NCBI RefSeq assembly: GCF_000971175.1 | Contig: NZ_BBLY01000005.1 | Span: 1 to 64,000, forward strand | Direction: 5' to 3' | Origin: Demequina pelophila | GTDB lineage: Bacteria; Actinomycetota; Actinomycetes; Actinomycetales; Demequinaceae | Length of the DNA stretch: 64,000 bases | Part shown: piece by piece, positions 1 through 64,000 of the stretch | How positions within the stretch are numbered: the stretch's first letter is position 1 | How the letters are laid out: every line of letters begins with the position of its first letter | Notes under the pieces: model-generated | The model's database searches: none | Seen by the model: the letters and a program-made list of their open reading frames with translations, nothing else | Told to the model about the DNA's origin: nothing | Position numbers and translations under genes: made by a program

Positions 1-13
1 GGCCAGAAGAACG

Positions 14-31
14 GTGCGGAGTGTCCGGAGG
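14..31. repeat. Dispersed intergenic repeat copy downstream of malG
   Basis: The 14-mer GTGCGGAGTGTCCG at 14-27 recurs at 38736-38749. Both copies lie 10-20 bases past the stop codon of a minus-strand gene. At 38.7 kb the copy is one arm of a long hairpin; here the partner arm, if present, lies outside the window. Confidence 0.55.
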
Positions 32-46
32 GAGCAGGATCGGGCG

Positions 47-931
47 TCAGCCCTTGACCGAGCCCGCCGTCAGGCCGCCCACGATGTAGCGCTGCAGCGC
101 GAGGAAGAGCAGCAGCACCGGCGTCGCGGCGATGATGGTGCCCGCGGCGAAGATGCCCCAGCGGGCGGACAGCTGGTCCGAGACCCATTGGTACATGCCC
201 ACCGCGAGAGTCCAGTTGTCCTCGGACACCAGCACGATCCTCGCGAGGATGAAGTCGCCGAACGAGGCGATGAACGCGAGCAGGCCGACCACCGCGAGGA
301 TGGGCGTCACCAGCGGCATGATGAGCTTCCAGAAGATCTGGGCGTGGGTGGCGCCGTCGATCTTCGCGGCCTCGTCCATGTCCGCCGGGATCGAGTTGAA
401 GAAGCCGTACATGAGGAAGGTGTTCGCGCCCAGCGCCGTGCCCAGGTACACGCAGATCAGCGCGATCTTCGAGTTGATGCCCAGCGCCGGGACCACGTTG
501 CCCAGCGACAGCAGGAGCAGGAACACGGCGACGAACGCGATGGTCTGCGGGAACATCTGGATGATGAGCAGGCTCGTGAGCGAGAAGCGCCGGCCCTGGA
601 AGCGGAAGCGCGAGAACGCGTAGGCCGCACAGGCGCCCATGAGGACCGCGCCGAAGGCGGACACGCCGCCGATGAACAGGGTGTTGCCCACCCAGGTCCA
701 GAAGCTCGTGTTGTTGAGGTTGGCGAAGTTGTCGAAGCTGATCGTCGCGAACAGGCTCGAGGCGCTGGACAGGCTGCCGCGCTCGTCGAGCGCCGCGGAC
801 AGCACGAAGACGAGGGGGAAGGTCGCGTAGAAGATGATCAGCGCCGCGACGGGGTACTTCCACCCCACCTCGCCCCACCAGCGGCGGCGGCGCGACGGGC
901 TGCGTCGGACGGGAGTCGTGGTGGTGGACAT
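47..931 (-). CDS. malG: MalG-type carbohydrate ABC transporter permease
   Basis: Inner-membrane permease of 294 residues, the second transmembrane subunit of a maltose/oligosaccharide-type importer. About six hydrophobic segments are visible. The cytoplasmic EAA loop that docks the ATPase starts near residue 187 (EAAKIDGATHAQIF). The ATG overlaps the malF stop by one base (TGATG), and a GAGGAG lies 8 bases upstream inside malF, so translation is probably coupled. No ATPase gene is in the cluster, so a shared MsmK/MalK-like ATPase elsewhere probably energises it; this is common for actinobacterial sugar importers. The substrate cannot be read from the sequence. Confidence 0.9.
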   Translation of the reverse strand: MSTTTTPVRRSPSRRRRWWGEVGWKYPVAALIIFYATFPLVFVLSAALDERGSLSSASSLFATISFDNFANLNNTSFWTWVGNTLFIGGVSAFGAVLMGACAAYAFSRFRFQGRRFSLTSLLIIQMFPQTIAFVAVFLLLLSLGNVVPALGINSKIALICVYLGTALGANTFLMYGFFNSIPADMDEAAKIDGATHAQIFWKLIMPLVTPILAVVGLLAFIASFGDFILARIVLVSEDNWTLAVGMYQWVSDQLSARWGIFAAGTIIAATPVLLLFLALQRYIVGGLTAGSVKG

Positions 932-2547
932 CACTGGATCTCCTCGAGCTTGCGGGTCTGCCGGAACGCGATCGCGGAGACGATTCCGACCACGACGAAC
1001 ACGACGATGGACAGCGCGGCCGCGAGGCCGTAGTCGGCACGACCGCCCGCCACGCCCGAGATCTGGTAGATCGCGGAGATGAGGATGTCGGTGGAGCCGA
1101 TGGGCACGCTCGTGTCGGTGAACCGTGGCCCGCCGTTGGTGAGCATGTAGATGATGGTGAAGTTGTTGAAGTTGAAGGCGAACGATGCGATGGCCAGGGG
1201 CGCGGTCGACACCATCAGCAGGGGGAAGGTGATCGAGCGGAACTGCCGCCACTTGCTCGCGCCGTCGATCTGGGCCGCCTCCATGGTCTCGGACGGCAGC
1301 GCCTGGAGCGCGCCGGTGCAGACGAGGAACCAGTACGGATAGCTGAGCCACAGGTTCACCGCGAGGATCGACAGCTTCGCGAGCCACGGGTCGCCCAGCC
1401 AGTTGATGTTCTGGCCGAAGAAGAACCAGTCATTGATGACGCCGAACTCGGCGTTGAGCATGCCGCGCCACAGCAGCGCGGACAGGAACGCCGGGAACGC
1501 GTACGGGAGGATGAAGAGGGTGCGCAGGATCTTGCGCCCCTTGATGCGGTCGTCGTTGAAGACGAGCGCGAAGAACAGTCCCAGCAGGAAGCTCGTCGCC
1601 ACGGTGAGGATCGCGAACGCGAAGGTCCACAGGGTCACCCGCAGCAGCGGCTGCTGGTACTCGGAGCTGGTGACGGCCTTGGTGAAGTTCTCGAAGCCCA
1701 CGTTGACGTACCAGCCGGCGGGCAGGCTCGAGCCGTCGTCGCCCACGAAGGTGCCGTACTCGTTGCCGGTGTAGACCACGCCGGTGTCGACATTGGTGAG
1801 GGTCTCCGCCTCCTCGTCCCAGTGCAGGGAGGAGCGGTAGACGCGGGCCGTCGAGCCCTCGCGGGTGCGCAGCGAGCCCTCGTCGGCGTCGTCGGAGACG
1901 GGCACGCGCAGGTCGACGACCTCCTGCGCGAGCTCCTGGTCGGTGAGCAGGGTCGCGCGCGGGATGACCTCCCAGCCCGGCACCTCGGCGGGCCGGCCGT
2001 TGTCGTCGAGCACCGCATCGGCCACCTCGACGAGCGGCTCCTCCTCGGTGCCCACGAGGATCACGCCGTCCTCGTTGACCGCGAAGCCCAGCGTCTCGCC
2101 GTCGCGCACGACGGACAGCGGGTAGGTGGCGGAGCCCTCGACCTCGCGCTCGGCCTGGATGAGCGCGGCGTCGACGGCCTGCTGCTGCGACCCGTTGTGG
2201 CCGGAGCCGTAGTTGGTGGTCGCGATGTACGCGGTGTACCCCATGGTGAACACCTGGAACACCAGCAGGAACACCAGGCCGGGGTAGATGTACTTGAGCG
2301 GCAGCATCCGCTTGGAGAAGTACACCCAGTCGGCGACGAGGAGCAGGACCACCATCGCGCCGAGGATCACCCAGGCCTCGGCGGCGTACGCGGAGAGGAT
2401 CGCCGACAGGCCGACCGCGTTGACCAGCATCATGAGCACGAGCTTCACGAGGAAGCCCGCCCCGAGCCCCCGGAACTGCCGGGCGTGGGACTCGCGCGGG
2501 GCCTTGGGAGGCGCGGCCTCCACCGTGCCGCCGGGACCTGTCGACAT
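931..2547 (-). CDS. malF: MalF-type permease with large extracytoplasmic insertion
   Basis: Permease of 538 residues, much longer than the ~300 residues usual for sugar permeases. After three N-terminal membrane segments a soluble stretch of roughly residues 110-265 precedes the core permease domain. This placement matches the periplasmic P2 loop of enteric MalF, which contacts the binding protein. The EAA loop reads EAAQIDGASKWRQF. Two ATGs stand in tandem at 2550 and 2547. AAGGAG is only 2 bases from the first and 5 from the second, so I place the start at 2547. It lies between malE and malG in one operon. Confidence 0.9.
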   Translation of the reverse strand: MSTGPGGTVEAAPPKAPRESHARQFRGLGAGFLVKLVLMMLVNAVGLSAILSAYAAEAWVILGAMVVLLLVADWVYFSKRMLPLKYIYPGLVFLLVFQVFTMGYTAYIATTNYGSGHNGSQQQAVDAALIQAEREVEGSATYPLSVVRDGETLGFAVNEDGVILVGTEEEPLVEVADAVLDDNGRPAEVPGWEVIPRATLLTDQELAQEVVDLRVPVSDDADEGSLRTREGSTARVYRSSLHWDEEAETLTNVDTGVVYTGNEYGTFVGDDGSSLPAGWYVNVGFENFTKAVTSSEYQQPLLRVTLWTFAFAILTVATSFLLGLFFALVFNDDRIKGRKILRTLFILPYAFPAFLSALLWRGMLNAEFGVINDWFFFGQNINWLGDPWLAKLSILAVNLWLSYPYWFLVCTGALQALPSETMEAAQIDGASKWRQFRSITFPLLMVSTAPLAIASFAFNFNNFTIIYMLTNGGPRFTDTSVPIGSTDILISAIYQISGVAGGRADYGLAAALSIVVFVVVGIVSAIAFRQTRKLEEIQ

Positions 2548-2613
2548 CATTTCTCCTTATTTACCAGCGCCGATGCGAGGGCTGCGTCGCGCTCGGCGTG
2601 GGCTCGACGCGTG

Positions 2614-2645
2614 CGTGGGGCGGGGCCTCACGGCCCCGCCCCACG
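2614..2645 (-). promoter_or_regulatory. Perfect 14-bp stem-loop between malE and malF
   Basis: The arms 2614-2627 and 2632-2645 are perfectly complementary and all but one pair per arm-end region is G-C; the loop is TCAC. The malE stop is 7 bases upstream and malF starts about 65 bases downstream. No T-run follows. By analogy with other binding-protein operons, it may protect malE mRNA or partly terminate, giving more binding protein than permease. Confidence 0.7.
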
Positions 2646-2651
2646 GTGGGT

Positions 2652-3917
2652 TCAGCTGATCGCGGCGGTGAGGTCCTCGATCATCTTGGTCCAGGTCGCC
2701 TCGGGGTCGGCGCCCTTGATGATGGCGGACTCAGCAGCGTTCCAGAAGTCCCAGACCGAGCCCATCTCGGGGATGCTCGGCATCGGGACGCCGTCCTCGG
2801 CCGAGGCCTGGAAGCCCGCGACGTACTCGCCGCCGGCCGCGGTGTCGACGCCGTCGAACGCGGGCAGGCGCGGGTCGGCGTCGAAGAGCGCCTGCATGGC
2901 GTCCGGGGTCGCGATGTAGTTGGTGAGGAACTCGTTCGCGAGCAGCGTGTTGGCGGACTGCGACGAGACGTAGAAGCCCTGGACACCCACGAACGGGGCG
3001 GCGGTCTCGCCACCGGCCGACGGCACGGGGTTGACCGTGAAGTTCACGTCGCCGAACTCGCCCAGCGCCCAGGGGCCCTGGATGGTGAAGGCGCACTCGC
3101 CCGAGTTGAAGAGCTCGTTGTTGATCGCGTAGTCGACGGTGGTCGAGATGTAGCCGTTGCCGGCCTCGCCGTTCTCCGCGAGGAAGTTGGCGAATGCCAG
3201 GCCGGCCTCGCCGCCCATGCCCACCTCGGAGGTGTAGGAGCCGTCCTCCTGGACGAACACGGGGGCGCCGAACGAGGTCTGCAGCGGGTACATGGTGTAG
3301 CCGTCGCCGGTCTCGCCCGCGGTGTTGATGCAGAACGGGCGCTCCGCGCCGGCGTCGATGCCCGCCTGGATCATGTCGTCCCACGTCGCGGGGGCCTCGG
3401 CGCCCACGAGGTCGACGTTCTGGACGAGCGCGATGGCCTCGAGCGCGTACGGCATGCCGTACTGCTGGCCGTCGTAGCTCATGGCGTCCAGACCCACCTG
3501 CGCGAACGAGTCCGCGTTGGCACCCAGGTCGACGGTGTTGACCACGCCGGCCTCGACGAGCGCGCCCAGCCAGTCGTGCGCACCCACGGTGATGTCGGGG
3601 CCCTCGCCCGTCGGCACCTGCGAGATGAAGTCCGCGCGGATGTCCTCGAAGTTCTTCTGGACGAGCGTCACGGTCGCGCCGGTCTCGGCCTCGAACGTCG
3701 CGGCGGCGGCCTCGACGGCGCCCTCGCGGTTCTCGTCGACCCACACGACCAGCTCGGCGGTGCTCTCGGGCGCCGTGGTCTCCTCGGCGGCGGTGGTCTC
3801 CTCCGCGGTGGGCTCGGCGGCGACGTCGGCGGCGGTGTCCTCGGCGGACCCGCCGCAGGCGGCGAGCAGCGCGACGGAGGTGAGCAGCGCTGCTCCCATC
3901 CCGATCTTCTTGTGCAT
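2652..3917 (-). CDS. malE: Sugar ABC transporter substrate-binding lipoprotein
   Basis: Lipoprotein of 421 residues. The signal peptide ends in lipobox LLAAC (Cys21), followed by an acidic Ala/Glu/Thr-rich linker to about residue 55 and a family 1/13-type binding fold (ELVVWVDENREGA at its start, GEGPDITVGAHDWLG further on). It captures extracellular oligosaccharide for MalFG. The ATG at 3917 has AAGGAA at suitable spacing; longer upstream frames have no signal peptide. Transcription probably starts from the operator-covered promoter near 4020. The family assignment is firm. The maltose versus galactoside preference is open, because the gene upstream is a GH42 galactosidase. Confidence 0.9.
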   Translation of the reverse strand: MHKKIGMGAALLTSVALLAACGGSAEDTAADVAAEPTAEETTAAEETTAPESTAELVVWVDENREGAVEAAAATFEAETGATVTLVQKNFEDIRADFISQVPTGEGPDITVGAHDWLGALVEAGVVNTVDLGANADSFAQVGLDAMSYDGQQYGMPYALEAIALVQNVDLVGAEAPATWDDMIQAGIDAGAERPFCINTAGETGDGYTMYPLQTSFGAPVFVQEDGSYTSEVGMGGEAGLAFANFLAENGEAGNGYISTTVDYAINNELFNSGECAFTIQGPWALGEFGDVNFTVNPVPSAGGETAAPFVGVQGFYVSSQSANTLLANEFLTNYIATPDAMQALFDADPRLPAFDGVDTAAGGEYVAGFQASAEDGVPMPSIPEMGSVWDFWNAAESAIIKGADPEATWTKMIEDLTAAIS

Positions 3918-4018
3918 GGTTTTCCTTCCAGAGTTGTGTCGCGGGGAGCGCCTCTGGCGAGTTCGCTCCATCGCGACGTTTGGGGTTTCGCATCCCCCGG
4001 AGGGGATCGACGAAGTCA

Positions 4019-4024
4019 AGTGTA
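4019..4024 (-). promoter_or_regulatory. Putative malE -10 box (TACACT)
   Basis: TACACT on the minus strand fits the actinobacterial TAnnnT -10 and would start transcription about 95 bases before malE. It overlaps the left half of the LacI-type operator. The -35 position falls in the palindrome at 4039-4052, where no consensus -35 is seen. Confidence 0.45.
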
Positions 4025-4034
4025 AGCGCTTGCA
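4021..4034. promoter_or_regulatory. LacI-family operator upstream of malE
   Basis: TGTAAGCGCTTGCA is a near-perfect palindrome with the central CG and AAGCGCTT core typical of LacI/GalR-family operators. It overlaps the predicted -10 box. The regulator at 6283-7299 is the obvious candidate ligand. Binding would block malEFG transcription until an inducer arrives. Confidence 0.8.
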
Positions 4035-4038
4035 CTGG

Positions 4039-4052
4039 GTGGTCATGACCAC
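4039..4052. promoter_or_regulatory. Second perfect palindrome over the malE -35 region
   Basis: GTGGTCATGACCAC is a perfect 14-bp inverted repeat. Its centre is 18 bp from the centre of the LacI-type operator. The TGGT-N4-ACCA layout resembles GntR-family half-sites, but no GntR regulator is in the window. It could also act as the end of the GH42 transcript, which stops 25 bases upstream. Confidence 0.5.
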
Positions 4053-4076
4053 GGTGCGCGGCGCCCGCACGCGGAT

Positions 4077-6098
4077 TCAGGCGATGGCGCCTCCGGGCCG
4101 ACGCACCACGGCCACGCCGCCCGCGGGGATCTCCAGGTCGCCGTCGGCGACCGCGCCCGTCAGCAGGTCCGTGCCAGCGAGCGGGAGCCGGGCCGGGGCG
4201 TCGGCGTGGTTGACCGCGACCACGAAGTCCTCGCCGTCGCCGTGCCGGGTGACCACCTCGAGGTCCTCGGGCAGCCGGTCCGGGACGATGCCCGCGTCCG
4301 CGTAGGCGGCCTCGAACACGGGCGCGAGCGAGCGCACGTCCAGGCGCGTGCCCACATACCAGCCCACACCCGCGCCGCGCTCGTGGCGCGTGACGGCGGG
4401 CTTGCCGGCGCCCGGCCCGGAGATGTGCTCCGCGACCACCTCGGCACCGTGCAGCTGGATGTCCTCCTGCCACACGTCGGCGGGCAGCAGCGTCTCCTCG
4501 CCGCGCGCCCACCGGACCGAGGCCCCCTCGCCCTCGCGCAGCGGCAGGAACTCCTCGACCGTGACGCCCAGCGCGTCCTTGAGCGGCGCGAGGAAGCCGC
4601 CCGCGTGCACCGCCTCGTTCTCATCGACGATGCCGGAGAAGAAGTTCACCAGCAGCGTGCCGCCGCCCTCGACGTAGCGCGTGAGGTTCTCCGCGCCGTC
4701 CTTGGTGAGCAGGTACGACGCGGGGGCCACCACCAGCTTGTACGCGGACAGGTCGTGGGTCGGGAGGGCGAAGTCGACGGTGACGTTGTCGCGCCACAGC
4801 CGCTCGTAGAAGGCGCGCATGCGCTCGCGGAACTGGACGTCGTCCGAGGGGCGCCACTCGAGGTCCTGCGCCCAGAGCGACTCCCAGTCGTACAGGACCG
4901 CGGCCTCGGCCCGGACCTCCGAGCCCTTCACGGGCGCGAGGTCCGCGAGGTGCCCGCCCAGCTCGACGACCTCGCGGAAGACGCGGGACCGCGGGCCGGC
5001 GTGCGGCACCATCGCGGAGTGGAACTTCTCCGCGCCGGAGCGCGAGGCGCGCCACTGGAAGAACATGATCGCGTCGGCGCCGCGGCCCAGGTGGGTGAGC
5101 GCGTTGCGACGCATCTCCCCCGGACGCTTGGCCACGTTGCGGCCCTGCCAGTTGACCGCGGAGGTCGAGTGCTCCATGAGGATCCACGGGCGGCCGCGGG
5201 CGACGGACCGGGTCAGGTCCGCGGACAGCGCCAGCGCCACGTGCGCCTCGGGGTCCGGCGCCCACAGGTAGTGGTCGTCGGCGACCACGTCGACGAGCTC
5301 CGCCCACTTCCACAGGTCGCAGTTCCACGACTGGTGCGCCATGAAGTTGGTGGTGACGGGCTGGGTCGCGAACTCGCGGATCGCGGCCTTCTCGCGCGAG
5401 AAGCAGGCCCGCAGCTGGTCGTCGGTGAAGCGCATGAAGTCGAGCTGCTGCGCGGGGTTGCCGGTGGTGGCGGTCTTGGCGGGGGCGCCCACGTGCTCCC
5501 ACTCGCCGTAGACCTGGCCCCAGAACATGGTGCCCCAGGCCTGGTTGAGTCCGTCGAGCGAGCCGTAGCGGGCCTTGAGCCATTCCCGCCATGCGGCGAC
5601 CGCGGCCGGCGAGTAGTCCTCGCCCACCGGCACGCCGTACTCGTTGTGGACGTGCCACATCACCACGGCCGGGTGGTCGGCGTAGCGCTCGGCCAGCCTG
5701 CGCGAGATGCGGACGCACGCCTCCTGGTAGGCGGGGTGGCTGTGCGAGGCCATGCCGCGCGAGCCGGGACCCACCACGAGGCCGTCCTTGTCGATGACGC
5801 GCGCGTCGGGGTGGTTGGCGTAGAACCACGCGGGCGGGGCGACCGTGGGCGTGGCGAGGTCCGCCGCGATGCCGTGCTCGTGGAGCAGGTCGAGCAGCTC
5901 GTCCATCCAGGAGAAGTCGTACTCGCCCTCGCGCGGCTCGAGCATGGCCCACGAGAAGATGCCGACGGAGACCAGGTTGACGCCGGCCTCGCGCATGAGC
6001 GCCACGTCCTCGCGCCACGTCTCGCGCGGCCACTGCTCCGGGTTGTAGTCGCCTCCGTAGGCGAGCCCGTCGACCTGCGGCCAGCTGAAGTTCGTCAC
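4077..6098 (-). CDS. GH42 beta-galactosidase
   Basis: Cytoplasmic glycoside hydrolase of 673 residues, the usual GH42 length. The N-terminus reads GGDYNPEQWPRETW, typical of the family TIM barrel. The acid/base Glu153 lies in HNEYG and the nucleophile Glu309 in LMEHSTS. A trimerisation-like and C-terminal beta domain follow. GTG at 6098 is chosen because GAGGAG lies just upstream and the family motif begins within 15 residues. It removes terminal beta-galactose from imported oligosaccharides. It has no signal peptide, which fits uptake by MalEFG downstream on the same strand. It probably shares control with the divergent LacI regulator. Confidence 0.9.
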   Translation of the reverse strand: MTNFSWPQVDGLAYGGDYNPEQWPRETWREDVALMREAGVNLVSVGIFSWAMLEPREGEYDFSWMDELLDLLHEHGIAADLATPTVAPPAWFYANHPDARVIDKDGLVVGPGSRGMASHSHPAYQEACVRISRRLAERYADHPAVVMWHVHNEYGVPVGEDYSPAAVAAWREWLKARYGSLDGLNQAWGTMFWGQVYGEWEHVGAPAKTATTGNPAQQLDFMRFTDDQLRACFSREKAAIREFATQPVTTNFMAHQSWNCDLWKWAELVDVVADDHYLWAPDPEAHVALALSADLTRSVARGRPWILMEHSTSAVNWQGRNVAKRPGEMRRNALTHLGRGADAIMFFQWRASRSGAEKFHSAMVPHAGPRSRVFREVVELGGHLADLAPVKGSEVRAEAAVLYDWESLWAQDLEWRPSDDVQFRERMRAFYERLWRDNVTVDFALPTHDLSAYKLVVAPASYLLTKDGAENLTRYVEGGGTLLVNFFSGIVDENEAVHAGGFLAPLKDALGVTVEEFLPLREGEGASVRWARGEETLLPADVWQEDIQLHGAEVVAEHISGPGAGKPAVTRHERGAGVGWYVGTRLDVRSLAPVFEAAYADAGIVPDRLPEDLEVVTRHGDGEDFVVAVNHADAPARLPLAGTDLLTGAVADGDLEIPAGGVAVVRRPGGAIA

Positions 6099-6269
6099 GT
6101 CGCTCCTCGCGTGCGGGTCGAGGCCGCGCGGCGGCGCCCTCGTTGGCGGTCTCTCCTCACCGGACCCGAGGTCCGGCCGGCGGCCCCGGCTGGGACCGTG
6201 CACAGTTGTACCCCGGGATCCCGGCCGGATGCAAACCGGCCGCCCCCGCGCATCGTCCCCCGCCTGGGC

Positions 6270-6275
6270 TACCCT
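6270..6275 (+). promoter_or_regulatory. lacI -10 box (TACCCT), leaderless arrangement
   Basis: TACCCT is followed by a 7-base spacer and then the ATG at 6283, so the expected transcription start is the A of the start codon. No Shine-Dalgarno sequence is present. This fixes the lacI start at 6283. Confidence 0.55.
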
Positions 6276-6282
6276 CGGGCGC

Positions 6283-7299
6283 ATGCCCACCCCCGCCGAC
6301 GCCCGCCGCAAGCCGACCATCCGCGACGTCGCGGCGGTCGCGGGAGTCTCCCGCGGCACCGTCTCGCGCGTGCTCAACGGCGGCCGGTGGGTGTCCCCCG
6401 AGGCGCAGGCGGCCGTCGAGAAGGCGATCGAGACCACCGGATACCAGGCCAACCACCACGCCCGCTCGCTGGCGACCGGGCGCGCGAACTCCGTGGCCTT
6501 CCTGCTCACCGAGCCGCACCACCTGCTGTTCGAGGACCCGACCTTCTCGCGCCTGCTGCGCGGCGCCCTCGACGAGCTCGCGCGGCGGTCGATGACCCTG
6601 GTCCTGCTCGTCGCGGGCACCGCGGACGAGCGCGCCCGGATCGCCACCTACGTGACCGGCGGGCACGTCGACGGCGTCATGCTCATCTCCGCGCACGAGT
6701 CCGACCCGCTGCTCGACGGCCTCATCGCGGCGGGCGTCCCCACCGTCACCTGCGGCGCTCCCCTGGGTCACCTCGCGGACGTCGCGAGCGTCGCGATCGA
6801 CGAGGTCGAGGCGGCCCGCACCCTCACCCGCCACCTGATCTCCCAGGGGCATCGCCGCATCGGCATGATCACCGGCCCGCCGGACACGCCGGGCGGCCGC
6901 TACCGCCTGGCCGGCTTCCGCGAGGAGCTGGGCGAGCGGTTCACCCCCGCGCTCGTCGCGCCCGGCGACTACTCGCGGGAGTCGGGCCGCGCCGCGATGC
7001 GGGCGCTGCTCGCCGCCCCCGAGCGCCCGGACGCCGTCTTCGCCGCATCGGACCTCATGGCCCTGGGCGCGCTCGAGACGCTGCGCGAGGCGGGACTGCG
7101 GACGCCCGAGGACGTCGCCGTCGCGGGGTTCGACGATGCGCGCGAGGCCGCCACCGCGAACCCGCCCCTCACCACCGTCCACCAGCCGTTCGAGGACATC
7201 GCGGCGCAGATGGTCGACCTGCTCGTGGGCATCATCGACGGCGGCGAGGTCGCCGCGCGCACCCTGCCCGGGTCGCTCGTGGTGCGCGACTCCGCCTGA
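6283..7299 (+). CDS. LacI-family transcriptional regulator
   Basis: Regulator of 338 residues. The N-terminal helix-turn-helix and hinge helix are clear (KPTIRDVAAVAGVSRGTVSR, residues ~11-30), followed by a periplasmic-binding-protein-like effector domain. It is divergent from the GH42-malEFG cluster. It most likely represses that cluster through the palindrome at 4021-4034 and is released by a galactoside or oligosaccharide inducer. The start follows from the TACCCT box 7 bases upstream (leaderless). No matching operator is visible in the 184-bp divergent gap, which holds only a 12-bp palindrome at 6213-6224 (CCGGGATCCCGG) and one copy of the CGCATCGTCC motif. Confidence 0.9.
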   Translation: MPTPADARRKPTIRDVAAVAGVSRGTVSRVLNGGRWVSPEAQAAVEKAIETTGYQANHHARSLATGRANSVAFLLTEPHHLLFEDPTFSRLLRGALDELARRSMTLVLLVAGTADERARIATYVTGGHVDGVMLISAHESDPLLDGLIAAGVPTVTCGAPLGHLADVASVAIDEVEAARTLTRHLISQGHRRIGMITGPPDTPGGRYRLAGFREELGERFTPALVAPGDYSRESGRAAMRALLAAPERPDAVFAASDLMALGALETLREAGLRTPEDVAVAGFDDAREAATANPPLTTVHQPFEDIAAQMVDLLVGIIDGGEVAARTLPGSLVVRDSA

Positions 7300-7390
7300 C
7301 CCGCCGCCCTCCCCGCACCGTCGCCCGACCCTCGCCGCGACCCCTCGCCCGCCCCCGCCCCGGGGCTCACACATGACAACGGTATGCAGG

Positions 7391-7396
7391 TAGGTT
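7391..7396 (+). promoter_or_regulatory. glgE -10 box (TAGGTT), leaderless arrangement
   Basis: TAGGTT is 6 bases before the ATG at 7403, where no Shine-Dalgarno sequence exists. Transcription would start at or next to the start codon. Confidence 0.5.
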
Positions 7397-7402
7397 CGAC
7401 CC

Positions 7403-9406
7403 ATGGCACCGTCGCGTGAAGACCTGTCCGTCGGCCGTATCCCCATCGTCGCAGTCAGCCCCTCCTTGGAGGAGGGACGCTGGCCCGCGCGGGCTGTGGT
7501 GGGAGAGGCGGTCCCCATCACCGCCACGATCTTCCGCGAGGGGCACGATCGCGAGGGCGCGAACGTGGTGATCACCCGTGCGCGCGGCAAGAGCGAGGTC
7601 ATCCCCATGCCGCTCGACGACTTCGGCACCAGCCGCTACCGGGCCGTGTGGATCCCCACGAAGCCGGGCCGGTACTCCTTCCGCGTCGAGGCGTGGTCGG
7701 ACCCCGTCGCCACCTGGGCGCACGCCGCCGAGGTGAAGATCCACGCCGGCGTCGACGTGCAGCTCATGCTCGACGAGGGCGTCGAGGTCCTCACCCGCGC
7801 CCGCACCGAGGTCAAGCGCCCGGCCGCGAAGCAGGCGCTGATCGCCGACGCGATCGCCGCGCTGCAGGACGAGTCGCTCGAGCCCGCGCAGCGCCTCACG
7901 GTCGCCCTCGCGCCCGCCGTGCGCGAGGTGCTCCGCACGATGCCGCTGCGCGACTGGGTGACCAGGTCCCGCAGGTACCCCCTCGAGATCCAGCGCGAGC
8001 GCGCGCTGGTGTCCTCCTGGTACGAGATCTTCCCGCGCTCGGAGGGCGCCGTGCAGGACCCCGAGACCGGCGAGTGGACGTCCGGCACGTTCGAGACGGC
8101 CGCCAAGCGCCTGCCCGCCATCAAGGAGATGGGCTTCGACGTCGTCTACCTCACGCCCATCCACCCGATCGGGACCACGCACCGCAAGGGCAGGAACAAC
8201 ACGCTGACCACGGAGCCCGGCGACCCGGGCAGCCCGTACGCGATCGGCGCGGCCGAGGGCGGCCACGACGCGATCCACCCCGAGCTCGGGACCATGAAGT
8301 CGTTCAAGTCGTTCGTGCGCTCCGCCCACAAGCAGGGCCTCGAGGTCGCGCTCGACATCGCGCTGCAGTGCTCGCCCGACCACCCGTGGGTCAAGAAGCA
8401 CCCGGAGTGGTTCACCACGCGTCTCGACGGCACGATCGCCTACGCGGAGAACCCGCCCAAGAAGTACCAGGACATCTACCCCCTGAACTTCGACAACGAC
8501 CCCCAGGGCATCTACACCGCGATCCGCGACATGTTGCTCGTGTGGATCGACGCGGGCGTCACGCTGTTCCGCGTCGACAACCCGCACACCAAGCCGCTGA
8601 GCTTCTGGGAGCGCCTGCTGGGCGAGATCGCGGCGGACCACCCCGAGGTGATCTTCCTGTCCGAGGCGTTCACGCGCCCCGCGATGATGCACACGCTCGC
8701 GAAGATCGGCTTCCACCAGAGCTACACCTACTTCACGTGGCGCCAGAACGCCGAGGAGATGGCCGAGTACCTCGAGGAGATCTCCGGCGACGCGTCCTTC
8801 TACATGCGGCCCAACTTCTGGCCCACGACGCACGACATCCTCACGCCCGACATGCAGGACGGCGGCGCGCCGCTGTACCGGATGCGCGCGGTGCTCGCCG
8901 CGACGGGCGCGCCCTCCTACGGGATCTACACCGGCTACGAGTTCGTCGAAAACGTGCCGCGCCCCGGGGTCGAAGAGCAGATCGACAACGAGAAGTACGA
9001 GTTCAAGGCCCGCGACTGGGACGACGCGGACCGCTACGGCATCCGCTCCCTGCTCACCCGGCTGAACGAGACGCGCGCGCGCCACGTCGCGCTGCGCCGC
9101 CTGCGCGGGCTCCAGGTCCACCCGACCACCAACCCCCAGCTGCTGTGCTTCAGCCGCCATGTCCCCGCCGACGAGTCCCCCACCGGCGAGGCGGACACGG
9201 TGATCGTCGTCGTCAGCTTCGACCCGCACCACGCCCAGGCGGGCACCGTCACGCTCGACCTGGCGTCGCTGGGCCTGCGGGACGATGCACGGGTCACCGT
9301 GGACGACGAGCTCACTGGTGCGGTGTATACCTGGGGCAAGGAGTTCTACGTCAGGCTCGACCCCGCAGGCGCGATGGCGCACGTGGCGGCCGTCCGGCCC
9401 GAATGA
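7403..9406 (+). CDS. glgE: Alpha-1,4-glucan:maltose-1-phosphate maltosyltransferase (GlgE)
   Basis: GH13_3 enzyme of 667 residues. It extends alpha-1,4-glucans with maltosyl units from alpha-maltose-1-phosphate. An N-terminal beta domain (~1-110) and a helical insert precede the barrel. The nucleophile Asp392 lies in FRVDNPHTK and the acid/base Glu421 in FLSEAFTRP, almost the same numbering as Streptomyces GlgE. The C-terminal beta domain ends at 9406. glgB begins 30 bases later, and the pair synthesises branched alpha-glucan. treS, pep2 and glgM are not in the window, so the origin of maltose-1-phosphate is not seen. Product assignment is firm. Confidence 0.95.
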   Translation: MAPSREDLSVGRIPIVAVSPSLEEGRWPARAVVGEAVPITATIFREGHDREGANVVITRARGKSEVIPMPLDDFGTSRYRAVWIPTKPGRYSFRVEAWSDPVATWAHAAEVKIHAGVDVQLMLDEGVEVLTRARTEVKRPAAKQALIADAIAALQDESLEPAQRLTVALAPAVREVLRTMPLRDWVTRSRRYPLEIQRERALVSSWYEIFPRSEGAVQDPETGEWTSGTFETAAKRLPAIKEMGFDVVYLTPIHPIGTTHRKGRNNTLTTEPGDPGSPYAIGAAEGGHDAIHPELGTMKSFKSFVRSAHKQGLEVALDIALQCSPDHPWVKKHPEWFTTRLDGTIAYAENPPKKYQDIYPLNFDNDPQGIYTAIRDMLLVWIDAGVTLFRVDNPHTKPLSFWERLLGEIAADHPEVIFLSEAFTRPAMMHTLAKIGFHQSYTYFTWRQNAEEMAEYLEEISGDASFYMRPNFWPTTHDILTPDMQDGGAPLYRMRAVLAATGAPSYGIYTGYEFVENVPRPGVEEQIDNEKYEFKARDWDDADRYGIRSLLTRLNETRARHVALRRLRGLQVHPTTNPQLLCFSRHVPADESPTGEADTVIVVVSFDPHHAQAGTVTLDLASLGLRDDARVTVDDELTGAVYTWGKEFYVRLDPAGAMAHVAAVRPE

Positions 9407-9436
9407 CGCATCCACACGAAACCAAGGCGGTTATCC

Positions 9437-11605
9437 ATGGCTAAGCAGGTCGACACGGCGGTTCTGGCGGACATCGCGGGGGGCGTGCACCACGATCCCC
9501 ACGCTGTCCTGGGACCCCACCAGGGCCCGTCGGGCTTCACGGTGCGGGTCTACCGCCCCATGGCGGACTCCGTCGAGATCGAGACGATCGACGGCCGGTA
9601 CGCGGCCGAGCACGAGCAGGACGGCCTGTGGCGCGCCGTGGTCCCCACCGCGGAGGTCCCCGACTACCGCATCCGCGCCGTGTACGGCACCGACGAGTGG
9701 GTCGCGGACGACCCGTACCGCTTCCTGCCGCTGCTGGGCGAGCTCGACCTCCACCTCATCCGTGAGGGTCGCCACGAGCGCCTGTGGGACGTCCTCGGCG
9801 CGCACGTGCGCCGGTTCGACTCCGTGCTGGGCCAGGTCGAGGGCACCGGCTTCGCGGTGTGGGCCCCCAACGCCCGCGCCGTCCGCGTCGTGGGCGACTT
9901 CAACCACTGGCAGGGCGCCGGTCACGCGATGCGCTCGCTGGGCTCGTCGGGCGTGTGGGAGCTGTTCATCCCGGGCATCGGCGCCGGCACCGCCTACAAG
10001 TTCGAGATCCTCGACCGCAACGGCAACTGGCTGCAGAAGGCCGACCCGCTCGCGCGTCGCGCCGAGCACCCGCCGCGCACCGCATCGGTCGTCGAGGAGA
10101 GCCACTACACGTGGGGCGACTCCGCCTGGCTGGGCGAGCGCGCGGACGCGCAGGCGCACCGCAGCCCAATGAGCGTCTACGAGGTCCACCTGGGCTCGTG
10201 GCGCATGGGCCTGGGCTACCGCCAGCTCGCCGACGAGCTCGTCGAGTACGTCCAGCGGCTGGGCTTCACCCACGTCGAGTTCCTGCCCGTCATGGAGCAC
10301 CCGTTCGGCGGCTCGTGGGGCTACCAGGTGTCGGGCTACTACGCCCCCACCTCCCGATTCGGCAGCCCGGATGAGCTGCGCCACCTCATCGACCGCCTGC
10401 ACCAGGCCGGGATCGGCGTCATCCTCGACTGGGTCCCCGGCCACTTCCCCAAGGACGAGTGGGCGCTGGGCCGCTTCGACGGCACGCCGCTGTACGAGCA
10501 CGCCGACCCGATGCGCGGCGAGCAGCCCGACTGGGGCACGTTCATCTTCGACTTCGGCCGCACCGAGGTGCGCAACTTCCTCGTCGCGAACGCGCTGTAC
10601 TGGCTGCAGGAGTTCCACGTGGACGGCCTGCGCGTCGACGCCGTGGCCTCGATGCTCTACCTCGACTATTCGCGCGAGGAGGGCCAGTGGCGGCCCAACG
10701 AGCACGGCGGGCGCGAGAACCTCGACGCCATCGCCTTCCTCCAGGAGGTCACCGCGACGGCGTACCGCACCTCCCCCGGCGTGACCATGATCGCCGAGGA
10801 GTCCACCGCGTGGCCGGGCGTCACCCAGCCCACCAACCACGGCGGCCTGGGCTTCGGCCTCAAGTGGAACATGGGGTGGATGAACGACACCCTGCGGTTC
10901 ATGGGCGAGGAGCCCATCCACCGCTCCTACCACCACCACTCGGTCACGTTCTCGCTGATGTACGCCTTCTCCGAGCAGTTCATGCTGCCGCTGTCGCACG
11001 ACGAGGTGGTCCACGGCAAGGGCTCGCTGGTGGACCGGCTGCCCGGCGACCACTGGCAGAAGATGGCGGGCCTGCGCTCGCTGCTCGCCTACCAGTGGAC
11101 CCACCCCGGCAAGCAGCTGCTGTTCATGGGCTGCGAGTTCGGCCAGTACGGGGAGTGGAGCGAGAGCCGCTCGCTCGACTGGTGGCACCTGGACGATGCG
11201 CTGCACTCGGGCGTCCAGCGCATGGTGGGCGACCTCAACCGCCTCTACCGTGAGACGCCCGCGCTGTACGAGCGCGACTCGGAGCCGGGCGGCTTCCAGT
11301 GGATCGACGCCGACGACTCGGACCACAACGTGCTGTCCTACCTGCGCTTCGACTCGCAGGGCGGCATGGTCGCGGTGGTCGTGAACTTCGCCGGCATCCC
11401 GCACGAGGACTACGAGCTCGCGCTGCCCCAGGCGGGCGGCTGGAGCGAGGTCTTCAACTCGGACTCCGACCTGTACGGCGGGTCCGGCGTGGGCAACGGC
11501 GGCTACGTGCACGCGACGGACACGCCGCGCCACGGCTTCCCGGCCTCGGCGAAGCTCCGCGTGCCTCCGTTCGGCGCGCTGGTGCTGCGCCCGGCTCAGG
11601 GCTGA
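9437..11605 (+). CDS. glgB: 1,4-alpha-glucan branching enzyme
   Basis: Branching enzyme of 722 residues. It cuts alpha-1,4 glucan chains and rejoins them as alpha-1,6 branches. Two N-terminal beta modules (the second, CBM48-like, with [18 protein letters not shown] near 140-158) precede the GH13 barrel. The catalytic residues are Asp401 (DGLRVDAV) and Glu454 (MIAEES). It lies 30 bases after glgE and is probably co-transcribed. The gene runs into the repeat and hairpin block at 11626-11858, which should end transcription from both sides. Confidence 0.95.
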
Positions 11606-11625
11606 CGCCGGCCGCCTCACCCACC

Positions 11626-11709
11626 CGCGTCACTGCTCCACACACGCGCGTCACTGCTCCACACACGGGAATCACTGCTCCACACACGCGCGTCACTGCT
11701 CCACACAGC
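11626..11709 (+). repeat. Tandem array of four 21-bp units after glgB
   Basis: Four consecutive units start at 11626, 11647, 11668 and 11689 with core GTCACTGCTCCACACA. The third has GGAATC in place of CGCGTC. The period is exactly 21 bp, two turns of B-DNA. There are no spacers, so this is not a CRISPR. Degenerate copies in the opposite orientation follow at 11727-11748 and 11805-11858. Confidence 0.9.
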
Positions 11710-11740
11710 GAGTCGCCTGGCTCGCCGTGTGGAGCAGTGA
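11693..11740. repeat. Long hairpin formed by the last direct and first inverted unit
   Basis: Bases 11693-11706 pair perfectly with 11727-11740 (14 bp). After one A/C mismatch, 11708-11712 pair with 11721-11725, leaving an 8-base loop. It may be a folded RNA or an extruding palindrome. Confidence 0.75.
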
Positions 11741-11760
11741 CATGCCTGCTAGATCAACGG

Positions 11761-11804
11761 AAGCGCCCCTTGGCCGGACCATGAGGTCCGGCCAAGGGGC
11801 GCTT
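11761..11804. terminator. Bidirectional terminator-like hairpin, perfect 20-bp stem
   Basis: The arms 11761-11780 and 11785-11804 are perfectly complementary around the loop ATGA. It begins AAGCGCCCC and ends GGGGCGCTT, so a short A/T tract is present on each side. Its place between convergent glgB and the TPR gene fits a shared terminator. Confidence 0.8.
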
Positions 11805-11858
11805 CTGTGTGGAGAGGTGACCTGCCTGTGTGGAGAGGTGACCTGCCTGTGTGGAGGG
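11805..11858 (-). repeat. Inverted tandem copies of the 21-bp unit
   Basis: About 2.6 copies with core CTGTGTGGAGAGGTGACCTG start at 11805, 11826 and 11847, again with a 21-bp period. They approximate the reverse complement of the array at 11626-11709 (13 of 15 core bases). The whole block is therefore a large inverted repeat around the 20-bp hairpin. Confidence 0.8.
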
Positions 11859-11870
11859 GGGACGCCCCGC

Positions 11871-12782
11871 TCAGTACAGCGCGGACGCGAGCTTCTGGCG
11901 CGCCTGGAGCACCCGCGGGTCCGCGGGGTCGGAGACGTCGAAGAGTTCGATGAGGCGGGCGCGCACGCGCTCGCGCTCGTCGCCCGCGGTCACGCGCACC
12001 ACGTCGATCAGGCGGCCGAACGCGTCCTCGACCTGACCGCCCAGGACGTCGAGGTCCGCGACCGCCAGCTGGGCGTCCACGTCCGCGGGGTCGGCGGCCG
12101 CGGCCGCGCGCACCGCATTGAGGTCCGCCATCCGCGAGCGCGCCATGAGGCGCACCTGCGCCCGGCCGCCCCGCGCATCGGCGTCCTTGGGGTTCTCCTT
12201 GAGCGCCTGGTCGTAGGACGCCTCCGCGGCGTCGAGGTCGCCGCGCTCGATCGCGTCGTAGGCCGCCTGGTGGAGCGGGGGCAGCGGCTCGGGTGCCGGC
12301 TCGGCGGGCGCGCCGGCGCCCGCTCCCCCGCCGGGCGCGCCCTGCGCGCCGGCGGCACCGGGCAGCCCCGCCTGCTGAGCGAGCTGCAGCAGCTGGCCCA
12401 GCACATCCCGGAGCTGCTCGGGCGAGGCGGAGCCCTGGAACAGCGGCACGGGCCGCGCCCCGACGAGCGCCACCGCGGCCGGCACCGCGTTGACCTGGAA
12501 CGCCTGCGCGATCGCGGGCTGAGCGTCGACGTCGCACACTGCGGAGATCAGCGCGCCCTGGCTCTGGGCCACCGCGGTCTCGAGGTCGCGCGCCAGCTGG
12601 TCGCTCGCGCTCGACACGGAGGACACGAACGCGATCACCACGGGCGTGGTCATCGAGGTCTGGGCGAGCTCCTGGAGCTGCGCCTCGTCGATCGTCTCGA
12701 GGCCGGACTCGGCCCGCTTGTTCTGCGCCGCGAGCGCGGCGAGGTCGACGGCTCCGCGCAGCTGGCCGTTGATGTCGGTCAT
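11871..12782 (-). CDS. Thioredoxin-like/TPR co-chaperone-type protein
   Basis: Cytoplasmic protein of 303 residues. The N-terminal half (~1-125) is a thioredoxin-like fold (TTPVVIAFVSSVSSASDQLA, then VPAAVALVGARPVPLFQG). It lacks the CxxC redox motif: SSAS stands in that place. A Gly/Ala/Pro-rich linker (~140-165) leads to TPR-like helices (~168-300). This layout matches the tetratricopeptide thioredoxin-like family (YbbN/CnoX relatives), which act as holdases or adaptors. Its ribosome-binding site TAGGAG contains the stop codon of the lipoprotein gene upstream, so the two are tightly linked. It is the last gene of a three-gene operon. Confidence 0.8.
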   Translation of the reverse strand: MTDINGQLRGAVDLAALAAQNKRAESGLETIDEAQLQELAQTSMTTPVVIAFVSSVSSASDQLARDLETAVAQSQGALISAVCDVDAQPAIAQAFQVNAVPAAVALVGARPVPLFQGSASPEQLRDVLGQLLQLAQQAGLPGAAGAQGAPGGGAGAGAPAEPAPEPLPPLHQAAYDAIERGDLDAAEASYDQALKENPKDADARGGRAQVRLMARSRMADLNAVRAAAAADPADVDAQLAVADLDVLGGQVEDAFGRLIDVVRVTAGDERERVRARLIELFDVSDPADPRVLQARQKLASALY

Positions 12783-12789
12783 GACGCTC

Positions 12790-13776
12790 CTAGTCGGCCG
12801 AGGTGGCCCTCGTGAGGTTATGGTCCGCTGCGACGAGCGCAGGCTTGCCGTCGGCGCCCTCTGCGGGAATGTGGATGACGAGCAGATCGTAGTACTCGTA
12901 GGTGATCTTGCTCTTGTTGTCGCTCCCGCCCGCGAGGACCGGCACCTGGCTCTCGGGGATCGTGATACTTGCGCCGTCGGTCACCGAAAGAACGGACCTC
13001 ACGTAGACAGGGGCGAACAGGAGCGCCGAACCGTCTGCCGCCTGGAGCGCGAACGTGCTTTGCAGATTCCCCTGGAAGGTCTCGACGAACTCGCCGCTGC
13101 CCTCCTCGGCCGTGGCCGAGTACTCCGACCGCTGCGACCAGATCTGCGAGCGATACGAGTCCTCCGCGAAGTCGTCGTTGAGATCGGAGTCTTCGCCCTG
13201 GCGGACCAGTTCAAGGTAGTCGGCGATCGCGGCCTCGGGGGTCTTCTGCAGGCCGCCCGCGTCAAGCTCGAGTTCGACCGCGCCGGCCGCCACGCCCGGC
13301 ATGGCCGGCAGGGTCGCCCCCGGGATCATGTGCGCATATCGGATGAGGTGGTAATCGGAGTCCACGTCCTCCTGGAGCCACATCATCACGACGGGGGTCT
13401 GGTCGTCGTCCGGCTGCGCGGTGACGGCCGCCATGAGGCGCGGCCAGTCCTCGGACCGGGACACGTACACGGCCTGCATCTCGGAAGGGATGTCGTCGAC
13501 GTCCGCGACCTCGGCTGCCGCCTTGGAGTACTCGGCGGAGCGCACCAGCTTCGCATCGGAAGCGATGCGGACTCCCAACAGCGATGCATCACGCGCCTCG
13601 TCGGCGGCGTCGAGCTCCACGAAGGTCGACTCGAGGATCCGGTCCACCTGCGGCTGCAGGAGCGCGGAGGTCTGCGGGTCCTCGGGCGCGGTCACCGGCT
13701 GCGGCACGGAGGGCGTGCAGGCGGCCAGCAGGCCGAGCGTGAGGGCGGCGGCAGCCGCCTGGGCGGTCCTTCTCAT
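12790..13776 (-). CDS. Predicted lipoprotein, unknown function
   Basis: Exported protein of 328 residues with a signal peptide and lipobox LLAAC (Cys20). The mature part contains no motif I can name. A central segment (VVMMWLQEDVDSDYHLIRYA) and a C-terminal strand-rich region (ITYEYYDLLVIHIP) suggest a compact mixed alpha/beta fold. It overlaps the membrane protein gene upstream by 4 bases (ATGA) and ends 8 bases before the TPR gene. The three genes are probably co-translated and act in one envelope process. A DUF8094-like assignment is possible but not established here. Confidence 0.75.
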   Translation of the reverse strand: MRRTAQAAAAALTLGLLAACTPSVPQPVTAPEDPQTSALLQPQVDRILESTFVELDAADEARDASLLGVRIASDAKLVRSAEYSKAAAEVADVDDIPSEMQAVYVSRSEDWPRLMAAVTAQPDDDQTPVVMMWLQEDVDSDYHLIRYAHMIPGATLPAMPGVAAGAVELELDAGGLQKTPEAAIADYLELVRQGEDSDLNDDFAEDSYRSQIWSQRSEYSATAEEGSGEFVETFQGNLQSTFALQAADGSALLFAPVYVRSVLSVTDGASITIPESQVPVLAGGSDNKSKITYEYYDLLVIHIPAEGADGKPALVAADHNLTRATSAD

Positions 13777-14894
13777 GCGCGCTCCTCCTTGTCGTCGTCG
13801 GCGTCGAGGTCGTCCGCGACGCCCTCCGGCGCATCGTCGGCCTCCGGCGCATCGTCGGTATCAGGCGCATCGTCGGCCTCCGGCGCATCGTCGGCCTCGG
13901 CCACTGGCGCCTCTTCCTTGTCCTCGGCGTCCGAAGCATCGATGAGCGATCGCCGCTCGGGCGCATCGGTCTCGGGAGCTTCGGCCTCAGTCGCGACCCC
14001 GTCAGCCGCGCCCTCACCCTCGGCGACCGGTGCATCGTCTCCGATCACCATCGGGATGCCACCGGTGACGGTGCCCAGTCCCGCCTCGCGGGCCGCGCGG
14101 CGTCCACCCGGGTTCGCCTGCTCCTTGGGACGACGCTCTGCGACCGCCTCCTCACGACGTGCGCGTGCGGAGCGCAGATCGACCAGCAGGAAGATCAGCG
14201 CGATGAGGCCGGCCGCGGCCAGCGCGGCGCCCCACCACTTGAGCGGCGTGATCCACGCGTCGTCGATCACGCGGTCGATGCGCATCTGCACCGCGGTCAG
14301 CGGCTCGCCGTCGACGGACTCGGCCACGAAGGTCACGCCCACCGGGATCTGGTCGACGGACAGTTCGAGCGTGCCGTCGGACTCCCAGGACTCGCGCCAG
14401 ATGTCGTCGATCGCGGCCTCGGGCTCCGGCTCGGCGGAGGCGGACGGGGACGCGCTGGGCGACGCCTCCGGAGACGCCTCCGGAGACGCCTCCGGAGACG
14501 CCTCGGGCGAGGCGGACGGCGAGGCCGACGGGGATGCGGAGGCCGATGCGCTGGGCGAGGGCGACGGCGAGGCCGCCTGCGCCTCGTAGGACTCGGTCGA
14601 GAGCTCCTCCCACAGCGGCACGCCGGTGACCTCGGTGGCCTCGCGCGTGGCGAGCCATGCATCGGCGTCGACGGCGCGACCCACGTACGCGACGATCGGG
14701 CCGTCGCCCTCGATGGTCAGGGTGCCGCCCGGGGCGATCGCGAGCATGTCCGCGCCGAGCACCACGACGGGGGTGTCCAGGTCCGCGCGGGGCGTGCCGT
14801 ACTCGTCGGGACGCATCGCGTCGGCGATGAGCCCGCCGATGAGCAGCAGCAGCCCGAGGGCGCCGGCGATGAGCGCCGTTGTGCGCAAAGTCAC
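13773..14894 (-). CDS. Membrane protein with Ser/Ala/Pro/Glu repeat linker, unknown function
   Basis: Protein of 373 residues with two membrane segments: residues ~7-27 and ~220-240 (WGAALAAAGLIALIFLLVDL). The outside loop contains a low-complexity Ser/Pro/Ala/Glu stretch near residues 110-150 (repeats of EASP). The cytoplasmic C-terminus is very acidic, with repeats of DDAPEA. GTG at 14894 has CGGAGA 6 bases upstream. It is the first gene of the operon with the lipoprotein and TPR protein. The repeat lengths should vary between strains. No enzymatic motif is seen. Confidence 0.75.
   Translation of the reverse strand: MTLRTTALIAGALGLLLLIGGLIADAMRPDEYGTPRADLDTPVVVLGADMLAIAPGGTLTIEGDGPIVAYVGRAVDADAWLATREATEVTGVPLWEELSTESYEAQAASPSPSPSASASASPSASPSASPEASPEASPEASPEASPSASPSASAEPEPEAAIDDIWRESWESDGTLELSVDQIPVGVTFVAESVDGEPLTAVQMRIDRVIDDAWITPLKWWGAALAAAGLIALIFLLVDLRSARARREEAVAERRPKEQANPGGRRAAREAGLGTVTGGIPMVIGDDAPVAEGEGAADGVATEAEAPETDAPERRSLIDASDAEDKEEAPVAEADDAPEADDAPDTDDAPEADDAPEGVADDLDADDDKEERA
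13830..13901 (-). repeat. 18-bp tandem repeat coding DDAPEA units
   Basis: Four copies with an 18-bp period start at 13830, 13848, 13866 and 13884, each beginning CGCATCGTCGG. In frame they encode the acidic tail. The first nine bases match the CGCATCGTC motif found elsewhere in the window. Confidence 0.8.
14461..14508 (-). repeat. 12-bp tandem repeat coding EASP units
   Basis: Four copies of GACGCCTCCGGA-like units with a 12-bp period start at 14461, 14473, 14485 and 14497. Each contains the self-complementary CTCCGGAG. They code for the Glu-Ala-Ser-Pro linker. Confidence 0.8.
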
Positions 14895-14960
14895 AGGTGT
14901 TCTCCGTTCGTTCGCCTCTCACTCTACGAGACAGGCAACGAACGATGCTCGCCGCGGCTT

Positions 14961-14989
14961 TGTTCCGGCAGCCGCGGGCACATTACCCT
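14961..14989 (+). promoter_or_regulatory. Promoter of the coiled-coil gene
   Basis: TGTTCC (14961-14966) and TACCCT (14984-14989) are separated by 17 bases. Transcription from near 14996 would give a ~45-base leader that carries AAGGAG before the ATG at 15041. The -10 is the same TACCCT used by lacI, the TRIC and FUSC genes and the tRNA. Confidence 0.45.
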
Positions 14990-15040
14990 GGGTGGCGGAT
15001 TCCGCGACCGGCGACACCGCCGGCGCGAACAAGGAGTGTC

Positions 15041-18000
15041 ATGGCAGACGAAAACCTTCCGTTCCCGGTGGCGATGCGCGGCTACGACCGCGAGGCCGTC
15101 GCGGCGCACATCGCGCGGCTCGAGGACCGGATCAAGGACAGCGTGGACGCGGCCGAGGCGGCCCGACGCGAGGCGCAGCAGACGCGCTCCTCCCTCGAGG
15201 AGGCGCAGAAGTCGCTGCGCGAGGCCGAGGCACCCACCTACAAGGGGCTGGGCGCCCGCGTCGAGCAGCTGCTGCGCTCGGCCGAGGAGCAGTCCTCCGA
15301 CGTGGTGGCGCGCGCGAACACGCACGCCCAGGACACGGTGGCCCGTGCCACGGTCTCGGCCCAGCAGCTCCGCGCGCGTGCGGACAACGAGGTCGCCGAG
15401 ATCCTCGCGCAGAGCCGCCGCGAGGCCGACGAGATCAAGACCCAGGCCGAGCAGGCCGCCGCGTCCGTGCGCGAGTCCGCCGACCGTCAGGCCGGCGAGG
15501 TGGTCGAGCGCGCCCGTCGTGACGCCGAGCGCGTGAAGTCCGCCGCCGAGGCCGAGGCCGCCGAGGCCCGCGCCAAGGGCGAGCGCGACGCGCACGGGCT
15601 CAAGGCCGCCGCCGAGCGCGAGGCCGCCGAGCTGCGGGTGAGCAGCCAGCGCGAGGCCTCCGACGTGCTCGACGCCGCGCGCGCCGACTCCGAGACCAAG
15701 CTCGCGCACGCGCACCAGGAGTCCGCGCGTCTGCGCGACGAGGCCGCGACGTTCCTGGCCACGACCCAGGCGGAGGCCGACGAGCTCGCCGAGACCACCC
15801 GCATCGAGACCGAGCGCCTCACCGCCGAGGCGGCCCAGAAGGCCGCCGACGCCCGCGACGAGGCGGCGGCGCTGCGCTCGGCCGCCGCCGCCGAGGCCGA
15901 GCAGCTCCGCGGCGACGCCGAGCGCGAGGCCGCCAGCGTGCGCGCCGTCGCGGAGGCCGAGGCCTCCGACATGCGCATCAGCGCCGAGTCCGACGCGGCC
16001 TCGCTCCGCACCGAGGCCGAGGCCGCGCGCGCCGCGGCCCAGGAAAAGGCGGCCGAGCTGGTCGCCGCCGCCGAGGCCGAGGTGGCCGACCTGCGCAAGC
16101 GTGCCGACGAGGAGACCGCCGCCCTGCGCTCCCTCGCGGAGCGCGAGACCGGCCAGCAGCGCCGCGACGTGGATGCGTACGCCGCCGACCTCCGCCACAC
16201 GGTCGGCGAGGAGGTGGCCGCCCTGCGCCACACCGCGGGCCAGGAGGCAGCCGACCTGCGCGCCGCCGCCGAGCGCGAGGCCACCGAGCTGCGCGGCCGC
16301 GTCAACGCCGAGGCCGCCGAGCTGCGCGAGTCCGCCGAGGCCTACGCCGCCGGGCTGCGCCAGGAGACCGAGACCTGGGCCGCCGCCACCCGTCAGGAGG
16401 CGGACGCCTACGCGACCGCCGAGCGCGGCGAGGCCGACGCGTACGCGACCCAGATCCGCCGCGATGCCGACGCGGACGTCGCGCGACTCACCAAGGAGAC
16501 CGAGGCCTGGGTGGGCGAGGAGCGCCGGGCCGCCGAGTCCTACGCGACCGAGACCCGTCGCGAGGCCGACGCCTACGCCGTGCAGACCAAGGACGAGGCG
16601 AACGCGCAGGCCGACGAGGCCCGCCGCGAGGCCGACGCGTACGCCTCCGAGACCCGTCGCGAGGCGGACGTCTACGCGGAGCAGACCAAGGACGAGGCCA
16701 ACGCCCACGCCGGCGAGGTGCGCCGCGAGGTCGACTCGTACGCGGCCCAGACCCGCCGCACGGCCGACGCCTACGCCGTGCAGACCAAGGACGAGGCGAC
16801 CGCCCGCGCCGACGAGGCCCGCCGCGAGGCCGACGCCTACGCCTCCGAGACCCGCCGGGCGGCCGACGCGTACGCCGAGCAGCAGCGCCGCGACGCCGAC
16901 GCCTACGCGGAGCAGGTGCGCGAGGAGGCGAACGCCTACGCGGCCGACACCCACCGCGAGGCAGACGCCTACGCCTCCGAGATCCACCGCGACGCCGACA
17001 CCTACGCGGGCCAGACCAAGGACGAGGCGAACGCCTACGCGTCCGCGGCCCGCCGAGAGGTGGACGCGTTCGCCGGCGAGACCCGCCGCGAGGCCGACGC
17101 CTACGCCGAGCAGGTGCGCGAGGACGCGAACCAGCGCGCCGCGGACACGCACCGCGAGGCCGACGCGTACGCCTCGGAGACCCGCCGCCAGGCCGAGGAC
17201 GAGTCCGTGGCGAAGATCGCCGAGACCGAGGCCTGGATCGCCGGGCAGCGCCACGAGACCGAGGACTGGGCCCAGGGCCTGCGCGACGCCACCGAGGCGT
17301 GGGTCGCGCAGCAGCGCCAGGAGGGCGAGAACTACGCCGGCCAGCAGCGTCGCGAGGCCGACGGCTACGCGGCCGAGCAGCGCCGCGAGGCCGACGCCTA
17401 CGTCGCGGAGCAGCACCGCCAGGCCGATGCGTTCGTCGCCAAGGAGCGCAACGAGGCCGAGGAGTACGCGGCCGAGCAGCACCGCTCAGCCGACGCCTAC
17501 GCGGCCCAGCAGCGCCGCGACGCGGACGCGTACGCCGCCCAGCAGCGCCGCGAGGCCGAGACCTTCGCGACCGCCACGCGCGAGGCCGCCGAGGCGGAGG
17601 CCGCGCAGCTGCGCGACGCCGTCGACGCCGAGCTGACCGAGCTGAGGGCGGCCGCCGAGGACGAGGCCGCCACGCTGCGCGCCGAGGCCGAGGCCCACCA
17701 CAAGGACGTGCGCCGCCAGGCCGCCGAGGCCCGCCGCGTCGCCGATGAGGAGGTCGCGGGCCTGCGCGCGGCGGCCACCACCGAGACGCTCCAGCTGCGC
17801 CAGGGCGCCGAGGCCGAGGCCGCGGACCTGCGCTCGACGGTCCGCGCCGAGATCGCCGAGCTGCGCTCCGCGGCGGAGGCCGAGACCACGCGCATGAACC
17901 GTGAGGCCGAGTCCGCGCTGGCCCGCGCCCGCCAGGAGGCCTCGGACCTCCAGGCCGCCTCGCAGCGCGACGCCAAGGACACGATCGCCAACGCCACGGC

Positions 18001-18589
18001 GGAGGCCGAGCGCCTGCGCACCACGGCCGAGACGGACACGTCCCGCCTGCGCGAGGAGGCCCAGCAGGAGGCGGAGGCCGCCCGCGAGGAGGCCCGCCGC
18101 ACCCGCGAGGACCTCGAGCTCGAGGTCGCGACCAGCCGCGACCAGGCCGAGCAGGAGCTCTCGCGCCGCCACGACGAGGCGACCGCGGAGACGACCGCGA
18201 TGGTCGACGACGCGCGACGCCGCGTCGAGGAGGCCGAGGACAAGCTCAGCCAGACCCTCGAGCGCGCCGAGTCGGTGCGCCGCGAGTCCGAGTCCCACGC
18301 GCAGACCCTGCTGTCGAACGCGCGCCACAACGCGGACGAGATCGTCTCCGAGGCGCGCGAGCACGCCGAGTCGATCATCTCCGAGGCCGTGGCGGACGCC
18401 GAGCGCGAGCGCACCAGCGCGCAGCGCGAGGTGGACGAGCTCAACCGCCAGCGCGAGTCGATCACCACGTACCTCGACGACCTGCGCGGGCTGCTCTCCG
18501 CGGACCCGGTGGGCAACCTCGCGAAGGCGAGCCGCCTGCAGGCCGCGCACGACGCGGACGAGGTCGGCGTGGACGCCGGCGACCGCTGA
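15041..18589 (+). CDS. Scy/FilP-like giant coiled-coil protein with DivIVA-like N-terminus
   Basis: Protein of 1182 residues, almost entirely coiled coil. The N-terminus (FPVAMRGYDREAVAAHIARL, ~7-26) resembles the DivIVA membrane-curvature motif. From about residue 170 to 1000 the chain is a nearly unbroken series of 11-residue units (typical: READAYASETR). Only one 7-residue shift is evident, near residue 885 (RQAAEAR). Hendecads predict a weakly right-handed or straight rod. Many units carry Tyr or Trp at the same place. Scy and FilP are the known actinobacterial cytoskeletal proteins with such repeats; polar growth or division-site scaffolding is the likely role. Start: AAGGAG is 5 bases before ATG. 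Confidence 0.85.
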   Translation: MADENLPFPVAMRGYDREAVAAHIARLEDRIKDSVDAAEAARREAQQTRSSLEEAQKSLREAEAPTYKGLGARVEQLLRSAEEQSSDVVARANTHAQDTVARATVSAQQLRARADNEVAEILAQSRREADEIKTQAEQAAASVRESADRQAGEVVERARRDAERVKSAAEAEAAEARAKGERDAHGLKAAAEREAAELRVSSQREASDVLDAARADSETKLAHAHQESARLRDEAATFLATTQAEADELAETTRIETERLTAEAAQKAADARDEAAALRSAAAAEAEQLRGDAEREAASVRAVAEAEASDMRISAESDAASLRTEAEAARAAAQEKAAELVAAAEAEVADLRKRADEETAALRSLAERETGQQRRDVDAYAADLRHTVGEEVAALRHTAGQEAADLRAAAEREATELRGRVNAEAAELRESAEAYAAGLRQETETWAAATRQEADAYATAERGEADAYATQIRRDADADVARLTKETEAWVGEERRAAESYATETRREADAYAVQTKDEANAQADEARREADAYASETRREADVYAEQTKDEANAHAGEVRREVDSYAAQTRRTADAYAVQTKDEATARADEARREADAYASETRRAADAYAEQQRRDADAYAEQVREEANAYAADTHREADAYASEIHRDADTYAGQTKDEANAYASAARREVDAFAGETRREADAYAEQVREDANQRAADTHREADAYASETRRQAEDESVAKIAETEAWIAGQRHETEDWAQGLRDATEAWVAQQRQEGENYAGQQRREADGYAAEQRREADAYVAEQHRQADAFVAKERNEAEEYAAEQHRSADAYAAQQRRDADAYAAQQRREAETFATATREAAEAEAAQLRDAVDAELTELRAAAEDEAATLRAEAEAHHKDVRRQAAEARRVADEEVAGLRAAATTETLQLRQGAEAEAADLRSTVRAEIAELRSAAEAETTRMNREAESALARARQEASDLQAASQRDAKDTIANATAEAERLRTTAETDTSRLREEAQQEAEAAREEARRTREDLELEVATSRDQAEQELSRRHDEATAETTAMVDDARRRVEEAEDKLSQTLERAESVRRESESHAQTLLSNARHNADEIVSEAREHAESIISEAVADAERERTSAQREVDELNRQRESITTYLDDLRGLLSADPVGNLAKASRLQAAHDADEVGVDAGDR

Positions 18590-18599
18590 CGGGCACGCG

Positions 18600-19028
18600 A
18601 TGACCGAGGACCGCCGCCGGGCCGACGACGACCGCCACGACGCCCTGCGCATGGCGGACGCGCTCGACCGGCGGCGGGCGCTCGAGGCGCGGCAGGCGGG
18701 CGAGTTGTGCGCCCGCTTCGCCCAGGACGCCGTCGCGGCCGGCATCGCGCCGGAGCCGCTCACGGCGCGCGCGTACTCGGGCCGGGGCCGCTACCGCACC
18801 CCGCTGCACGGGTGGTACCTCAAGCGCGACCGGTCCGTCGCCGTCGGCACGGACGGGATGTTCTACGTGATGCAGTGCGCCGGCGGCCTCGCGGAGCGTC
18901 TGAGGGGCGCGACCGTGCCGCCCGCCGATGCGCCGCTCGAGCTGGGCCGCGGCGCCCGCGACGGCGAATCGCTCCCGCTCACCGAGGCGCTCGCCAACCG
19001 CCTCGCGGCCGGCAACTCCTGGGGCTGA
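18600..19028 (+). CDS. Small conserved-context protein after the coiled-coil gene
   Basis: Protein of 142 residues that I do not recognise. The charged helical N-terminus (RRRADDDRHDALRMADAL) is followed by a compact region with aromatic residues (RYRTPLHGWYLKRDRSVAVG, FYVMQCAGG). It has no signal peptide or membrane segment. It begins 10 bases after the coiled-coil gene with no clear ribosome-binding site, so translation is probably coupled and the product may work with that protein. The single short charged helix could be an interaction arm; this is inference from position only. Confidence 0.6.
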   Translation: MTEDRRRADDDRHDALRMADALDRRRALEARQAGELCARFAQDAVAAGIAPEPLTARAYSGRGRYRTPLHGWYLKRDRSVAVGTDGMFYVMQCAGGLAERLRGATVPPADAPLELGRGARDGESLPLTEALANRLAAGNSWG

Positions 19029-19031
19029 GCG

Positions 19032-19071
19032 GCCCTACACCCGCGCCCTACACCCGAGCGCCCTACACCCG
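19032..19071. repeat. Triple GCCCTACACCCG repeat at a convergent gene end
   Basis: Copies lie at 19032-19043, 19045-19056 and 19060-19071. The third contains the TAG stop of the minus-strand hydrolase. The middle copy is 15 bp away, in frame, and carries a second in-frame stop, so the gene tail seems to have been duplicated. Confidence 0.75.
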
Positions 19072-19818
19072 CGCAAGCAGGTCGGCGACCAGCGGCGCCA
19101 CGGCCTCCGGCGCCTCGAACGCGGCCAGGTGTCCCGCCCCCGGGATCACCGTGGGCGTGACGCCGAGCGCCCGGGCCATCACCGCGGCGGCATCGGGCCC
19201 CGTGAAGCCGTCGTGCTCCCCCACCGCGACGAACGCCGGCACATCGAGCCCGGCGAGCACCGCGGTGCGGTCGGGCCGCGCGGCCATCGCGCGCTGCCCC
19301 CAGGCGATCCCGTCGCCACGGTGACGGCCGATGTTCGCGGCGACCGCCTCCACGAGCGCCTCGCGGCCCTCGCCGACCGTCCCGAGCAGGGGCTCCGCGG
19401 CCGCCCGCGGGTCCGGGTGCCCGGGCGCGTCCTCGAGCGACTCGGCCAGCGCCAGCCGCCCCTCCCGCGCCTCGTCGGTGTCCGCGGTGGACTTGGTGCC
19501 GATCAGCCCCAGGCCCGCGACGGCCTCCGGGTGGCGCTCGGCCACCGCCATCGCGACGTAGCCGCCCATCGAGCAGCCCACCCACGCGGCGCGCTCCTTG
19601 CCGGTGACCTCGCGCATCGCGAGCACCGCGGCGTCCGCGATGAGCTCGAGCGAGGGCTCGTCGTCGGGCAGCGGCATGTCGCCGATCCCGGGCACGTCGA
19701 ACGTGATGATGTCGCCCGGTACCGCGTCGAGCGCCGCGAGCAGCGGCTCCCACTGCGCGCGGTCGACGGGGAAGGCGTTGAGGAGGACGAGGGGCGTGCC
19801 GTCTGGGACGAGGCTCAC
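19063..19818 (-). CDS. Alpha/beta-fold hydrolase
   Basis: Protein of 251 residues with the canonical alpha/beta-hydrolase layout. An oxyanion-region start (PLVLLNAFPVDRAQW) is followed by the nucleophile elbow GCSMGG (Ser near residue 91), an acidic residue in VGEHDGF and the catalytic His in GAGHLAAFE. It is cytoplasmic. Substrate is unknown; esterase, lactonase or C-C hydrolase are all possible. GTG at 19818 is supported by AGGAG upstream. It follows another hydrolase gene on the same strand 26 bases upstream and is probably co-transcribed with it. Confidence 0.85.
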   Translation of the reverse strand: MSLVPDGTPLVLLNAFPVDRAQWEPLLAALDAVPGDIITFDVPGIGDMPLPDDEPSLELIADAAVLAMREVTGKERAAWVGCSMGGYVAMAVAERHPEAVAGLGLIGTKSTADTDEAREGRLALAESLEDAPGHPDPRAAAEPLLGTVGEGREALVEAVAANIGRHRGDGIAWGQRAMAARPDRTAVLAGLDVPAFVAVGEHDGFTGPDAAAVMARALGVTPTVIPGAGHLAAFEAPEAVAPLVADLLARV

Positions 19819-19844
19819 GGGTTTCTCCTAAGGTCGCGTCGCCC

Positions 19845-20618
19845 TCATTCCACCATGGACGCGGGGACCTCGGTGGGAAGCGGCGCACGCTCGGGGACCA
19901 CGCGCGCCACGATCGCGTCGTGGACGATGCGCACGAATCTCTCCCCCACCCACAGGTGCTTCGCCTCGGGCACGTCGACGAGCTCGAGCTGGGTGAGCGG
20001 CGCGAAGCGCTCGCGCGCCTCGGCGGGCTGGAGGAAGTCGTCGTGCTCCGGCACCAGCGCGGTGACGGGCCTGCCCGTCGCGGCCCAGGCCTCGAGGTCC
20101 CGTTCCCCGGCACGATGCAGCGGCGGGGAGAGCAAGATCGCCCCCTCCACGTCGAGTCCCGAGCCGTGCTTGAGCGCCAGCTCGGTGCCGAAGCTCCAGC
20201 CCACGAGCCACCGATTCGGCAGGTCGTGGGCGATCGCGTAGTCGACCGCGGCGCGCACGTCCGCGCCCTCGGCCTCTCCCCCGTCGAAGGCGCCCTCGGA
20301 GGTGCCGCGCGGCGACGACGTGCCGCGGGTGTTGAAGCGCAGCACCGCGAGCCCCGCGAGCGCCGGCAGCCGCCACGCCGCCTTGCGGTACACGTGGGAG
20401 TCCATGAACCCGCCGTGCGTGGGCAGCGGGTGCAGCGTGATGAGCGTGCCCAGCACCGGCCCCTCCGCGGGCAGCGCGAGCTCGCCCACGAGCGTGAGCC
20501 CGTCCTCGGTGCGCAGCTCGATGTCCTGCCGGTCCGCCGGCAGCACGGTCATCGACCGCAGCTCGACCCGCTCCGCCGTGCCCGGCTCTGCCATACCGGC
20601 AGCGATTCCCTCGGCCAT
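19845..20618 (-). CDS. Alpha/beta hydrolase of the dienelactone/YfhR-like type
   Basis: Protein of 257 residues. TLITLHPLPTHGG marks the oxyanion region, VGWSFG the nucleophile elbow (Ser), EHDDFLQP the acid region, and AKHLW the catalytic His. Hydrolases with the TLITLHPLPTHGG-type start are widespread in actinobacteria without a proven substrate. ATG at 20618 is chosen because AAGGAG lies 4 bases upstream; a longer frame to 20726 would run into the next gene. It is probably transcribed with the hydrolase downstream. Confidence 0.8.
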   Translation of the reverse strand: MAEGIAAGMAEPGTAERVELRSMTVLPADRQDIELRTEDGLTLVGELALPAEGPVLGTLITLHPLPTHGGFMDSHVYRKAAWRLPALAGLAVLRFNTRGTSSPRGTSEGAFDGGEAEGADVRAAVDYAIAHDLPNRWLVGWSFGTELALKHGSGLDVEGAILLSPPLHRAGERDLEAWAATGRPVTALVPEHDDFLQPAEARERFAPLTQLELVDVPEAKHLWVGERFVRIVHDAIVARVVPERAPLPTEVPASMVE

Positions 20619-20661
20619 CTCTCTCCTTCGCGACCTGCTCGGCGTCGACGCCCGGGGCAAC

Positions 20662-20964
20662 TCACCGGCGCCCGAAACTGTTCCAGCACCCCGTGTGCCA
20701 GTGCCGGCGGTCCCCAGCCGCGGCATCGGCCCCGAAGAGGCCGTCCGCGGGCCAGGCGACGATGTGCTGGACCTCCCCGCTGATCTCTCCCTGGCACGCG
20801 GGGCACACGTAGGTGCGGTCCGTGGGGCGCGGGATGGCGACGTAGTAGTCCTCGCCGCGTGGGCCGGGCTGGAGGCGGGCGCGGTTGCCCCACACGCGGT
20901 CGACGTCGAGCTCCTCGTGGGGCCGCCCGTAGGGGCGCTTGGAGGAGCGACGACCGGACGGCAT
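20662..20964 (-). CDS. Small Cys/His protein (putative zinc-binding)
   Basis: Protein of 100 residues, too short to stand out in the frame that contains it. It has a basic N-terminus (RRSSKRPYGRPHEELD), then YVCPACQGEI and HIVAWP, then RRHWHTGCW. CxxC plus HxxxC could hold one zinc ion, as in short HNH-like or ribbon proteins. Closely similar small proteins are common in actinobacteria, without known function. The ATG is 7 bases from a TAGACT -10 box, so the mRNA is probably leaderless. Confidence 0.75.
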   Translation of the reverse strand: MPSGRRSSKRPYGRPHEELDVDRVWGNRARLQPGPRGEDYYVAIPRPTDRTYVCPACQGEISGEVQHIVAWPADGLFGADAAAGDRRHWHTGCWNSFGRR

Positions 20965-20971
20965 GCGCCCC

Positions 20972-20977
20972 AGTCTA
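20972..20977 (-). promoter_or_regulatory. -10 box (TAGACT), leaderless arrangement
   Basis: TAGACT with a 7-base spacer lies before the ATG at 20964. No Shine-Dalgarno sequence is present. The same hexamer and spacing occur before prmC. Confidence 0.5.
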
Positions 20978-21014
20978 AGGAATCCGCGCCCCCGCCGATC
21001 CGCCCGGGCCGCGC

Positions 21015-22472
21015 TCAGTACGAGCGCGGCGGCGTCTCGACGCACGCCTCCAGCTCCCCCAGCGGCACGACCGCGCGACGGGCGACGCACTCCCGGTAGA
21101 AGTACGCCGAGTCCTTCCAGGTCCGCACCAGGGTGTCGTAGTCCACCCGGACGATCCCGAACCGCTTCGCATATCCCTGCGCCCACTCGAAGTTGTCCAT
21201 GAGGCTCCAGGCCATGTACCCGCGCACGTCCGCGCCCTGGGCCACCGCGTCGAGCACGGCGAGCAGGTGGTCGTGCGCGTACCTCACCCGGTCGAGGTCG
21301 CGGATGCGGCCGTCGGGGTCCACCGCATCGTCCCAGGCCGAGCCGTTCTCCGTGACGTACAGCGGCAGCCCGTAGTCGCGCTGGAGGCGCAGCAGGTGCG
21401 CGGTGAACGCACCCGGGTCCACGTTCCACCCCATGGCGGTGTGCGGCCCGGGCAGCGGCATGAACTCGATCTCCTGGTCGGCGGGCCAGCACGTGCCCTC
21501 GGCCACCGGATGGCCGTCGGCCAGGGTGGCCACGGACGATGCATGGGCCGGCTTGGCCGCGTTGTGCCGCACCAGGTGGGAGGCGTAGTAGTTCACGCCG
21601 AACCAGTCGACCGTCCCCCGCATCTGCTCGAGGTCGCCGGGGTGCACGAACGACCAATCGGTGACGTGCGCGGTGTTGTCGAGCAGGACCTGGGGGTAGG
21701 CGCCGCGGGTGAAGGGCTCGTGGAACATGCGGTTGCCCAGCGCGTCGATGTGCGCGGAGGCCGCGAGGTCCCGGTCGTGCGACGGGTCCCACGGGCGCGG
21801 GGTGTGGGCGTTGTTGACGATGCCCACCCGGAGGTCGGGGCGGACCGCCTTGATCGCGCGGGCGGCCCGGCCGTGGGCGAGCAGCAGGTGATGCGCGGCG
21901 GTGAGCGACTCGGCCTCGTCGGCCGTGCCCGGGGCGTGCGCGCCCGAGCCGTAGCCCACGAACGCGCTCACCCACGGCTCGTTGAAGGTGGCCCAGATGC
22001 CGATGCGGTCGCCCAGCTCCTCGACCATCCGGACCGCGTAGGTGACGAACGCGTCGGCGGTGTCGCGGCTGAGCCAGCCGCCCGCGTCCTGGAGCTCCTG
22101 CGGCAGGTCCCAGTGGTACAGCGTCGCCATGGGCCGGATGCCCTTGGCGACGAGCCGGTCGACCAGGCGAGAGTAGAAGGCGATGCCCTCCCCGTTGAAG
22201 GCGCCGGCGCCGCCGGGCTGGACCCGGGGCCAGGCGATCGAGAACCGGTACGCCTCCAGTCCCAGGTCCGCCATCATGTCGACGTCGCGCTCCCACCGAT
22301 GGAAGTGGTCGCACGCCACGTCGCCCGTGTCCCCGCCCACGATGGCGCCCGGGGTGTGGGAGAAGGTGTCCCAGATGGATGGACCGCGGCCGCCCTCGGC
22401 GACGCCCCCCTCGATCTGGTAGGACGCCGTCGCGGCGCCGAGCAGGAATCCAGGAGGGAACGTCGTCGTCAT
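21015..22472 (-). CDS. GH1 beta-glucosidase
   Basis: Family 1 glycoside hydrolase of 485 residues, cytoplasmic. The N-terminal signature is FLLGAATASYQIEGG. The acid/base Glu165 lies in TFNEPW and the nucleophile Glu375 in YVTENGSAW. It hydrolyses terminal beta-glucosides or related beta-glycosides such as cellobiose; specificity cannot be read directly. It stands alone 43 bases past nucS with its own TACGCT -10 box 6 bases before the ATG. No transporter lies next to it. Confidence 0.95.
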   Translation of the reverse strand: MTTTFPPGFLLGAATASYQIEGGVAEGGRGPSIWDTFSHTPGAIVGGDTGDVACDHFHRWERDVDMMADLGLEAYRFSIAWPRVQPGGAGAFNGEGIAFYSRLVDRLVAKGIRPMATLYHWDLPQELQDAGGWLSRDTADAFVTYAVRMVEELGDRIGIWATFNEPWVSAFVGYGSGAHAPGTADEAESLTAAHHLLLAHGRAARAIKAVRPDLRVGIVNNAHTPRPWDPSHDRDLAASAHIDALGNRMFHEPFTRGAYPQVLLDNTAHVTDWSFVHPGDLEQMRGTVDWFGVNYYASHLVRHNAAKPAHASSVATLADGHPVAEGTCWPADQEIEFMPLPGPHTAMGWNVDPGAFTAHLLRLQRDYGLPLYVTENGSAWDDAVDPDGRIRDLDRVRYAHDHLLAVLDAVAQGADVRGYMAWSLMDNFEWAQGYAKRFGIVRVDYDTLVRTWKDSAYFYRECVARRAVVPLGELEACVETPPRSY

Positions 22473-22478
22473 GCGGCC

Positions 22479-22484
22479 AGCGTA
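22479..22484 (-). promoter_or_regulatory. GH1 gene -10 box (TACGCT), leaderless arrangement
   Basis: TACGCT is 6 bases before the ATG at 22472. No ribosome-binding site is visible. Confidence 0.5.
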
Positions 22485-22515
22485 TCCACGGGCACCGACA
22501 CGCGCGCGGGGTCGG

Positions 22516-23211
22516 TCAGAACAGCCGGTCGGACAGGTCCTCGGCCCCGCGCATCGCCTCGTAGTCGAGGAGCACGCAGCGGATGCCGCGATCCTCGGCG
22601 AGCACGCGCGCCTGCGGCTTGATCTCCTGCGCCGCGAAGACGCCGGACACGGGAGCCAGCAGCGGGTCGCGGTTCATGAGCTCGAGGTAGCGGGTGAGCT
22701 GCTCGACGCCGTCGATCTCGCCCCGGCGCTTGATCTCCACGGCCACGGAGGCGCCGGCCGCGTCGCGCGCGAGGATGTCGACCGGGCCGATGGCCGTCAT
22801 GTACTCCCGGCGCACCAGCGTGTGGCCGTCGCCCAGCAGCGCGATCTGCGCGGCCAGCAGCTCCTGCAGGTGCGCCTCGACGCCGTCCTTGATGAGCCCG
22901 GGGTCCACCCCGAGCTCGTGCGACGTGTCGGACAGCACCTCGTGCAGTTCGATCTCGAGGCGGTCGTCCGCCTTCTCGTGCTGGACCACCCAGAGCTCGA
23001 CCACGCCGCGCTCGGCGGCCTCGTCGGGCACGTCCACCGAGCGGGTGGTGCACGGCGGGCTCATCCAGTTGAGCGGCTTGTACGAGCCGCCGTCGGAGTG
23101 CAGCAGCACCGACCCGTCGGCCTTGACCATGATGGCCCGGGTGGCCAGGGGAAGATGGGCGCTGAGCCGCCCGGAGTACCGGGCGGCGCAGCGCGCGATC
23201 ACCACGCGCAT
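22516..23211 (-). CDS. nucS: Mismatch-specific endonuclease NucS
   Basis: Protein of 231 residues of the NucS/EndoMS family. It cuts both strands at mismatches and provides the non-canonical mismatch repair of actinobacteria that lack MutS/MutL. An N-terminal DNA-binding domain is followed by a PD-(D/E)xK nuclease core: GPVDILARD, then VEIKRR. The C-terminus ends SDRLF, matching the short beta-clamp-binding tail of the family. Its ATG is one base past the atpC stop, so it is translated with the ATP synthase operon, as in many actinobacteria. Confidence 0.93.
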
Positions 23212-23212
23212 G

Positions 23213-23527
23213 TCACTCCGCCGAAGCGGGCTCCTCGGCGTCGGCGGTCGGGGCGGGCTCCTCGACCGGCTCGGGCCGGGGCTCGACCACGATCGTGATC
23301 ACGTCGTGGTCGAACGACACGAAGCCGCCGGAGATCTCGAACTCCGCGTCGCCGTCGGAGCCGCCGCGCACGCGCACGACGCCCTCCTTGAGGACGGACA
23401 GGATCGGCTCGTGCCCCGTGAGCAGGCCGATCTCGCCCTCGACCGTGGGCGCGATGACGCGTTCCGCCGACCCCGACCAGAGGACCTGGTCGGGGGCGAC
23501 GACGTCGATGGTGAGAGGACCGGCCAT
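23213..23527 (-). CDS. atpC: ATP synthase epsilon subunit
   Basis: Subunit of 104 residues in the F1 central stalk. The beta-sandwich domain starts [15 protein letters not shown], and [16 protein letters not shown] is the family hallmark. The C-terminal helical hairpin of longer epsilon subunits is replaced by a Pro/Glu/Ala-rich tail ([16 protein letters not shown]). Inhibition by an extended epsilon helix is therefore unlikely. The start is 3 bases after the atpD stop. Confidence 0.93.
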
Positions 23528-23529
23528 GG

Positions 23530-25922
<2,393 letters not shown>

Positions 25923-25926
25923 CGCC

Positions 25927-27558
25927 CTACTTCTTCTTCGCCGTGACGATCTTCTCCTGCTCGACCTCGACGGCCTCGCCGTCGTCGACCGTGGAGTCGG
26001 TGGTCAGGGTGGTGTCGGACTCGAGGAAGGTCGAGACGTAGTCGTCGACGTGCCTCTCGAGCTCCGCCGCGACCTCGTCGGACAGCTGGCCCGACTCGCC
26101 GATCGACTTCAGCACCGTGGTGTTCGCGCGCAGGTGGTCGAGCAGCTCGCGCTCGAAGCGCAGCACGTCGCCGAGGGCGATCTTGTCGAGCTTGCCCTTG
26201 GTGCCGGCCCAGATGGACACGACCTGCTCCTCGACCGGGTACGGCGAGTACTGGGGCTGCTTGAGCAGCTCCATCAGGCGCGAGCCGCGGGTGAGCTGCT
26301 GGCGCGACGCCGCGTCGAGGTCGGACGCGAACATCGCGAACGCCTCGAGCGAGCGGTACTGGGCGAGGTCGATCTTCAGGGTTCCGGAGACCTTCTTCAT
26401 CGCCTTGACCTGCGCCGAGCCGCCGACGCGGGACACCGAGATGCCGACGTCGATCGCGGGACGCTGGTTCGCGTTGAACAGGTCGGACTGGAGGAAGATC
26501 TGCCCGTCCGTGATGGAGATGACGTTGGTGGGGATGTAGGCGGACACGTCGTTCGCCTTGGTCTCGATGACCGGAAGGCCCGTCATGGAGCCCGCGCCCA
26601 TCTCGTCCGACAGCTTCGCGCAGCGCTCGAGCAGGCGGGAGTGCAGGTAGAACACGTCGCCGGGGTAGGCCTCGCGGCCCGGCGGGCGGCGCAGCAGGAG
26701 GGACACGGCGCGGTAGGCCTCGGCCTGCTTGGACAGGTCGTCGAAGATGATGAGGACGTGCTTGCCCTCGTACATCCAGTGCTGGCCGATCGCGGAGCCG
26801 GTGTACGGCGCGAGGTACTTGAAGCCCGCGGGGTCCGACGCGGGGGCGGCGACGATCGTCGTGTACTCGAGCGCGCCGGCGTCCTCGAGGGCGCCGCGGA
26901 CCGACGCGATGGTCGAGCCCTTCTGGCCGATCGCGACGTAGATGCAGCGCACCTGCTTGGTCGGGTCGCCGGTCTCCCAGTTCGCCTTCTGGTTGATGAT
27001 CGTGTCGATCGCGATGGCGGTCTTGCCGGTCTGGCGGTCGCCGATGATGAGCTGGCGCTGGCCGCGGCCGATCGGGATCATCGCGTCGATGGCCTTGAGT
27101 CCGGTCTGCAGCGGCTCGTGCACCGACTTGCGGACCATGACGCCCGGGGCCTGGAGCTCGAGGGCGCGACGGCCCACGGTGGCGACCTCGCCGAGGCCGT
27201 CGATGGGCTTGCCCAGCGGGTCGACCACGCGGCCCAGGTACCCGTCGCCCACCTCGACCGAGAGCACCTCGCCGGTGCGCTGGACCGTCTGGCCCTCCTC
27301 GATGCCGGTGAATTCGCCGAGCACCACGACGCCGATCTCGCGGACGTCGAGGTTGAGCGCGAGGCCGAGCGTGCCGTCCTCGAAGCGCAGCAGCTCGTTG
27401 GCCATGCACCCGGGCAGGCCTTCGACCTGCGCGATGCCGTCGCCCGCGAGCGTGACGCGACCGACCTCCTCGACTCCGGCGCCCTTGGGCTCGTACGACT
27501 TCACGTAGCTGTCGAGTGCAGCCCGGATCTCGTCGGGGCTGATCGTCAACTCTGCCAT
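25927..27558 (-). CDS. atpA: ATP synthase alpha subunit
   Basis: Non-catalytic nucleotide-binding F1 subunit of 543 residues. Walker A is GDRQTGKT. The beta-barrel start ([20 protein letters not shown]) and the C-terminal helical domain are complete. The C-terminus has a ~30-residue Thr/Glu/Val-rich extension ending in KKK, as in other actinobacterial alpha subunits. It follows atpH by 44 bases. Confidence 0.97.
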
Positions 27559-27602
27559 GCCATCTCTCCTGTCAGTGCCGCGGTGGGCGTGTGCGCCGGC
27601 GC

Positions 27603-28415
27603 CTAGCCGACGAGTCGTCGTCGTGCCTCATCGAGTCGGGACAGGACCGTGCCGTCCGCCACCTCCGACCCGACCTGGACTCGGATGCCGCCGATGACCT
27701 CGGGGTCCACGGCGACGTTGATCGTGATCTCTCGACCGTACGCCTCGGCCAGCATCGCGGCCAGGCGCGTGCGCTGCTCGGCGGACAGCTCGACCGCGGC
27801 CGTCACGTGCGCGATGACCTTGTCGCGGTGCTCCGCCGCGGCGTCGAGCATCGCGTCGATCGCCGGCAGCAGGCGGCGTCCGCGCGGCGTGCCCACGATG
27901 CGCTCGAGGAGCGCCTGGGTGGTGGGCAGCAGCTTGCCGCCCAGCACGTCGTTGAGGAGGCCGATGCGGTCCTGCTTGGTGCGCGACCGGTCGCCCAGGG
28001 CGGCGAGCAGCTCGCGGTTCGCGACCAGCTCGCGCTGGACGCGGAACAGCTGCTCCTCGACACGTCCCAGGGTGCCCACCGACGCCGAGTAGGCGAAGAT
28101 CGCCCGCTCCCCCGCATCGTCGATGGCCTCGGCCATGTCGTCCTCCGCGGACCACCGCGACGTCACGAAGTTCGTGAGGACGTCGCGGACCCGCGGGTCG
28201 AAGGCGCCGAAGAGCGTCTGCACCAGCGCGGTCTTGTCGCCCGCCGGCCGGGCCGGGTCGGTCAGGGCACGGCGGAGCGAGCCCGACGCGTCGAGCGCGT
28301 CCACGGCGGCGAACAGCTGCTCGGACAGGCGGATGCCCTCCTCGCCGCTGGCGGTCACCACCGGTTCGAACTCGCGCAACACGTTGTCGCGCGAGACCTG
28401 GCTCGTTCCTCGCAT
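27603..28415 (-). CDS. atpH: ATP synthase delta subunit
   Basis: Peripheral-stalk subunit of 270 residues linking F1 to subunit b. It is longer than the ~180 residues of most bacteria; extended forms are normal in Micrococcales. The delta/OSCP fold is recognisable from [25 protein letters not shown] split across the N-terminal helices and [17 protein letters not shown] near the end. It starts 2 bases after the atpF stop. Confidence 0.93.
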
Positions 28416-28417
28416 GC

Positions 28418-30601
<2,184 letters not shown>

Positions 30602-30605
<4 letters not shown>

Positions 30606-31873
30606 GCATCCTCCTTGGATCGTCCCTCGCCGGGGGACGATGCGCCGCCCCCGGCCACCGCATCGTCCCCGGGCTCCTCCCCGGCGGCGGCGAGCGCCTG
30701 CGCCTCCCACCGCTCGCGCCGCCCCTCGGGCGTGGCGCGTTGGAAGGCGAACACCAGGTGTCCCAGGCGCCGCCACCAGCGGCTGATCGCGCGGCTGAAG
30801 GCCGGCGACGCCGTGATGATCGTGGCGATGGTGATCCCGATCGTGAGGATCACGGCCGCGCCGGGCACGCCGACGAACACGAGCGAGACGGTGCCGAAGC
30901 TCAGCACCGCGGTCCACATCCACAGCACCGAGACGGACCACCGGTGAGAGTGGCCGTGGCGCAGCAGCCGGTGGTGGAGATGGTGCTTGTCGGGCGCGAA
31001 GGGCGACTCCCCGCGCGCCGTGCGTCTGATGACCGCCAGCGCCATGTCCGCCAGCGGCACCGCGATCACCATGAGCGGCAGCACGATGGGGATGAAGGCG
31101 GGGATGCGGTCGCGCTCGGTGATGATCTGCGGGTCGATCTGCCCGGTGACGATGATCGCGGCGGCGGCGAGCACCAGCCCCAGCACCATCGAGCCCGAGT
31201 CGCCCATGAAGATGCGCGCCGGGTGCACGTTGTGCGGGAGGAAGCCCAGGCACGCGCCCACCAGCACCGCGACCACGATGGTCGCGAGCGACGAGTAGTC
31301 CCCCGGCGACGCCGACCGGGCCAGCATGTACGTGTACGCGAAGAACGCGAGGCCGCCGATCGCCACCGTGCCGGCGGCGAGCCCGTCGAGGCCGTCGACG
31401 AAGTTCACCGCGTTCATCGCGACCACCACCACGAGGACGGTCGCGATAAGAGAGGTGTAGGAGGAGCCGATGGTGACGCCGAAGATGGGCACCGTCACCA
31501 GCTGGACGCCGCCCCACGCGAGCGTGAGGCCGGCGAGCACCTGGCCCGCGAGCTTCGCCATCCAGTCGAGGTCCCAGATGTCGTCGGCCATGCCCAGCGC
31601 GCACACGATCGCGGCGGCGCCCAGCACGGCCCACGGTTGGCGCCCGCTCTCGTAGACGGGATGGAGGAACGGGATCGCGGAGGCGAGGACGCCCGCGACG
31701 GACAGCCCCAGGAAGATCGCGATGCCGCCCAGGCGCGGGATGGGCGTCGTATGGACGTCGCGCGCGCGGACGGCGGTGATGGCGCCCATCCGGAACGCGA
31801 GGCGCCGGATGCCGGGCGTCGTCACGTACGTGACGAGCGCCGCGATGGCCATGAGGGTGAGGTAGACCTTCAC
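30602..31873 (-). CDS. wecA: Undecaprenyl-phosphate GlcNAc-1-phosphate transferase (WecA/TagO family)
   Basis: Polytopic membrane enzyme of 423 residues with about eleven helices. It transfers a sugar-1-phosphate (probably GlcNAc-1-P) from UDP-sugar to undecaprenyl phosphate, the first step of wall glycopolymer synthesis. Diagnostic motifs are ADDIWDLDW, NFVDGLDGLA, FMGDSGS and HHLHHRLL. The charged C-terminal tail (~50 residues) is cytoplasmic. GTG at 31873 overlaps the sua5 stop by 4 bases (GTGA). Position between sua5 and atp genes is conserved in actinobacteria. Confidence 0.93.
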
Positions 31874-32520
31874 CCGTCGTCACCTGCGAGGGCGTCCTCC
31901 CCCACGATCACGGCCAGCTCCGCCCGGGCGATGCCGCCCTCGCGGACGATGCGCAGGCGCTCCCCCGTCGCATCGACGATGGTCGAGGCGACGCCCAGCG
32001 GGCTGTCGCCCGCGTCGAGGTAGACGGCGACCGCGTCGCCCAATTGACTCTGGGCGGCCGATGCGGTGGTGGCCGCCGGCTCGCCCGTCCGGTTCGCGCT
32101 GGTGACCGCGAGCGGTCCGGTGCGGCGCAGCAGGGCGAGCGCCGCATCGTGCGACGGGACCCTCAACGCGACGGTGCCGCCGGTTTCGCCCAGGTCCCAG
32201 GCGAGGGACGGCTGGGCGTTGACGATCACGGTGAGCGCGCCCGGCCAGCAGGCCTCCATGAGGGCGCGGGCAGGCGCGGGCACGTCGCGGGCGAGGCCGT
32301 CGACGGTGCGGACGTCCGGGATGAGCACGGGCGGGGGCATCTGCCGGCCGCGGCCCTTGGCCGCGAGCACCGCGGCCACCGCGGCGGGGTTGAACGCGTC
32401 CGCGCCCACGCCGTAGACGGTGTCCGTGGGCAGCACGACGACGGCGCCGCGGCTCACCGCGTCCACGGCGGCATCGATCGAGGGCCCCCACTGCTGGGGG
32501 TCCGTGCAGGGCAGAATCAC
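31870..32520 (-). CDS. L-threonylcarbamoyladenylate synthase
   Basis: YrdC/Sua5-family protein of 216 residues. It makes threonylcarbamoyl-AMP for t6A37 tRNA modification. The N-terminus has GAVVVLPTDTVYGVGADAF and later LAVTSANRTGEPA, both family hallmarks. It lacks the long C-terminal Sua5 domain, so it is the short TsaC-like form. GTG at 32520 gives the family-typical start; no strong ribosome-binding site is seen. It follows prmC after 13 bases. Confidence 0.92.
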   Translation of the reverse strand: MILPCTDPQQWGPSIDAAVDAVSRGAVVVLPTDTVYGVGADAFNPAAVAAVLAAKGRGRQMPPPVLIPDVRTVDGLARDVPAPARALMEACWPGALTVIVNAQPSLAWDLGETGGTVALRVPSHDAALALLRRTGPLAVTSANRTGEPAATTASAAQSQLGDAVAVYLDAGDSPLGVASTIVDATGERLRIVREGGIARAELAVIVGEDALAGDDG

Positions 32521-32533
32521 GCCGCCCAGTCTC

Positions 32534-33424
32534 TCAGACGCCCGTGCGGGTGGCGACGAGCATGCGGTCGCGTCCCGTGAGGTCCGTGAGCGTGTGAACG
32601 TCGCCCCACCACTCCGAGGACTCGGCGTAGGCGCGCAGCGCGGGACCCTGCTCGTCGCCGTGCTCCATGACCAGGGTGCCGCCCACGCGCAGCAGGCGCT
32701 GGGCCTCGTCGATGATCGCGCGCGGCACCTCGAGGCCGTCGTCGCCCAGGCCGTAGAGCGCCTGCGGCGGGTCGTGCAGCGCCACCTCGGGGTCGCGCGG
32801 CACGGCGTCGAGCGGCACATACGGCGGGTTGCACACCACCACGTCCGCGCAGGCGTCGAACCGGCGCAGGCAGTTGCGCGCGTCGCCGTACACGGTGCGC
32901 AGGCGGGCGCGCACCTCCGCGGGCTGGGCGCGGGCGTTGAGCCGGAGGTAGACCAGGGCCTCCTCGGAGGCCTCGACGAGCGAGACCTGCGCGTCCGGCA
33001 CCTCGGCCGCGACGGAGATGCCGATCGCGCCCGAGCCGGCGCACAGGTCCGTGACCCGGCCGGTGCCGCGGGTCGCGAGGGAGGCGCGGGCGGCGTCGAT
33101 CGCGACGCCGGCCACCACCTCGGTCTCCGGGCGCGGCACGAACACGCCGGGGCCCACCTGCAGCTCGACCGAGCGGAAGTAGGCCGTGCCGGTGATGTGC
33201 TGGAGCGGCTCGCGGTCGATGCGCCGCGTGACGCGGGTCTCGAGGCGGTCGAGGTCCGCGCCGTCGGGCCACTCGTCGTCCCGGACGGCGGCGAGGCGCA
33301 CGTGGCTGGGCTCGAGCCCCAGCGTGTGGGCGATGAGGACGATCGCGTCGTGCTCGGGCGAGGGCACGCCGGCCTCACGGAGGCGGGCGATGGTGGCGCG
33401 CAGGCGCGCTCCGACGGTGGGCAC
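32534..33424 (-). CDS. prmC: Peptide chain release factor N5-glutamine methyltransferase
   Basis: SAM-dependent methyltransferase of 296 residues. It methylates the Gln of the GGQ motif in release factors. The N-terminal helical domain binds the factor. The SAM site is VTDLCAGSGAIGISVA, and NPPY near residue 187 is the active-site loop. GTG at 33424 is 7 bases from the TAGACT box, so prmC can be transcribed on its own as a leaderless mRNA besides reading from prfA. Confidence 0.95.
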   Translation of the reverse strand: MPTVGARLRATIARLREAGVPSPEHDAIVLIAHTLGLEPSHVRLAAVRDDEWPDGADLDRLETRVTRRIDREPLQHITGTAYFRSVELQVGPGVFVPRPETEVVAGVAIDAARASLATRGTGRVTDLCAGSGAIGISVAAEVPDAQVSLVEASEEALVYLRLNARAQPAEVRARLRTVYGDARNCLRRFDACADVVVCNPPYVPLDAVPRDPEVALHDPPQALYGLGDDGLEVPRAIIDEAQRLLRVGGTLVMEHGDEQGPALRAYAESSEWWGDVHTLTDLTGRDRMLVATRTGV

Positions 33425-33431
33425 GTCGGGG

Positions 33432-33437
33432 AGTCTA
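33432..33437 (-). promoter_or_regulatory. prmC -10 box (TAGACT), leaderless arrangement
   Basis: TAGACT is followed by 7 bases and the GTG at 33424. It lies in the 16-base gap between prfA and prmC. No Shine-Dalgarno sequence is present. Confidence 0.5.
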
Positions 33438-33440
33438 GGG

Positions 33441-34526
33441 CTACTGATCGGCGGTCGCGAGGCGGGCCGCCTCGTCCGCGTCGATGGCCGACTGGATCAC
33501 GGGCTGCAGGTCCCCGCCCAGCACGTGGTCGAGGTTGTAGGCCTTGTACCCCGTCCGGTGGTCCGCGATGCGGTTCTCCGGGAAGTTATAGGTGCGGATG
33601 CGCTCCGAGCGGTCGACCGTGCGGACCTGCGACTTGCGCATGTCCGAGGCCTCCGCCTCCGCGGCCTCCTTCTGCGCCGCGAGCAGGCGCGCGCGCAGGA
33701 TGCGCATGGCCGACTCCTTGTTCTGGAGCTGGCTCTTCTCGTTCTGGCAGCTCACCACGATGCCCGTGGGCAGGTGGGTGATGCGCACCGCCGAGTCCGT
33801 GGTGTTGACGGACTGGCCGCCGGGCCCGGACGAGCGGTAGACGTCGATGCGGAGATCGTTGGCGTCGATCTCGACCTCCGTGACCGCCTCGGCCTCCGGG
33901 AAGACGAGCACGCCGGCCGCCGAGGTGTGGATGCGGCCCTGCGACTCGGTCGCGGGCACGCGCTGGACGCGGTGGACGCCGCCCTCGTACTTGAGGTGGG
34001 CCCACACGCCGTCCTCGGGCGCCACGTTGCCGGGCGCCTTGATGGCGACGGACACGTCCTTGTAGCCGCCCATGTCCGTCGCGGTGGCCTCGATGACCTC
34101 GGCCTTCCAGCCACGGGACTCGGCGTACTTGACGTACATCTTGAGGAGGTCGCCGGCGAACAGCGCGGACTCCTCGCCGCCCTCGCCGGACTTGATCTCC
34201 ATGATCACGTCGCGGGCGTCGTCGGGGTCGCGCGGGATGAGGATCCGGCGCAGGTGCTCGGTCGCCTCCTCGGCGGCCTGCTCGAGTCCGGGGACCTCCT
34301 CGGCGAGCTCGGGGTCGAGCTCCGCCATCTCGCGGGCCGCCTCGAGGTCGTCGTGCGCGGTCTGCCACGCACGATGCGCCGCGACGACGCGGCCGAGCTC
34401 CGCATACCGCCGCCCGAGCGTGCGCGCGCGACCGCCGTCCGCATGAACGGAGGGGTCGGCGAGCTGACGCTCGATGTCGGCGTGCTCGTCCAGCATGGGC
34501 TGGACGGCGGCGAAGGCCTCGGCCAC
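33441..34526 (-). CDS. prfA: Peptide chain release factor 1
   Basis: Release factor of 361 residues. It recognises UAA/UAG and triggers peptide release. The catalytic loop reads [14 protein letters not shown], and this Gln is the PrmC target. The N-terminal coiled coil starts [21 protein letters not shown] set the start at GTG 34526, which gives the family-typical length; the longer open frame would overlap rpmE. Ribosome-binding signals at this start are weak. It follows rpmE by 22 bases. Confidence 0.92.
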
Positions 34527-34548
34527 GTCGTCGGCGGGCTTGGTCTGG

Positions 34549-34758
34549 TTACTTCTTGGTGCCGTAGCGCTTCTGGAAGCGCGCGACGCGGCCACCGGTG
34601 TCCATGATCTTCTGCTTGCCCGTGTAGAACGGGTGGCAGGCCGAGCAGACCTCGACGCTGATCTCGCCGGCCTTCACGGTCGACTTGGTCTCGAACACGG
34701 AGCCGCAGGTGCACGTGACAGTGGTGGCCACGTACTCGGGGTGGATGTCCTTCTTCAT
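34549..34758 (-). CDS. rpmE: 50S ribosomal protein L31, zinc-binding form
   Basis: Protein of 69 residues. CTCG and CSACH supply the zinc-ligand cysteines of the C+ form of L31. GGGAGA lies just before the ATG. It sits between rho and prfA, the standard actinobacterial order. A zinc-free paralogue would be expected elsewhere if zinc starvation is regulated. Confidence 0.96.
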
Positions 34759-34877
34759 GATCTCCCTTTAAGTTGCCGCCGGGTCCTTGCGCGTCTCTCG
34801 CGGTCGGTGAACCGGCTGGCCAGCGGTCTATTCTGCCACGCCTGTCAAGGGCCCGCGACCCGGGCGCTTCCCTGGCA

Positions 34878-34998
34878 CGCGCATCGGCCCGCGCCCTGCC
34901 CGGCCGCCCCGCGCATCGGCCGCCGTCCCGCCCGGCCGACCCGCGCATCGGCCGCCGTCCCGCCCGGCCGACCCGCGCATCGTCCGCCGTCCCGCCGC
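34878..34998. repeat. Four tandem 32-bp units between rpmE and rho
   Basis: Units start at 34878, 34910, 34942 and 34974. Each opens CGCGCATCGGCC or CGCGCATCGTCC and continues with CCGCCGTCCCGCCCGG. The two central copies are identical; the first is degenerate and the last truncated. Each unit contains the GGMCGATGCG motif once. No open frame of credible composition covers them. Confidence 0.85.
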
Positions 34999-35021
34999 TC
35001 CGGCCCACTCCAGCGCGCCAG

Positions 35022-35068
35022 GAGGTGCTCATTGCCCAAAATGCCTGCTTTTGGGCACTGAGCACCTC
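35022..35068. repeat. 20-bp inverted repeat with 7-base loop, unit of unknown role
   Basis: The arms 35022-35041 and 35049-35068 pair at 19 of 20 positions, with loop TGCCTGC. The inner part is A/T-rich (CCCAAAA/TTTTGGG), unlike the surrounding DNA. It lies 170 bases past the rho stop, beyond rho's own terminator, and 260 bases before rpmE. A direct repeat GCGCAGATGCGGCGCG follows at 35074 and 35100. Confidence 0.75.
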
Positions 35069-35180
35069 GGGGGGCGCAGATGCGGCGCGCACTCGCAGCG
35101 CGCAGATGCGGCGCGGGCGACGGCGCAGGCGACCTCGCGGCGCACGACTGCAGCGCGCGACACGCACGGCCACACGCCAA

Positions 35181-35212
35181 GGGCCGGGCCCGCCGTGCGG
35201 CGGACCCGGCCC
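35181..35212 (-). terminator. Hairpin terminator after rho
   Basis: Bases 35181-35188 pair with 35205-35212; after one C/A mismatch 35190-35195 pair with 35198-35203. The stem is almost all G-C and begins 25 bases past the rho stop. No U-tract follows, as is usual in high-GC actinobacteria. Confidence 0.65.
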
Positions 35213-35236
35213 CGGGACCGGTCGAGCGGCGGACCG

Positions 35237-37180
35237 CTACTTGGCCTCGTCTCCCGGCGTGGTCTTCGCGACCTGCATGAGGAACTCGGCGTTGGTCTTG
35301 TTCTCCTTGAGCTTCTGCATCAGCAGCTCGATGGCCTGCTGCTGCTCGAGCGCGGTGAGCACGCGGCGCAGCTTCCACATCACCTTGAGCTCCTCGGGGC
35401 TCATGAGGATCTCCTCGCGGCGCGTGCCCGACGCGTTGACGTCGACGGCCGGGAAGATGCGGCGGTCCGCGAGCTGGCGCGAGAGCTTGAGCTCCATGTT
35501 GCCGGTGCCCTTGAACTCCTCGAAGATGACCTCGTCCGCCTTCGAGCCGGTCTCCACCAGCGCGGTGGCGAGGATGGTCAGCGAGCCGCCGTTCTCGATG
35601 TTGCGCGCGGCGCCGAAGAAGCGCTTGGGCGGGTAGAGCGCCGACGAGTCGACGCCGCCGGACAGGATGCGGCCCGAGGCCGGCGCGGAGATGTTGTACG
35701 CGCGGCCCAGGCGGGTGATCGAGTCGAGCAGCACGACCACGTCGTGGCCCATCTCGACCAGGCGCTTGGCGCGCTCGATCGCGAGCTCGGCGACCGTGGT
35801 GTGGTCGTCGGCCGGGCGGTCGAAGGTCGAGGCGATGACCTCGCCCTTGACCGTGCGCTGCATGTCCGTGACCTCCTCGGGGCGCTCGTCGACGAGCACG
35901 ACCATGAGGTGGACCTCGGGGTTGTTCGTGGTGATCGCATTCGCGAGCGACTGCAGCACCAGCGTCTTGCCGGCCTTGGGCGGCGACACGATGAGGCCGC
36001 GCTGACCCTTGCCGATCGGGGCGACCAGGTCGATCACACGGTTGGTGAAGTTGCGCGGCTCGGTCTCGAGGTGCAGGCGCTGCTGCGGGTACAGCGGCGT
36101 GAGGTCGCCGAACACCGCGCGGCCGCGGGCCTCCTCCGGCGTCTGGCCGTTGATCCGGTCGACGGCGGCGAGCGCGTTGAACTTCTGACGCTGGCCGCGC
36201 TCGCCCGGGCGGGGCGGACGGACGGTGCCGGTGATGGCGTCGCCCTTGCGCAGGCCGTACTTCTTGATCTGGTTCATCGACACGTACACGTCCGACTTGC
36301 CGGGCAGGTAGCCCGTGGTGCGGATGAACGCGTAGTTGTCGAGGATGTCGACGATGCCGCCCACCGGGGTGAGCTCCTCGTCGTCGCGGACGTCGTCCTC
36401 ATCGGTCAGCGAGACCTGGCTGGGCTGCGCGGCCTGACCCGGCTGCACATCGTCGCGCTCGCGTCCGCGGTTGCGGCCGCGACCACGGCCACGACGGCGG
36501 CGGCCGCCGCGCTCGTCGTCGTCCTGGCGCTGCTGCTGACCCTGGCGGCGGTCGCCGTCGCGACCGTCGTCGTCCGAGTCCTCGGAGTCCTGCTGCGTCC
36601 CGCCCTGCGGCAGGGACAGCGCGACGGCCTCCTTGGCGCGGCGGGCGCGCTCGTCCGGCGTCTCCTCGGCGCGGGCCTCCGCGCCGGCCTCGGTCCCGGC
36701 GGCCGGGACCTCGACGGGCAGTGCGAGCGCCTCGCGGGCGGCGGCCTTGGCCTCCGCGGCGCGCTCGGCGGCGTTGCGGGTGTCGGGACGCTCCGCGGCG
36801 CGGGCCTCGCCGCGCGAGTCGGCCGGGGCGGACTGGCGCACGGAAGCACGCTCGGCCGAGCGCTCGGCCGGAGCCTGCTGCGGCGACTGCGCGCGGCCAC
36901 GCGAGCGGGTGGTCTTCCGAGCGGGGGCGGCCGGGGCGTCGGCGGACGCGGCCGGGGCCTGCGAGGCCTCGGCGGCCGGCGCATCGGCCGGAGTGTCCTT
37001 CTTCTTGGGCGCGGCCTTCTTCTGGACCACGCCGCCGTTCTTGATGGCCTCGATCAGATCGGCCTTGCGCATGCGCGCGGTGCCCGAGACGCCCAGCTCG
37101 GCGGCGAGCGCCTGCAGCTGCGGCAGCTTCATGGCGGTGAGAGTGGCGGTCTGATCGGGTGCCACGGTCGTGTCGGTCAC
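35237..37180 (-). CDS. rho: Transcription termination factor Rho
   Basis: Hexameric RNA helicase of 647 residues. The N-terminal Rho_N (SAP-like) domain spans ~15-48. A ~220-residue actinobacterial insert follows, rich in Ala/Arg/Asp with an Arg/Gly run ([16 protein letters not shown]). The RNA-binding OSB domain includes [12 protein letters not shown]. The ATPase Walker A is SPPKAGKT. The GTG at 37180 has AAGGAA at correct spacing, which decides the start over an upstream ATG. The predicted transcript carries a ~160-base leader, a possible site of autoregulation. Confidence 0.95.
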
Positions 37181-37346
37181 GTAGATTCCTTCCCTCGCAC
37201 GAGCCCCTGTGGCTCCAGAAGTGCGAGATGTGCCCACGCAGGTACGCCTGGCCGGACATCATCATTCGGCAGAATCAGCGGCAAGCGCCTTGAACGTGGA
37301 TTGCTGTGGTCCGGGGCGATGGATGCCGTCCGGAGGAAGCGGAGCC

Positions 37347-37376
37347 AGGCTATCACCGCAGGCTCACGCGGCACAA
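37347..37376 (-). promoter_or_regulatory. Putative rho promoter
   Basis: On the minus strand TTGTGC (37371-37376) and TAGCCT (37347-37352) are 18 bases apart. The start point would be near 37340. The 391-bp gap 37181-37571 between divergent rho and DUF389 holds this, the leader of rho, and the promoter at 37444-37472. Confidence 0.45.
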
Positions 37377-37443
37377 TCGCCCCTGGCAGGGCGTGTCGAG
37401 GGCCGATGCACGGGTCGCCTCCACAACGACGTCCTCCCACCTG

Positions 37444-37472
37444 TTGCCCCGGGTGGGGAGCGGTTCTAGCCT
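37444..37472 (+). promoter_or_regulatory. Putative promoter of the DUF389 gene
   Basis: TTGCCC (37444-37449) and TAGCCT (37467-37472) are separated by 17 bases. Transcription from about 37479 gives a ~73-base leader before the mini-ORF at 37552. Confidence 0.5.
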
Positions 37473-37551
37473 TCGAGGAGAGGGCGCCGACGACGGCGCC
37501 CGGGGCCCGCGGCGCCGCGCCGCGGGGCCGCGCACCGACGAGGGGGCGACG

Positions 37552-37572
37552 ATGCTGGGACGGGTCCGCTGA
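37552..37572 (+). CDS. Six-codon leader mini-ORF (MLGRVR) coupled to DUF389 gene
   Basis: ATG-CTG-GGA-CGG-GTC-CGC-TGA, preceded by an AGGGGG ribosome-binding site. Its TGA shares the A with the ATG of the DUF389 gene (TGATG). The latter has no ribosome-binding site of its own, so it is probably translated by reinitiation. No database support; the call rests on this arrangement. Confidence 0.45.
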   Translation: MLGRVR

Positions 37573-38612
37573 TGTCCGCGACTGCGGAGCCGCGCGAGAG
37601 CCGCTGGGGCGCGAGGCTCAACTCGGTCGACTACATGCGCACGGCCGTCTTCTTCGACGGCGATCGGGTGCGCGCGCAGCACACGCGCTTCTGGCTGCTG
37701 CTCGTCCTCGCCTCCGTCATCGCGAGCGCGGGCGTGGTCGCGAACTCGACCGCGACGGTGATCGGCGCGATGATCGTCGCCCCGCTCATGCGCCCCATTC
37801 AGGGCACCATGCTCGCGACCGTCCTAGGCGACCACCGCAACCTCACCCGCTCGATCACCCTCATGGTCGGGGGCGCGGCCGCGTCGATCGGCGTCGGGTT
37901 CGTCGTCGGCCTCCTCATCGTCCAGCCGGTCGTGGCCGAGACCAGCGACCAGGTCGCGGGCCGCGTCTCCCCCGGACTGATCGATCTGCTCGCCGCCCTC
38001 GCCACGGGGCTCGTCGGCTCGATCGCACTGCTACGCTCCGACATCTCGGACACGCTGCCGGGCGTCGCCATCGCGATCTCGCTGGTGCCGCCGCTGTGCG
38101 TCGTGGGCCTCACGCTCGAGGCGGGCGCATACGCGCAGGCCCTCGGGGCGCTGCTGCTGTTCGTCACGAACGTCGCGGCGATCCTCGCGACCGGGTCCAT
38201 CACGATGGCGGTCTACGGATTCGCCCGCGTGCGGATCGAGATGGCCCAGGACAAGGAGGCCGAGCGCCGTCGCCGCGCCCGCGCCTATCTCACCACCAGC
38301 GTGATGCTGCTGCTGGTCGCCGTGCCGCTGACGTACTCGTCGATGAAGACGCTCGAGGACTCGTCGCGGATCGGGCGGATCACCTCCTACATCGAGGACA
38401 TCACCGAGGGCACGCGCTGGGAGATGGTCTCCATCACCCTGCGCGAGTCCGACCGCCTCCACGTGCTGGTCAAGGGTCGGCCCCCGCTGCCCGACATGGC
38501 CGCGCTCTACGCGGACATGGAGGCGAACGGCCTCGACACGTCGCTCATCACCGTCGAGCTGGTCCCGGTGTACGCCTTCGACGCGGACCACCTGGAGGTG
38601 CCGGAGGGCTGA
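37572..38612 (+). CDS. DUF389 family membrane protein
   Basis: Protein of 346 residues with about six membrane helices. The DUF389 core is obvious: ANSTATVIGAMIVAPLMRPI, LRSDISDTLPGVAIAISLVPP and TNVAAILATGSI. The C-terminal ~100 residues are soluble and mixed alpha/beta. Function of the family is not established; transport or stress roles have been proposed. It is probably translated by coupling with the mini-ORF at 37552. It belongs to the accessory insertion between rho and thrB. Confidence 0.88.
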   Translation: MSATAEPRESRWGARLNSVDYMRTAVFFDGDRVRAQHTRFWLLLVLASVIASAGVVANSTATVIGAMIVAPLMRPIQGTMLATVLGDHRNLTRSITLMVGGAAASIGVGFVVGLLIVQPVVAETSDQVAGRVSPGLIDLLAALATGLVGSIALLRSDISDTLPGVAIAISLVPPLCVVGLTLEAGAYAQALGALLLFVTNVAAILATGSITMAVYGFARVRIEMAQDKEAERRRRARAYLTTSVMLLLVAVPLTYSSMKTLEDSSRIGRITSYIEDITEGTRWEMVSITLRESDRLHVLVKGRPPLPDMAALYADMEANGLDTSLITVELVPVYAFDADHLEVPEG

Positions 38613-38629
38613 GCCGCGGCGCCTCCCGG

Positions 38630-38750
38630 CGGACACTCCGCACTCCACTCCGGACACTCCGCACGGATTCGGTCGCGACACGCGGATCGCGAGGGCCGAT
38701 GCGGTGGCCGGCCACGGCGTGTCGCCCGCCGGTCCGTGCGGAGTGTCCGG
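38630..38750. repeat. Repeat and long cruciform-type inverted repeat between DUF389 and ABC genes
   Basis: CGGACACTCCGCAC occurs at 38630-38643 and 38651-38664, exactly 21 bp apart. The second copy is extended (38650-38667) and pairs perfectly over 18 bp with 38733-38750. Inside, 38675-38683 pairs with 38717-38725 (9 bp), and a GGCCGATGCG motif lies at the centre. It separates convergent genes and could terminate both. Confidence 0.8.
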
Positions 38751-38759
38751 GAGGAGGGG

Positions 38760-40751
38760 TCAGGAGCGCTCGACGTCCGGGTCGTCCAGCTCCTCGCCGC
38801 GGTGCGGCGGCGCCGCGGGCTCGGGGACGATGCCGGGGGCGTCGAACGTGGTGGGTGCCTCCCCCGCGCTCGGGTCGACCGGGTCGATGGGCGGCTCGAC
38901 CTCGTCGATGGGTGCCGCGAACTGCGCCTCGTAGAGGCGGGCGTACGCGCCCTTGGCCTCGAGGAGCTGGGCATGGTTGCCCTGCTCGACGATGCTGCCG
39001 TGCTCCATCACCAGGATGAGGTCCGCGTCGCGGATGGTGGACAGCCGGTGCGCGATGACGAACGCGGTGCGGTCCCGTCGGAGCTTCGCCATGGCCCGCT
39101 GGACCAGCAGCTCGGTGCGGGTGTCCACCGAGGAGGTCGCCTCGTCGAGGATGAGCACCTGCGGCTGGGCCACGAACGCGCGGGCGATGGTGATGAGCTG
39201 GCGCTCGCCGGCGGAGATGTTGGTCGCGTCGTCGTCCAGCACCGTGTCGTAGCCGTCGGGCAGCGAGTGGACGAAGCGGTCGACGTACGCGGCCTTCGCC
39301 GCGGCGAGGATCTCCTCCTCCGTCGCGTCCGTGCGCCCGTACGCGATGTTGTCGCGGATGGTGCCGCCGAACAGCCACGTGTCCTGGAGCACCATGCCGG
39401 TGCGCGAGCGCAGGTCCCGGCGGGTCATCGAGGCGATGTCCGTGCCGTCGAGGGTAATGCGGCCGGAGTTGAGCTCGTAGAACCGCATGATGAGGTTGAC
39501 CAGCGTGGTCTTGCCCGCGCCCGTGGGGCCGACGATCGCGACCGTGCGGCCGGGCTCGACGGTGAGGTCGAGGTGGTCGATGAGCGGCTTGTCCTCGACG
39601 TAGCGGAAGGACACGTCCTCGAACACCAGGCGCCCGTGGTCGTCGTCCGGGGTGGCGGCCGGCTCGGGGTCGGCGCCCTGCTCGTCCGCGTCGAGCAGCT
39701 CGAACACGCGCTCCGCGGAGGCGACGCCCGACTGCAGCAGGTTGGCCATCGAGCCCAGCTGGCTGATGGGCTGCTGGAACTGGCGCGAGTACTGGATGAA
39801 CGCCTGCACGTCGCCCAGGGTCATGGTGCCGGAGGCCACCTTGAGCCCGCCGACCACCGCGATGGCGACGTAGACCAGGTTCCCGATGAACATGGCCGAC
39901 GGCATGATGATGCCGGAGATGAACTGGGCGCGGAAGCTGGCCTCGAAGAGCTCCTCGTTCTTGCGCGCGAAGACGGCCTTGGACTCCTGCTGGCGTCCGA
40001 ACACCTTGACCAGCGCGTGGCCGGTGTAGCCCTCCTCGATCTGCGAGTTGAGGTCGCCGGTGTGCTTCCACTGCTTGACGAACTCGGGCTGCGAGCGCTT
40101 CGCGATCTGCGCGACGATCACCGCGGTGAGCGGAATGGACACGAGCGCGATGAGCGCGAGCTGCCACGAGATCGAGAACATCATGCCCAGGATGCCCAGC
40201 ACGGTGAGGATCGAGATGAACAGCTGGCTCAGCGTCTGCTGGAGCGTCTGCGAGATGTTGTCGATGTCGTTGGTGACGCGGCTGAGCAGGTCGCCGCGCT
40301 GGTGCGTGTCGAAGTAGGACAGCGGCAGGCGGTGGATCTTGTCCTCGACGCTCTGGCGCAGCCGGTACACGGTGCGCTGCGTGACCTCGTTGAGGATGTA
40401 GCCCTGCGCGAGGCCCAGGAGCGCCGAGCCGATGTAGATGAGGATCACCCAGAACAGGATCCGGTGGAGCCGCTCGAAGTCGACGCCGCCGGCGAGGAAG
40501 CCCTCGAAGATGACGGTGGTCGCGTTGCCCAGGATCTTGGGGCCGGCGACGGACAGCGCCACGGAGCCGGCGCCCAGGACGATGACCACCCACACGAGCA
40601 CGATCTCGGGGCTGAGCAGCTTCGCGAGGCGGAGGCCGGAGGCCTTGAAGTTCATGGCCTTCTCGGTCGGGGCGCCCATGCCGGGGCCGCCGGGGCCGGG
40701 CCCGTGCTGACGCTGGGGCGGACGGGGCGTGGCCTGCTTGGTCTCGCTCAT
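38760..40751 (-). CDS. ABC exporter half-transporter, consensus-site subunit
   Basis: Membrane-ATPase fusion of 663 residues, type IV (ABCB-like) exporter fold. Six membrane helices span ~50-340. The ATPase has Walker A GPTGAGKTT, Walker B LILDEATSSVD and H-loop IAHRLSTI, all intact. Its signature is degenerate (NISAGERQ). With the next protein, whose Walker B and H-loop are degenerate, this gives one active and one inactive ATP site. The N-terminus carries ~35 Gly/Pro/Gln-rich residues. It overlaps the partner gene by 4 bases. Drug or lipid export is likely. Confidence 0.9.
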   Translation of the reverse strand: MSETKQATPRPPQRQHGPGPGGPGMGAPTEKAMNFKASGLRLAKLLSPEIVLVWVVIVLGAGSVALSVAGPKILGNATTVIFEGFLAGGVDFERLHRILFWVILIYIGSALLGLAQGYILNEVTQRTVYRLRQSVEDKIHRLPLSYFDTHQRGDLLSRVTNDIDNISQTLQQTLSQLFISILTVLGILGMMFSISWQLALIALVSIPLTAVIVAQIAKRSQPEFVKQWKHTGDLNSQIEEGYTGHALVKVFGRQQESKAVFARKNEELFEASFRAQFISGIIMPSAMFIGNLVYVAIAVVGGLKVASGTMTLGDVQAFIQYSRQFQQPISQLGSMANLLQSGVASAERVFELLDADEQGADPEPAATPDDDHGRLVFEDVSFRYVEDKPLIDHLDLTVEPGRTVAIVGPTGAGKTTLVNLIMRFYELNSGRITLDGTDIASMTRRDLRSRTGMVLQDTWLFGGTIRDNIAYGRTDATEEEILAAAKAAYVDRFVHSLPDGYDTVLDDDATNISAGERQLITIARAFVAQPQVLILDEATSSVDTRTELLVQRAMAKLRRDRTAFVIAHRLSTIRDADLILVMEHGSIVEQGNHAQLLEAKGAYARLYEAQFAAPIDEVEPPIDPVDPSAGEAPTTFDAPGIVPEPAAPPHRGEELDDPDVERS

Positions 40752-42481
40752 GCGGACGCCTCCTCGGCTCGGAGCTGGGTACTGACGATCTCCTGGTAGG
40801 TCGGCGAGGTCTCGAGGAGCTGGGCGTGGGTGCCGCGGTCGACGATGCGGCCGTCCTCCATGACGAGGATCTGGTCGGCGTCGACGATGCTGGAGACGCG
40901 CTGGGCGACCACGATCACCGTCGCGTCGTGCACCTCGCGGGCGAGCGCGGCGCGCAGGCGCGCGTCGGTCGCGGTGTCGAGGGCGCTGAACGAGTCGTCG
41001 AACACGAGCACGTCGGGGCGGCGCACCAGGGCGCGCGCGATGGACAGGCGCTGGCGCTGGCCGCCCGAGACGGTGGTGCCGCCCTGGGCGATGGGCGCCT
41101 CGAGCTGCTCCGGCATGGCGCGGACGAAGTCCTCGCCCTGCGCGATCGCGAGCGCGTCCCACAGGTCCTGCTCCGTGGCGTCCTCGCGGCCGTAGCGCAG
41201 GTTGGACGCGACGGTCCCGGCGAACAGGTACGGGCGCTGCGGCACCACGCCGATGCGGGTCCACAGCGACTCCTGACCCGCGTCGCGCACGTCGACGCCG
41301 CCCACGCGGACGGTGCCGCTCGTGATGTCGTAGAGGCGCGGGATGAGGTTGACCAGGGTGGTCTTGCCGGCTCCGGTCGAGCCGATGATCGCGGTCGTCG
41401 TGCCGCGGCGCGCCGTGAAGGAGATGTCCGCGAGGACCGGCTGCTCGGCGCCGGGGTACGTGAACGTCACGTTGTCGAAGACCACCTCGCCGGTCGAGGG
41501 GACCTCGACCGGCGCATCGGCCTCCTTGACGGTGGAGCGGGTGGCGAGCACCTCGCCGATGCGGTCCGCCGACACTGCGGCGCGCGGCACCAGGACGAAG
41601 AGGAACGTCGCCATCAGCACCGAGAAGAGAATCTGGATGAGGTAGCTGAGGAACGCGGTGAGCGCGCCCACCTGCATCTGGCCGGCGTCGATGCGGTTGC
41701 CGCCGAGCCAGATGACCGCGGCGGAGCCGAGGTTCACGACGAGCAGGACCAGCGGGAACATCGCGGCCATGAGGCGGCCGGCCTTGACCGCGGACTCGGT
41801 GACCAGGGCGTTCGCCTCGCCGAAGCGGGCGTGCTCGACGTCCTCGCGGACGAACGCCCGCACGACGCGGATGCCGGTGAGCTGCTCGCGCAGCACGCGG
41901 TTGATGCCGTCGATGCGCACCTGCATGCGGCGGAAGTGCGGGACCATGCGCCACACGATGAGCGACACGATGACCAGCAGCACCGGGATCGCGACGGCCA
42001 TGATCCACGACATCTCGAGGTCCTGCTCGAGCGCGAGGATGACGCCGCCGATGATGGTGAACGGCGTCACCATGAGCATCGTGCAGGTCATGAGGACCAG
42101 CATCTGGACCTGCTGGACGTCGTTGGTGGTGCGGGTGATGAGCGACGGGGCGCCGAAGCGCTGCACCTCCGCCTCGGAGAACGTCGCGACGCGGCCGAAG
42201 ATGTCCGCGCGCAGGTCGCGGCCCACGCGCATCGCGATCTTGGCGCCGAAGTAGACGGCGGTGATGGTGCACGCGATGCCGACGAACGACAGGCCGAGCA
42301 TCCAGCCGCCGAGGCGCCAGATCTCGCCGGTGTCGCCGGTGGCGACGCCCTTGTCGATGATGTCCGCGTTGAGCGTGGGCAGGTACAGGTTGACCATGGC
42401 CTGCGCGAACTGGAACACGACCACTCCGAGGAGCAGCCTCCAGTACGGCTTGACCGAGCTGACGAGCAGCTTCCACAGCAT
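40748..42481 (-). CDS. ABC exporter half-transporter, degenerate-site subunit
   Basis: Partner of 577 residues. Six membrane helices precede an ATPase with Walker A GSTGAGKTT and a canonical signature VSGGQRQ. The catalytic Glu after Walker B is Asp (VFDDSFSALD), and the H-loop His is Gln (VAQRVSS). These changes are typical of the non-hydrolysing side of heterodimeric exporters. It starts 3 bases after the TetR regulator stop. The TetR - ABC - ABC order suggests a drug-inducible efflux operon. Confidence 0.9.
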   Translation of the reverse strand: MLWKLLVSSVKPYWRLLLGVVVFQFAQAMVNLYLPTLNADIIDKGVATGDTGEIWRLGGWMLGLSFVGIACTITAVYFGAKIAMRVGRDLRADIFGRVATFSEAEVQRFGAPSLITRTTNDVQQVQMLVLMTCTMLMVTPFTIIGGVILALEQDLEMSWIMAVAIPVLLVIVSLIVWRMVPHFRRMQVRIDGINRVLREQLTGIRVVRAFVREDVEHARFGEANALVTESAVKAGRLMAAMFPLVLLVVNLGSAAVIWLGGNRIDAGQMQVGALTAFLSYLIQILFSVLMATFLFVLVPRAAVSADRIGEVLATRSTVKEADAPVEVPSTGEVVFDNVTFTYPGAEQPVLADISFTARRGTTTAIIGSTGAGKTTLVNLIPRLYDITSGTVRVGGVDVRDAGQESLWTRIGVVPQRPYLFAGTVASNLRYGREDATEQDLWDALAIAQGEDFVRAMPEQLEAPIAQGGTTVSGGQRQRLSIARALVRRPDVLVFDDSFSALDTATDARLRAALAREVHDATVIVVAQRVSSIVDADQILVMEDGRIVDRGTHAQLLETSPTYQEIVSTQLRAEEASA

Positions 42482-42484
42482 GGG

Positions 42485-43075
42485 TCAGTCCCCTTCCTTG
42501 GCGATGCCGTTGAGGATGAAGTCGGCGAGCTGGGCGGGGTCGGAGGCCTCGCCGCTCGAGATGAAGGGCATCGCGGTGCCGAACACCAGGATGCGCAGAT
42601 AGTCGACCGCCGTGCCGACGGGGACGCGGAGGCGGTGGGCGTCGGGCGCGAGGAGCTCCTCGACCACCCCGGAGACCTCCCCGAGCGGCGGCCTGCGGTG
42701 ATCGTGCCCCTTGCGGCGGCGCTCGTGGTCGCGCGGTCCCAGGGCGGTCATGAAGCGGACCACCTCGCCCACGCGGCCGTGGAGGCGGGTCACCACCTGC
42801 TGGACCTTGGCCTCGAGGGGCTGGGCGGGGTCGATGCCCGCGACGACCGCGAGCGTGTCCTCGGGGTCCATGACGCGCTCGATGCAGGCGTCGATGAGCT
42901 CGCCCTTGTCCGCGAAGGCGCGGAAGACGGTGCCCTCGGCGATGCCGGCGGCATCCGCGATCTGGCGCGTGGTGACCTCGGCACCGTGCTCGAGGATGAG
43001 CGGGACCGTGGCCTCGACGATATGGGCGCGGCGGTCCTCGGGGGACATGCGCGGCGCGCGGGTGGGTGAAGTCAC
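42485..43075 (-). CDS. TetR-family regulator of the ABC exporter
   Basis: Protein of 196 residues. The N-terminal helix-turn-helix is clear (TTRQIADAAGIAEGTVFRAF). The C-terminal ligand domain contains a charged loop (RRRKGHDHRRPP). I place the start at GTG 43075 because a TAAAGT -10 at 43083-43088 lies 7 bases upstream, implying a leaderless mRNA; GTG 43084 would overlap that box. The near-perfect palindrome at 43091-43106 lies just upstream of the -10, so the protein should repress itself and the exporter genes. Confidence 0.85.
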   Translation of the reverse strand: MTSPTRAPRMSPEDRRAHIVEATVPLILEHGAEVTTRQIADAAGIAEGTVFRAFADKGELIDACIERVMDPEDTLAVVAGIDPAQPLEAKVQQVVTRLHGRVGEVVRFMTALGPRDHERRRKGHDHRRPPLGEVSGVVEELLAPDAHRLRVPVGTAVDYLRILVFGTAMPFISSGEASDPAQLADFILNGIAKEGD

Positions 43076-43082
43076 CCGGCCC

Positions 43083-43088
43083 ACTTTA
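43083..43088 (-). promoter_or_regulatory. -10 box (TAAAGT) of the TetR-ABC operon
   Basis: TAAAGT is 7 bases from GTG 43075 and 2 bases from the operator palindrome. Its position makes simple steric repression by TetR likely. Confidence 0.45.
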
Positions 43089-43090
43089 AT

Positions 43091-43106
43091 GAGTGAGCAC
43101 TCACTC
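43091..43106. promoter_or_regulatory. TetR-type operator
   Basis: GAGTGAGCACTCACTC is a 16-bp inverted repeat with seven of eight pairs perfect around a central CA. It lies 3 bases beyond the stop of the propeller lipoprotein gene and directly upstream of the TetR promoter. Confidence 0.75.
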
Positions 43107-43108
43107 CG

Positions 43109-44689
43109 CTAGGCGGAAGGTCCCGATGACCCCGATGCCAGGGCGGATTCCGGGCCGGCATCCAGGTCGTACGCGACCAGCGCGCCCGCCTTCACCACCA
43201 CCCCGATCCGCCGCCCGTCGGCGGTGACGCCCTCGACCGCGGCCGCGTCGACCGCGGCCCGCGACCAGGGGCCGGCGACGTCCGCGCCGGCCGCGTCGCA
43301 CAGCCGGAACACGTGCCCGGAGAGGATCGGGTCGTCGGCGCCGTAGATCTCCGCGAAGGCGGCGTCCTGGGTGAACAGCGGCTCGCGGCAGGCGAGCGAG
43401 CCGCCCTGGAACGCCGTGAAGACTCCGGTGGCCGGGTCGATCACTCCCGCGGTCCCCTGCTCCGCGACCAGCCAGGCGTCGCCGGCGCCGCCGAACCCCG
43501 TGGCCGATGCGCTGGTCGGGGCGAGCGCCAGGCCCGCCGCGGTGCGCCGCCACCGGGTGGCGCCGGTGCGCGCGTCGACGCCCTCGAGCGCCACGTCCGC
43601 CACCTCGTACTCCCAGTCCCCCGGCCCCGTCTCGACGAGCGCGAGCCCCTCCGCGCACAGGACCTCGAACCGGCACCACGCGGCCCCGTCCCGTCGTACC
43701 AGCACCTCGCCCGTGGACAGGTCGAGCGACGCCGCGGCCAGATCCTTCGCGGCGACGCGGTCGACGCCGCCGGAGACGAGCCCCGGGGTGGCCGTGAGCC
43801 ACAGCACGTCGCCGTCCGGGTGCTCGCGCACGCTCGCGGCGATCAGCCCATCGAAGACCGCTCCGCCGAAGACGTGGTCGACGTCCACGCGCCAGGCGAC
43901 CTCCCCGTCCTCGCGGCGCACCAGCTGCTCGACCCCGTCCGGGCCCACCTCGACGCGGACGCCGCCGGCCAGCGCCCGGGCGTCGTCCACGCCGGGCTCG
44001 ATCGCCTCGGGCTCGTAGTCCGACCACTCGAGCGTCGCGGGGTCGACGCGGCGGGTCTCCCAGTCGTCGGCCCCGTCCGCGGACCCGCTCAGGCACAGCC
44101 CGCCGCCCACCGCGCACTCCCACGAGCTCGCCGTCCACCGCTCCTCGGGCTCGGCCAGCAGCTCGCCGGTCTCCGGATCCACCAGCTCGACCTCGTGATG
44201 CGCGCGATCCCCGACCCAGGTCACCGGGGAGAGGTTGAGCAGCACCGGCTCCCCGGCCGTGGTCTCGAAGCTCCACGCGTCCCGGAAGCCCTCGGGGACG
44301 ATGCCCCCGCGACTCGACTCACGGGACCACAGCACCGCGCCCGTGGCCAGGTCGAGGCCGCGCAGCACGTCGGGGCTGGGGCCGTAGTCGCGGGCGACGA
44401 CCACGTCGCCGTGGATCTCGATGGGCCCGCCGTAGTCCCCGAACGCCGACCACAGCCGCGCCGCCTCGTCGACTGCCGCGGCCGCGAGCGCCGCGCCGGG
44501 ATCCACGGGCGACCCTGTCTCCTCGGTCGAGTCGGCGCCCTCGGGTCTCACCCCGGCGTCGCCGCCCCCGCCGTCCTCGGCGACGGCGGCGGCCACCGCC
44601 CCACCCTCACCGCCCGCGTCGGACGGCGACCCGGCCGTCGAGCATCCCGCCACCACCAGCACCGCCGCCATCACCGCGATCGCCCTCAT
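43109..44689 (-). CDS. PQQ-like beta-propeller lipoprotein
   Basis: Exported protein of 526 residues. The signal peptide ends in lipobox VVAGC (Cys16). An acidic/Gly-rich linker to about residue 65 is followed by repeated blades with the pattern D-x-x-T-G-x-x-x-W (LDLATGAVLWSRES, VDPETGELLAEP, LDLSTGEVLVRRD, VDARTGATRWRR). This is the PQQ-propeller repeat family without a dehydrogenase active site. It may bind a partner or ligand at the surface. GAGGGGGG precedes the ATG. Location next to the TetR operon does not prove a link. Confidence 0.85.
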   Translation of the reverse strand: MRAIAVMAAVLVVAGCSTAGSPSDAGGEGGAVAAAVAEDGGGGDAGVRPEGADSTEETGSPVDPGAALAAAAVDEAARLWSAFGDYGGPIEIHGDVVVARDYGPSPDVLRGLDLATGAVLWSRESSRGGIVPEGFRDAWSFETTAGEPVLLNLSPVTWVGDRAHHEVELVDPETGELLAEPEERWTASSWECAVGGGLCLSGSADGADDWETRRVDPATLEWSDYEPEAIEPGVDDARALAGGVRVEVGPDGVEQLVRREDGEVAWRVDVDHVFGGAVFDGLIAASVREHPDGDVLWLTATPGLVSGGVDRVAAKDLAAASLDLSTGEVLVRRDGAAWCRFEVLCAEGLALVETGPGDWEYEVADVALEGVDARTGATRWRRTAAGLALAPTSASATGFGGAGDAWLVAEQGTAGVIDPATGVFTAFQGGSLACREPLFTQDAAFAEIYGADDPILSGHVFRLCDAAGADVAGPWSRAAVDAAAVEGVTADGRRIGVVVKAGALVAYDLDAGPESALASGSSGPSA

Positions 44690-44784
44690 CGAGCCCCCCT
44701 CGTCCCTGCTTCAGGACGGTACGGAGGAGGCGCGCGCCCGCGAAAGGCGGAGCCCGAATCTGTGGAGAACGATCTGTAGAGAAC

Positions 44785-45366
44785 TCAGGCCAGCCGGCGC
44801 GCGAAGGTCACCGTCGCATCGTCCCATCCCACGGCCCGGAAGCCCACGCGCGGGTAGAAGGCCTGGGCGCCGGCGTTGGCGCGCTCGGCGACCAGGTGGA
44901 CGCCCGGCACCCCGCGCTCGCCGAGCAGCGCGCACGCGGCCTCGATGAGCGCGCGGCCCGCGCCGCGGCCCTGCGCCTCGGGGAGCAGGTCGATGTGCAG
45001 GTGCGCGGGATAGTCGGCGAGCTGCGGGATCAGGGTGCGGCCCGGATCCGCGGCCTGCGCGATCAGCTCCCGTCCCGCCGTGTTGCGAGCCACGTGACCG
45101 GGGCCGATGCGCGGCCACCAGTCCGCGACGAACCAGCCTTGGAAGGCGGCCGTGTCGGACGTGCCGAGGACGTACCCGAGCGCCTCGCCGCCCCGCTCCC
45201 AGACCAGGGCGAACCCGCCGGGACCGGCGAGGTAGGGAAGCGCGTAGACGTCCGCGAGCAGGGCATCGTCCCCGTGGACGCCGGTCGCGTCCGCTCCCCG
45301 GTCGCCCGTGAGCAGGCAGATGCGGGCGATCGCGGCGTGGTCGGCGGGCGCGGCCGGGCGGATCAC
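44785..45366 (-). CDS. GNAT-family N-acetyltransferase
   Basis: Protein of 193 residues. The acetyl-CoA binding motif A is LHIDLLPEAQGRGAGRALIE, with the Q/RxxGxG/A signature. The N-terminus (IRPAAPADHAAIARICLLTG) and C-terminal FYPRVGFRAVGWDDATVTF complete the fold. The acetyl acceptor is unknown. GTG at 45366 overlaps the FUSC-like gene stop by 4 bases (GTGA), so the two are translated together. Confidence 0.9.
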   Translation of the reverse strand: MIRPAAPADHAAIARICLLTGDRGADATGVHGDDALLADVYALPYLAGPGGFALVWERGGEALGYVLGTSDTAAFQGWFVADWWPRIGPGHVARNTAGRELIAQAADPGRTLIPQLADYPAHLHIDLLPEAQGRGAGRALIEAACALLGERGVPGVHLVAERANAGAQAFYPRVGFRAVGWDDATVTFARRLA

Positions 45367-46316
45367 GCGCGCTCCTCGATCCGCTCGAGGCGCGCCAGCC
45401 CCAGGGCGAGCAGGACTGCCAGCGCGACGCCGGCGAGGGTGAGGCCGATGCGCTGGGCGGCCGCCTCCCACGCCCCCGCCGTCGACGTCACTCCCGCGAG
45501 CAGGACCAGGGTGGCGGCGGTGAAGGCGGCGCCCCGGATCTGGTCGCGCGCGACGGACCACGCCACGCCGCCGACCGCGGCGGCGACGGCGAGTGCCGCG
45601 GCGGCCCATCCGGGAATGAGCGAGGCGACCACCGCGCCGACGAGCGTGCCGGCGACGGTGCCGAGGACGCGGCGGCGGGCGCGCGCCGAGGTCTCGCCCC
45701 GCACCGGGAGCAGCACGGCGCTGAGGGCGACCACGGCCCAGAGCGCGTGTGCCAGGTCGAGCGCGCGTGCGACGGTGATCGCGACACCGGTGCCGGCCGC
45801 GAGCGCGGCGAGGTAGGCCCACGTGGTGCGGGGCGGCAGCGGCGACGGGTCGGCGCGCGCGAGGCCCAGCGCCGCCAGGGCCGCCGGCACCGCGACGGCG
45901 CCGAGCACCACCCCCGCGAGCGCCCCGCCCGGGCCGATGCTCGCGGCATCCGTGCCCGCCGCCGCGACCACGACCGGCGCGATCCCGGCGACCGGCCCGT
46001 AGCGCAGCACGACCGGCGCGCTCGCCCCGACCGAGGCGGCCGTCAACGCACCCAGGGCGAGCGGCGCATCGGCCAGCGTGGTCGCGAGCGCCGCCAGGAC
46101 GCCCACGGCGACGCCGAGCGCGAGCGGATGCCACAGCGGGCCGCGCTGCAGCGCGAGCACCGTGACCATGAGGCCGCCGAGCGCGGCGCCGACGCCCGCG
46201 CCGAGTCCCAGCGTGATTCCCACGGTGGCGGCCACGGCGAGCAGCACCCCGACGACCACCGCGGCCACACGAACGGCCGGGCCGGAAGGCAGCAACGCCG
46301 CCGGGGCGAGGGGCAT
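45363..46316 (-). CDS. FUSC-like polytopic membrane protein
   Basis: Protein of 317 residues, almost wholly hydrophobic, with about ten membrane segments in two similar halves. A short Arg-rich loop (GETSARARRRVLGTVAG) begins the second half and matches the aromatic-acid exporter/FUSC family hallmark. It could export organic acids. The ATG is 6 bases from a TACCCT box, so its mRNA is probably leaderless. It diverges from the TRIC gene across a 35-bp gap. Confidence 0.75.
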   Translation of the reverse strand: MPLAPAALLPSGPAVRVAAVVVGVLLAVAATVGITLGLGAGVGAALGGLMVTVLALQRGPLWHPLALGVAVGVLAALATTLADAPLALGALTAASVGASAPVVLRYGPVAGIAPVVVAAAGTDAASIGPGGALAGVVLGAVAVPAALAALGLARADPSPLPPRTTWAYLAALAAGTGVAITVARALDLAHALWAVVALSAVLLPVRGETSARARRRVLGTVAGTLVGAVVASLIPGWAAAALAVAAAVGGVAWSVARDQIRGAAFTAATLVLLAGVTSTAGAWEAAAQRIGLTLAGVALAVLLALGLARLERIEERA

Positions 46317-46322
46317 GCCCCG

Positions 46323-46345
46323 AGGGTAGCCGCCCGCCGTACCCT
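46323..46345. promoter_or_regulatory. Back-to-back leaderless promoters of the FUSC and TRIC genes
   Basis: TACCCT on the minus strand (46323-46328) is 6 bases from ATG 46316. TACCCT on the plus strand (46340-46345) is 6 bases from GTG 46352. The two -10 boxes are only 11 bp apart, so two polymerases could not occupy them together. Confidence 0.6.
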
Positions 46346-46351
46346 CGGGGA

Positions 46352-47248
46352 GTGACCATCACGCCGGACCTGCTCGAGCTCCCCATCTACGTCAACCTCA
46401 TCGCGGTATTCGTGGGCGCGCTGGGCGGCGCCATCCGCGCGGGAGAGGACGAGCACACCGACCTCGTGGGCGTGCTGACGCTGTCCGCGGCGATGGGATT
46501 CGGCGGCGGAATCATCCGCGACGTGCTGCTGGGCAACCTCCCGCCGGCGGCGATCCGCACGCCCGAGTACCTGCTCACGGCGGCGGTCGCGGCTGCGATC
46601 GGCATGGGATTCGTCTACTACCTGCGCAAGCTGGGCAGGTTCCTGTGGTGGCTGGACTCGATGATCGTCGGCCTGTTCGCGTGCGTGGGCGTCAACACGG
46701 CGCTGCTCAAGGAGGTGAACGTGCTGCCCGCGGTGATCATCGGCACGATCGCCTCCGTGGGCGGGCTGATGCTGTGCGACATGCTCCAGGGGCGGGCGTC
46801 CTCGATCATGTACGTGGGGCCGCCCAACGCGATCGCCGGGCTCGCGGGCGCCGCGACATACGCGATCCTCGCCTCCTTCACGGATCCGGTGGTGACCACC
46901 GCGATCGCGACCGCGGTGACCGTGCTGGTGCGGCTCAGCGGGCCGCTGTTGCACGTCACCGTGCCGCAGCCGCGCAAGCATGCGTACGAGCTGCGGCTGA
47001 GGAAGGCCTTCTCGCGCGCCCGCGAGGAGGGCACGCTGCCCGAGGGCGTCGCGGATCTCGCGCCGGGCACCGGCTCGCTCGCGGCCGTCACGGTCGCGAC
47101 GTCGCCCGACCCGGAGCCGCTCGACGACGAGGACGACGCCCCCACCGAGGTGCTCATCCTCGACGAGTACTCCCCCGGCCTGGGCCACGCCTCGCCCTCC
47201 GAGGAGTGGATCGCGAGCGTCGAGGAGGACGGGACCGAGCGGGAGTAG
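46352..47248 (+). CDS. TRIC-family cation channel
   Basis: Protein of 298 residues of the prokaryotic TRIC (former UPF0126) family. Seven membrane helices lie within residues ~10-215. Two pseudo-repeats carry the glycine motifs GALGGAIRAGE and FGGGIIRDVLLG. Bacterial TRIC proteins form trimeric K+-permeable channels. A ~75-residue acidic cytoplasmic tail follows, an unusual extension. The GTG start is fixed by the TACCCT box 6 bases upstream. Confidence 0.88.
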   Translation: MTITPDLLELPIYVNLIAVFVGALGGAIRAGEDEHTDLVGVLTLSAAMGFGGGIIRDVLLGNLPPAAIRTPEYLLTAAVAAAIGMGFVYYLRKLGRFLWWLDSMIVGLFACVGVNTALLKEVNVLPAVIIGTIASVGGLMLCDMLQGRASSIMYVGPPNAIAGLAGAATYAILASFTDPVVTTAIATAVTVLVRLSGPLLHVTVPQPRKHAYELRLRKAFSRAREEGTLPEGVADLAPGTGSLAAVTVATSPDPEPLDDEDDAPTEVLILDEYSPGLGHASPSEEWIASVEEDGTERE

Positions 47249-47287
47249 GCCTGCCGCATCCGCCGACCGGCCAGTCCGGCTCGGCCT

Positions 47288-47425
47288 CGAGCGAATCGTG
47301 TCGCTCGGAGCGCCTTCTCGCGTCCTGCAGAGCGAATGGTGTCGCTTCCCTTCTGAGCCCGCCCATGTCCACACGTCACGAATCGCTCCCTGAGACGCAT
47401 CGGCCTGCCGAGAACGACACGATCC
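47288..47425. repeat. Repeat and hairpin module between TRIC and thrB
   Basis: AGCGAATCGTGTCGCT (47290-47305) and AGCGAATGGTGTCGCT (47331-47346) are 41 bp apart; each folds into a short stem (the first is 7 bp, 47288-47294 with 47301-47307). A reverse copy CGACACGATCC lies at 47415-47425. The 240-bp convergent gap has no gene. Confidence 0.7.
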
Positions 47426-47488
47426 TCTCGAGCGGGCGCCGGCCGGGCGATCAGGCGAGCAGGCGCGCAACCAGGCGCGCCGGCGTGA

Positions 47489-48421
47489 CTACAGCCGCGT
47501 GGCGGTCGCTCCCACGACCCGGCCCACGGTGTGGATGCAGTGCCACGCCTCGCCGCCGATGCCCTGCGCCCAGTCCGGCTTGCCGGTCTCGAGCCCGGCG
47601 GCCGCGAGCCCCGCGCCCAGCACGAGCACGGAGGGACCGGCGCCGGACACGACCGCGGCCAGGCCCCGCTCGCGCAGCGCGCGCACCATGGGCGTCGCCG
47701 GGCCGAGCACGTCCGCCCGGTAGGTCTGGTGCAGCTTGTCCTGCGTCGCGTCGAAGAGGTCCTCGGGGCGGCCGGCGAGCGCATTCACCAGCAGCGCCGC
47801 GCGACCCACGTTGAAGGCCGCGTCCACGTGGGGCACGGCCGCGGGCAGCACCGCGCGCGCCTCCTTGGTGGGCAGCGTCGAGCCGGGCACCAGCACGGCG
47901 GTCTCGATCTCGTCGGCCACCAGGAGCGGCCGCGCGTGGGCGCCGTCGGCGTCCTTCCACGCGACGGTCGCGCCGCCGTAGATGGCGGGCGCCGCGTTGT
48001 CGGGGTGGCCCTCGAAGGCGTTGGCGAGGCGGAGCACCTCGGACGCGGGCAGCGCGTCGGCGTCGGCCAGCAGCGCGCGGGCGGCCACGATGCCCGCCAC
48101 CACGGCCGCGGCGGACGATCCCAGCCCACGGCCGTGCGGGATGCGGTTGGTCGCGCGGATCTCGAGCCCGGTCTGGGACGCGCCCACGTGGTCGAGGGCC
48201 GCGCGCAGCGCCTGCACCACCAGGTGGGACTCGTCGCGGGCGAGCGTGGCGGCCCCCTCGCCCTCGATCTCGATCGACACGGAGGACGAGGCGACGGCGC
48301 GCACCTCCACGTCGTCGACCAGGCCCAGGGCCATGCCGAGCGCGTCGAAGCCGGGGCCCAGGTTGCCCGCGGTCGCGGGCACGGAGACGCGGACGTGGTC
48401 CGCGGCGAGCCGCATCGCCAT
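47489..48421 (-). CDS. thrB: Homoserine kinase
   Basis: GHMP-family kinase of 310 residues. It phosphorylates homoserine, the penultimate step of threonine synthesis. The ATP-binding loop is GRGLGSSAAAVVAG, and the N-terminal VSVPATAGNLGPGFD and C-terminal SGAGPSVLVLG motifs are present. The ATG overlaps the thrC stop (TAATG). It is the last gene of hom-thrC-thrB. Confidence 0.96.
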   Translation of the reverse strand: MAMRLAADHVRVSVPATAGNLGPGFDALGMALGLVDDVEVRAVASSSVSIEIEGEGAATLARDESHLVVQALRAALDHVGASQTGLEIRATNRIPHGRGLGSSAAAVVAGIVAARALLADADALPASEVLRLANAFEGHPDNAAPAIYGGATVAWKDADGAHARPLLVADEIETAVLVPGSTLPTKEARAVLPAAVPHVDAAFNVGRAALLVNALAGRPEDLFDATQDKLHQTYRADVLGPATPMVRALRERGLAAVVSGAGPSVLVLGAGLAAAGLETGKPDWAQGIGGEAWHCIHTVGRVVGATATRL

Positions 48422-49479
48422 TACAGCCCCAGGACCTGCGCGGCGGCCTCGACGTCCACCGGGATGACGGTCGGGTCGAGCTCGCGCCCGCCCAGCGCGG
48501 TCGCGGTGTCCTTGAGCCCGTTGCCGGTGACGGTGCATGTGATGGTCGCGCCCTGGGGCACCTCGCCCAGCGCCGCCGCGGCCAGGAGGCCGGCGATCGG
48601 CGCCGCGGAGGCGGGCTCGACGAAGACGCCCACGTCGGCCGCGAGGCGCGCCTGGGCGTTGAGGATCTGCTGGTCGGAGACGGCGCGGATCCAGCCGCCG
48701 GACTCGTCGCGCGCGGCGACGGCGAGGTCCCACGAGGCGGGCTTGCCGATGCGGATCGCGGTCGCGATGGTCTCCGGGTCCTTGATGGGGTGGCCGGCGA
48801 CGAACGGCGCGGCGCCCGCGGCCTGCACGCCCCAGATCTTGGGACGGCGCGTGGCGTCTCCGGCCTCGAGCGCCTCCTTGAAGCCCATCCAGTAGGCGGA
48901 GATGTTGCCGGCGTTGCCCACGGGCAGCATGTGGATGTCCGGGGCGTCGCCCAGCTGGTCGACGATCTCGAAGGCCGCGGTCTTCTGGCCCTGGAGGCGG
49001 TACGGGTTGACCGAGTTCACCAGGGCGATGGGGTACTCCTCCGACAGCGTGCGCACGATGTCGAGGCACTCGTCGAAGTTGCCGTCCACCTGGACCAGGT
49101 CCGCGCCGTGGACGATCGCCTGAGCCATCTTGCCCGCGGCGATCTTGCCCTGCGGGATCATGACGACGCAGCGCAGGCCCGCGTGGGCCGCGTACGCTGC
49201 GGCGGAGGCGGACGTGTTGCCGGTCGACGCGCACACCACGGTGTGGTCGCCGTCCTTGACCACCTGGGTCACGGCGGACGTCATGCCGCGGTCCTTGAAG
49301 GACCCGGTGGGGTTCATGCCCTCGACCTTGACGAACACGTCCGCGCCCACCTCGGCGGAGATGGACGGCGCGGGCACCAGCGGCGTGCCGCCCTCGCCCA
49401 GCGTGATGATCCGGTCCGACTCCTCGAACGGCAGGCGGTCCAGGTACTCCCGGACGATGCCCCTCCACACGTGCGCCAT
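48421..49479 (-). CDS. thrC: Threonine synthase
   Basis: PLP enzyme of 352 residues converting O-phosphohomoserine to threonine. The PLP lysine is Lys62 in GSFKDRGM. The phosphate-binding loop is VGNAGNIS. It is the short class II form typical of actinobacteria. Both ends overlap neighbours by one base as TAATG (hom/thrC and thrC/thrB), giving stepwise translational coupling. Confidence 0.96.
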
Positions 49480-50765
49480 TACTCTCCCTCGATCCTCAGC
49501 ACGGACTTGATCTCCGCGACCGCGGCGGAGGCGCGCAGGTCCTCGACCGTCGCACGCAGGTCGCCCTCGGGCGCGCGGTACGTCGACAGGATCAGGCCGG
49601 CGTGGCTCTGGCCCGGCACCTGGCGGACCAGCTCGATGCCCACGCGGTGGCGGGCGAACACCTCGGCGACGGAGGACAGCACGCCCGGGCGGTCCTCGAC
49701 GGCCATCCGCACGCAGTAGCGCGTGTCCGCCTTGTCCATGGGCAGCACCTCGTGCTCGGCGTAGTTCGACTCGAGCGGGCCCTTGCTGCCGAGCGCCTTG
49801 TGACGCGCCACCGAGACCAGGTCGCCCAGGACGGCCGATGCGGTGGGCGTCCCGCCCGCGCCCTGACCGTAGAACATGAGGCCGCCGGCGGCCTCCGCCT
49901 CGATGAAGACCGCGTTGAACGCGCCGTGGACGCCGGCGAGCGGGTGCGTGCCGGGCACGAGCGCCGGGTGGACGCGGACGGCCACGCCCTCGGGCGTGCG
50001 CTCGGCGATCGCGAGCAGCTTGACCACCTGGCCGGTCTCGCGCGCGGCGATCACGTCGTCCGCGGTGATCGCGGAGATGCCCTCGCAGAACACGTCCTCG
50101 AGCGCCACCCGCTGGTGGAACGCGAGGGAGGCCAGGATCGCGGCCTTGGCCGCCGCATCGTGCCCCTCGACGTCCGCCGTGGGGTCGGCCTCGGCGTAGC
50201 CGAGCTCCTGCGCCTGCTTGAGCGCGACCTCGTAGTCGAGGCCGTTGGTGGTCATCTCGTCGAGGATGTAGTTGGTGGTGCCGTTGACGATGCCCAGGAT
50301 GCGGGTGATGTGGTCGCCCGCGAGCGACTCGCGCACCGGGCGCACCAGAGGGATCGCGCCGGCGACGGCGGCCTCGAAGTAGAGGTCCACGTTGGCGGCG
50401 TCCGCCGCCTCGTAGAGCTCCGGGCCGTGCGCGGCGAGCAGCGCCTTGTTCGCGGTCACCACGGAGGCGCCCGAGGCGATCGCCTCGAGGATCAGGGTGC
50501 GCGCCGGCTCGATCCCGCCCATGAGCTCGACCACGACGTCGGAGCGGGCGATGAGGCCCGAGGCGTCGTCGGTGAGCAGCTCACGCGGGATGTGGGGGCC
50601 GCGGTCCTTCGAGGTGTCGCGGACGTAGATGCCGCTGATCTCGAGGGGCGCGCCCACGCGCGCGGCAAGGTCCTCGCCCGGCCGGGTGAGGAGGCGCACC
50701 ACCTCCGCTCCCACGGTTCCGGGGCCGAGCACGGCGATCTTCACGGGCTTCACGGCGTCAGACAC
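49479..50765 (-). CDS. hom: Homoserine dehydrogenase
   Basis: NAD(P)-dependent enzyme of 428 residues that reduces aspartate semialdehyde to homoserine. The Rossmann motif is [22 protein letters not shown] and the C-terminal ACT domain ([20 protein letters not shown]) are present, so threonine feedback is expected. GTG at 50765 is chosen from the TAGGCT box 7 bases upstream and the absence of a ribosome-binding site. Confidence 0.96.
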
Positions 50766-50772
50766 GCCGCCC

Positions 50773-50778
50773 AGCCTA
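50773..50778 (-). promoter_or_regulatory. hom -10 box (TAGGCT), leaderless arrangement
   Basis: TAGGCT is 7 bases before GTG 50765. A hairpin CCGGGC-GGC-GCCCGG (50804-50818) and a GGACGATGCG copy (50819-50828) lie just upstream. Confidence 0.5.
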
Positions 50779-50803
50779 TCCGTTCGGGGTCCCGCCTCCG
50801 CGT

Positions 50804-50828
50804 CCGGGCGGCGCCCGGGGACGATGCG
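50804..50828 (-). terminator. Hairpin plus CGCATCGTCC motif after the small ORF
   Basis: On the minus strand the motif CGCATCGTCC (50819-50828) begins 9 bases past the stop at 50837. It is followed directly by a 6-bp G-C stem (50804-50809 with 50813-50818). Confidence 0.5.
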
Positions 50829-50836
50829 GGTCGCGG

Positions 50837-50989
50837 CTACTCGGCCTTGCGCGGGATGACGACCTCGGCCGGGATGTCGACCGGCGAGCCGGCCTCGCCC
50901 GGGTCGTCGTCGACCTCGTCCTCGTAGCCCTCGCCGGGGTCGGGGGTGTGATTCCAGATGCTGGGCTTGTCCTGCGGCTGCTCGGGCAT
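50837..50989 (-). CDS. Small acidic protein, unknown
   Basis: Protein of 50 residues (starts MPEQPQDKPSIWNHTPDPG, ends PAEVVIPRKAE). It is too short to be confident from composition, but CGGAG lies 5 bases before the ATG and the frame fills the gap exactly. The acidic middle (EDEVDDDPGEAG) suggests a disordered peptide. No function can be assigned. Confidence 0.5.
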   Translation of the reverse strand: MPEQPQDKPSIWNHTPDPGEGYEDEVDDDPGEAGSPVDIPAEVVIPRKAE

Positions 50990-51101
50990 GGGGTCTCCGT
51001 CCGGTGCGTGGGCCGGCGACCATGCCGCCCGGGATCCAGTCAACCCCCGGATCGGGCACCTTGCCACCGGAACGGCCCGGCAGGACGATGCGCGGTGCCG
51101 G

Positions 51102-53096
51102 TCAGCGCGCGAGCTCCGAGAAGAGCCCCGGGCTCCCCGTCCACTCGGCCGAGCCGCCTCGCCGGGCCAGGACATCCCAGCCTCCAGAGACCTCGCCCAC
51201 GACGTCCCAGGCCTGGCCGTCGGGGGAGTGCAGCACCTTGAGCGGGTCGCTCGGACCGCGGGTCGGATCGATCAGGTAGAAGCCGTCGCCCGCACCGATA
51301 GCCTGCAGAATCGTCCCGTGGTCACCGGTCATCGGACTCCAATCCACGCCGTCGTCGGAGAACCACGTGCCGCCATCGGTGTACGCGACCACACCGGGCG
51401 CTCCGACGAGCACGATCCAGACCTGGGAATCGAAGTCCGTCGAAACAGCCTCGCCCTCCCTGAGCACGGTCACCGCGTGCTCGCCCTCGGCCCACGCAGC
51501 CGTGTCGCCCCACACGCCCGCGCAGCCCGTCCGATCCCACCCGAGCCCGTTGACCACGGTGCCGCCCACGTCGGTCACCTGCCACGCGGCCCCGTCCGCC
51601 GACCAGGCGTACCAGTAGCCGCGCGGGCCGCCCTCTCCGCACGCGAGGTATTTTCGGCCCTGCACCTCGAGACCTTGCACCACTCCACCGGCGGCCCGCT
51701 GCATCGCCTGGATGTCGAGTCCGCCTCGTGACGTCAGCACGCCTTCCTCACGCGTCGCTGGATCGACGGTCCCGCCGGATGGCTCGCTCACCGGAGGGGG
51801 CGTCGATACCGCACCGCCCGGCGCGGATTCGATCCGCCAGAGCGCCAGCCGGCCTGGCTGAGGGGCCTCGTCCGCCCCTGTCAGGACCAGGTACGTGCCA
51901 TCGTGGGCGGCGCCACTCACCGCGACGGTGGCGCCGCCCAGCTGCACCGCCCGTCCGGGCTCGCCGTAGCGCGCCAGGCCGACCTGGATGGCGCGGCCGG
52001 CGGCAGGGTCCGCGACCAACGCTCCCGCGCTTCCGATCGCGACCCTGTGCGGGGCGTCCGGCGCCTCGTCTCGGTCGACCCTCGATCCGGGCAGAGGCGC
52101 CGACGCGAGGACGCCGTCCGGCGTGAGCAGGGAGTACGACGGCGATCCCGAGTCCCCGGTCCACACCGCACGCCCGTCGCGTCGCACGAGCGTTCCGCCG
52201 TGCCCCTCCACCGAGCCGAGGACGGTCCATCCCGCACCGTCGCCGCTGAACCTCACCATGAAGGGATCGTCGGAACCGCCCGTCGGCTCAACGGTGTAGT
52301 AGCCGTCCTCCGTGCCGATCACGTCGACGATGGATCGGTGGTCCGCATCGCCAAGGCGCAACCAGTGGAGGCCGCTGCCGCCTTCGCTCACGAGCCAATG
52401 TGCATCACCCGCGAGGACCAGCGCCCCCGGCCCGCCGACCGCTACGGCGCCGACGCCGTCCGCGAACTCACGGGTCGAGGTCTCGCTCCCGTGCCGCACG
52501 GTCAATACGTGGGTCTCGCTCCTCGGATCGAGAGACACTGCCGTGTCGCCCCAGACTCCAGGACAGCCGAACCCCGCGGGACTCTGCACCGTCCAGGGAA
52601 CGTCCACGCGTTCCCAGCTCGCTGCGTCCTCCGAGGTTGCGTACCAGAAACCGTCGATGTCACCTCCGCACATCACGTATTGGCCGGCCGCGTGCTCGAG
52701 ACCGACGAGGTTCTCGCGGATGCGACCTTCCTCATCCTCCTCGACGACGATCCAGTCGGGCACCGCGAGCTCCGCCGTCGACTCGATGACGCCGTCGTGC
52801 TGCGGCCAGTACTCCTCGGCTCCGACGTCCCCGACGGGGTCCGGCACGAGGTCGTCCACAGCGGGCTCGGGCGGCGCTTGCGAGACGCGCAGCAGCACGA
52901 GCGCGGCCACCGCTACGAGCACCGCGCTCACCGCTGCGACCAGCGCGGGCATCAGTCGCCCGCGCCGAGCCCGCGGCGTCTCGACCGTCGCCTCCGCCCG
53001 AGCGGCGCGCGCGACCGCCTCGTCGACCGACACGGGCGCCACGGCCGCTTCGGCGTGCCGTGCGTAGGCCCGAACCTGCTCCTCGAGCGACATCAT
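51102..53096 (-). CDS. Membrane-anchored anti-sigma-like protein with duplicated propeller module
   Basis: Protein of 664 residues. A cytoplasmic segment of ~48 residues precedes one membrane helix (~49-71) and a long outer domain. The outer part holds two related modules, ~134-315 and ~470-664. Both share the order WYA-S-D-A-W, GCxGVWGDTA, a blade GDxTIL/ SIVDVIG and D-x-F/P-hxF-S-x-D-G. This resembles BNR/sialidase-type repeats. The gene overlaps the ECF sigma gene by 4 bases (ATGA). No zinc anti-sigma motif is in the N-terminus. An anti-sigma or sensor role is inferred from position. Confidence 0.7.
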   Translation of the reverse strand: MMSLEEQVRAYARHAEAAVAPVSVDEAVARAARAEATVETPRARRGRLMPALVAAVSAVLVAVAALVLLRVSQAPPEPAVDDLVPDPVGDVGAEEYWPQHDGVIESTAELAVPDWIVVEEDEEGRIRENLVGLEHAAGQYVMCGGDIDGFWYATSEDAASWERVDVPWTVQSPAGFGCPGVWGDTAVSLDPRSETHVLTVRHGSETSTREFADGVGAVAVGGPGALVLAGDAHWLVSEGGSGLHWLRLGDADHRSIVDVIGTEDGYYTVEPTGGSDDPFMVRFSGDGAGWTVLGSVEGHGGTLVRRDGRAVWTGDSGSPSYSLLTPDGVLASAPLPGSRVDRDEAPDAPHRVAIGSAGALVADPAAGRAIQVGLARYGEPGRAVQLGGATVAVSGAAHDGTYLVLTGADEAPQPGRLALWRIESAPGGAVSTPPPVSEPSGGTVDPATREEGVLTSRGGLDIQAMQRAAGGVVQGLEVQGRKYLACGEGGPRGYWYAWSADGAAWQVTDVGGTVVNGLGWDRTGCAGVWGDTAAWAEGEHAVTVLREGEAVSTDFDSQVWIVLVGAPGVVAYTDGGTWFSDDGVDWSPMTGDHGTILQAIGAGDGFYLIDPTRGPSDPLKVLHSPDGQAWDVVGEVSGGWDVLARRGGSAEWTGSPGLFSELAR

Positions 53097-53551
53097 GACT
53101 CCACCCCCAGCCTCCGACGCAGCGCCTCGAGCCCACGTCTCACATGCGTCTCGACCGTCGAGGGCGATACGTCGAGCAGCTCCCCCACCTCGCGGTACGT
53201 CCATCCGAGCCCTGTCGCGAGCACCACGCACATCCGCTGCCGTTCGGGCAGGCGCGACAGGGCGGCAGGCAGCCCCGGCTCTACCTCAGGCAGCCCCTCG
53301 GGCGGCAACGCGGCCATCACCGGCGTCCGCCGGCGGATCCGTCGGGTCTTCGACTCCCCGACCCGGAACAGGTACCCGACAGGGTTGTCCATGGCGCGCA
53401 CGCGGTCCCAGTGCTCCCACGCATATGCGAGCGCCTCGGCCGTCGCGTCGCGGCCGTCGACATCGCCGTACCGCGCCCCGAAGGCGACGCGAAGCCGGGG
53501 TTCCGCGACGGCGTGGAAGTCCCCGAACGTCAGCCTCTCGACCTCGAGCAT
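53093..53551 (-). CDS. ECF-type RNA polymerase sigma factor
   Basis: Compact sigma factor of 152 residues. Region 2 is visible as DATAEALAYAWEHWDRVRAMDNPVG split over its helices, and region 4 as LGWTYREVGELLDVSPSTVE with the helix-turn-helix. It belongs to the SigE-like class of small actinobacterial ECF factors. The partner gene begins within its stop codon. Targets are unknown; no clear autoregulatory -35 is visible upstream. Confidence 0.85.
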   Translation of the reverse strand: MLEVERLTFGDFHAVAEPRLRVAFGARYGDVDGRDATAEALAYAWEHWDRVRAMDNPVGYLFRVGESKTRRIRRRTPVMAALPPEGLPEVEPGLPAALSRLPERQRMCVVLATGLGWTYREVGELLDVSPSTVETHVRRGLEALRRRLGVES

Positions 53552-53633
53552 CTCGCCACCCCCTCACCCCCTAGACCCGCGGGCGACCCGGATCACCCAC
53601 AGGAGACCGGTCAGGAACGGTGCGCGACGACGG

Positions 53634-54968
53634 CTACGGCGCGACGTCCCAGGAGAGCAGGTCCTCGAGGGTGTCGCGGCGGATGTGGACGTCCGCCTCG
53701 CCGTCGCGCACCGACACGACCGCGGGCCGCAGCAGCGCGTTGTAGTTGTTGGACATGGTCCGCCCGTAGGCGCCCGTCGCGGGCACCGCGAGCAGGTCGC
53801 CGCGCGAGGTGTCGCTCGGGAGCTCCACGTCCTTGACGACGATGTCCCCGCTCTCGCAGTGCTTGCCCACCACGCGCGAGCGCGCCGGCTCTGCCTCGGA
53901 GACCCGCGACGCCACGGTCGCCGTGTAGGAGGCGCCGTAGGTGATGGTCCGCATGTGGTCGCTCATGCCGCCGTCGACGGCCACGTACTGGCGCGCGCCG
54001 CCGTCCTCGAGCGCGACGTGCTTGACCACGCCCACCCGGTACAGGGTCATCCCGGCGGGGCCGGCGATCGCGCGGCCGGGCTCGATCGAGAACCGGGGCC
54101 ACGGGCCCCCGACCTTGTCGACCGCGGCGGCCACCGCATCGGCCACCCCGGCGGCGGCCCGGTGCGGGGCGAGCTCCTCGTCGTCCGGCGTGTACCGGAT
54201 CGCGAAGCCGCCGCCCAGGTCCACCTCGTCGAGCCAGATGCCCGTGTCCGCGGCGAAGGCGGCGCGCAGGCCCAGCATGCGCTCGGCGCTCTCCTGGAAC
54301 GCGTCGAGCGAGAGGATCTGCGACCCGATGTGAGTGTGGATGCCGTTGAGGCGCAGGCCCGCGGCGTCGTGGCACTCGAGCAGCGCCTCGAACGCGGCGC
54401 CGGAGGCGAGCGAGAGGCCGAACTTCTGGTCCTCGTGCGCCGTGGCGATGTACTCGTGGCCGCCCGCGTGGACGCCCGTGGTGATGCGCACCATGACCGG
54501 CGCGACCAGGTCCAGCTCGAGCGCGATCGCGTTGAGGGTCTCGATCTCCGTCATGGAGTCGACGATGATCCGGCCCACGCCCGCCTCGAGCGCGCGGCGC
54601 AGCTCCGCATCGGACTTGTTGTTGCCGTGCAGGCCGATCCGCTCGGGCGGCATCCCGCCGCGCAGCGCGATCTCGAGCTCGCCGCCGGAGGCGACGTCCA
54701 TGCACATGTCGTCCTCGAACATCCACCGGGCGATCTTGGAACTCAGCAGCGCCTTGGACGCGTAGTAGACGTCGACCTCCGCGCCGTACCGCCCGAAGGC
54801 GGCGCCGAAGCCCTCGCGGAAGGCCCGCGCGCGGCCGCGCAGGTCCTCCTCGTCGACGATGTAGAGCGGCGTTCCGTACGCGCCGGCCAGGTCGCGCACG
54901 TCGCAGCCGCCCACGGAGAGCGCGCCGTCGGCCACGCGACGGACGGTCGTCGAGAACACCTCGCCCAT
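53634..54968 (-). CDS. lysA: Diaminopimelate decarboxylase
   Basis: PLP-dependent decarboxylase of 444 residues, the last step of lysine synthesis. The PLP lysine lies in VYYASKALLSSK. Diagnostic motifs include HIGSQI, DLGGGFAIRY and EPGRAIAGPAG. The ATG at 54968 has GAGAGGA upstream and follows the argS stop by 2 bases. The enzyme competes with hom for the same aspartate branch, located 3 kb away. Confidence 0.96.
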   Translation of the reverse strand: MGEVFSTTVRRVADGALSVGGCDVRDLAGAYGTPLYIVDEEDLRGRARAFREGFGAAFGRYGAEVDVYYASKALLSSKIARWMFEDDMCMDVASGGELEIALRGGMPPERIGLHGNNKSDAELRRALEAGVGRIIVDSMTEIETLNAIALELDLVAPVMVRITTGVHAGGHEYIATAHEDQKFGLSLASGAAFEALLECHDAAGLRLNGIHTHIGSQILSLDAFQESAERMLGLRAAFAADTGIWLDEVDLGGGFAIRYTPDDEELAPHRAAAGVADAVAAAVDKVGGPWPRFSIEPGRAIAGPAGMTLYRVGVVKHVALEDGGARQYVAVDGGMSDHMRTITYGASYTATVASRVSEAEPARSRVVGKHCESGDIVVKDVELPSDTSRGDLLAVPATGAYGRTMSNNYNALLRPAVVSVRDGEADVHIRRDTLEDLLSWDVAP

Positions 54969-54970
54969 GG

Positions 54971-56644
54971 TCACATCCTCTCGGGAGCGGAGACCCCCAG
55001 CAGGTGGAGGCCGTTGCGCAGCACCTGGCCCGCGGCGTCGTTGAGCCACAGGCGGGTGCGGTGCAGGTCCGTGATCTCCTCGTCGCCCTGCGGGGTGACG
55101 CGGGTGCGGTCGTACCACTGGTTGAACGCCGCGGCCACGTCCTCGAGGTAGCGGGCGACGCGGTGCTGCTCGCGGAACTCGACGGCCTGGGTGACGATGC
55201 GCGGGAACTCGCCCAGGATGCCCAGCAGGGCCGCCTCGGTGTCGTGCTCGAGCTGCGCGGGATCGAAGCCGTCCTCGCGGCGGATGCCGTACTCGGCCGC
55301 GTTGCGGGCGACGCCGGCGGAGCGGGCGTGCGCGTACTGGACGTAGAAGACGGGGTTCGCGTTGGTCGCGGAGGCGAGCAGGTCGAGGTCGATGTCGATG
55401 GTCGAGTCCGCCGACGAGCGCGCCAGCGCGTAGCGGGCGGCGTCGACGCCCACCGCGTCCACCAGGTCCTCCATGGTCACCACGGTGCCCGCGCGCTTCG
55501 ACATCCGGACGGGCTGGCCGTCCTTCACCAGGCTCACCAGCTGCCCGATGATCACCTCGACCGAGTCGGGGTCGTAGCCCAGCGCCGCCGCGGCGGCCTT
55601 GAGGCGCGCGATGTAGCCGTGGTGGTCCGCGCCCAGCAGGTAGATGCACAGGTCCGCGCCGCGCTCGTGCTTGTCGCGGATGTACGCGATGTCGCCCGCG
55701 ATGTACGCGGCGTTGCCGTCCGACTTCACCACGACGCGGTCCTTCTCGTCGCCCTGGTCGGTCGAGCGCAGCCACCAGGCGCCCTCGGACTCGTACAGCG
55801 CGCCGGAGGCCTTGAGCTCCTCGAGCGCCTTCTCGACCTTGCCCGACCGGTGCAGCGACTCCTCGTGGAAGTACACGTCGAAGTCGACGCCGAACTGGTG
55901 CAGCGACTCCTTCACCTGGTCGAACATGAGGTGGACGCCGCGCTTGCGGAAGAACTCCTGGGCCTCCTCCTCGGGCAGCTCGAGCGGGTCCTTCTCCCCC
56001 GCCTCCATCGCCTGGATGAGCACCTGGTTGGCGATCTCCTGGATGTAGTCGCCGCCGTAGCCGTTCTCCGGGGTGTCCTCGCCGCGGATGGCCGCGAGCA
56101 GCGAGCGCGCGAAGTTGTCGATCTGCGAGCCGTGGTCGTTGAAGTAGTACTCGCGGATCACGGTGGCGCCGTGGAACTCGAGCAGCCGCGCGAGCGAGTC
56201 GCCCACGGCCGCCCAGCGCGCGCCGCCCAGGTGGACCGGGCCGGTGGGGTTCGCGGACACGAACTCGAGGTTCACGGTGGTGCCGGTCAGCGACTCGCCG
56301 CGGCCGTAGTCCTTGCCGTAGTCGACGATGCCGCGCGCGAGCTCGCCCGCCACGCCCTTGGCCAGGCGGATGTTGATGAAGCCGGGCCCGGCGACCTCGG
56401 CCGCCTCGATGCCCGGGTCCTCGAGCAGGCGCTCGACCAGCGTCGTGGCGAACTCGCGCGGGTTGGAGCCGGCCTTCTTGGCCAGCTGCATCGCGACGTT
56501 GGTCGCCCAGTCGCCGTGGTCCTTCTGCCTGGGGCGCTCGACGCGCACCTCCGGGACGTCGAACGGGGACAGCTGGAAGTCGCTGTCGTCGATTCCCGCC
56601 AGCAGGGCCGAGCGGATGGTCGCGGAGAGTTCTTCAGGTGTCAC
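54971..56644 (-). CDS. argS: Arginyl-tRNA synthetase
   Basis: Class I synthetase of 557 residues. The HIGH-like motif is [13 protein letters not shown], and the KMSKS-like loop is RMSKRAG. The N-terminal Add-1 domain recognises the tRNA D-loop. GTG at 56644 is placed by the TACACT box 6 bases upstream (leaderless). A tRNA-Arg(CCG) is 3.3 kb away. It forms an operon with lysA. Confidence 0.96.
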
Positions 56645-56650
56645 CCCGAC

Positions 56651-56656
56651 AGTGTA
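56651..56656 (-). promoter_or_regulatory. argS -10 box (TACACT), leaderless arrangement
   Basis: TACACT is 6 bases before GTG 56644; no ribosome-binding site is present. A GGACGATGCG copy (56671-56680) lies 15 bases upstream. Confidence 0.5.
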
Positions 56657-56698
56657 TGCGGGCGGTCGAGGGACGATGCGGCGGTCGCCCGGGAGCGG

Positions 56699-57061
56699 CT
56701 ACTCCCCGTCGACCACCAGGCGTGCGAGCACGCCGCCGCACTGGACGGGGAAGGACTCGGCGCACTCCTCGGTCCAGATCTCGATGCGGTCGCCCACCGC
56801 GAGGTCCGCGCCCGTGAGCGCCTCCCCCTCGGAGTCGACCAGCCCGCCGGCCGTGGCCAGCGTGAGCCGCGCGCCGTCGTAGTACTCGCCGCCGGCGTCG
56901 GGCGCGAAGGTGATCACCACCGGGTCCGCCCGGTCCACCACCTCCACCACCGTGCCGGTGGCGTCGGCCGCCCGGGCCTCGCGCGCATCGTCCCCTCCCC
57001 CGCCGCACGCGGCGAGAAGGACGGCGATGGCGACGGAAAGGACCAGGGTCCGGGGCCTCAT
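56699..57061 (-). CDS. Small predicted lipoprotein
   Basis: Protein of 120 residues with a signal peptide and lipobox LLAAC (Cys19). The mature part (TGTVVEVVDRADPVVITFAP, then VGDRIEIWTEECAESFP) resembles a small beta-barrel (OB-like) domain with two additional cysteines. No family is recognised. It ends 38 bases after a GGACGATGCG motif region. It starts 24 bases past the M15B gene and may share its transcript. Confidence 0.65.
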   Translation of the reverse strand: MRPRTLVLSVAIAVLLAACGGGGDDAREARAADATGTVVEVVDRADPVVITFAPDAGGEYYDGARLTLATAGGLVDSEGEALTGADLAVGDRIEIWTEECAESFPVQCGGVLARLVVDGE

Positions 57062-57085
57062 GCGCCCAGCATGCCACCGCACGGG

Positions 57086-57841
57086 TCAGTCCCGGTGCGG
57101 GCTGTCGTGGCGGGTCGCGCCGTCGAGCGGGACGCCGTCGCCGCGGTAGTCGGGCTCGCCGACGTACTCGTAGTGCCACGGCTCGGCCATGTCCGTGCCC
57201 CACTCCGCCCACGCGGGACGCTCCCAGTCGAACTCGGCCCAGTGGTTCATGAGCCACACGAACTGGTCGCCGTCGTAGCCGCCGGGCATCCGGGAGCCGG
57301 GGACGTCGATCGCGAGGCCGAAGCCATGATTCGACAGGCCCGGGGTCGCGGCCGTGGGGCCCAGCTCGAGGGCGAGCTCCTCCTGGAACTCGAACGTCCG
57401 GTAGGTCTCGCCGACGAGGATGTCCGTGCCGAACTCGGCGCGGAACGCCTCGTTCATGCGCTCGAGCGACTCGGCGGCGGCGCAGTCGAGCAGCTCCTCC
57501 GCGTCCCACGACAGCGGGCACAGCTTGTCGACGTCCAGGTGACCGGACTCCACGGTGCCGTCGTCCATCGTGTAGAACACCGGCGGCGGCGACGCCGAGG
57601 CCGTGACCTGGGGCGTGGCGGGCTCCTCCTCCGCGGGGCCGCCGGCGAGGCCGGTGACGCCGGCCGCGGGGCTGCCGCCGCTCAGCAGGGTCGCCGCGGC
57701 GACCACCGTTCCGCCCACCACGAACGCCGCGCCCAGCAGGGTCGCGCCCAGGACGGCGTGCCGGAGCCACGAGGCGCGCCGCGGGCGGGCGGCGCGGGGC
57801 TGGACGCGGGCGTCGGCGCGGACGGGACGGGAAGGGGTCAC
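57086..57841 (-). CDS. M15B D-alanyl-D-alanine carboxypeptidase-like protein
   Basis: Protein of 251 residues with one N-terminal membrane anchor (~28-52). The Zn-peptidase motifs are SNHGFGLAIDV (His172, Asp179) and EPWHYEY (Glu220, His223), as in VanY-type D,D-carboxypeptidases. It trims peptidoglycan stem peptides or acts in wall remodelling. GTG at 57841 has AGGAGA at good spacing. A paralogue lies at 60584-61414. Confidence 0.88.
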   Translation of the reverse strand: MTPSRPVRADARVQPRAARPRRASWLRHAVLGATLLGAAFVVGGTVVAAATLLSGGSPAAGVTGLAGGPAEEEPATPQVTASASPPPVFYTMDDGTVESGHLDVDKLCPLSWDAEELLDCAAAESLERMNEAFRAEFGTDILVGETYRTFEFQEELALELGPTAATPGLSNHGFGLAIDVPGSRMPGGYDGDQFVWLMNHWAEFDWERPAWAEWGTDMAEPWHYEYVGEPDYRGDGVPLDGATRHDSPHRD

Positions 57842-57860
57842 GAGGCTCTCCTGGCGGGTC

Positions 57861-57885
57861 GAGGGACGCCCTGAGGGCGCCCCTC
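57861..57885 (-). terminator. Hairpin between response regulator and M15B genes
   Basis: GAGGGACGCCC (57861-57871) pairs with GGGCGCCCCTC (57875-57885) except for one A/C position; the loop is TGA. It should end the two-component operon before the M15B start. Confidence 0.6.
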
Positions 57886-57930
57886 CAGGCTAGGAATCAG
57901 CCCGCCGGGTGGGCGTCCCGCCAGGGTCGT

Positions 57931-57961
57931 GACCTGGGACGATGCGCATCATCCCCCGGTC
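57931..57961 (-). terminator. Palindromic hairpin with GGACGATGCG motif past the response regulator
   Basis: The segment has GATGCGCATC as a perfect centre, flanked by GGGA/TCCC and GACC/GGTC arms. It begins 9 bases past the response-regulator stop. The 10-mer at 57937-57946 is built into the hairpin. Confidence 0.55.
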
Positions 57962-57969
57962 TGACGGAC

Positions 57970-58668
57970 CTAGGTCCCGGTGGGGTCGACGAGCCCGCCG
58001 CGGTACGCGGCGACGACCGCCTGGACGCGGTCGCGGGAGCCGGTCTTGGCGAGCACGCGGCCCACGTGCGTCTTCACCGTGGCCTCCGCGACCACGAGCG
58101 CGTCCGCGATCTCCGTGTTGGACAGCCCTCGCGCCATGAGCACGAGCACCTCCCGCTCGCGGTCGGTGAGGCCCTCGATCAGCCGGGCCGTGAGGTCGTC
58201 CTCGGGGCGCTGCGCGGGCTCGCTCGTCACGAGCTTCTCGAGCAGGCGGCGCGTCGCGGACGGCGCGATGACGGCGTCGCCGGCGTGGACGGTGCGGATC
58301 GCGGCGAGCAGCGCCTCGGGGTCCGCGTCCTTGAGGAGGAACCCGCTCGCTCCGGCGCGCACCGCGGCCATGACGTACTCGTCGAGGTCGAAGGTGGTGA
58401 GCACGATCACCCGCGGCGGCCGGGTGGACCCGGGCGCGAGGCGCGCGTCGGGGGCGGTGAGCGCCTCCGTCGCGGCGATGCCGTCCAGGCGCGGCATGCG
58501 CACGTCCATGAGCACCACGTCGACCGCGTAGGAGCCGAGCAGGCGCAGGGCCTGCTCGCCGTCCCCGGCCTCGACCACCACCTCGAGGTCCTCCTGCGAG
58601 TCGATCACCATGCGGAAGCCGGCGCGCACCAGCTGCTGGTCGTCGACGAGCGCGACGCGGATGGTCAT
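57970..58668 (-). CDS. NarL/FixJ-type response regulator
   Basis: Regulator of 232 residues. The receiver domain (~1-120) has the phospho-acceptor Asp55 (LMDVRMP). The C-terminal LuxR-type helix-turn-helix reads LTDREREVLVLMARGLSNTE. A Pro/Gly-rich linker (PDARLAPGSTRPPR) is inserted in the receiver near residue 75-90. It overlaps the kinase gene by 4 bases (ATGA), so it is its partner. Targets are unknown; the neighbouring M15B genes are candidates. Confidence 0.93.
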   Translation of the reverse strand: MTIRVALVDDQQLVRAGFRMVIDSQEDLEVVVEAGDGEQALRLLGSYAVDVVLMDVRMPRLDGIAATEALTAPDARLAPGSTRPPRVIVLTTFDLDEYVMAAVRAGASGFLLKDADPEALLAAIRTVHAGDAVIAPSATRRLLEKLVTSEPAQRPEDDLTARLIEGLTDREREVLVLMARGLSNTEIADALVVAEATVKTHVGRVLAKTGSRDRVQAVVAAYRGGLVDPTGT

Positions 58669-59885
58669 GCCGGGGTCCCTCCCAGGGGAAGTGTCAGGAG
58701 CACGCGGAAGCCGCCGTCGGGCGTGGGGCCGTGCTCGAGCGTCCCGCCCAGCGAGGCCGCCCGCTCGGCCATGCCGGCGAGGCCCAGGCCGGAGCCCGCG
58801 GTGGCGAGGGTCCGCGAGGGGCCGGTGCCGGCGGAGATGCCGGCGTTCGCGCGACTGGCGGGGCCGTTGACCGCCTCGAGGGTCACCCGGTCGGGCTCCC
58901 ACACGAGCGCCAGCCGGGCCGGGGCGTGGACGCCCGCGTGCCGGAGGACGTTGGTGATGCACTCCTGCGCGGCCCGGTAGAGCGCGAGCGAGACGGGGCC
59001 GGGGACGTCCGCCGCGTCGCCGCGCTCCTCGAACACGATGTCGAGCCCGCTCGACCGGGCCTGCGTCAGCAGGTCCGCGAGCCCGTCGACGCCCGCCTGC
59101 GGCGCGAGCGGGGCCTCCCCGCCCTGCGGATCGCGCAGCACGCCCAGCATGGACCGCGTGTCCGCGAGCGCGCGGCGGGCCGCGTCGCCGATCGCGGCGA
59201 GCGCGCCGCGGGCGGCGGCGGGGTCGCGCTCGGCCACGTAGCGGCCGCCGTCGGCCTGCGCGACGATCACGGTGAGCGAGTGCGCGATGACGTCGTGCAT
59301 CTCGCGGGCGATGCGCTCGCGCTCGGCGGCGGCGCCCAGCGCGGCCTGCTGTGCGGCCTCGATCTCGAGCCGGCGCGTGCGGTCCTCGAGCGCGGCGACG
59401 GCGGCCTGGCGCTGCCGGGCCGCGAGCCCGAACGCCCAGCCGGCCGCCACGAGCAGCATCGAGTACCACCCCAGACCCACCGCGAGCACCGAGAAGCCCT
59501 GCTGGCCGAGCCCGTTGGTGGCCCCCAGGGCCATCGCGACGACCGCGGCCCCCGCGTGCCACCAGCCGCGCCGGTAGGCGGTGATCGAGAACACCCCCAC
59601 CGCGACCGGCACGTACGCGTCGAGGGCGACGGTGCCCACGCCGGTGAGGGCGGCCAACAGCGCGAGCTGCGCGGCCATGCACACGAGCGGCGCGACGCGC
59701 CGGACCGCGAGCGCCGCGTACAGCCCGGCGACCAGCGCGAGCACGTAGCGGTACTCGTGCGCGTCGACGAACTGCGCCTGGAGCCCGTCCGAGACCATGA
59801 GCGCGCCGAGCGCGGCCGCGAGCAGCGCATCGGCCACCCACGGGAGGCGACGATCGAACGCGCGCCACCTCTCGAACCGCCTCAT
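58665..59885 (-). CDS. NarL-type sensor histidine kinase
   Basis: Kinase of 406 residues. The N-terminus has about five membrane helices (~15-175). The HisKA_3 dimerisation motif ERERIAREMHDVIAHSL carries the phosphorylated His. The HATPase G-boxes are near the C-terminus (GSGLGLAGMAERAASLGG). ATG at 59885 is set by the TAGCCT box 7 bases upstream. The signal is unknown; the sensor domain is membrane-embedded with no large outer loop. Confidence 0.92.
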   Translation of the reverse strand: MRRFERWRAFDRRLPWVADALLAAALGALMVSDGLQAQFVDAHEYRYVLALVAGLYAALAVRRVAPLVCMAAQLALLAALTGVGTVALDAYVPVAVGVFSITAYRRGWWHAGAAVVAMALGATNGLGQQGFSVLAVGLGWYSMLLVAAGWAFGLAARQRQAAVAALEDRTRRLEIEAAQQAALGAAAERERIAREMHDVIAHSLTVIVAQADGGRYVAERDPAAARGALAAIGDAARRALADTRSMLGVLRDPQGGEAPLAPQAGVDGLADLLTQARSSGLDIVFEERGDAADVPGPVSLALYRAAQECITNVLRHAGVHAPARLALVWEPDRVTLEAVNGPASRANAGISAGTGPSRTLATAGSGLGLAGMAERAASLGGTLEHGPTPDGGFRVLLTLPLGGTPA

Positions 59886-59892
59886 GGCCCCG

Positions 59893-59898
59893 AGGCTA
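59893..59898 (-). promoter_or_regulatory. Histidine kinase -10 box (TAGCCT), leaderless arrangement
   Basis: TAGCCT lies 7 bases before ATG 59885 without a ribosome-binding site. The tRNA -10 box on the opposite strand is 31 bp away. Confidence 0.5.
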
Positions 59899-59929
59899 CG
59901 CGGTGGGGCCGCGCGGGCACGCACCCTGG

Positions 59930-59935
59930 TACCCT
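59930..59935 (+). promoter_or_regulatory. tRNA-Arg -10 box (TACCCT)
   Basis: TACCCT is 26 bases before the mature tRNA 5' end, a common spacing for tRNA genes. It is the same hexamer as for lacI, TRIC and FUSC. Confidence 0.5.
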
Positions 59936-59961
59936 GGTGCGTCGCGGGCCGGTCCCGCGAG

Positions 59962-60034
59962 GCCCCCGTAGCTCAGCGGATAGAGCGCCGGTTTCCGGTA
60001 CCGTAGGTCGCAGGTTCGACTCCTGTCGGGGGCA
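59962..60034 (+). tRNA. tRNA-Arg(CCG)
   Basis: 73-base cloverleaf. The acceptor pairs GCCCCCG with CGGGGGC, the D-stem GCTC with GAGC, and the T-stem GCAGG with CCTGT (one G-U) around TTCGACT. The anticodon CCG is at 59995-59997. The CCA end is not encoded. The anticodon stem CCGGT/ACCGT has an unpaired C27-U43 at its base, where related tRNA-Arg genes usually have a normal pair. Confidence 0.95.
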
Positions 60035-60045
60035 CGCAGCCACGC

Positions 60046-60069
60046 AGGGCCCCTCCTCGGAGGGGCCTT
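60046..60069 (+). terminator. Terminator of tRNA-Arg
   Basis: GGCCCCTCC/GGAGGGGCC arms (60048-60056 and 60059-60067) form a G-C hairpin with a very tight loop, followed by TTCG. It lies 13 bases after the tRNA and directly before the stop of the convergent gene at 60077. Confidence 0.65.
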
Positions 60070-60076
60070 CGTCGCG

Positions 60077-60562
60077 TCAGTCGGCCGCCTCGCCCGCCGG
60101 CACGAGCCGCGCGAGGGTGACCGTCGCATCGTCCGCCGCATCGGCCTCCACCTCGACCGCGCACGTCCAGTGCTCGCCGTTCTCGAGCAGCCACACGACC
60201 TCGATGGTGTCGCGACCCGCCGCGGCGAGGCCCTCGGCGCGCGCCTCGGCGGCCGCCGCCTCCTCGTCCGTGGGCGCCTCGGCCAGGTACCCGTGGCCCT
60301 GCAGCAGCGCCCACCGGTCGCGCCACTCGCCCGCCGCGAACACGTCGCCGCCCACGATCGCGGCGAGCGGCGTGCCGGACTCCGCCTGGGAGGCGTAGGC
60401 GGCCTCGCAGGCGCGCACCGCATCGGCCTTCGCGGCGGGAAGCCCCGAGCGCAGCGCGTTCGCGACGAACGCGCCGACGACCACCAGCGCGGCGATGCCG
60501 AGCGCGAGCGCGAGCGGCATCCACGTGCGGCGCGGCGTCGCGCCGTCGTCGGGTGGGGTCAC
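60077..60562 (-). CDS. Small membrane-anchored protein, unknown
   Basis: Protein of 161 residues. A single N-terminal membrane helix (~16-37) is followed by an exported Ala/Glu-rich domain with two cysteines (VRACEAAY, HWTCAVEV) that could pair. No family is recognised. GTG at 60562 is 6 bases from TAGGCT, so it is probably a leaderless gene. It lies between tRNA-Arg and the M15B paralogue. Confidence 0.7.
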   Translation of the reverse strand: MTPPDDGATPRRTWMPLALALGIAALVVVGAFVANALRSGLPAAKADAVRACEAAYASQAESGTPLAAIVGGDVFAAGEWRDRWALLQGHGYLAEAPTDEEAAAAEARAEGLAAAGRDTIEVVWLLENGEHWTCAVEVEADAADDATVTLARLVPAGEAAD

Positions 60563-60568
60563 GGGGCC

Positions 60569-60574
60569 AGCCTA
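60569..60574 (-). promoter_or_regulatory. -10 box (TAGGCT), leaderless arrangement
   Basis: TAGGCT is 6 bases before GTG 60562. It is located in the 21-base gap after the M15B gene stop. Confidence 0.45.
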
Positions 60575-60583
60575 CGAGGGGCG

Positions 60584-61414
60584 TCAGTCGATGACCTGGC
60601 CCCAGTACTCCTGGTAGTAGTCGCCCGTGCCGGACTTGAACTCCCAGTGCCAGGGCTCGTACTTGGAGCCCTTGGCCCAGTCGGGGTTCCAGTAGCCGTA
60701 GAGGCCGGCGTTGTCGCTCAGCCACGAGTAGTAGACGCCGCGGGCGTGCGCGCCGCACAGGTCGATCGCGAGCCCCATGCCGTGCATCGAGGTGCCGGGG
60801 GTGGCCGCGAGGTATCCGCGCAGCGCCTTGATCCGGTACTGCTCGGACAGCGAGCGGTAGGTGTCCGCGATGCAGATGTCGACGCCGAAGTGCGCGCGGA
60901 AGCGCTCGTTGAGCTCGGCGAGGGCGATGGCGGCGTCGTTGCGCAGCATCTCCCCCTCCTGCCACAGGTCGCACAGCTGGTCCTCGGTGAGCCGGCCGTT
61001 CGAGGTGGCGGGCTCGAACTCCGGGTCGCAGTCGGGAAGCGCGGCGGACACGATGGGCAGCTCGTTCGAGGTCAGGACGGTGCCGGCGCGCTCGTCGACC
61101 GTGGGCAGGGGCAGGTCCGAGCTCTCGAACTCGGGTGCGGCTCCCAGGATCGCGGTCGCGGTGGACGCGGCGGCGGAGATCACGGGGGCCTGCGCGGCCT
61201 CGACCTGCTCCGCGGCGTTCGCGTAGGGGCTGACCGTGCCCATCACCGGGTAGACGACCATCGCGGCGACGAAGCCGAGCATCACGCCCAGCCGGGTGAG
61301 GGCCGCACGGCGCCGATGCGACACGCGCGCCTGGACCTGCTGCGTGTGGTGCTGGCGGCGGGAGCGGCGGGAACGGCCGGGGCGTGCGGGGTGCGGCGTC
61401 GCACTCGTGGTCAC
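60584..61414 (-). CDS. M15B D-alanyl-D-alanine carboxypeptidase-like protein
   Basis: Protein of 276 residues. A basic N-terminus precedes one membrane helix (~40-58). The Zn-peptidase motifs are SMHGMGLAIDLC (His211, Asp218) and EPWHWEF (Glu253, His256). Extra cysteines (residues 129, 148, 181, 220) could form disulfides outside the cell. GTG at 61414 has GAGGAGG 5 bases upstream. It is a diverged paralogue of the 57086-57841 protein, with a longer spacer after the helix. Confidence 0.88.
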   Translation of the reverse strand: MTTSATPHPARPGRSRRSRRQHHTQQVQARVSHRRRAALTRLGVMLGFVAAMVVYPVMGTVSPYANAAEQVEAAQAPVISAAASTATAILGAAPEFESSDLPLPTVDERAGTVLTSNELPIVSAALPDCDPEFEPATSNGRLTEDQLCDLWQEGEMLRNDAAIALAELNERFRAHFGVDICIADTYRSLSEQYRIKALRGYLAATPGTSMHGMGLAIDLCGAHARGVYYSWLSDNAGLYGYWNPDWAKGSKYEPWHWEFKSGTGDYYQEYWGQVID

Positions 61415-61539
61415 CCTGGCCTCCTCGCTCGCGGTTCAGTTCCGACATGCCGAACCGCGGCGACTCGAGGGACGCGCGCGGTCAAGAAAAGATTACTGAT
61501 TGGTAACGGTGAAGGGAAATCCTGTGGATGTCTCGTTGC

Positions 61540-62607
61540 TCACACCGGACGAACCGGACCTTCGCCCTCCTCGAGGGCCTCGCGCCGCGCGAGCGAGTCG
61601 CGCACCTCGCCCACGAGCTCCTCGAGGATGTCCTCGAGGAACACGATCCCGACGGTCGTGCCGCCGTCCCGGACGGCCGCGACGTGCGCACCCGAGCGGC
61701 GCATCCGGGCGAGCGCCTCCTCCACCTGCATCCCCGGGGCCACGACGGGGAGGTCGCGGATGCGCCACGCCTGGATGGGTTCCTCGCGCTCCACGGGACG
61801 CGCATAGAGGGCGTCCTTGACGTGGAGGTAGCCGATGCACTCCTCACCGTCGGCGACCAGGAACCGGGAGTAGCCGGTCTCGGTGGCGACGTGTTCGAGC
61901 TCCTCGACGGTGACGGTGCCGGGCACGGTGCGCACGTGCTCGCGCGGCACCATCACCTCCTCGACGGAGCGCTCGGAGAACTCGATCGCGCCGGTGAGCA
62001 GCCCGGTGGGGTCGGAGATGGTGCCCTCCGCGCTCGAGCGCTCGACGATGCTGTGGACCTCGTCCGCCGTGAAGGCGCTCGTGACCTCGTCCTTGGGCTC
62101 GAAGCCCAGCGCGCGGACCACCCCGTTGGCCACCCAGTTCAGCGCGACGATGATGGGGTTGACGGCGCGCGCGATGAACACGAGCGGCGGGCCGAACACC
62201 ATGGCCGCACGGTCGGGGCTGGAGACGGCGGCGTTCTTGGGGACCATCTCCCCCACCACCACGTGCAGTCCCACGATGACGGTGAGCGCGATCGCGACCG
62301 CGACCGCGTGCGCGGCGCCGGCGGGGAGCCCCAGTGCCTCGAGGCCCGGCTCGAGCGCGTGCGCGAGCGCGGGCTCCGCCACTACGCCGAGCGCGACCGA
62401 GCACACCGTGATGCCCAGCTGCGCCGTCGCGAGCATGAGGGACACGTGCTCCATCGCCCACAGCACCGTGCCCGCGGCGCGCGACCCCGCGGCGGCGCGC
62501 GGCTCGATCGAGCTGCGGCGCGCGGAGATGATCGCGAACTCCGCGCCCACGAAGAAGGCGTTGGCGAGCAGCAGGCCCACGACGGCGAGGATCATCGAGC
62601 CGCTCAT
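61540..62607 (-). CDS. CNNM/HlyC-CorC membrane protein, without C-terminal CorC domain
   Basis: Protein of 355 residues. A DUF21/CNNM membrane domain (~1-180, three to four helices, motif VGEMVPKNAAV) precedes two CBS domains (~200-340, GYLHVKDALYA and VGIVFLEDILEELVGEV). It lacks the C-terminal CorC_HlyC domain present in its neighbour. CNNM proteins are Mg2+ or other divalent-cation exporters. It overlaps the upstream paralogue by 4 bases (ATGA), so the two may form a heteromer. Confidence 0.9.
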   Translation of the reverse strand: MSGSMILAVVGLLLANAFFVGAEFAIISARRSSIEPRAAAGSRAAGTVLWAMEHVSLMLATAQLGITVCSVALGVVAEPALAHALEPGLEALGLPAGAAHAVAVAIALTVIVGLHVVVGEMVPKNAAVSSPDRAAMVFGPPLVFIARAVNPIIVALNWVANGVVRALGFEPKDEVTSAFTADEVHSIVERSSAEGTISDPTGLLTGAIEFSERSVEEVMVPREHVRTVPGTVTVEELEHVATETGYSRFLVADGEECIGYLHVKDALYARPVEREEPIQAWRIRDLPVVAPGMQVEEALARMRRSGAHVAAVRDGGTTVGIVFLEDILEELVGEVRDSLARREALEEGEGPVRPV

Positions 62608-63893
62608 GACGGCTCCTCGCCCACGGGGGTGAGGCGGACCCGGTCGATCCGCCGGCCGTCCATGCGCTCGACGCGCAGCAGCAGCCCGTCGGACTCGACC
62701 TCGTCGCCCACGGCGCCCACGCGGCCGAGCACCGCCATGACGTAGCCGCCCACGGTCTCGTACGCGGGCGATTCGGGCACGACGAGCCGGGTGCGCTCGT
62801 GGACCTCGTCCGGGCGCAGCTCGCCGGGCACGATCCAGGCGCCTCCGGGCGCGCGGTGCACGGGCGCGCGGCGCCGGTCGTGCTCGTCCGCGACCTCTCC
62901 CACGAGCTCCTCGACCACGTCCTCGAGGGTGACGATGCCCGCGGTGCCGCCGTACTCGTCGACCACGATCGCGCACTGGTAGCCCAGACCCCGCAGCTCG
63001 ACCAGCAGCGGCCCCATCTGCATGGTCTCGGGGATGCGCGGCGCGTCCGCCATGAGCTCGCGCACCGTCCGGGCCTCCCGGTCGGCGGCGGGCACCGCGA
63101 TGGCGGCGCGCAGGTGCACCAGGCCCAGCACATCGTCGGGCCCCTCGCCCAGCACGGGGAAGCGGCTGTGGCCCGTCGCGCGCGAGGCGCGCAGGACGTC
63201 CGCGGCGGTCGCGTCCGCGGACAGCGTGCGCATCCGCGTGCGGTCCGTCATGACGTCGATGGCCGCGAGGTCGTCGAGCTCGATCGAGTTCTTGAGCAGC
63301 AGCGCGGTCGAGGGTGCGAGGGTGCCCGCCTCGGCCGAGCGCCGCACGAGCGCCGCGAGCTCCTGCCGGGAGCGGCCGCCGGAGAGCTCCTCCTTGGGCT
63401 CGATGCCCAGCGCCCGGAGGATCCCGTTCGCGGCGCCGTTGAGGGTCGCGATGACGGGCCGCAGCGCGGCCGTGAACGCCATGTTGAGCGGCGCGGCCAC
63501 CGAGGCGGCGCGCATCGGGTCCGCGAGCGCCATGTTCTTGGGGACCAGCTCGCCCACGATCATCGAGAAGGCGTTCACCACGATGAGCGACAGCGCACCC
63601 GCGATGCCCGCGACGGCCGTGCGCGACAGAGGCTGGGTCGACAGCGGCACCTCGAACAGCTCGACGAGCGCGGGCTGCGCCGTGTAGCCGAGCAGGATGG
63701 TGGTGAGCGTGATGCCCACCTGGGCGCCGGACAGCTGGGTGGACAGGCGCTTGAGCGCGCGGCGCACGCGGCCGGCCCGACGCCCCTCGACGTGGGCGGG
63801 GTCGAGCGCAACCAGGGAGAACTCTGCGGCCACGAACACCGCGGTGCCCAGCGTGAGAAGCACGCCGACGCCGACGAGGATCCACGCGCTCAC
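62604..63893 (-). CDS. CNNM/HlyC-CorC membrane protein with CBS and CorC domains
   Basis: Protein of 429 residues from GTG 63893. The DUF21 domain ([20 protein letters not shown]) is followed by CBS domains and a CorC_HlyC domain (~350-429, ending [13 protein letters not shown]). A TTG at 63902 is possible; neither start has a strong ribosome-binding site. Its Asp/Glu-rich loop and [18 protein letters not shown] motif are typical. Likely role: divalent-cation efflux or homeostasis together with the downstream paralogue. Confidence 0.88.
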
Positions 63894-64000
63894 GGGCGGC
63901 AACTGTCAGGGTCCATGGTGCGAACAGGATATCCCGGGCGGCAGAAGCCCCTGGGATAACGATTGTCCCAAAACCGGGATGAGTGCTGTGCACCTGTACG
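63894..64000. other. Unassigned upstream sequence at window end
   Basis: The 107 bases before the CNNM genes are less GC-rich than the rest. TATCCC (63930-63935) and GGGATA can pair across a short loop. No gene or clear promoter is seen; the region continues outside the window. Confidence 0.3.

Follow-up and report, generated by a model that had tools for sequence, protein, structure and literature searches.

The window analysed here is the whole stretch of 64,000 nucleotides at positions 1 to 64,000 of contig NZ_BBLY01000005.1 of Demequina pelophila (RefSeq assembly GCF_000971175.1). Within it, the gene for the glucan branching enzyme GlgB and a gene for a TPR protein converge on a gap of 265 bp, which is almost entirely occupied by an array of short repeated units (A units) around a hairpin. 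The features of this junction are as follows.

9437–11605, plus strand: glgB, glucan branching enzyme, converging from the left (Pfam GlgB_N, CBM_48 and Alpha-amylase).
11629–11644, minus strand: A unit 1, left arm, outermost (TGTGTGGAGCAGTGAC, 0 mismatches).
11650–11665, minus strand: A unit 2, left arm (0 mismatches; 21 bp from unit 1).
11671–11686, minus strand: A unit 3, left arm (1 mismatch).
11692–11707, minus strand: A unit 4, left arm (0 mismatches; partner of unit 5 in the predicted fold).
11726–11741, plus strand: A unit 5, inverted (1 mismatch; compact hairpin with unit 4 in the predicted fold).
11757–11808, no strand: GC-rich hairpin with a perfect 21-bp stem and a 4-nt loop, without a T-tract; other Demequina have plain hairpins here.
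11806–11821, plus strand: A unit 6, right arm (0 mismatches).
11827–11842, plus strand: A unit 7, right arm (0 mismatches).
11848–11863, plus strand: A unit 8, right arm (1 mismatch).
11871–12782, minus strand: TPR protein gene, converging from the right (Pfam TPR_20).

The large inverted repeat that an initial annotation had described at this convergent junction was recovered both from the sequence and by repeat finders, and the two genes were supported by Pfam. The same sources placed the four minus-oriented units of the left arm, as had been claimed, at an exact 21-bp period (starts at 11629, 11650, 11671 and 11692; spacings of 21, 21 and 21). The right side had been counted as about 3.6 inverted units; it contains four (11726, 11806, 11827 and 11848), so that left and right are balanced 4:4. 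The repeating unit had been given as 21 bp without spacers; the units measure 16 bp, and their conserved sequence is GTCAC-NNN-TCCACAC, with three free bases. The perfect hairpin reported in the centre is present, with a stem of 21 bp rather than 20 and a 4-nt loop, and its perfect part lies at 11760–11805; when extended to 11757–11808, it comprises 23 of 24 possible pairs.

By fold prediction, the 265-nt array region has a folding energy of −183 kcal/mol (z = −13.8), well outside what chance would give. Units 1–3, the outer ones on the left, are predicted to pair with the three right units and unit 4 with unit 5 (11726), the central hairpin making up a second branch. No T-tract follows the hairpin, and no terminator-like site was found in 11400–12100. 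More distant Demequina have a plain hairpin in this place, which makes it probable that the central hairpin is the ancestral terminator, acting in both directions.

The 2.68-Mb genome was searched with the 16-bp unit. TGTGTGGAGNRGTGAC gave 76 matches at ≤1 mismatch (0 for the reversed pattern), and GTCACNNNTCCACAC gave 105 (4 for the control). The A units group into about 38 intergenic elements, nearly always as an inverted pair, and the distance between the innermost inverted units was 81 bp (24 elements), 82 bp (5) or 90 bp (8) in 37 of the 38. The 21-bp period, thought to be exact, is indeed the commonest spacing from unit to unit across the genome (27 of 47); spacings of 16–20 and 23–25 bp and two of 34 bp also occur. 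Class I elements, of 118 bp, have a single unit on the left, followed by variable sequence around GCTGATATC, the core doublet CGACACGCCGnCGACACGCCG and two units on the right, 21 bp apart, and class II elements, of 106 bp, contain two CGACnACCAnCTACCC motifs. A few A elements carry other hairpins, the window copy among them; it is an atypical, expanded member of the family, in which the innermost inverted units are 34 bp apart. The NNN bases of the two arms matched in 10 of 34 cases against 7.5 at random (P = 0.18), and covariation in class I elements was nil. The elements read outside the window were a sample of the total.

A second family (P) was found by scanning the window for further large-loop palindromes.

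38653–38747, no strand: P element of 95 bp at a convergent junction, composed of an arm (GACACTCCGCACGGA), an 8-nt spacer, a core (beginning CGACACGC), an inverted core, a spacer and an inverted arm.

The P arm GACACTCCGCACGGAT had 80 matches in the genome at ≤2 mismatches (1 for the control) and, on inspection of the match list, these included 37 pairs, every one exactly 79 bp apart. In the 28 P elements that were read, the arms are nearly invariant, cores (CGACACGCCG / CGGCGTGTCG) stand at fixed positions and the rest is nearly random, the pairwise identity of the interiors being 42% against 31% expected from composition and 44% from column composition. On its flanks the 95-mer has a single invariant G-C pair and a Y/R base, giving conserved ends YG...CR. 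A constraint on the P geometry itself is best indicated by the exact length, kept although the interiors are not shared. No double compensatory changes were seen in the P arms. The 7-nt spacers between arm and core are complementary in 22% of cases against 39% by chance (none of 20,000 permutations was as low), and they look as if the internal loop of a folded strand were kept open; a folded single strand, and not the duplex, may be what is recognised. A directional consensus in the P spacers was dropped, as it did not rise above the null.

Two further features of the window were recorded. Units of 32 bp are repeated in tandem (3.7 copies, 93% match) at 34878–34996, inside an intergenic region of 478 bp, and a third convergent junction, at 47249–47488, holds a long-loop palindrome (ATCGTGTCGCTCGGAGCG...GAACGACACGAT).

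For the position of the elements, genes were called with a simple codon-usage script and left uncurated. Both A and P elements are intergenic, except at two borderline gene calls. Counted in this genome only, A elements occupy 14 convergent, 20 codirectional and 3 divergent junctions, and P elements 9, 18 and 1, respectively (combined, 23 convergent, 38 codirectional and 4 divergent). At codirectional junctions, the element is closer to the upstream stop than to the downstream start in 30 of 34 cases (P = 6e-6), with median distances of 28.5 and 89 bp, respectively. At several convergent junctions both gaps are below 50 bp, which leaves scant space for another terminator.

The 10-bp core CGACACGCCG is common to the A and P families and also occurs in comparable elements of other Demequina and of other genera of the order. 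The core doublet CGGCGTGTCGnCGGCGTGTCG is dispersed in about 12 Demequina (27 copies in the window genome, 36 in G048, 20 in G011 and 15 in G047; 0 for the control), where it sits within differing arms. It is likewise dispersed in other genera (up to 38 copies in g71 and up to 9 in g62, with controls almost nil), and there too the inverted arms on either side are unrelated in sequence. In 32 of 44 Demequina, two cores stand in inverted orientation with 28 bp between them. At the glgB/TPR junction itself, a palindromic element with other arms is present in at least nine species (G006, G011, G048, G024, G041, G044, G049, G002 and G020), the arms in G011 and G048 being GCGGCTCCGCCACACA / TGTGTGGCGGAGCCGC. 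The condition that the initial annotation had itself named as refuting its proposal, a unit confined to this locus and without kin, does not hold: copies of the unit are spread through the genome, and sister species have related elements at the same junction.

Sharing of junctions extends beyond this locus. In G048, 6 of 20 sampled loci lie at a junction strictly orthologous to one with an A element in the window genome (P = 1e-4 if 4% of junctions are occupied by chance, a fraction that was assumed, and with some loci preselected), and with G011, G006 and G054 included, hand inspection placed about a dozen of 31–33 loci at such junctions. The apparent shared junctions L042/L147 and L062/L146 and the partial match L050/L123 were dropped on inspection. 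A second junction, at the stop of the left gene of L052, holds at least five arm types in the same gap across about 20 species, and the element is absent in others. Orthologous sharing, together with the differences in arm type and the absences at the same junctions, indicates that the elements are old, partly position-stable, partly dispensable and dialect-changing.

Other observations were made in the relatives. In genus g71 (L162–L177), the elements with core doublets are found in repeat-rich regions of kilobase length that appear to be non-coding, and the inner parts of the g71 arms (GGGGGnAATTGCA...) occur in alternative complementary versions. Among the matches listed for G351 and G292, nearly all core doublets in each point the same way over long stretches, which suggests that their strand is biased with respect to replication or to the direction of genes. 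A short motif, GCATCGTCCC / GGGACGATGC, recurs in and outside elements of several Demequina genomes (L136, L140, L142 and others).

The repeats, their dispersal, geometry, location and conservation pattern, the sharing of junctions and the dialects were all computed. The explanation that we favour, with a confidence only a little above even, is that the array belongs to a superfamily of non-coding mosaic palindromes, intergenic and REP/BIME-like, in which arms and cores would be sequence-specific sites held at a fixed geometry and the whole would act as a local bidirectional transcript boundary. Judged from the genomes compared, the superfamily extends over Demequina and some related actinomycetes. 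Each element would be built from two kinds of site, outer arms in lineage dialects (GTCAC-NNN-TCCACAC in A, GACACTCCGCACGGA in P) and inner cores (CGACACGCCG), which lie at fixed distances, inverted and in some cases in tandem, immediately 3' of genes. A candidate trans-acting factor would recognise arms and cores as a set, either on duplex DNA or on an extruded hairpin; this recognition would keep the sites and their spacing under selection, and the dialect would drift in concert. When transcribed from either side, the palindrome would give a very stable hairpin bounding both converging transcripts. Both the binding factor and the transcript-boundary role are inferred from the sequence. The boundary role would not be universal, since some elements of sister species lie outside canonical-looking hairpins. 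The A and P arms appear to behave as sequence-specific sites and not as pairing partners, because the NNN bases match at the random level and compensatory changes are lacking. The protein-binding array suggested in the initial annotation is thereby partly supported: the fixed distances between arms, the free bases within units and the lack of compensatory changes favour sequence-specific sites over a plain RNA hairpin, and the genome-wide data are not explained by a terminator alone.

The explanation closest to such a terminator, that the elements are repeated bidirectional RNA terminators or 3'-end stabilisers in which only the RNA hairpin matters and the similarity arises from drift and gene conversion, is one that we hold to be doubtful. 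It would account for elements placed directly after stops and between convergent genes, often with no space for another terminator, for the extreme folding and for the plain hairpins of distant species at the glgB junction. It would leave unexplained why arms and cores are near invariant while the bases between them vary freely, why the inter-arm spacing is exact and compensatory changes are missing, why no T-tract is present, and why class I elements keep an unbalanced 1+2 layout though the extra unit is without a partner. Chromosome-organising or topology sites, comparable to the BIME-2 gyrase sites and with no role at transcription ends, would explain the inverted symmetry, the spread over contigs, the 11-bp distance within the core doublet and the spacing of about two helical turns (21 bp from A to A, about 20 bp from P arm to core). 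Purely structural sites would not be expected so close to stop codons, and the spacing does not in every case amount to whole turns, which makes this reading improbable.

Rather unlikely, too, is the view that the elements are non-autonomous hairpins mobilised as folded single-stranded DNA in the manner of REP/RAYT or attC by an enzyme that would recognise an imperfect hairpin with an unpaired loop and copy it into gene ends. The imperfect palindromes do keep an unpaired spacer, and the order of outer arm, spacer, inner arm and variable loop is that of attC (PMC2727003); a stem bulge is likewise needed in E. coli REP (PMC8266576). At one junction, an element may be present, absent or of another class from species to species, and the copy number ranges from 0 to about 75 within the genus; both would also follow. 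However, a Y1/RAYT transposase is absent from all 44 of 44 Demequina, neither target duplication (among 28 P elements) nor an autonomous parent was seen, and elements are common to orthologous junctions. Moreover, copies share almost nothing outside the sites and are hence not recent, and the recognition of a hairpin does not need a fixed loop length.

Compared with the REP/BIME-like reading that we prefer, a more far-reaching proposal is decidedly tentative: the elements might be geometry-locked nucleoprotein sites of about 97 bp, with the core CGACACGCCG across genera and arms that switch dialect genome-wide at stable orthologous gene ends, bound by a co-evolving factor that would organise, recombine or insulate the chromosome. 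No description of such elements in this actinobacterial order was found in the literature searched. The REP/BIME concept would be extended to this order, without a known mobiliser and with exact spacing despite nearly random interiors; shared junctions and the arm–core geometry predict a specific factor; and position-conserved, dialect-shifting repeats provide a natural experiment on whether such palindromes are selfish or functional.

Several known identities were considered and rejected. No match was found in plasmid, phage or viral records, and a plasmid, phage or viral origin was set aside. The Rfam covariance models detected only a tRNA in the window and nothing in 20 element loci, and a conserved RNA secondary structure was discarded after alignments A1, A2 and A3 gave no real covariation. 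A C-rich, rut-like approach for Rho fits the flanks in G000 but not the G-rich arms of g71, and is thus not a general mechanism. The A unit contains TCCACA, as in a DnaA box, but this is lost in the G048 dialect (CGCCACACA). DNA uptake sequences occur in the order of a thousand or more copies per genome, and the copies found here were too few for that identity.

As in the DNA uptake sequences of Neisseriaceae (PMC3630211), a short motif is found, often as inverted pairs at gene ends and in species dialects; in Demequina, however, the units, about 100 per genome, are part of a rigid composite element, which has a conserved core as well. With MITEs (Correia, RUP) the elements share a length of about 100 bp, inverted termini, intergenic position and many copies, but they are without target duplication (0 matches of 3–6 bp among 28 P elements), a shared interior or a parent transposase; no parent transposon was seen among the fetched loci. 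Integron attC sites (PMC2727003) likewise combine an outer arm, an unpaired spacer, an inner arm and a variable end, with conserved boxes and a free loop. An unpaired central spacer of this kind was found in the P spacers and not in the NNN bases of the A arms, and the GTT/AAC triplet of the R-box is absent from GTCACNNNTCCACAC and GACACTCCGCACGGA. Unlike attC sites, the Demequina elements are dispersed singly, no cassettes were seen and the loop length is fixed.

The nearest likeness is to the REP/BIME elements of E. coli and Pseudomonas (GTAG and CGTC super-families; PMC3733652). REPs are defined by a terminal GTAG (or CGTC) tag beside a self-palindrome of 20–40 nt and are RAYT-associated, and Actinobacteria are not mentioned in the main text of that survey (PMC3733652). 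The A and P consensus sequences have no GTAG tag at their ends, and a RAYT-driven REP was rejected, as the Y1 transposase (PF01797) was found in 0 of 44 Demequina genomes while positive controls were detected. Both groups are many-copy intergenic palindromes arranged as inverted pairs and mosaics, lie 3' of coding regions between codirectional and convergent genes, are rare at divergent promoters and show stem irregularities. The Demequina elements differ in that they are longer (95–118 bp), carry two conserved types of site at a fixed geometry, are built from a unit that is not itself a palindrome, and appear in different dialects at shared orthologous junctions.

What the first reader, a model, noticed from the sequence alone, without database searches (positions are those of the whole stretch)
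51102..53551. ECF sigma factor paired with a propeller protein instead of a zinc anti-sigma
The 664-residue partner has anti-sigma topology (short cytoplasmic part, one helix, large outer domain), but no HxxxCxxC motif. The outside domain is an internally duplicated BNR-like module. The sensor could read polysaccharide or another extracellular ligand. The pair lies as an insert between hom and lysA.
Basis: partly seen in the sequence, partly recalled or inferred. Interest (0 to 1): 0.5.

Follow-up and report, generated by a model that had tools for sequence, protein, structure and literature searches.

The report
Borrowed sigma switch with swappable sensor
A bacterium carries, between two amino-acid synthesis genes, a small gene switch and the membrane protein that probably holds it off; the pair looks imported from a distant group of bacteria in which the same switch is paired with many different outside sensors.

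Summary
The observation mostly holds. On the minus strand a 152-aa ECF-type sigma factor (53551-53093) overlaps by 4 bp a 664-aa protein (53096-51102) with about 48 cytoplasmic residues, one membrane helix and an orphan, internally duplicated ectodomain; no zinc motif. The pair is an insert between lysA and hom, not found in congeners. That the ectodomain is a propeller is likely but unproven.

It is not a one-off. The sigma's closest relatives (39-59% identity in 27 loci examined) are mainly Acidimicrobiia by record label. 27 of 27 have a downstream membrane-anchored partner without zinc motif. A profile of 25 of their N-termini recognises ours (25.1 bits; best of 1000 shuffles 10.0). N-terminal similarity tracks sigma similarity (Mantel r 0.40, p 0.0002); ectodomain similarity does not once a near-copy is removed. 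Their ectodomains include PD40 and PQQ propellers, PASTA, YkuD and FtsX-type domains. So a constant cytoplasmic clamp seems paired with interchangeable sensors, as in clostridial RsgI.

Best reading: an anti-sigma with a short, CnrY-like clamp, acquired horizontally. Binding, ligand and regulon are untested. The gene layout itself is ordinary: 63 of 70 SigE-family sigma loci examined in the window's order show it.

The parts
53093..53551 (-). ECF-type sigma factor, 152 aa, divergent region 2, intact region 4
   Evidence: relatives; tree
51102..53096 (-). putative transmembrane anti-sigma factor, 664 aa; its start overlaps the sigma stop (ATGA)
52953..53096 (-). cytoplasmic N-terminus, residues 1-48, two predicted helices (4-18, 24-36): proposed sigma clamp
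   Evidence: profile test; co-variation; helices in a low-confidence model
52884..52952 (-). transmembrane helix, about residues 49-71
   Evidence: hydropathy; model helix 41-71
52146..52703 (-). ectodomain repeat 1, residues 132-317, with Cys143/Cys178 and one [STY]x[DN]GxxW motif (284)
51126..51674 (-). ectodomain repeat 2, residues 475-657, with the equivalent Cys486/Cys525 and motifs at 499, 572, 580, 624
53634..54968 (-). lysA, upstream edge of the slot
50837..50989 (-). 50-aa acidic ORF before hom; probably a host slot gene (54% identical counterpart at the same place in congener G040)
49479..50765 (-). hom, downstream edge of the slot

Best explanation
A horizontally acquired ECF sigma / transmembrane anti-sigma module. 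The 48-residue cytoplasmic N-terminus, two short helices, holds the sigma at the membrane in the manner of class II (CnrY-type) anti-sigma factors. The ectodomain, probably one or two beta-propellers built by an internal duplication, senses an extracellular cue. [quoted passage not shown] Shown here: gene coupling, topology, duplication, foreign origin, conservation of the N-terminus with the sigma, and unrelated ectodomains among relatives. Inferred: binding, inhibition, propeller fold, proteolytic release. Unknown: ligand, regulon.
For: 27 of 27 loci of close relatives examined have a downstream membrane-anchored gene without zinc motif; a slightly narrower rule gives 2 of 91 for other long ORFs. 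N-terminal HMM from 25 of them scores ours 25.1 bits, E 1.7e-6; best of 1000 composition-matched shuffles 10.0. Leave-one-out: 24 of 26 N-termini beat all 200 of their own shuffles. Mantel on 25 loci: sigma vs N-terminus r 0.40, p 0.0002; sigma vs ectodomain r -0.007, p 0.53. The nearest sigma and, by a small margin (0.26 vs 0.25), the nearest N-terminus both come from L180, whose partner has a PD40 propeller. The sigma groups with 26 relatives (100/99) and L180 is its sister (97/95). GC3 is 0.87/0.85 vs 0.97-0.99 for four flanking genes. Sigma keeps 37 of 39 columns that are at least 80% conserved in 26 relatives. Class II and RsgI features: passages of PMC7406223 and PMC12203970.
Against: No binding test; adjacent genes inherited together give some co-variation without binding. 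With all 26 rows, including one near-copy, sigma vs ectodomain also correlates (r 0.27, p 0.003), so the contrast rests on removing L195. Two of 26 N-termini failed leave-one-out (L184, L197) and L196 passed barely. An M50 protease is encoded, but such matches rang in 14 of 14 control genomes, so this says little. Structure models are poor (mean pLDDT 43.2 and 39.4). A blade profile from relatives with four or more motifs did not recognise our ectodomain. No shared upstream motif was found. The 91 control ORFs may include spurious high-GC ORFs.
Confidence: 0.66

Rival explanations
1. The partner is a co-transcribed surface protein or positive co-factor whose N-terminus binds the sigma (or RNA polymerase) to activate or localise it rather than to inhibit it.
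For: The sequence evidence shows pairing, not the sign of regulation. Region 2 of the sigma subfamily is divergent (below cut-off in P0001; no match at E 0.001 in 8 of 8 relatives scanned), so help from a partner is conceivable.
Against: Membrane-tethered partners with a short cytoplasmic part and differing outer domains fit known inhibitory plans (RsgI, CnrY; passages).
Confidence: 0.15
2. The ectodomain is not a propeller but another all-beta duplicated domain.
For: Low model confidence; the full-length model gives no coherent fold match; no Pfam hit to P0002 at E 10; blade profile from relatives negative.
Against: The repeat-1 model is all-beta and its 50 listed Foldseek matches look, by title and recalled structure, like propeller proteins, though none reaches E 0.001; five motifs, the same motif four or five times in four relatives' ectodomains.
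Confidence: 0.3
3. Non-functional foreign insert: the pair was acquired recently and is decaying; repeat 2 is truncated relative to repeat 1.
For: Not found in congeners; foreign GC3; the protein ends just after the homologous core of repeat 2.
Against: Both frames intact with the 4-bp overlap kept; sigma keeps 37 of 39 conserved columns; N-terminus keeps the family profile.
Confidence: 0.12

Closest known systems
[quoted passage not shown]
   Same: Short cytoplasmic part with two helices (predicted here with low confidence), non-zinc. PMC7406223 (passages) describes CnrY's two helices, the first on sigma region 4, and set aside domains under 50 aa as possible class II.
   Different: No sequence match of P0002 to any PDB chain at E 10; CnrY has no large duplicated ectodomain (recalled); signal differs.
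RsgI anti-sigma factors with SigI (Clostridium thermocellum)
   Same: Short cytoplasmic N-terminal domain (a chimera used residues 1-54 of RsgI6), one transmembrane helix, divergent outer sensor domains (passages of PMC12203970).
   Different: SigI is a separate sigma group (recalled); no Pfam family matches P0002; no carbohydrate-binding domain recognised in P0002.
Relatives' pairs, e.g. L180 (Acidimicrobiia MAG; sigma plus PD40-propeller partner)
   Same: Sigma 59% identical, overlapping partner gene, related N-terminus, propeller ectodomain.
   Different: Ectodomain of unrelated sequence (BLASTP to P0002 aligned only residues 1-67, E 0.014).
SigE-family (TIGR02983) sigma / membrane-anchored partner pairs of the window's order
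   Same: Gene order, 4-bp overlap, topology, no zinc motif (63 of 70 loci examined).
   Different: Our sigma is below that family's cut-off (70.9 vs 141.55 bits) and falls in another branch; of 77 order-level and own-genome N-termini, 3 scored above the best shuffle with the relatives' profile, one clearly.

Membership tests
ECF / sigma70-family sigma factor | NCBI sigma70-ECF superfamily score over cut-off | tested here: met
   43.3 vs 42.9 bits, narrowly
ECF / sigma70-family sigma factor | Region 4 helix-turn-helix | tested here: met
   Sigma70_r4_2 55.3 vs 25.7 bits
ECF / sigma70-family sigma factor | Region 2 (PF04542) over cut-off | tested here: not met
   12.7 vs 24 bits; no match at E 0.001 in 8 of 8 relatives, although the region has conserved columns among relatives
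SigE family TIGR02983 | Score over curated cut-off | tested here: not met
   70.9 vs 141.55 bits; 8 relatives 55.5-80.1
Class I anti-sigma with zinc motif | HxxxCxxC in the cytoplasmic part | tested here: not met
   No Cys in residues 1-142
Class II (CnrY-like) anti-sigma | Cytoplasmic part under about 50 residues | tested here: met
   About 48 residues before the helix; length hint from passages
Class II (CnrY-like) anti-sigma | Two helices wrapping the sigma | tested here: inconclusive
   Helices 4-18 and 24-36 in a single-sequence model, block pLDDT 52-62; no complex modelled
Class II (CnrY-like) anti-sigma | Binding and inhibition of the cognate sigma | not testable with these tools
   Needs experiment
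BNR / Asp-box repeat protein | Pfam match to a BNR or propeller family | tested here: not met
   None for P0002 or for either half at E up to 10
BNR / Asp-box repeat protein | Canonical SxDxGxxW box (recalled) | tested here: inconclusive
   Only the shorter [STY]x[DN]GxxW form was counted, five times
Beta-propeller | Closed ring of four-stranded blades | tested here: inconclusive
RsgI | RsgI N-terminal domain by profile | tested here: not met
   No Pfam family matches P0002 at E up to 10; that Pfam holds an RsgI model is recalled

The most novel reading that the evidence does not exclude
The pair belongs to an ECF group, centred on Acidimicrobiia, with a divergent region 2, in which a constant clamp of about 45 residues stays with its sigma while the outer sensor is exchanged by recombination (propellers of several types, PASTA, L,D-transpeptidase, FtsX-type, Germane). 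It would be an RsgI-like plug-in sensing platform outside the SigI system, mobile between classes of bacteria.
Probability: 0.45. Interest if true: 0.6.

Novelty: new variant of a known kind. Interest (0 to 1): 0.42.

Why it matters
If the constant-clamp/exchangeable-sensor reading is right, the interface between sigma and N-terminus can be solved once and used to predict signalling partners across many genomes, and ectodomains such as PASTA, YkuD and propellers become a list of candidate envelope signals for a poorly studied class of bacteria. The window's pair is a natural test case: a transplanted module in an unrelated genus, where its targets must have been rewired or brought along.

Tried and rejected
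Orphan ectodomain searches: P0002 against 99 genomes, own included, 396 genomes of the order, own included (apart from itself only one 50-residue match at E 9.6e-4, residues 37-86, spanning the membrane segment), plasmids, 84,980 species by peptide patterns; the two-repeat profile against 396 genomes of the order and 396 of the phylum, own included; PDB sequences (the latter gave five chance-level hits, best E 0.44). No ectodomain relative was found. The genome samples do not cover all species.

Rejected: that the non-zinc layout is itself unusual. Rejected: that repeat 2 goes on in another frame; only 112 bases separate the stop from the next ORF (read by eye). Not supported: a blade profile from four relatives gave P0002 no significant score, and motif-preserving shuffles reached 24.7 bits. 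Not found: a shared upstream 6-mer in 28 sigma loci; the commonest is in 10, shuffles reach 13. Repeats that would clearly mark a mobile element were not seen among those listed around the slot. Foldseek on the full-length model was incoherent.

Literature: ten searches of an open-licence library. I saw listings, and passages of three papers. No listed title concerns propeller anti-sigmas or sigma/anti-sigma pairs of Acidimicrobiia; one search returned no paper, three and one, none of them opened. The main ECF classification paper and the actinobacterial survey were not held, so prior description of this group cannot be ruled out.

Full report
Anatomy. The minus strand reads argS, lysA, sigma, partner, a 50-aa ORF, hom, thrC, thrB (flanking genes named by reading the translations, not by profile). 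The sigma stop and the partner start share ATGA. The sigma has a clear region 4 and a region 2 below Pfam's cut-off (12.7 vs 24 bits). The partner has about 48 residues, a hydrophobic helix, a proline-rich linker and about 590 outer residues, with no family match (two PHROGs at E 0.1 and 0.49 are chance level). Two stretches, residues 132-317 and 475-657, are 41% identical. Each holds a pair of cysteines at equivalent places (143/178 and 486/525), which I infer to be disulfides and so a further sign that the domain lies outside.

The slot. hom was found in 44 of 44 genomes of the genus, own included. I fetched the DNA upstream of hom in 40 of 43 congeners (not G007, G009, G041). lysA and hom were both present in 37 of 40, at distances from 39 bp (G005) to 4,946 bp (G019); no fetched stretch held a tblastn match to this sigma or partner at E 0.001. 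So the spacing between lysA and hom is variable in this genus, and other genes often sit there (ORF listing, output cut, read by eye). One congener, G019, holds a different sigma (regions 2 and 4 over Pfam cut-offs) overlapping a single-helix protein gene in the same slot; phmmer linked it weakly to ours (E 3.5e-4).

Origin. In 98 other genomes of relatives, matches at E 1e-8 occurred in 7, none above 38% identity. In 84,980 species, 22 loci encode a relative; over most of the length the best are 59, 58 and 56% identical, from assemblies labelled Acidimicrobiia. In a phylum sample of 396 genomes, 33 (own included) match at E 1e-13, and the other 32 are of the same phylum but another class. In a tree of 60 sigmas ours falls with 26 relatives (100/99) and is sister to L180 (97/95); the bootstrap had not fully settled, rows were chosen by similarity searches, and one partial row (L031) was dropped. 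Of the 22 records, 14 are labelled Acidimicrobiia or below, five only 'Actinomycetes' or 'Actinobacteria', and one each Streptosporangiaceae, Acidobacteria and Solirubrobacterales; all 22 are metagenome-assembled and can be misbinned. GC3 is 0.87 and 0.85 for the pair against 0.97-0.99 for lysA, hom, thrC and argS. Codon usage also differs, but those four genes form the reference, so I weigh only GC3; no genome-wide background was taken. Together these support horizontal acquisition; the donor is not identified.

The layout is common. For SigE-family (TIGR02983) loci over the cut-off in relatives I examined 70: 30 supplied by the tool and 40 that I picked from its list without randomising. 63 of 70 have a downstream gene of at least 100 aa starting within -40 to +60 bp and bearing a hydrophobic helix that begins at residue 25-110; 52 of the 63 overlap by 4 bp, 0 of 63 have HxxxCxxC before the helix, and the helix starts at a median of residue 46. 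Five of the other seven have a different downstream ORF by this rule, and two have none in range, one of them at a contig end. Genomes are unevenly represented and some rows are near-copies. The same rule on 91 other long ORFs gave 2. Of 18 further loci in the same table, 15 have such a partner, ours among them. Of six other own-genome sigma hits examined there (one search lists 21 region-4 hits, ours included), four have non-zinc partners (L004, L006, L008, L009), one a zinc partner (L003), one neither (L005). Pfam recognises few ectodomains in this wider set of 77 (P0002 included): for example Gmad2 and Germane in three each, Kelch in one, glycosyl hydrolase 62 in one.

The clamp. I examined 27 loci of close relatives: 19 of 22 (L199-L201 left out) and 8 of the 19 new loci. 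All 27 have a downstream gene with a membrane helix and no HxxxCxxC in the first 120 residues by a slightly wider rule (within 100 bp, helix at 20-110); five of the 27 show a further, weaker hydrophobic stretch and four run off the fetched DNA. A profile of 25 N-termini (L208 and L209 dropped as most distant) scored our residues 1-48 at 25.1 bits, the best of 1000 shuffles at 10.0; of 77 order-level and own-genome partner N-termini L163 scored 17.5 and L131 and L164 10.5, the rest below the best shuffle. So the N-terminus follows the sigma subfamily. The Mantel test agrees: r 0.40 for sigma vs N-terminus and -0.007 for sigma vs ectodomain after removing L195, a near-copy of L193; with it the figures are 0.47 and 0.27, both significant. 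N-termini were cut at 60 residues and similarity was measured by local scores, which are noisy for unrelated ectodomains.

The sensor. In the 27 ectodomains Pfam finds, over the curated cut-off: PD40 (L180), Reg_prop (L184), PQQ_2 (L205), PASTA (L193), YkuD and PG_binding_1 (L197), FtsX_ECD (L202), META (L190), Germane (L189); 15 of 27 had no family at E 0.01. The [STY]x[DN]GxxW motif occurs 22 times in the 27, against 0.45 expected, four or five times each in L184, L185, L188 and L198, and five times in P0002. By Pfam or by four or more motifs, 6 of 27 look propeller-like (L180, L184, L185, L188, L198, L205). For P0002 itself the evidence is indirect: an all-beta repeat-1 model at mean pLDDT 43 whose listed Foldseek matches look like propeller proteins, best E 0.0034, and no blade-level match to the relatives. 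Two propellers, or one complete and one truncated, are possible.

Mechanism. Known analogues are CnrY, whose first helix binds sigma region 4 (passage of PMC7406223; that the second helix meets region 2 is recalled), and RsgI, whose outer domain binds substrate, whose helix is cut by RseP and whose N-terminal fragment is degraded by ClpXP (passages of PMC12203970). The P0002 helix contains VAA sequences of the type named there, but it is alanine-rich, so I give this no weight. A review of non-canonical ECFs (passages of PMC8999054) describes actinobacterial ECF48, ECF52 and ECF53, where sigma and membrane part are fused; the present pair is two genes.

Verdict. A real, probably functional sigma/anti-sigma module with a non-zinc clamp and an orphan sensor, imported into this genus. 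The layout is ordinary; what is worth following is the group of relatives in which one clamp seems to serve many sensors.

Noticed in passing
L106:1591-3029 (congener G019, lysA-hom slot): A different sigma-factor gene overlapping a preceding single-helix protein gene occupies the same slot in another species of the genus.
   Followed up: partly
lysA-hom interval, loci L070-L109: The interval varies from 39 bp to 4.9 kb among 37 congeners and often holds other genes, for example an NAD-binding protein diverging from an HxlR-like regulator and a low-molecular-weight phosphatase-like gene (named by eye).
   Followed up: partly
L004, L006, L008, L009 (own genome): Four more sigma genes with coupled non-zinc membrane partners in the same genome.
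   Followed up: partly
window 50837-50989: A 50-aa acidic ORF directly before hom; of 40 congener stretches only G040 gave a tblastn counterpart (54% identity) at E 0.001. No Pfam match.
   Followed up: no
relatives' sigmas L180-L198, L202-L208: Sigma region 2 is not recognised by Pfam at E 0.001 in the 8 relatives scanned, yet has conserved columns within the group (for example W45-E46-H47 and M54, N56-P57, G59-Y60-L61), suggesting a distinct ECF group.
   Followed up: partly
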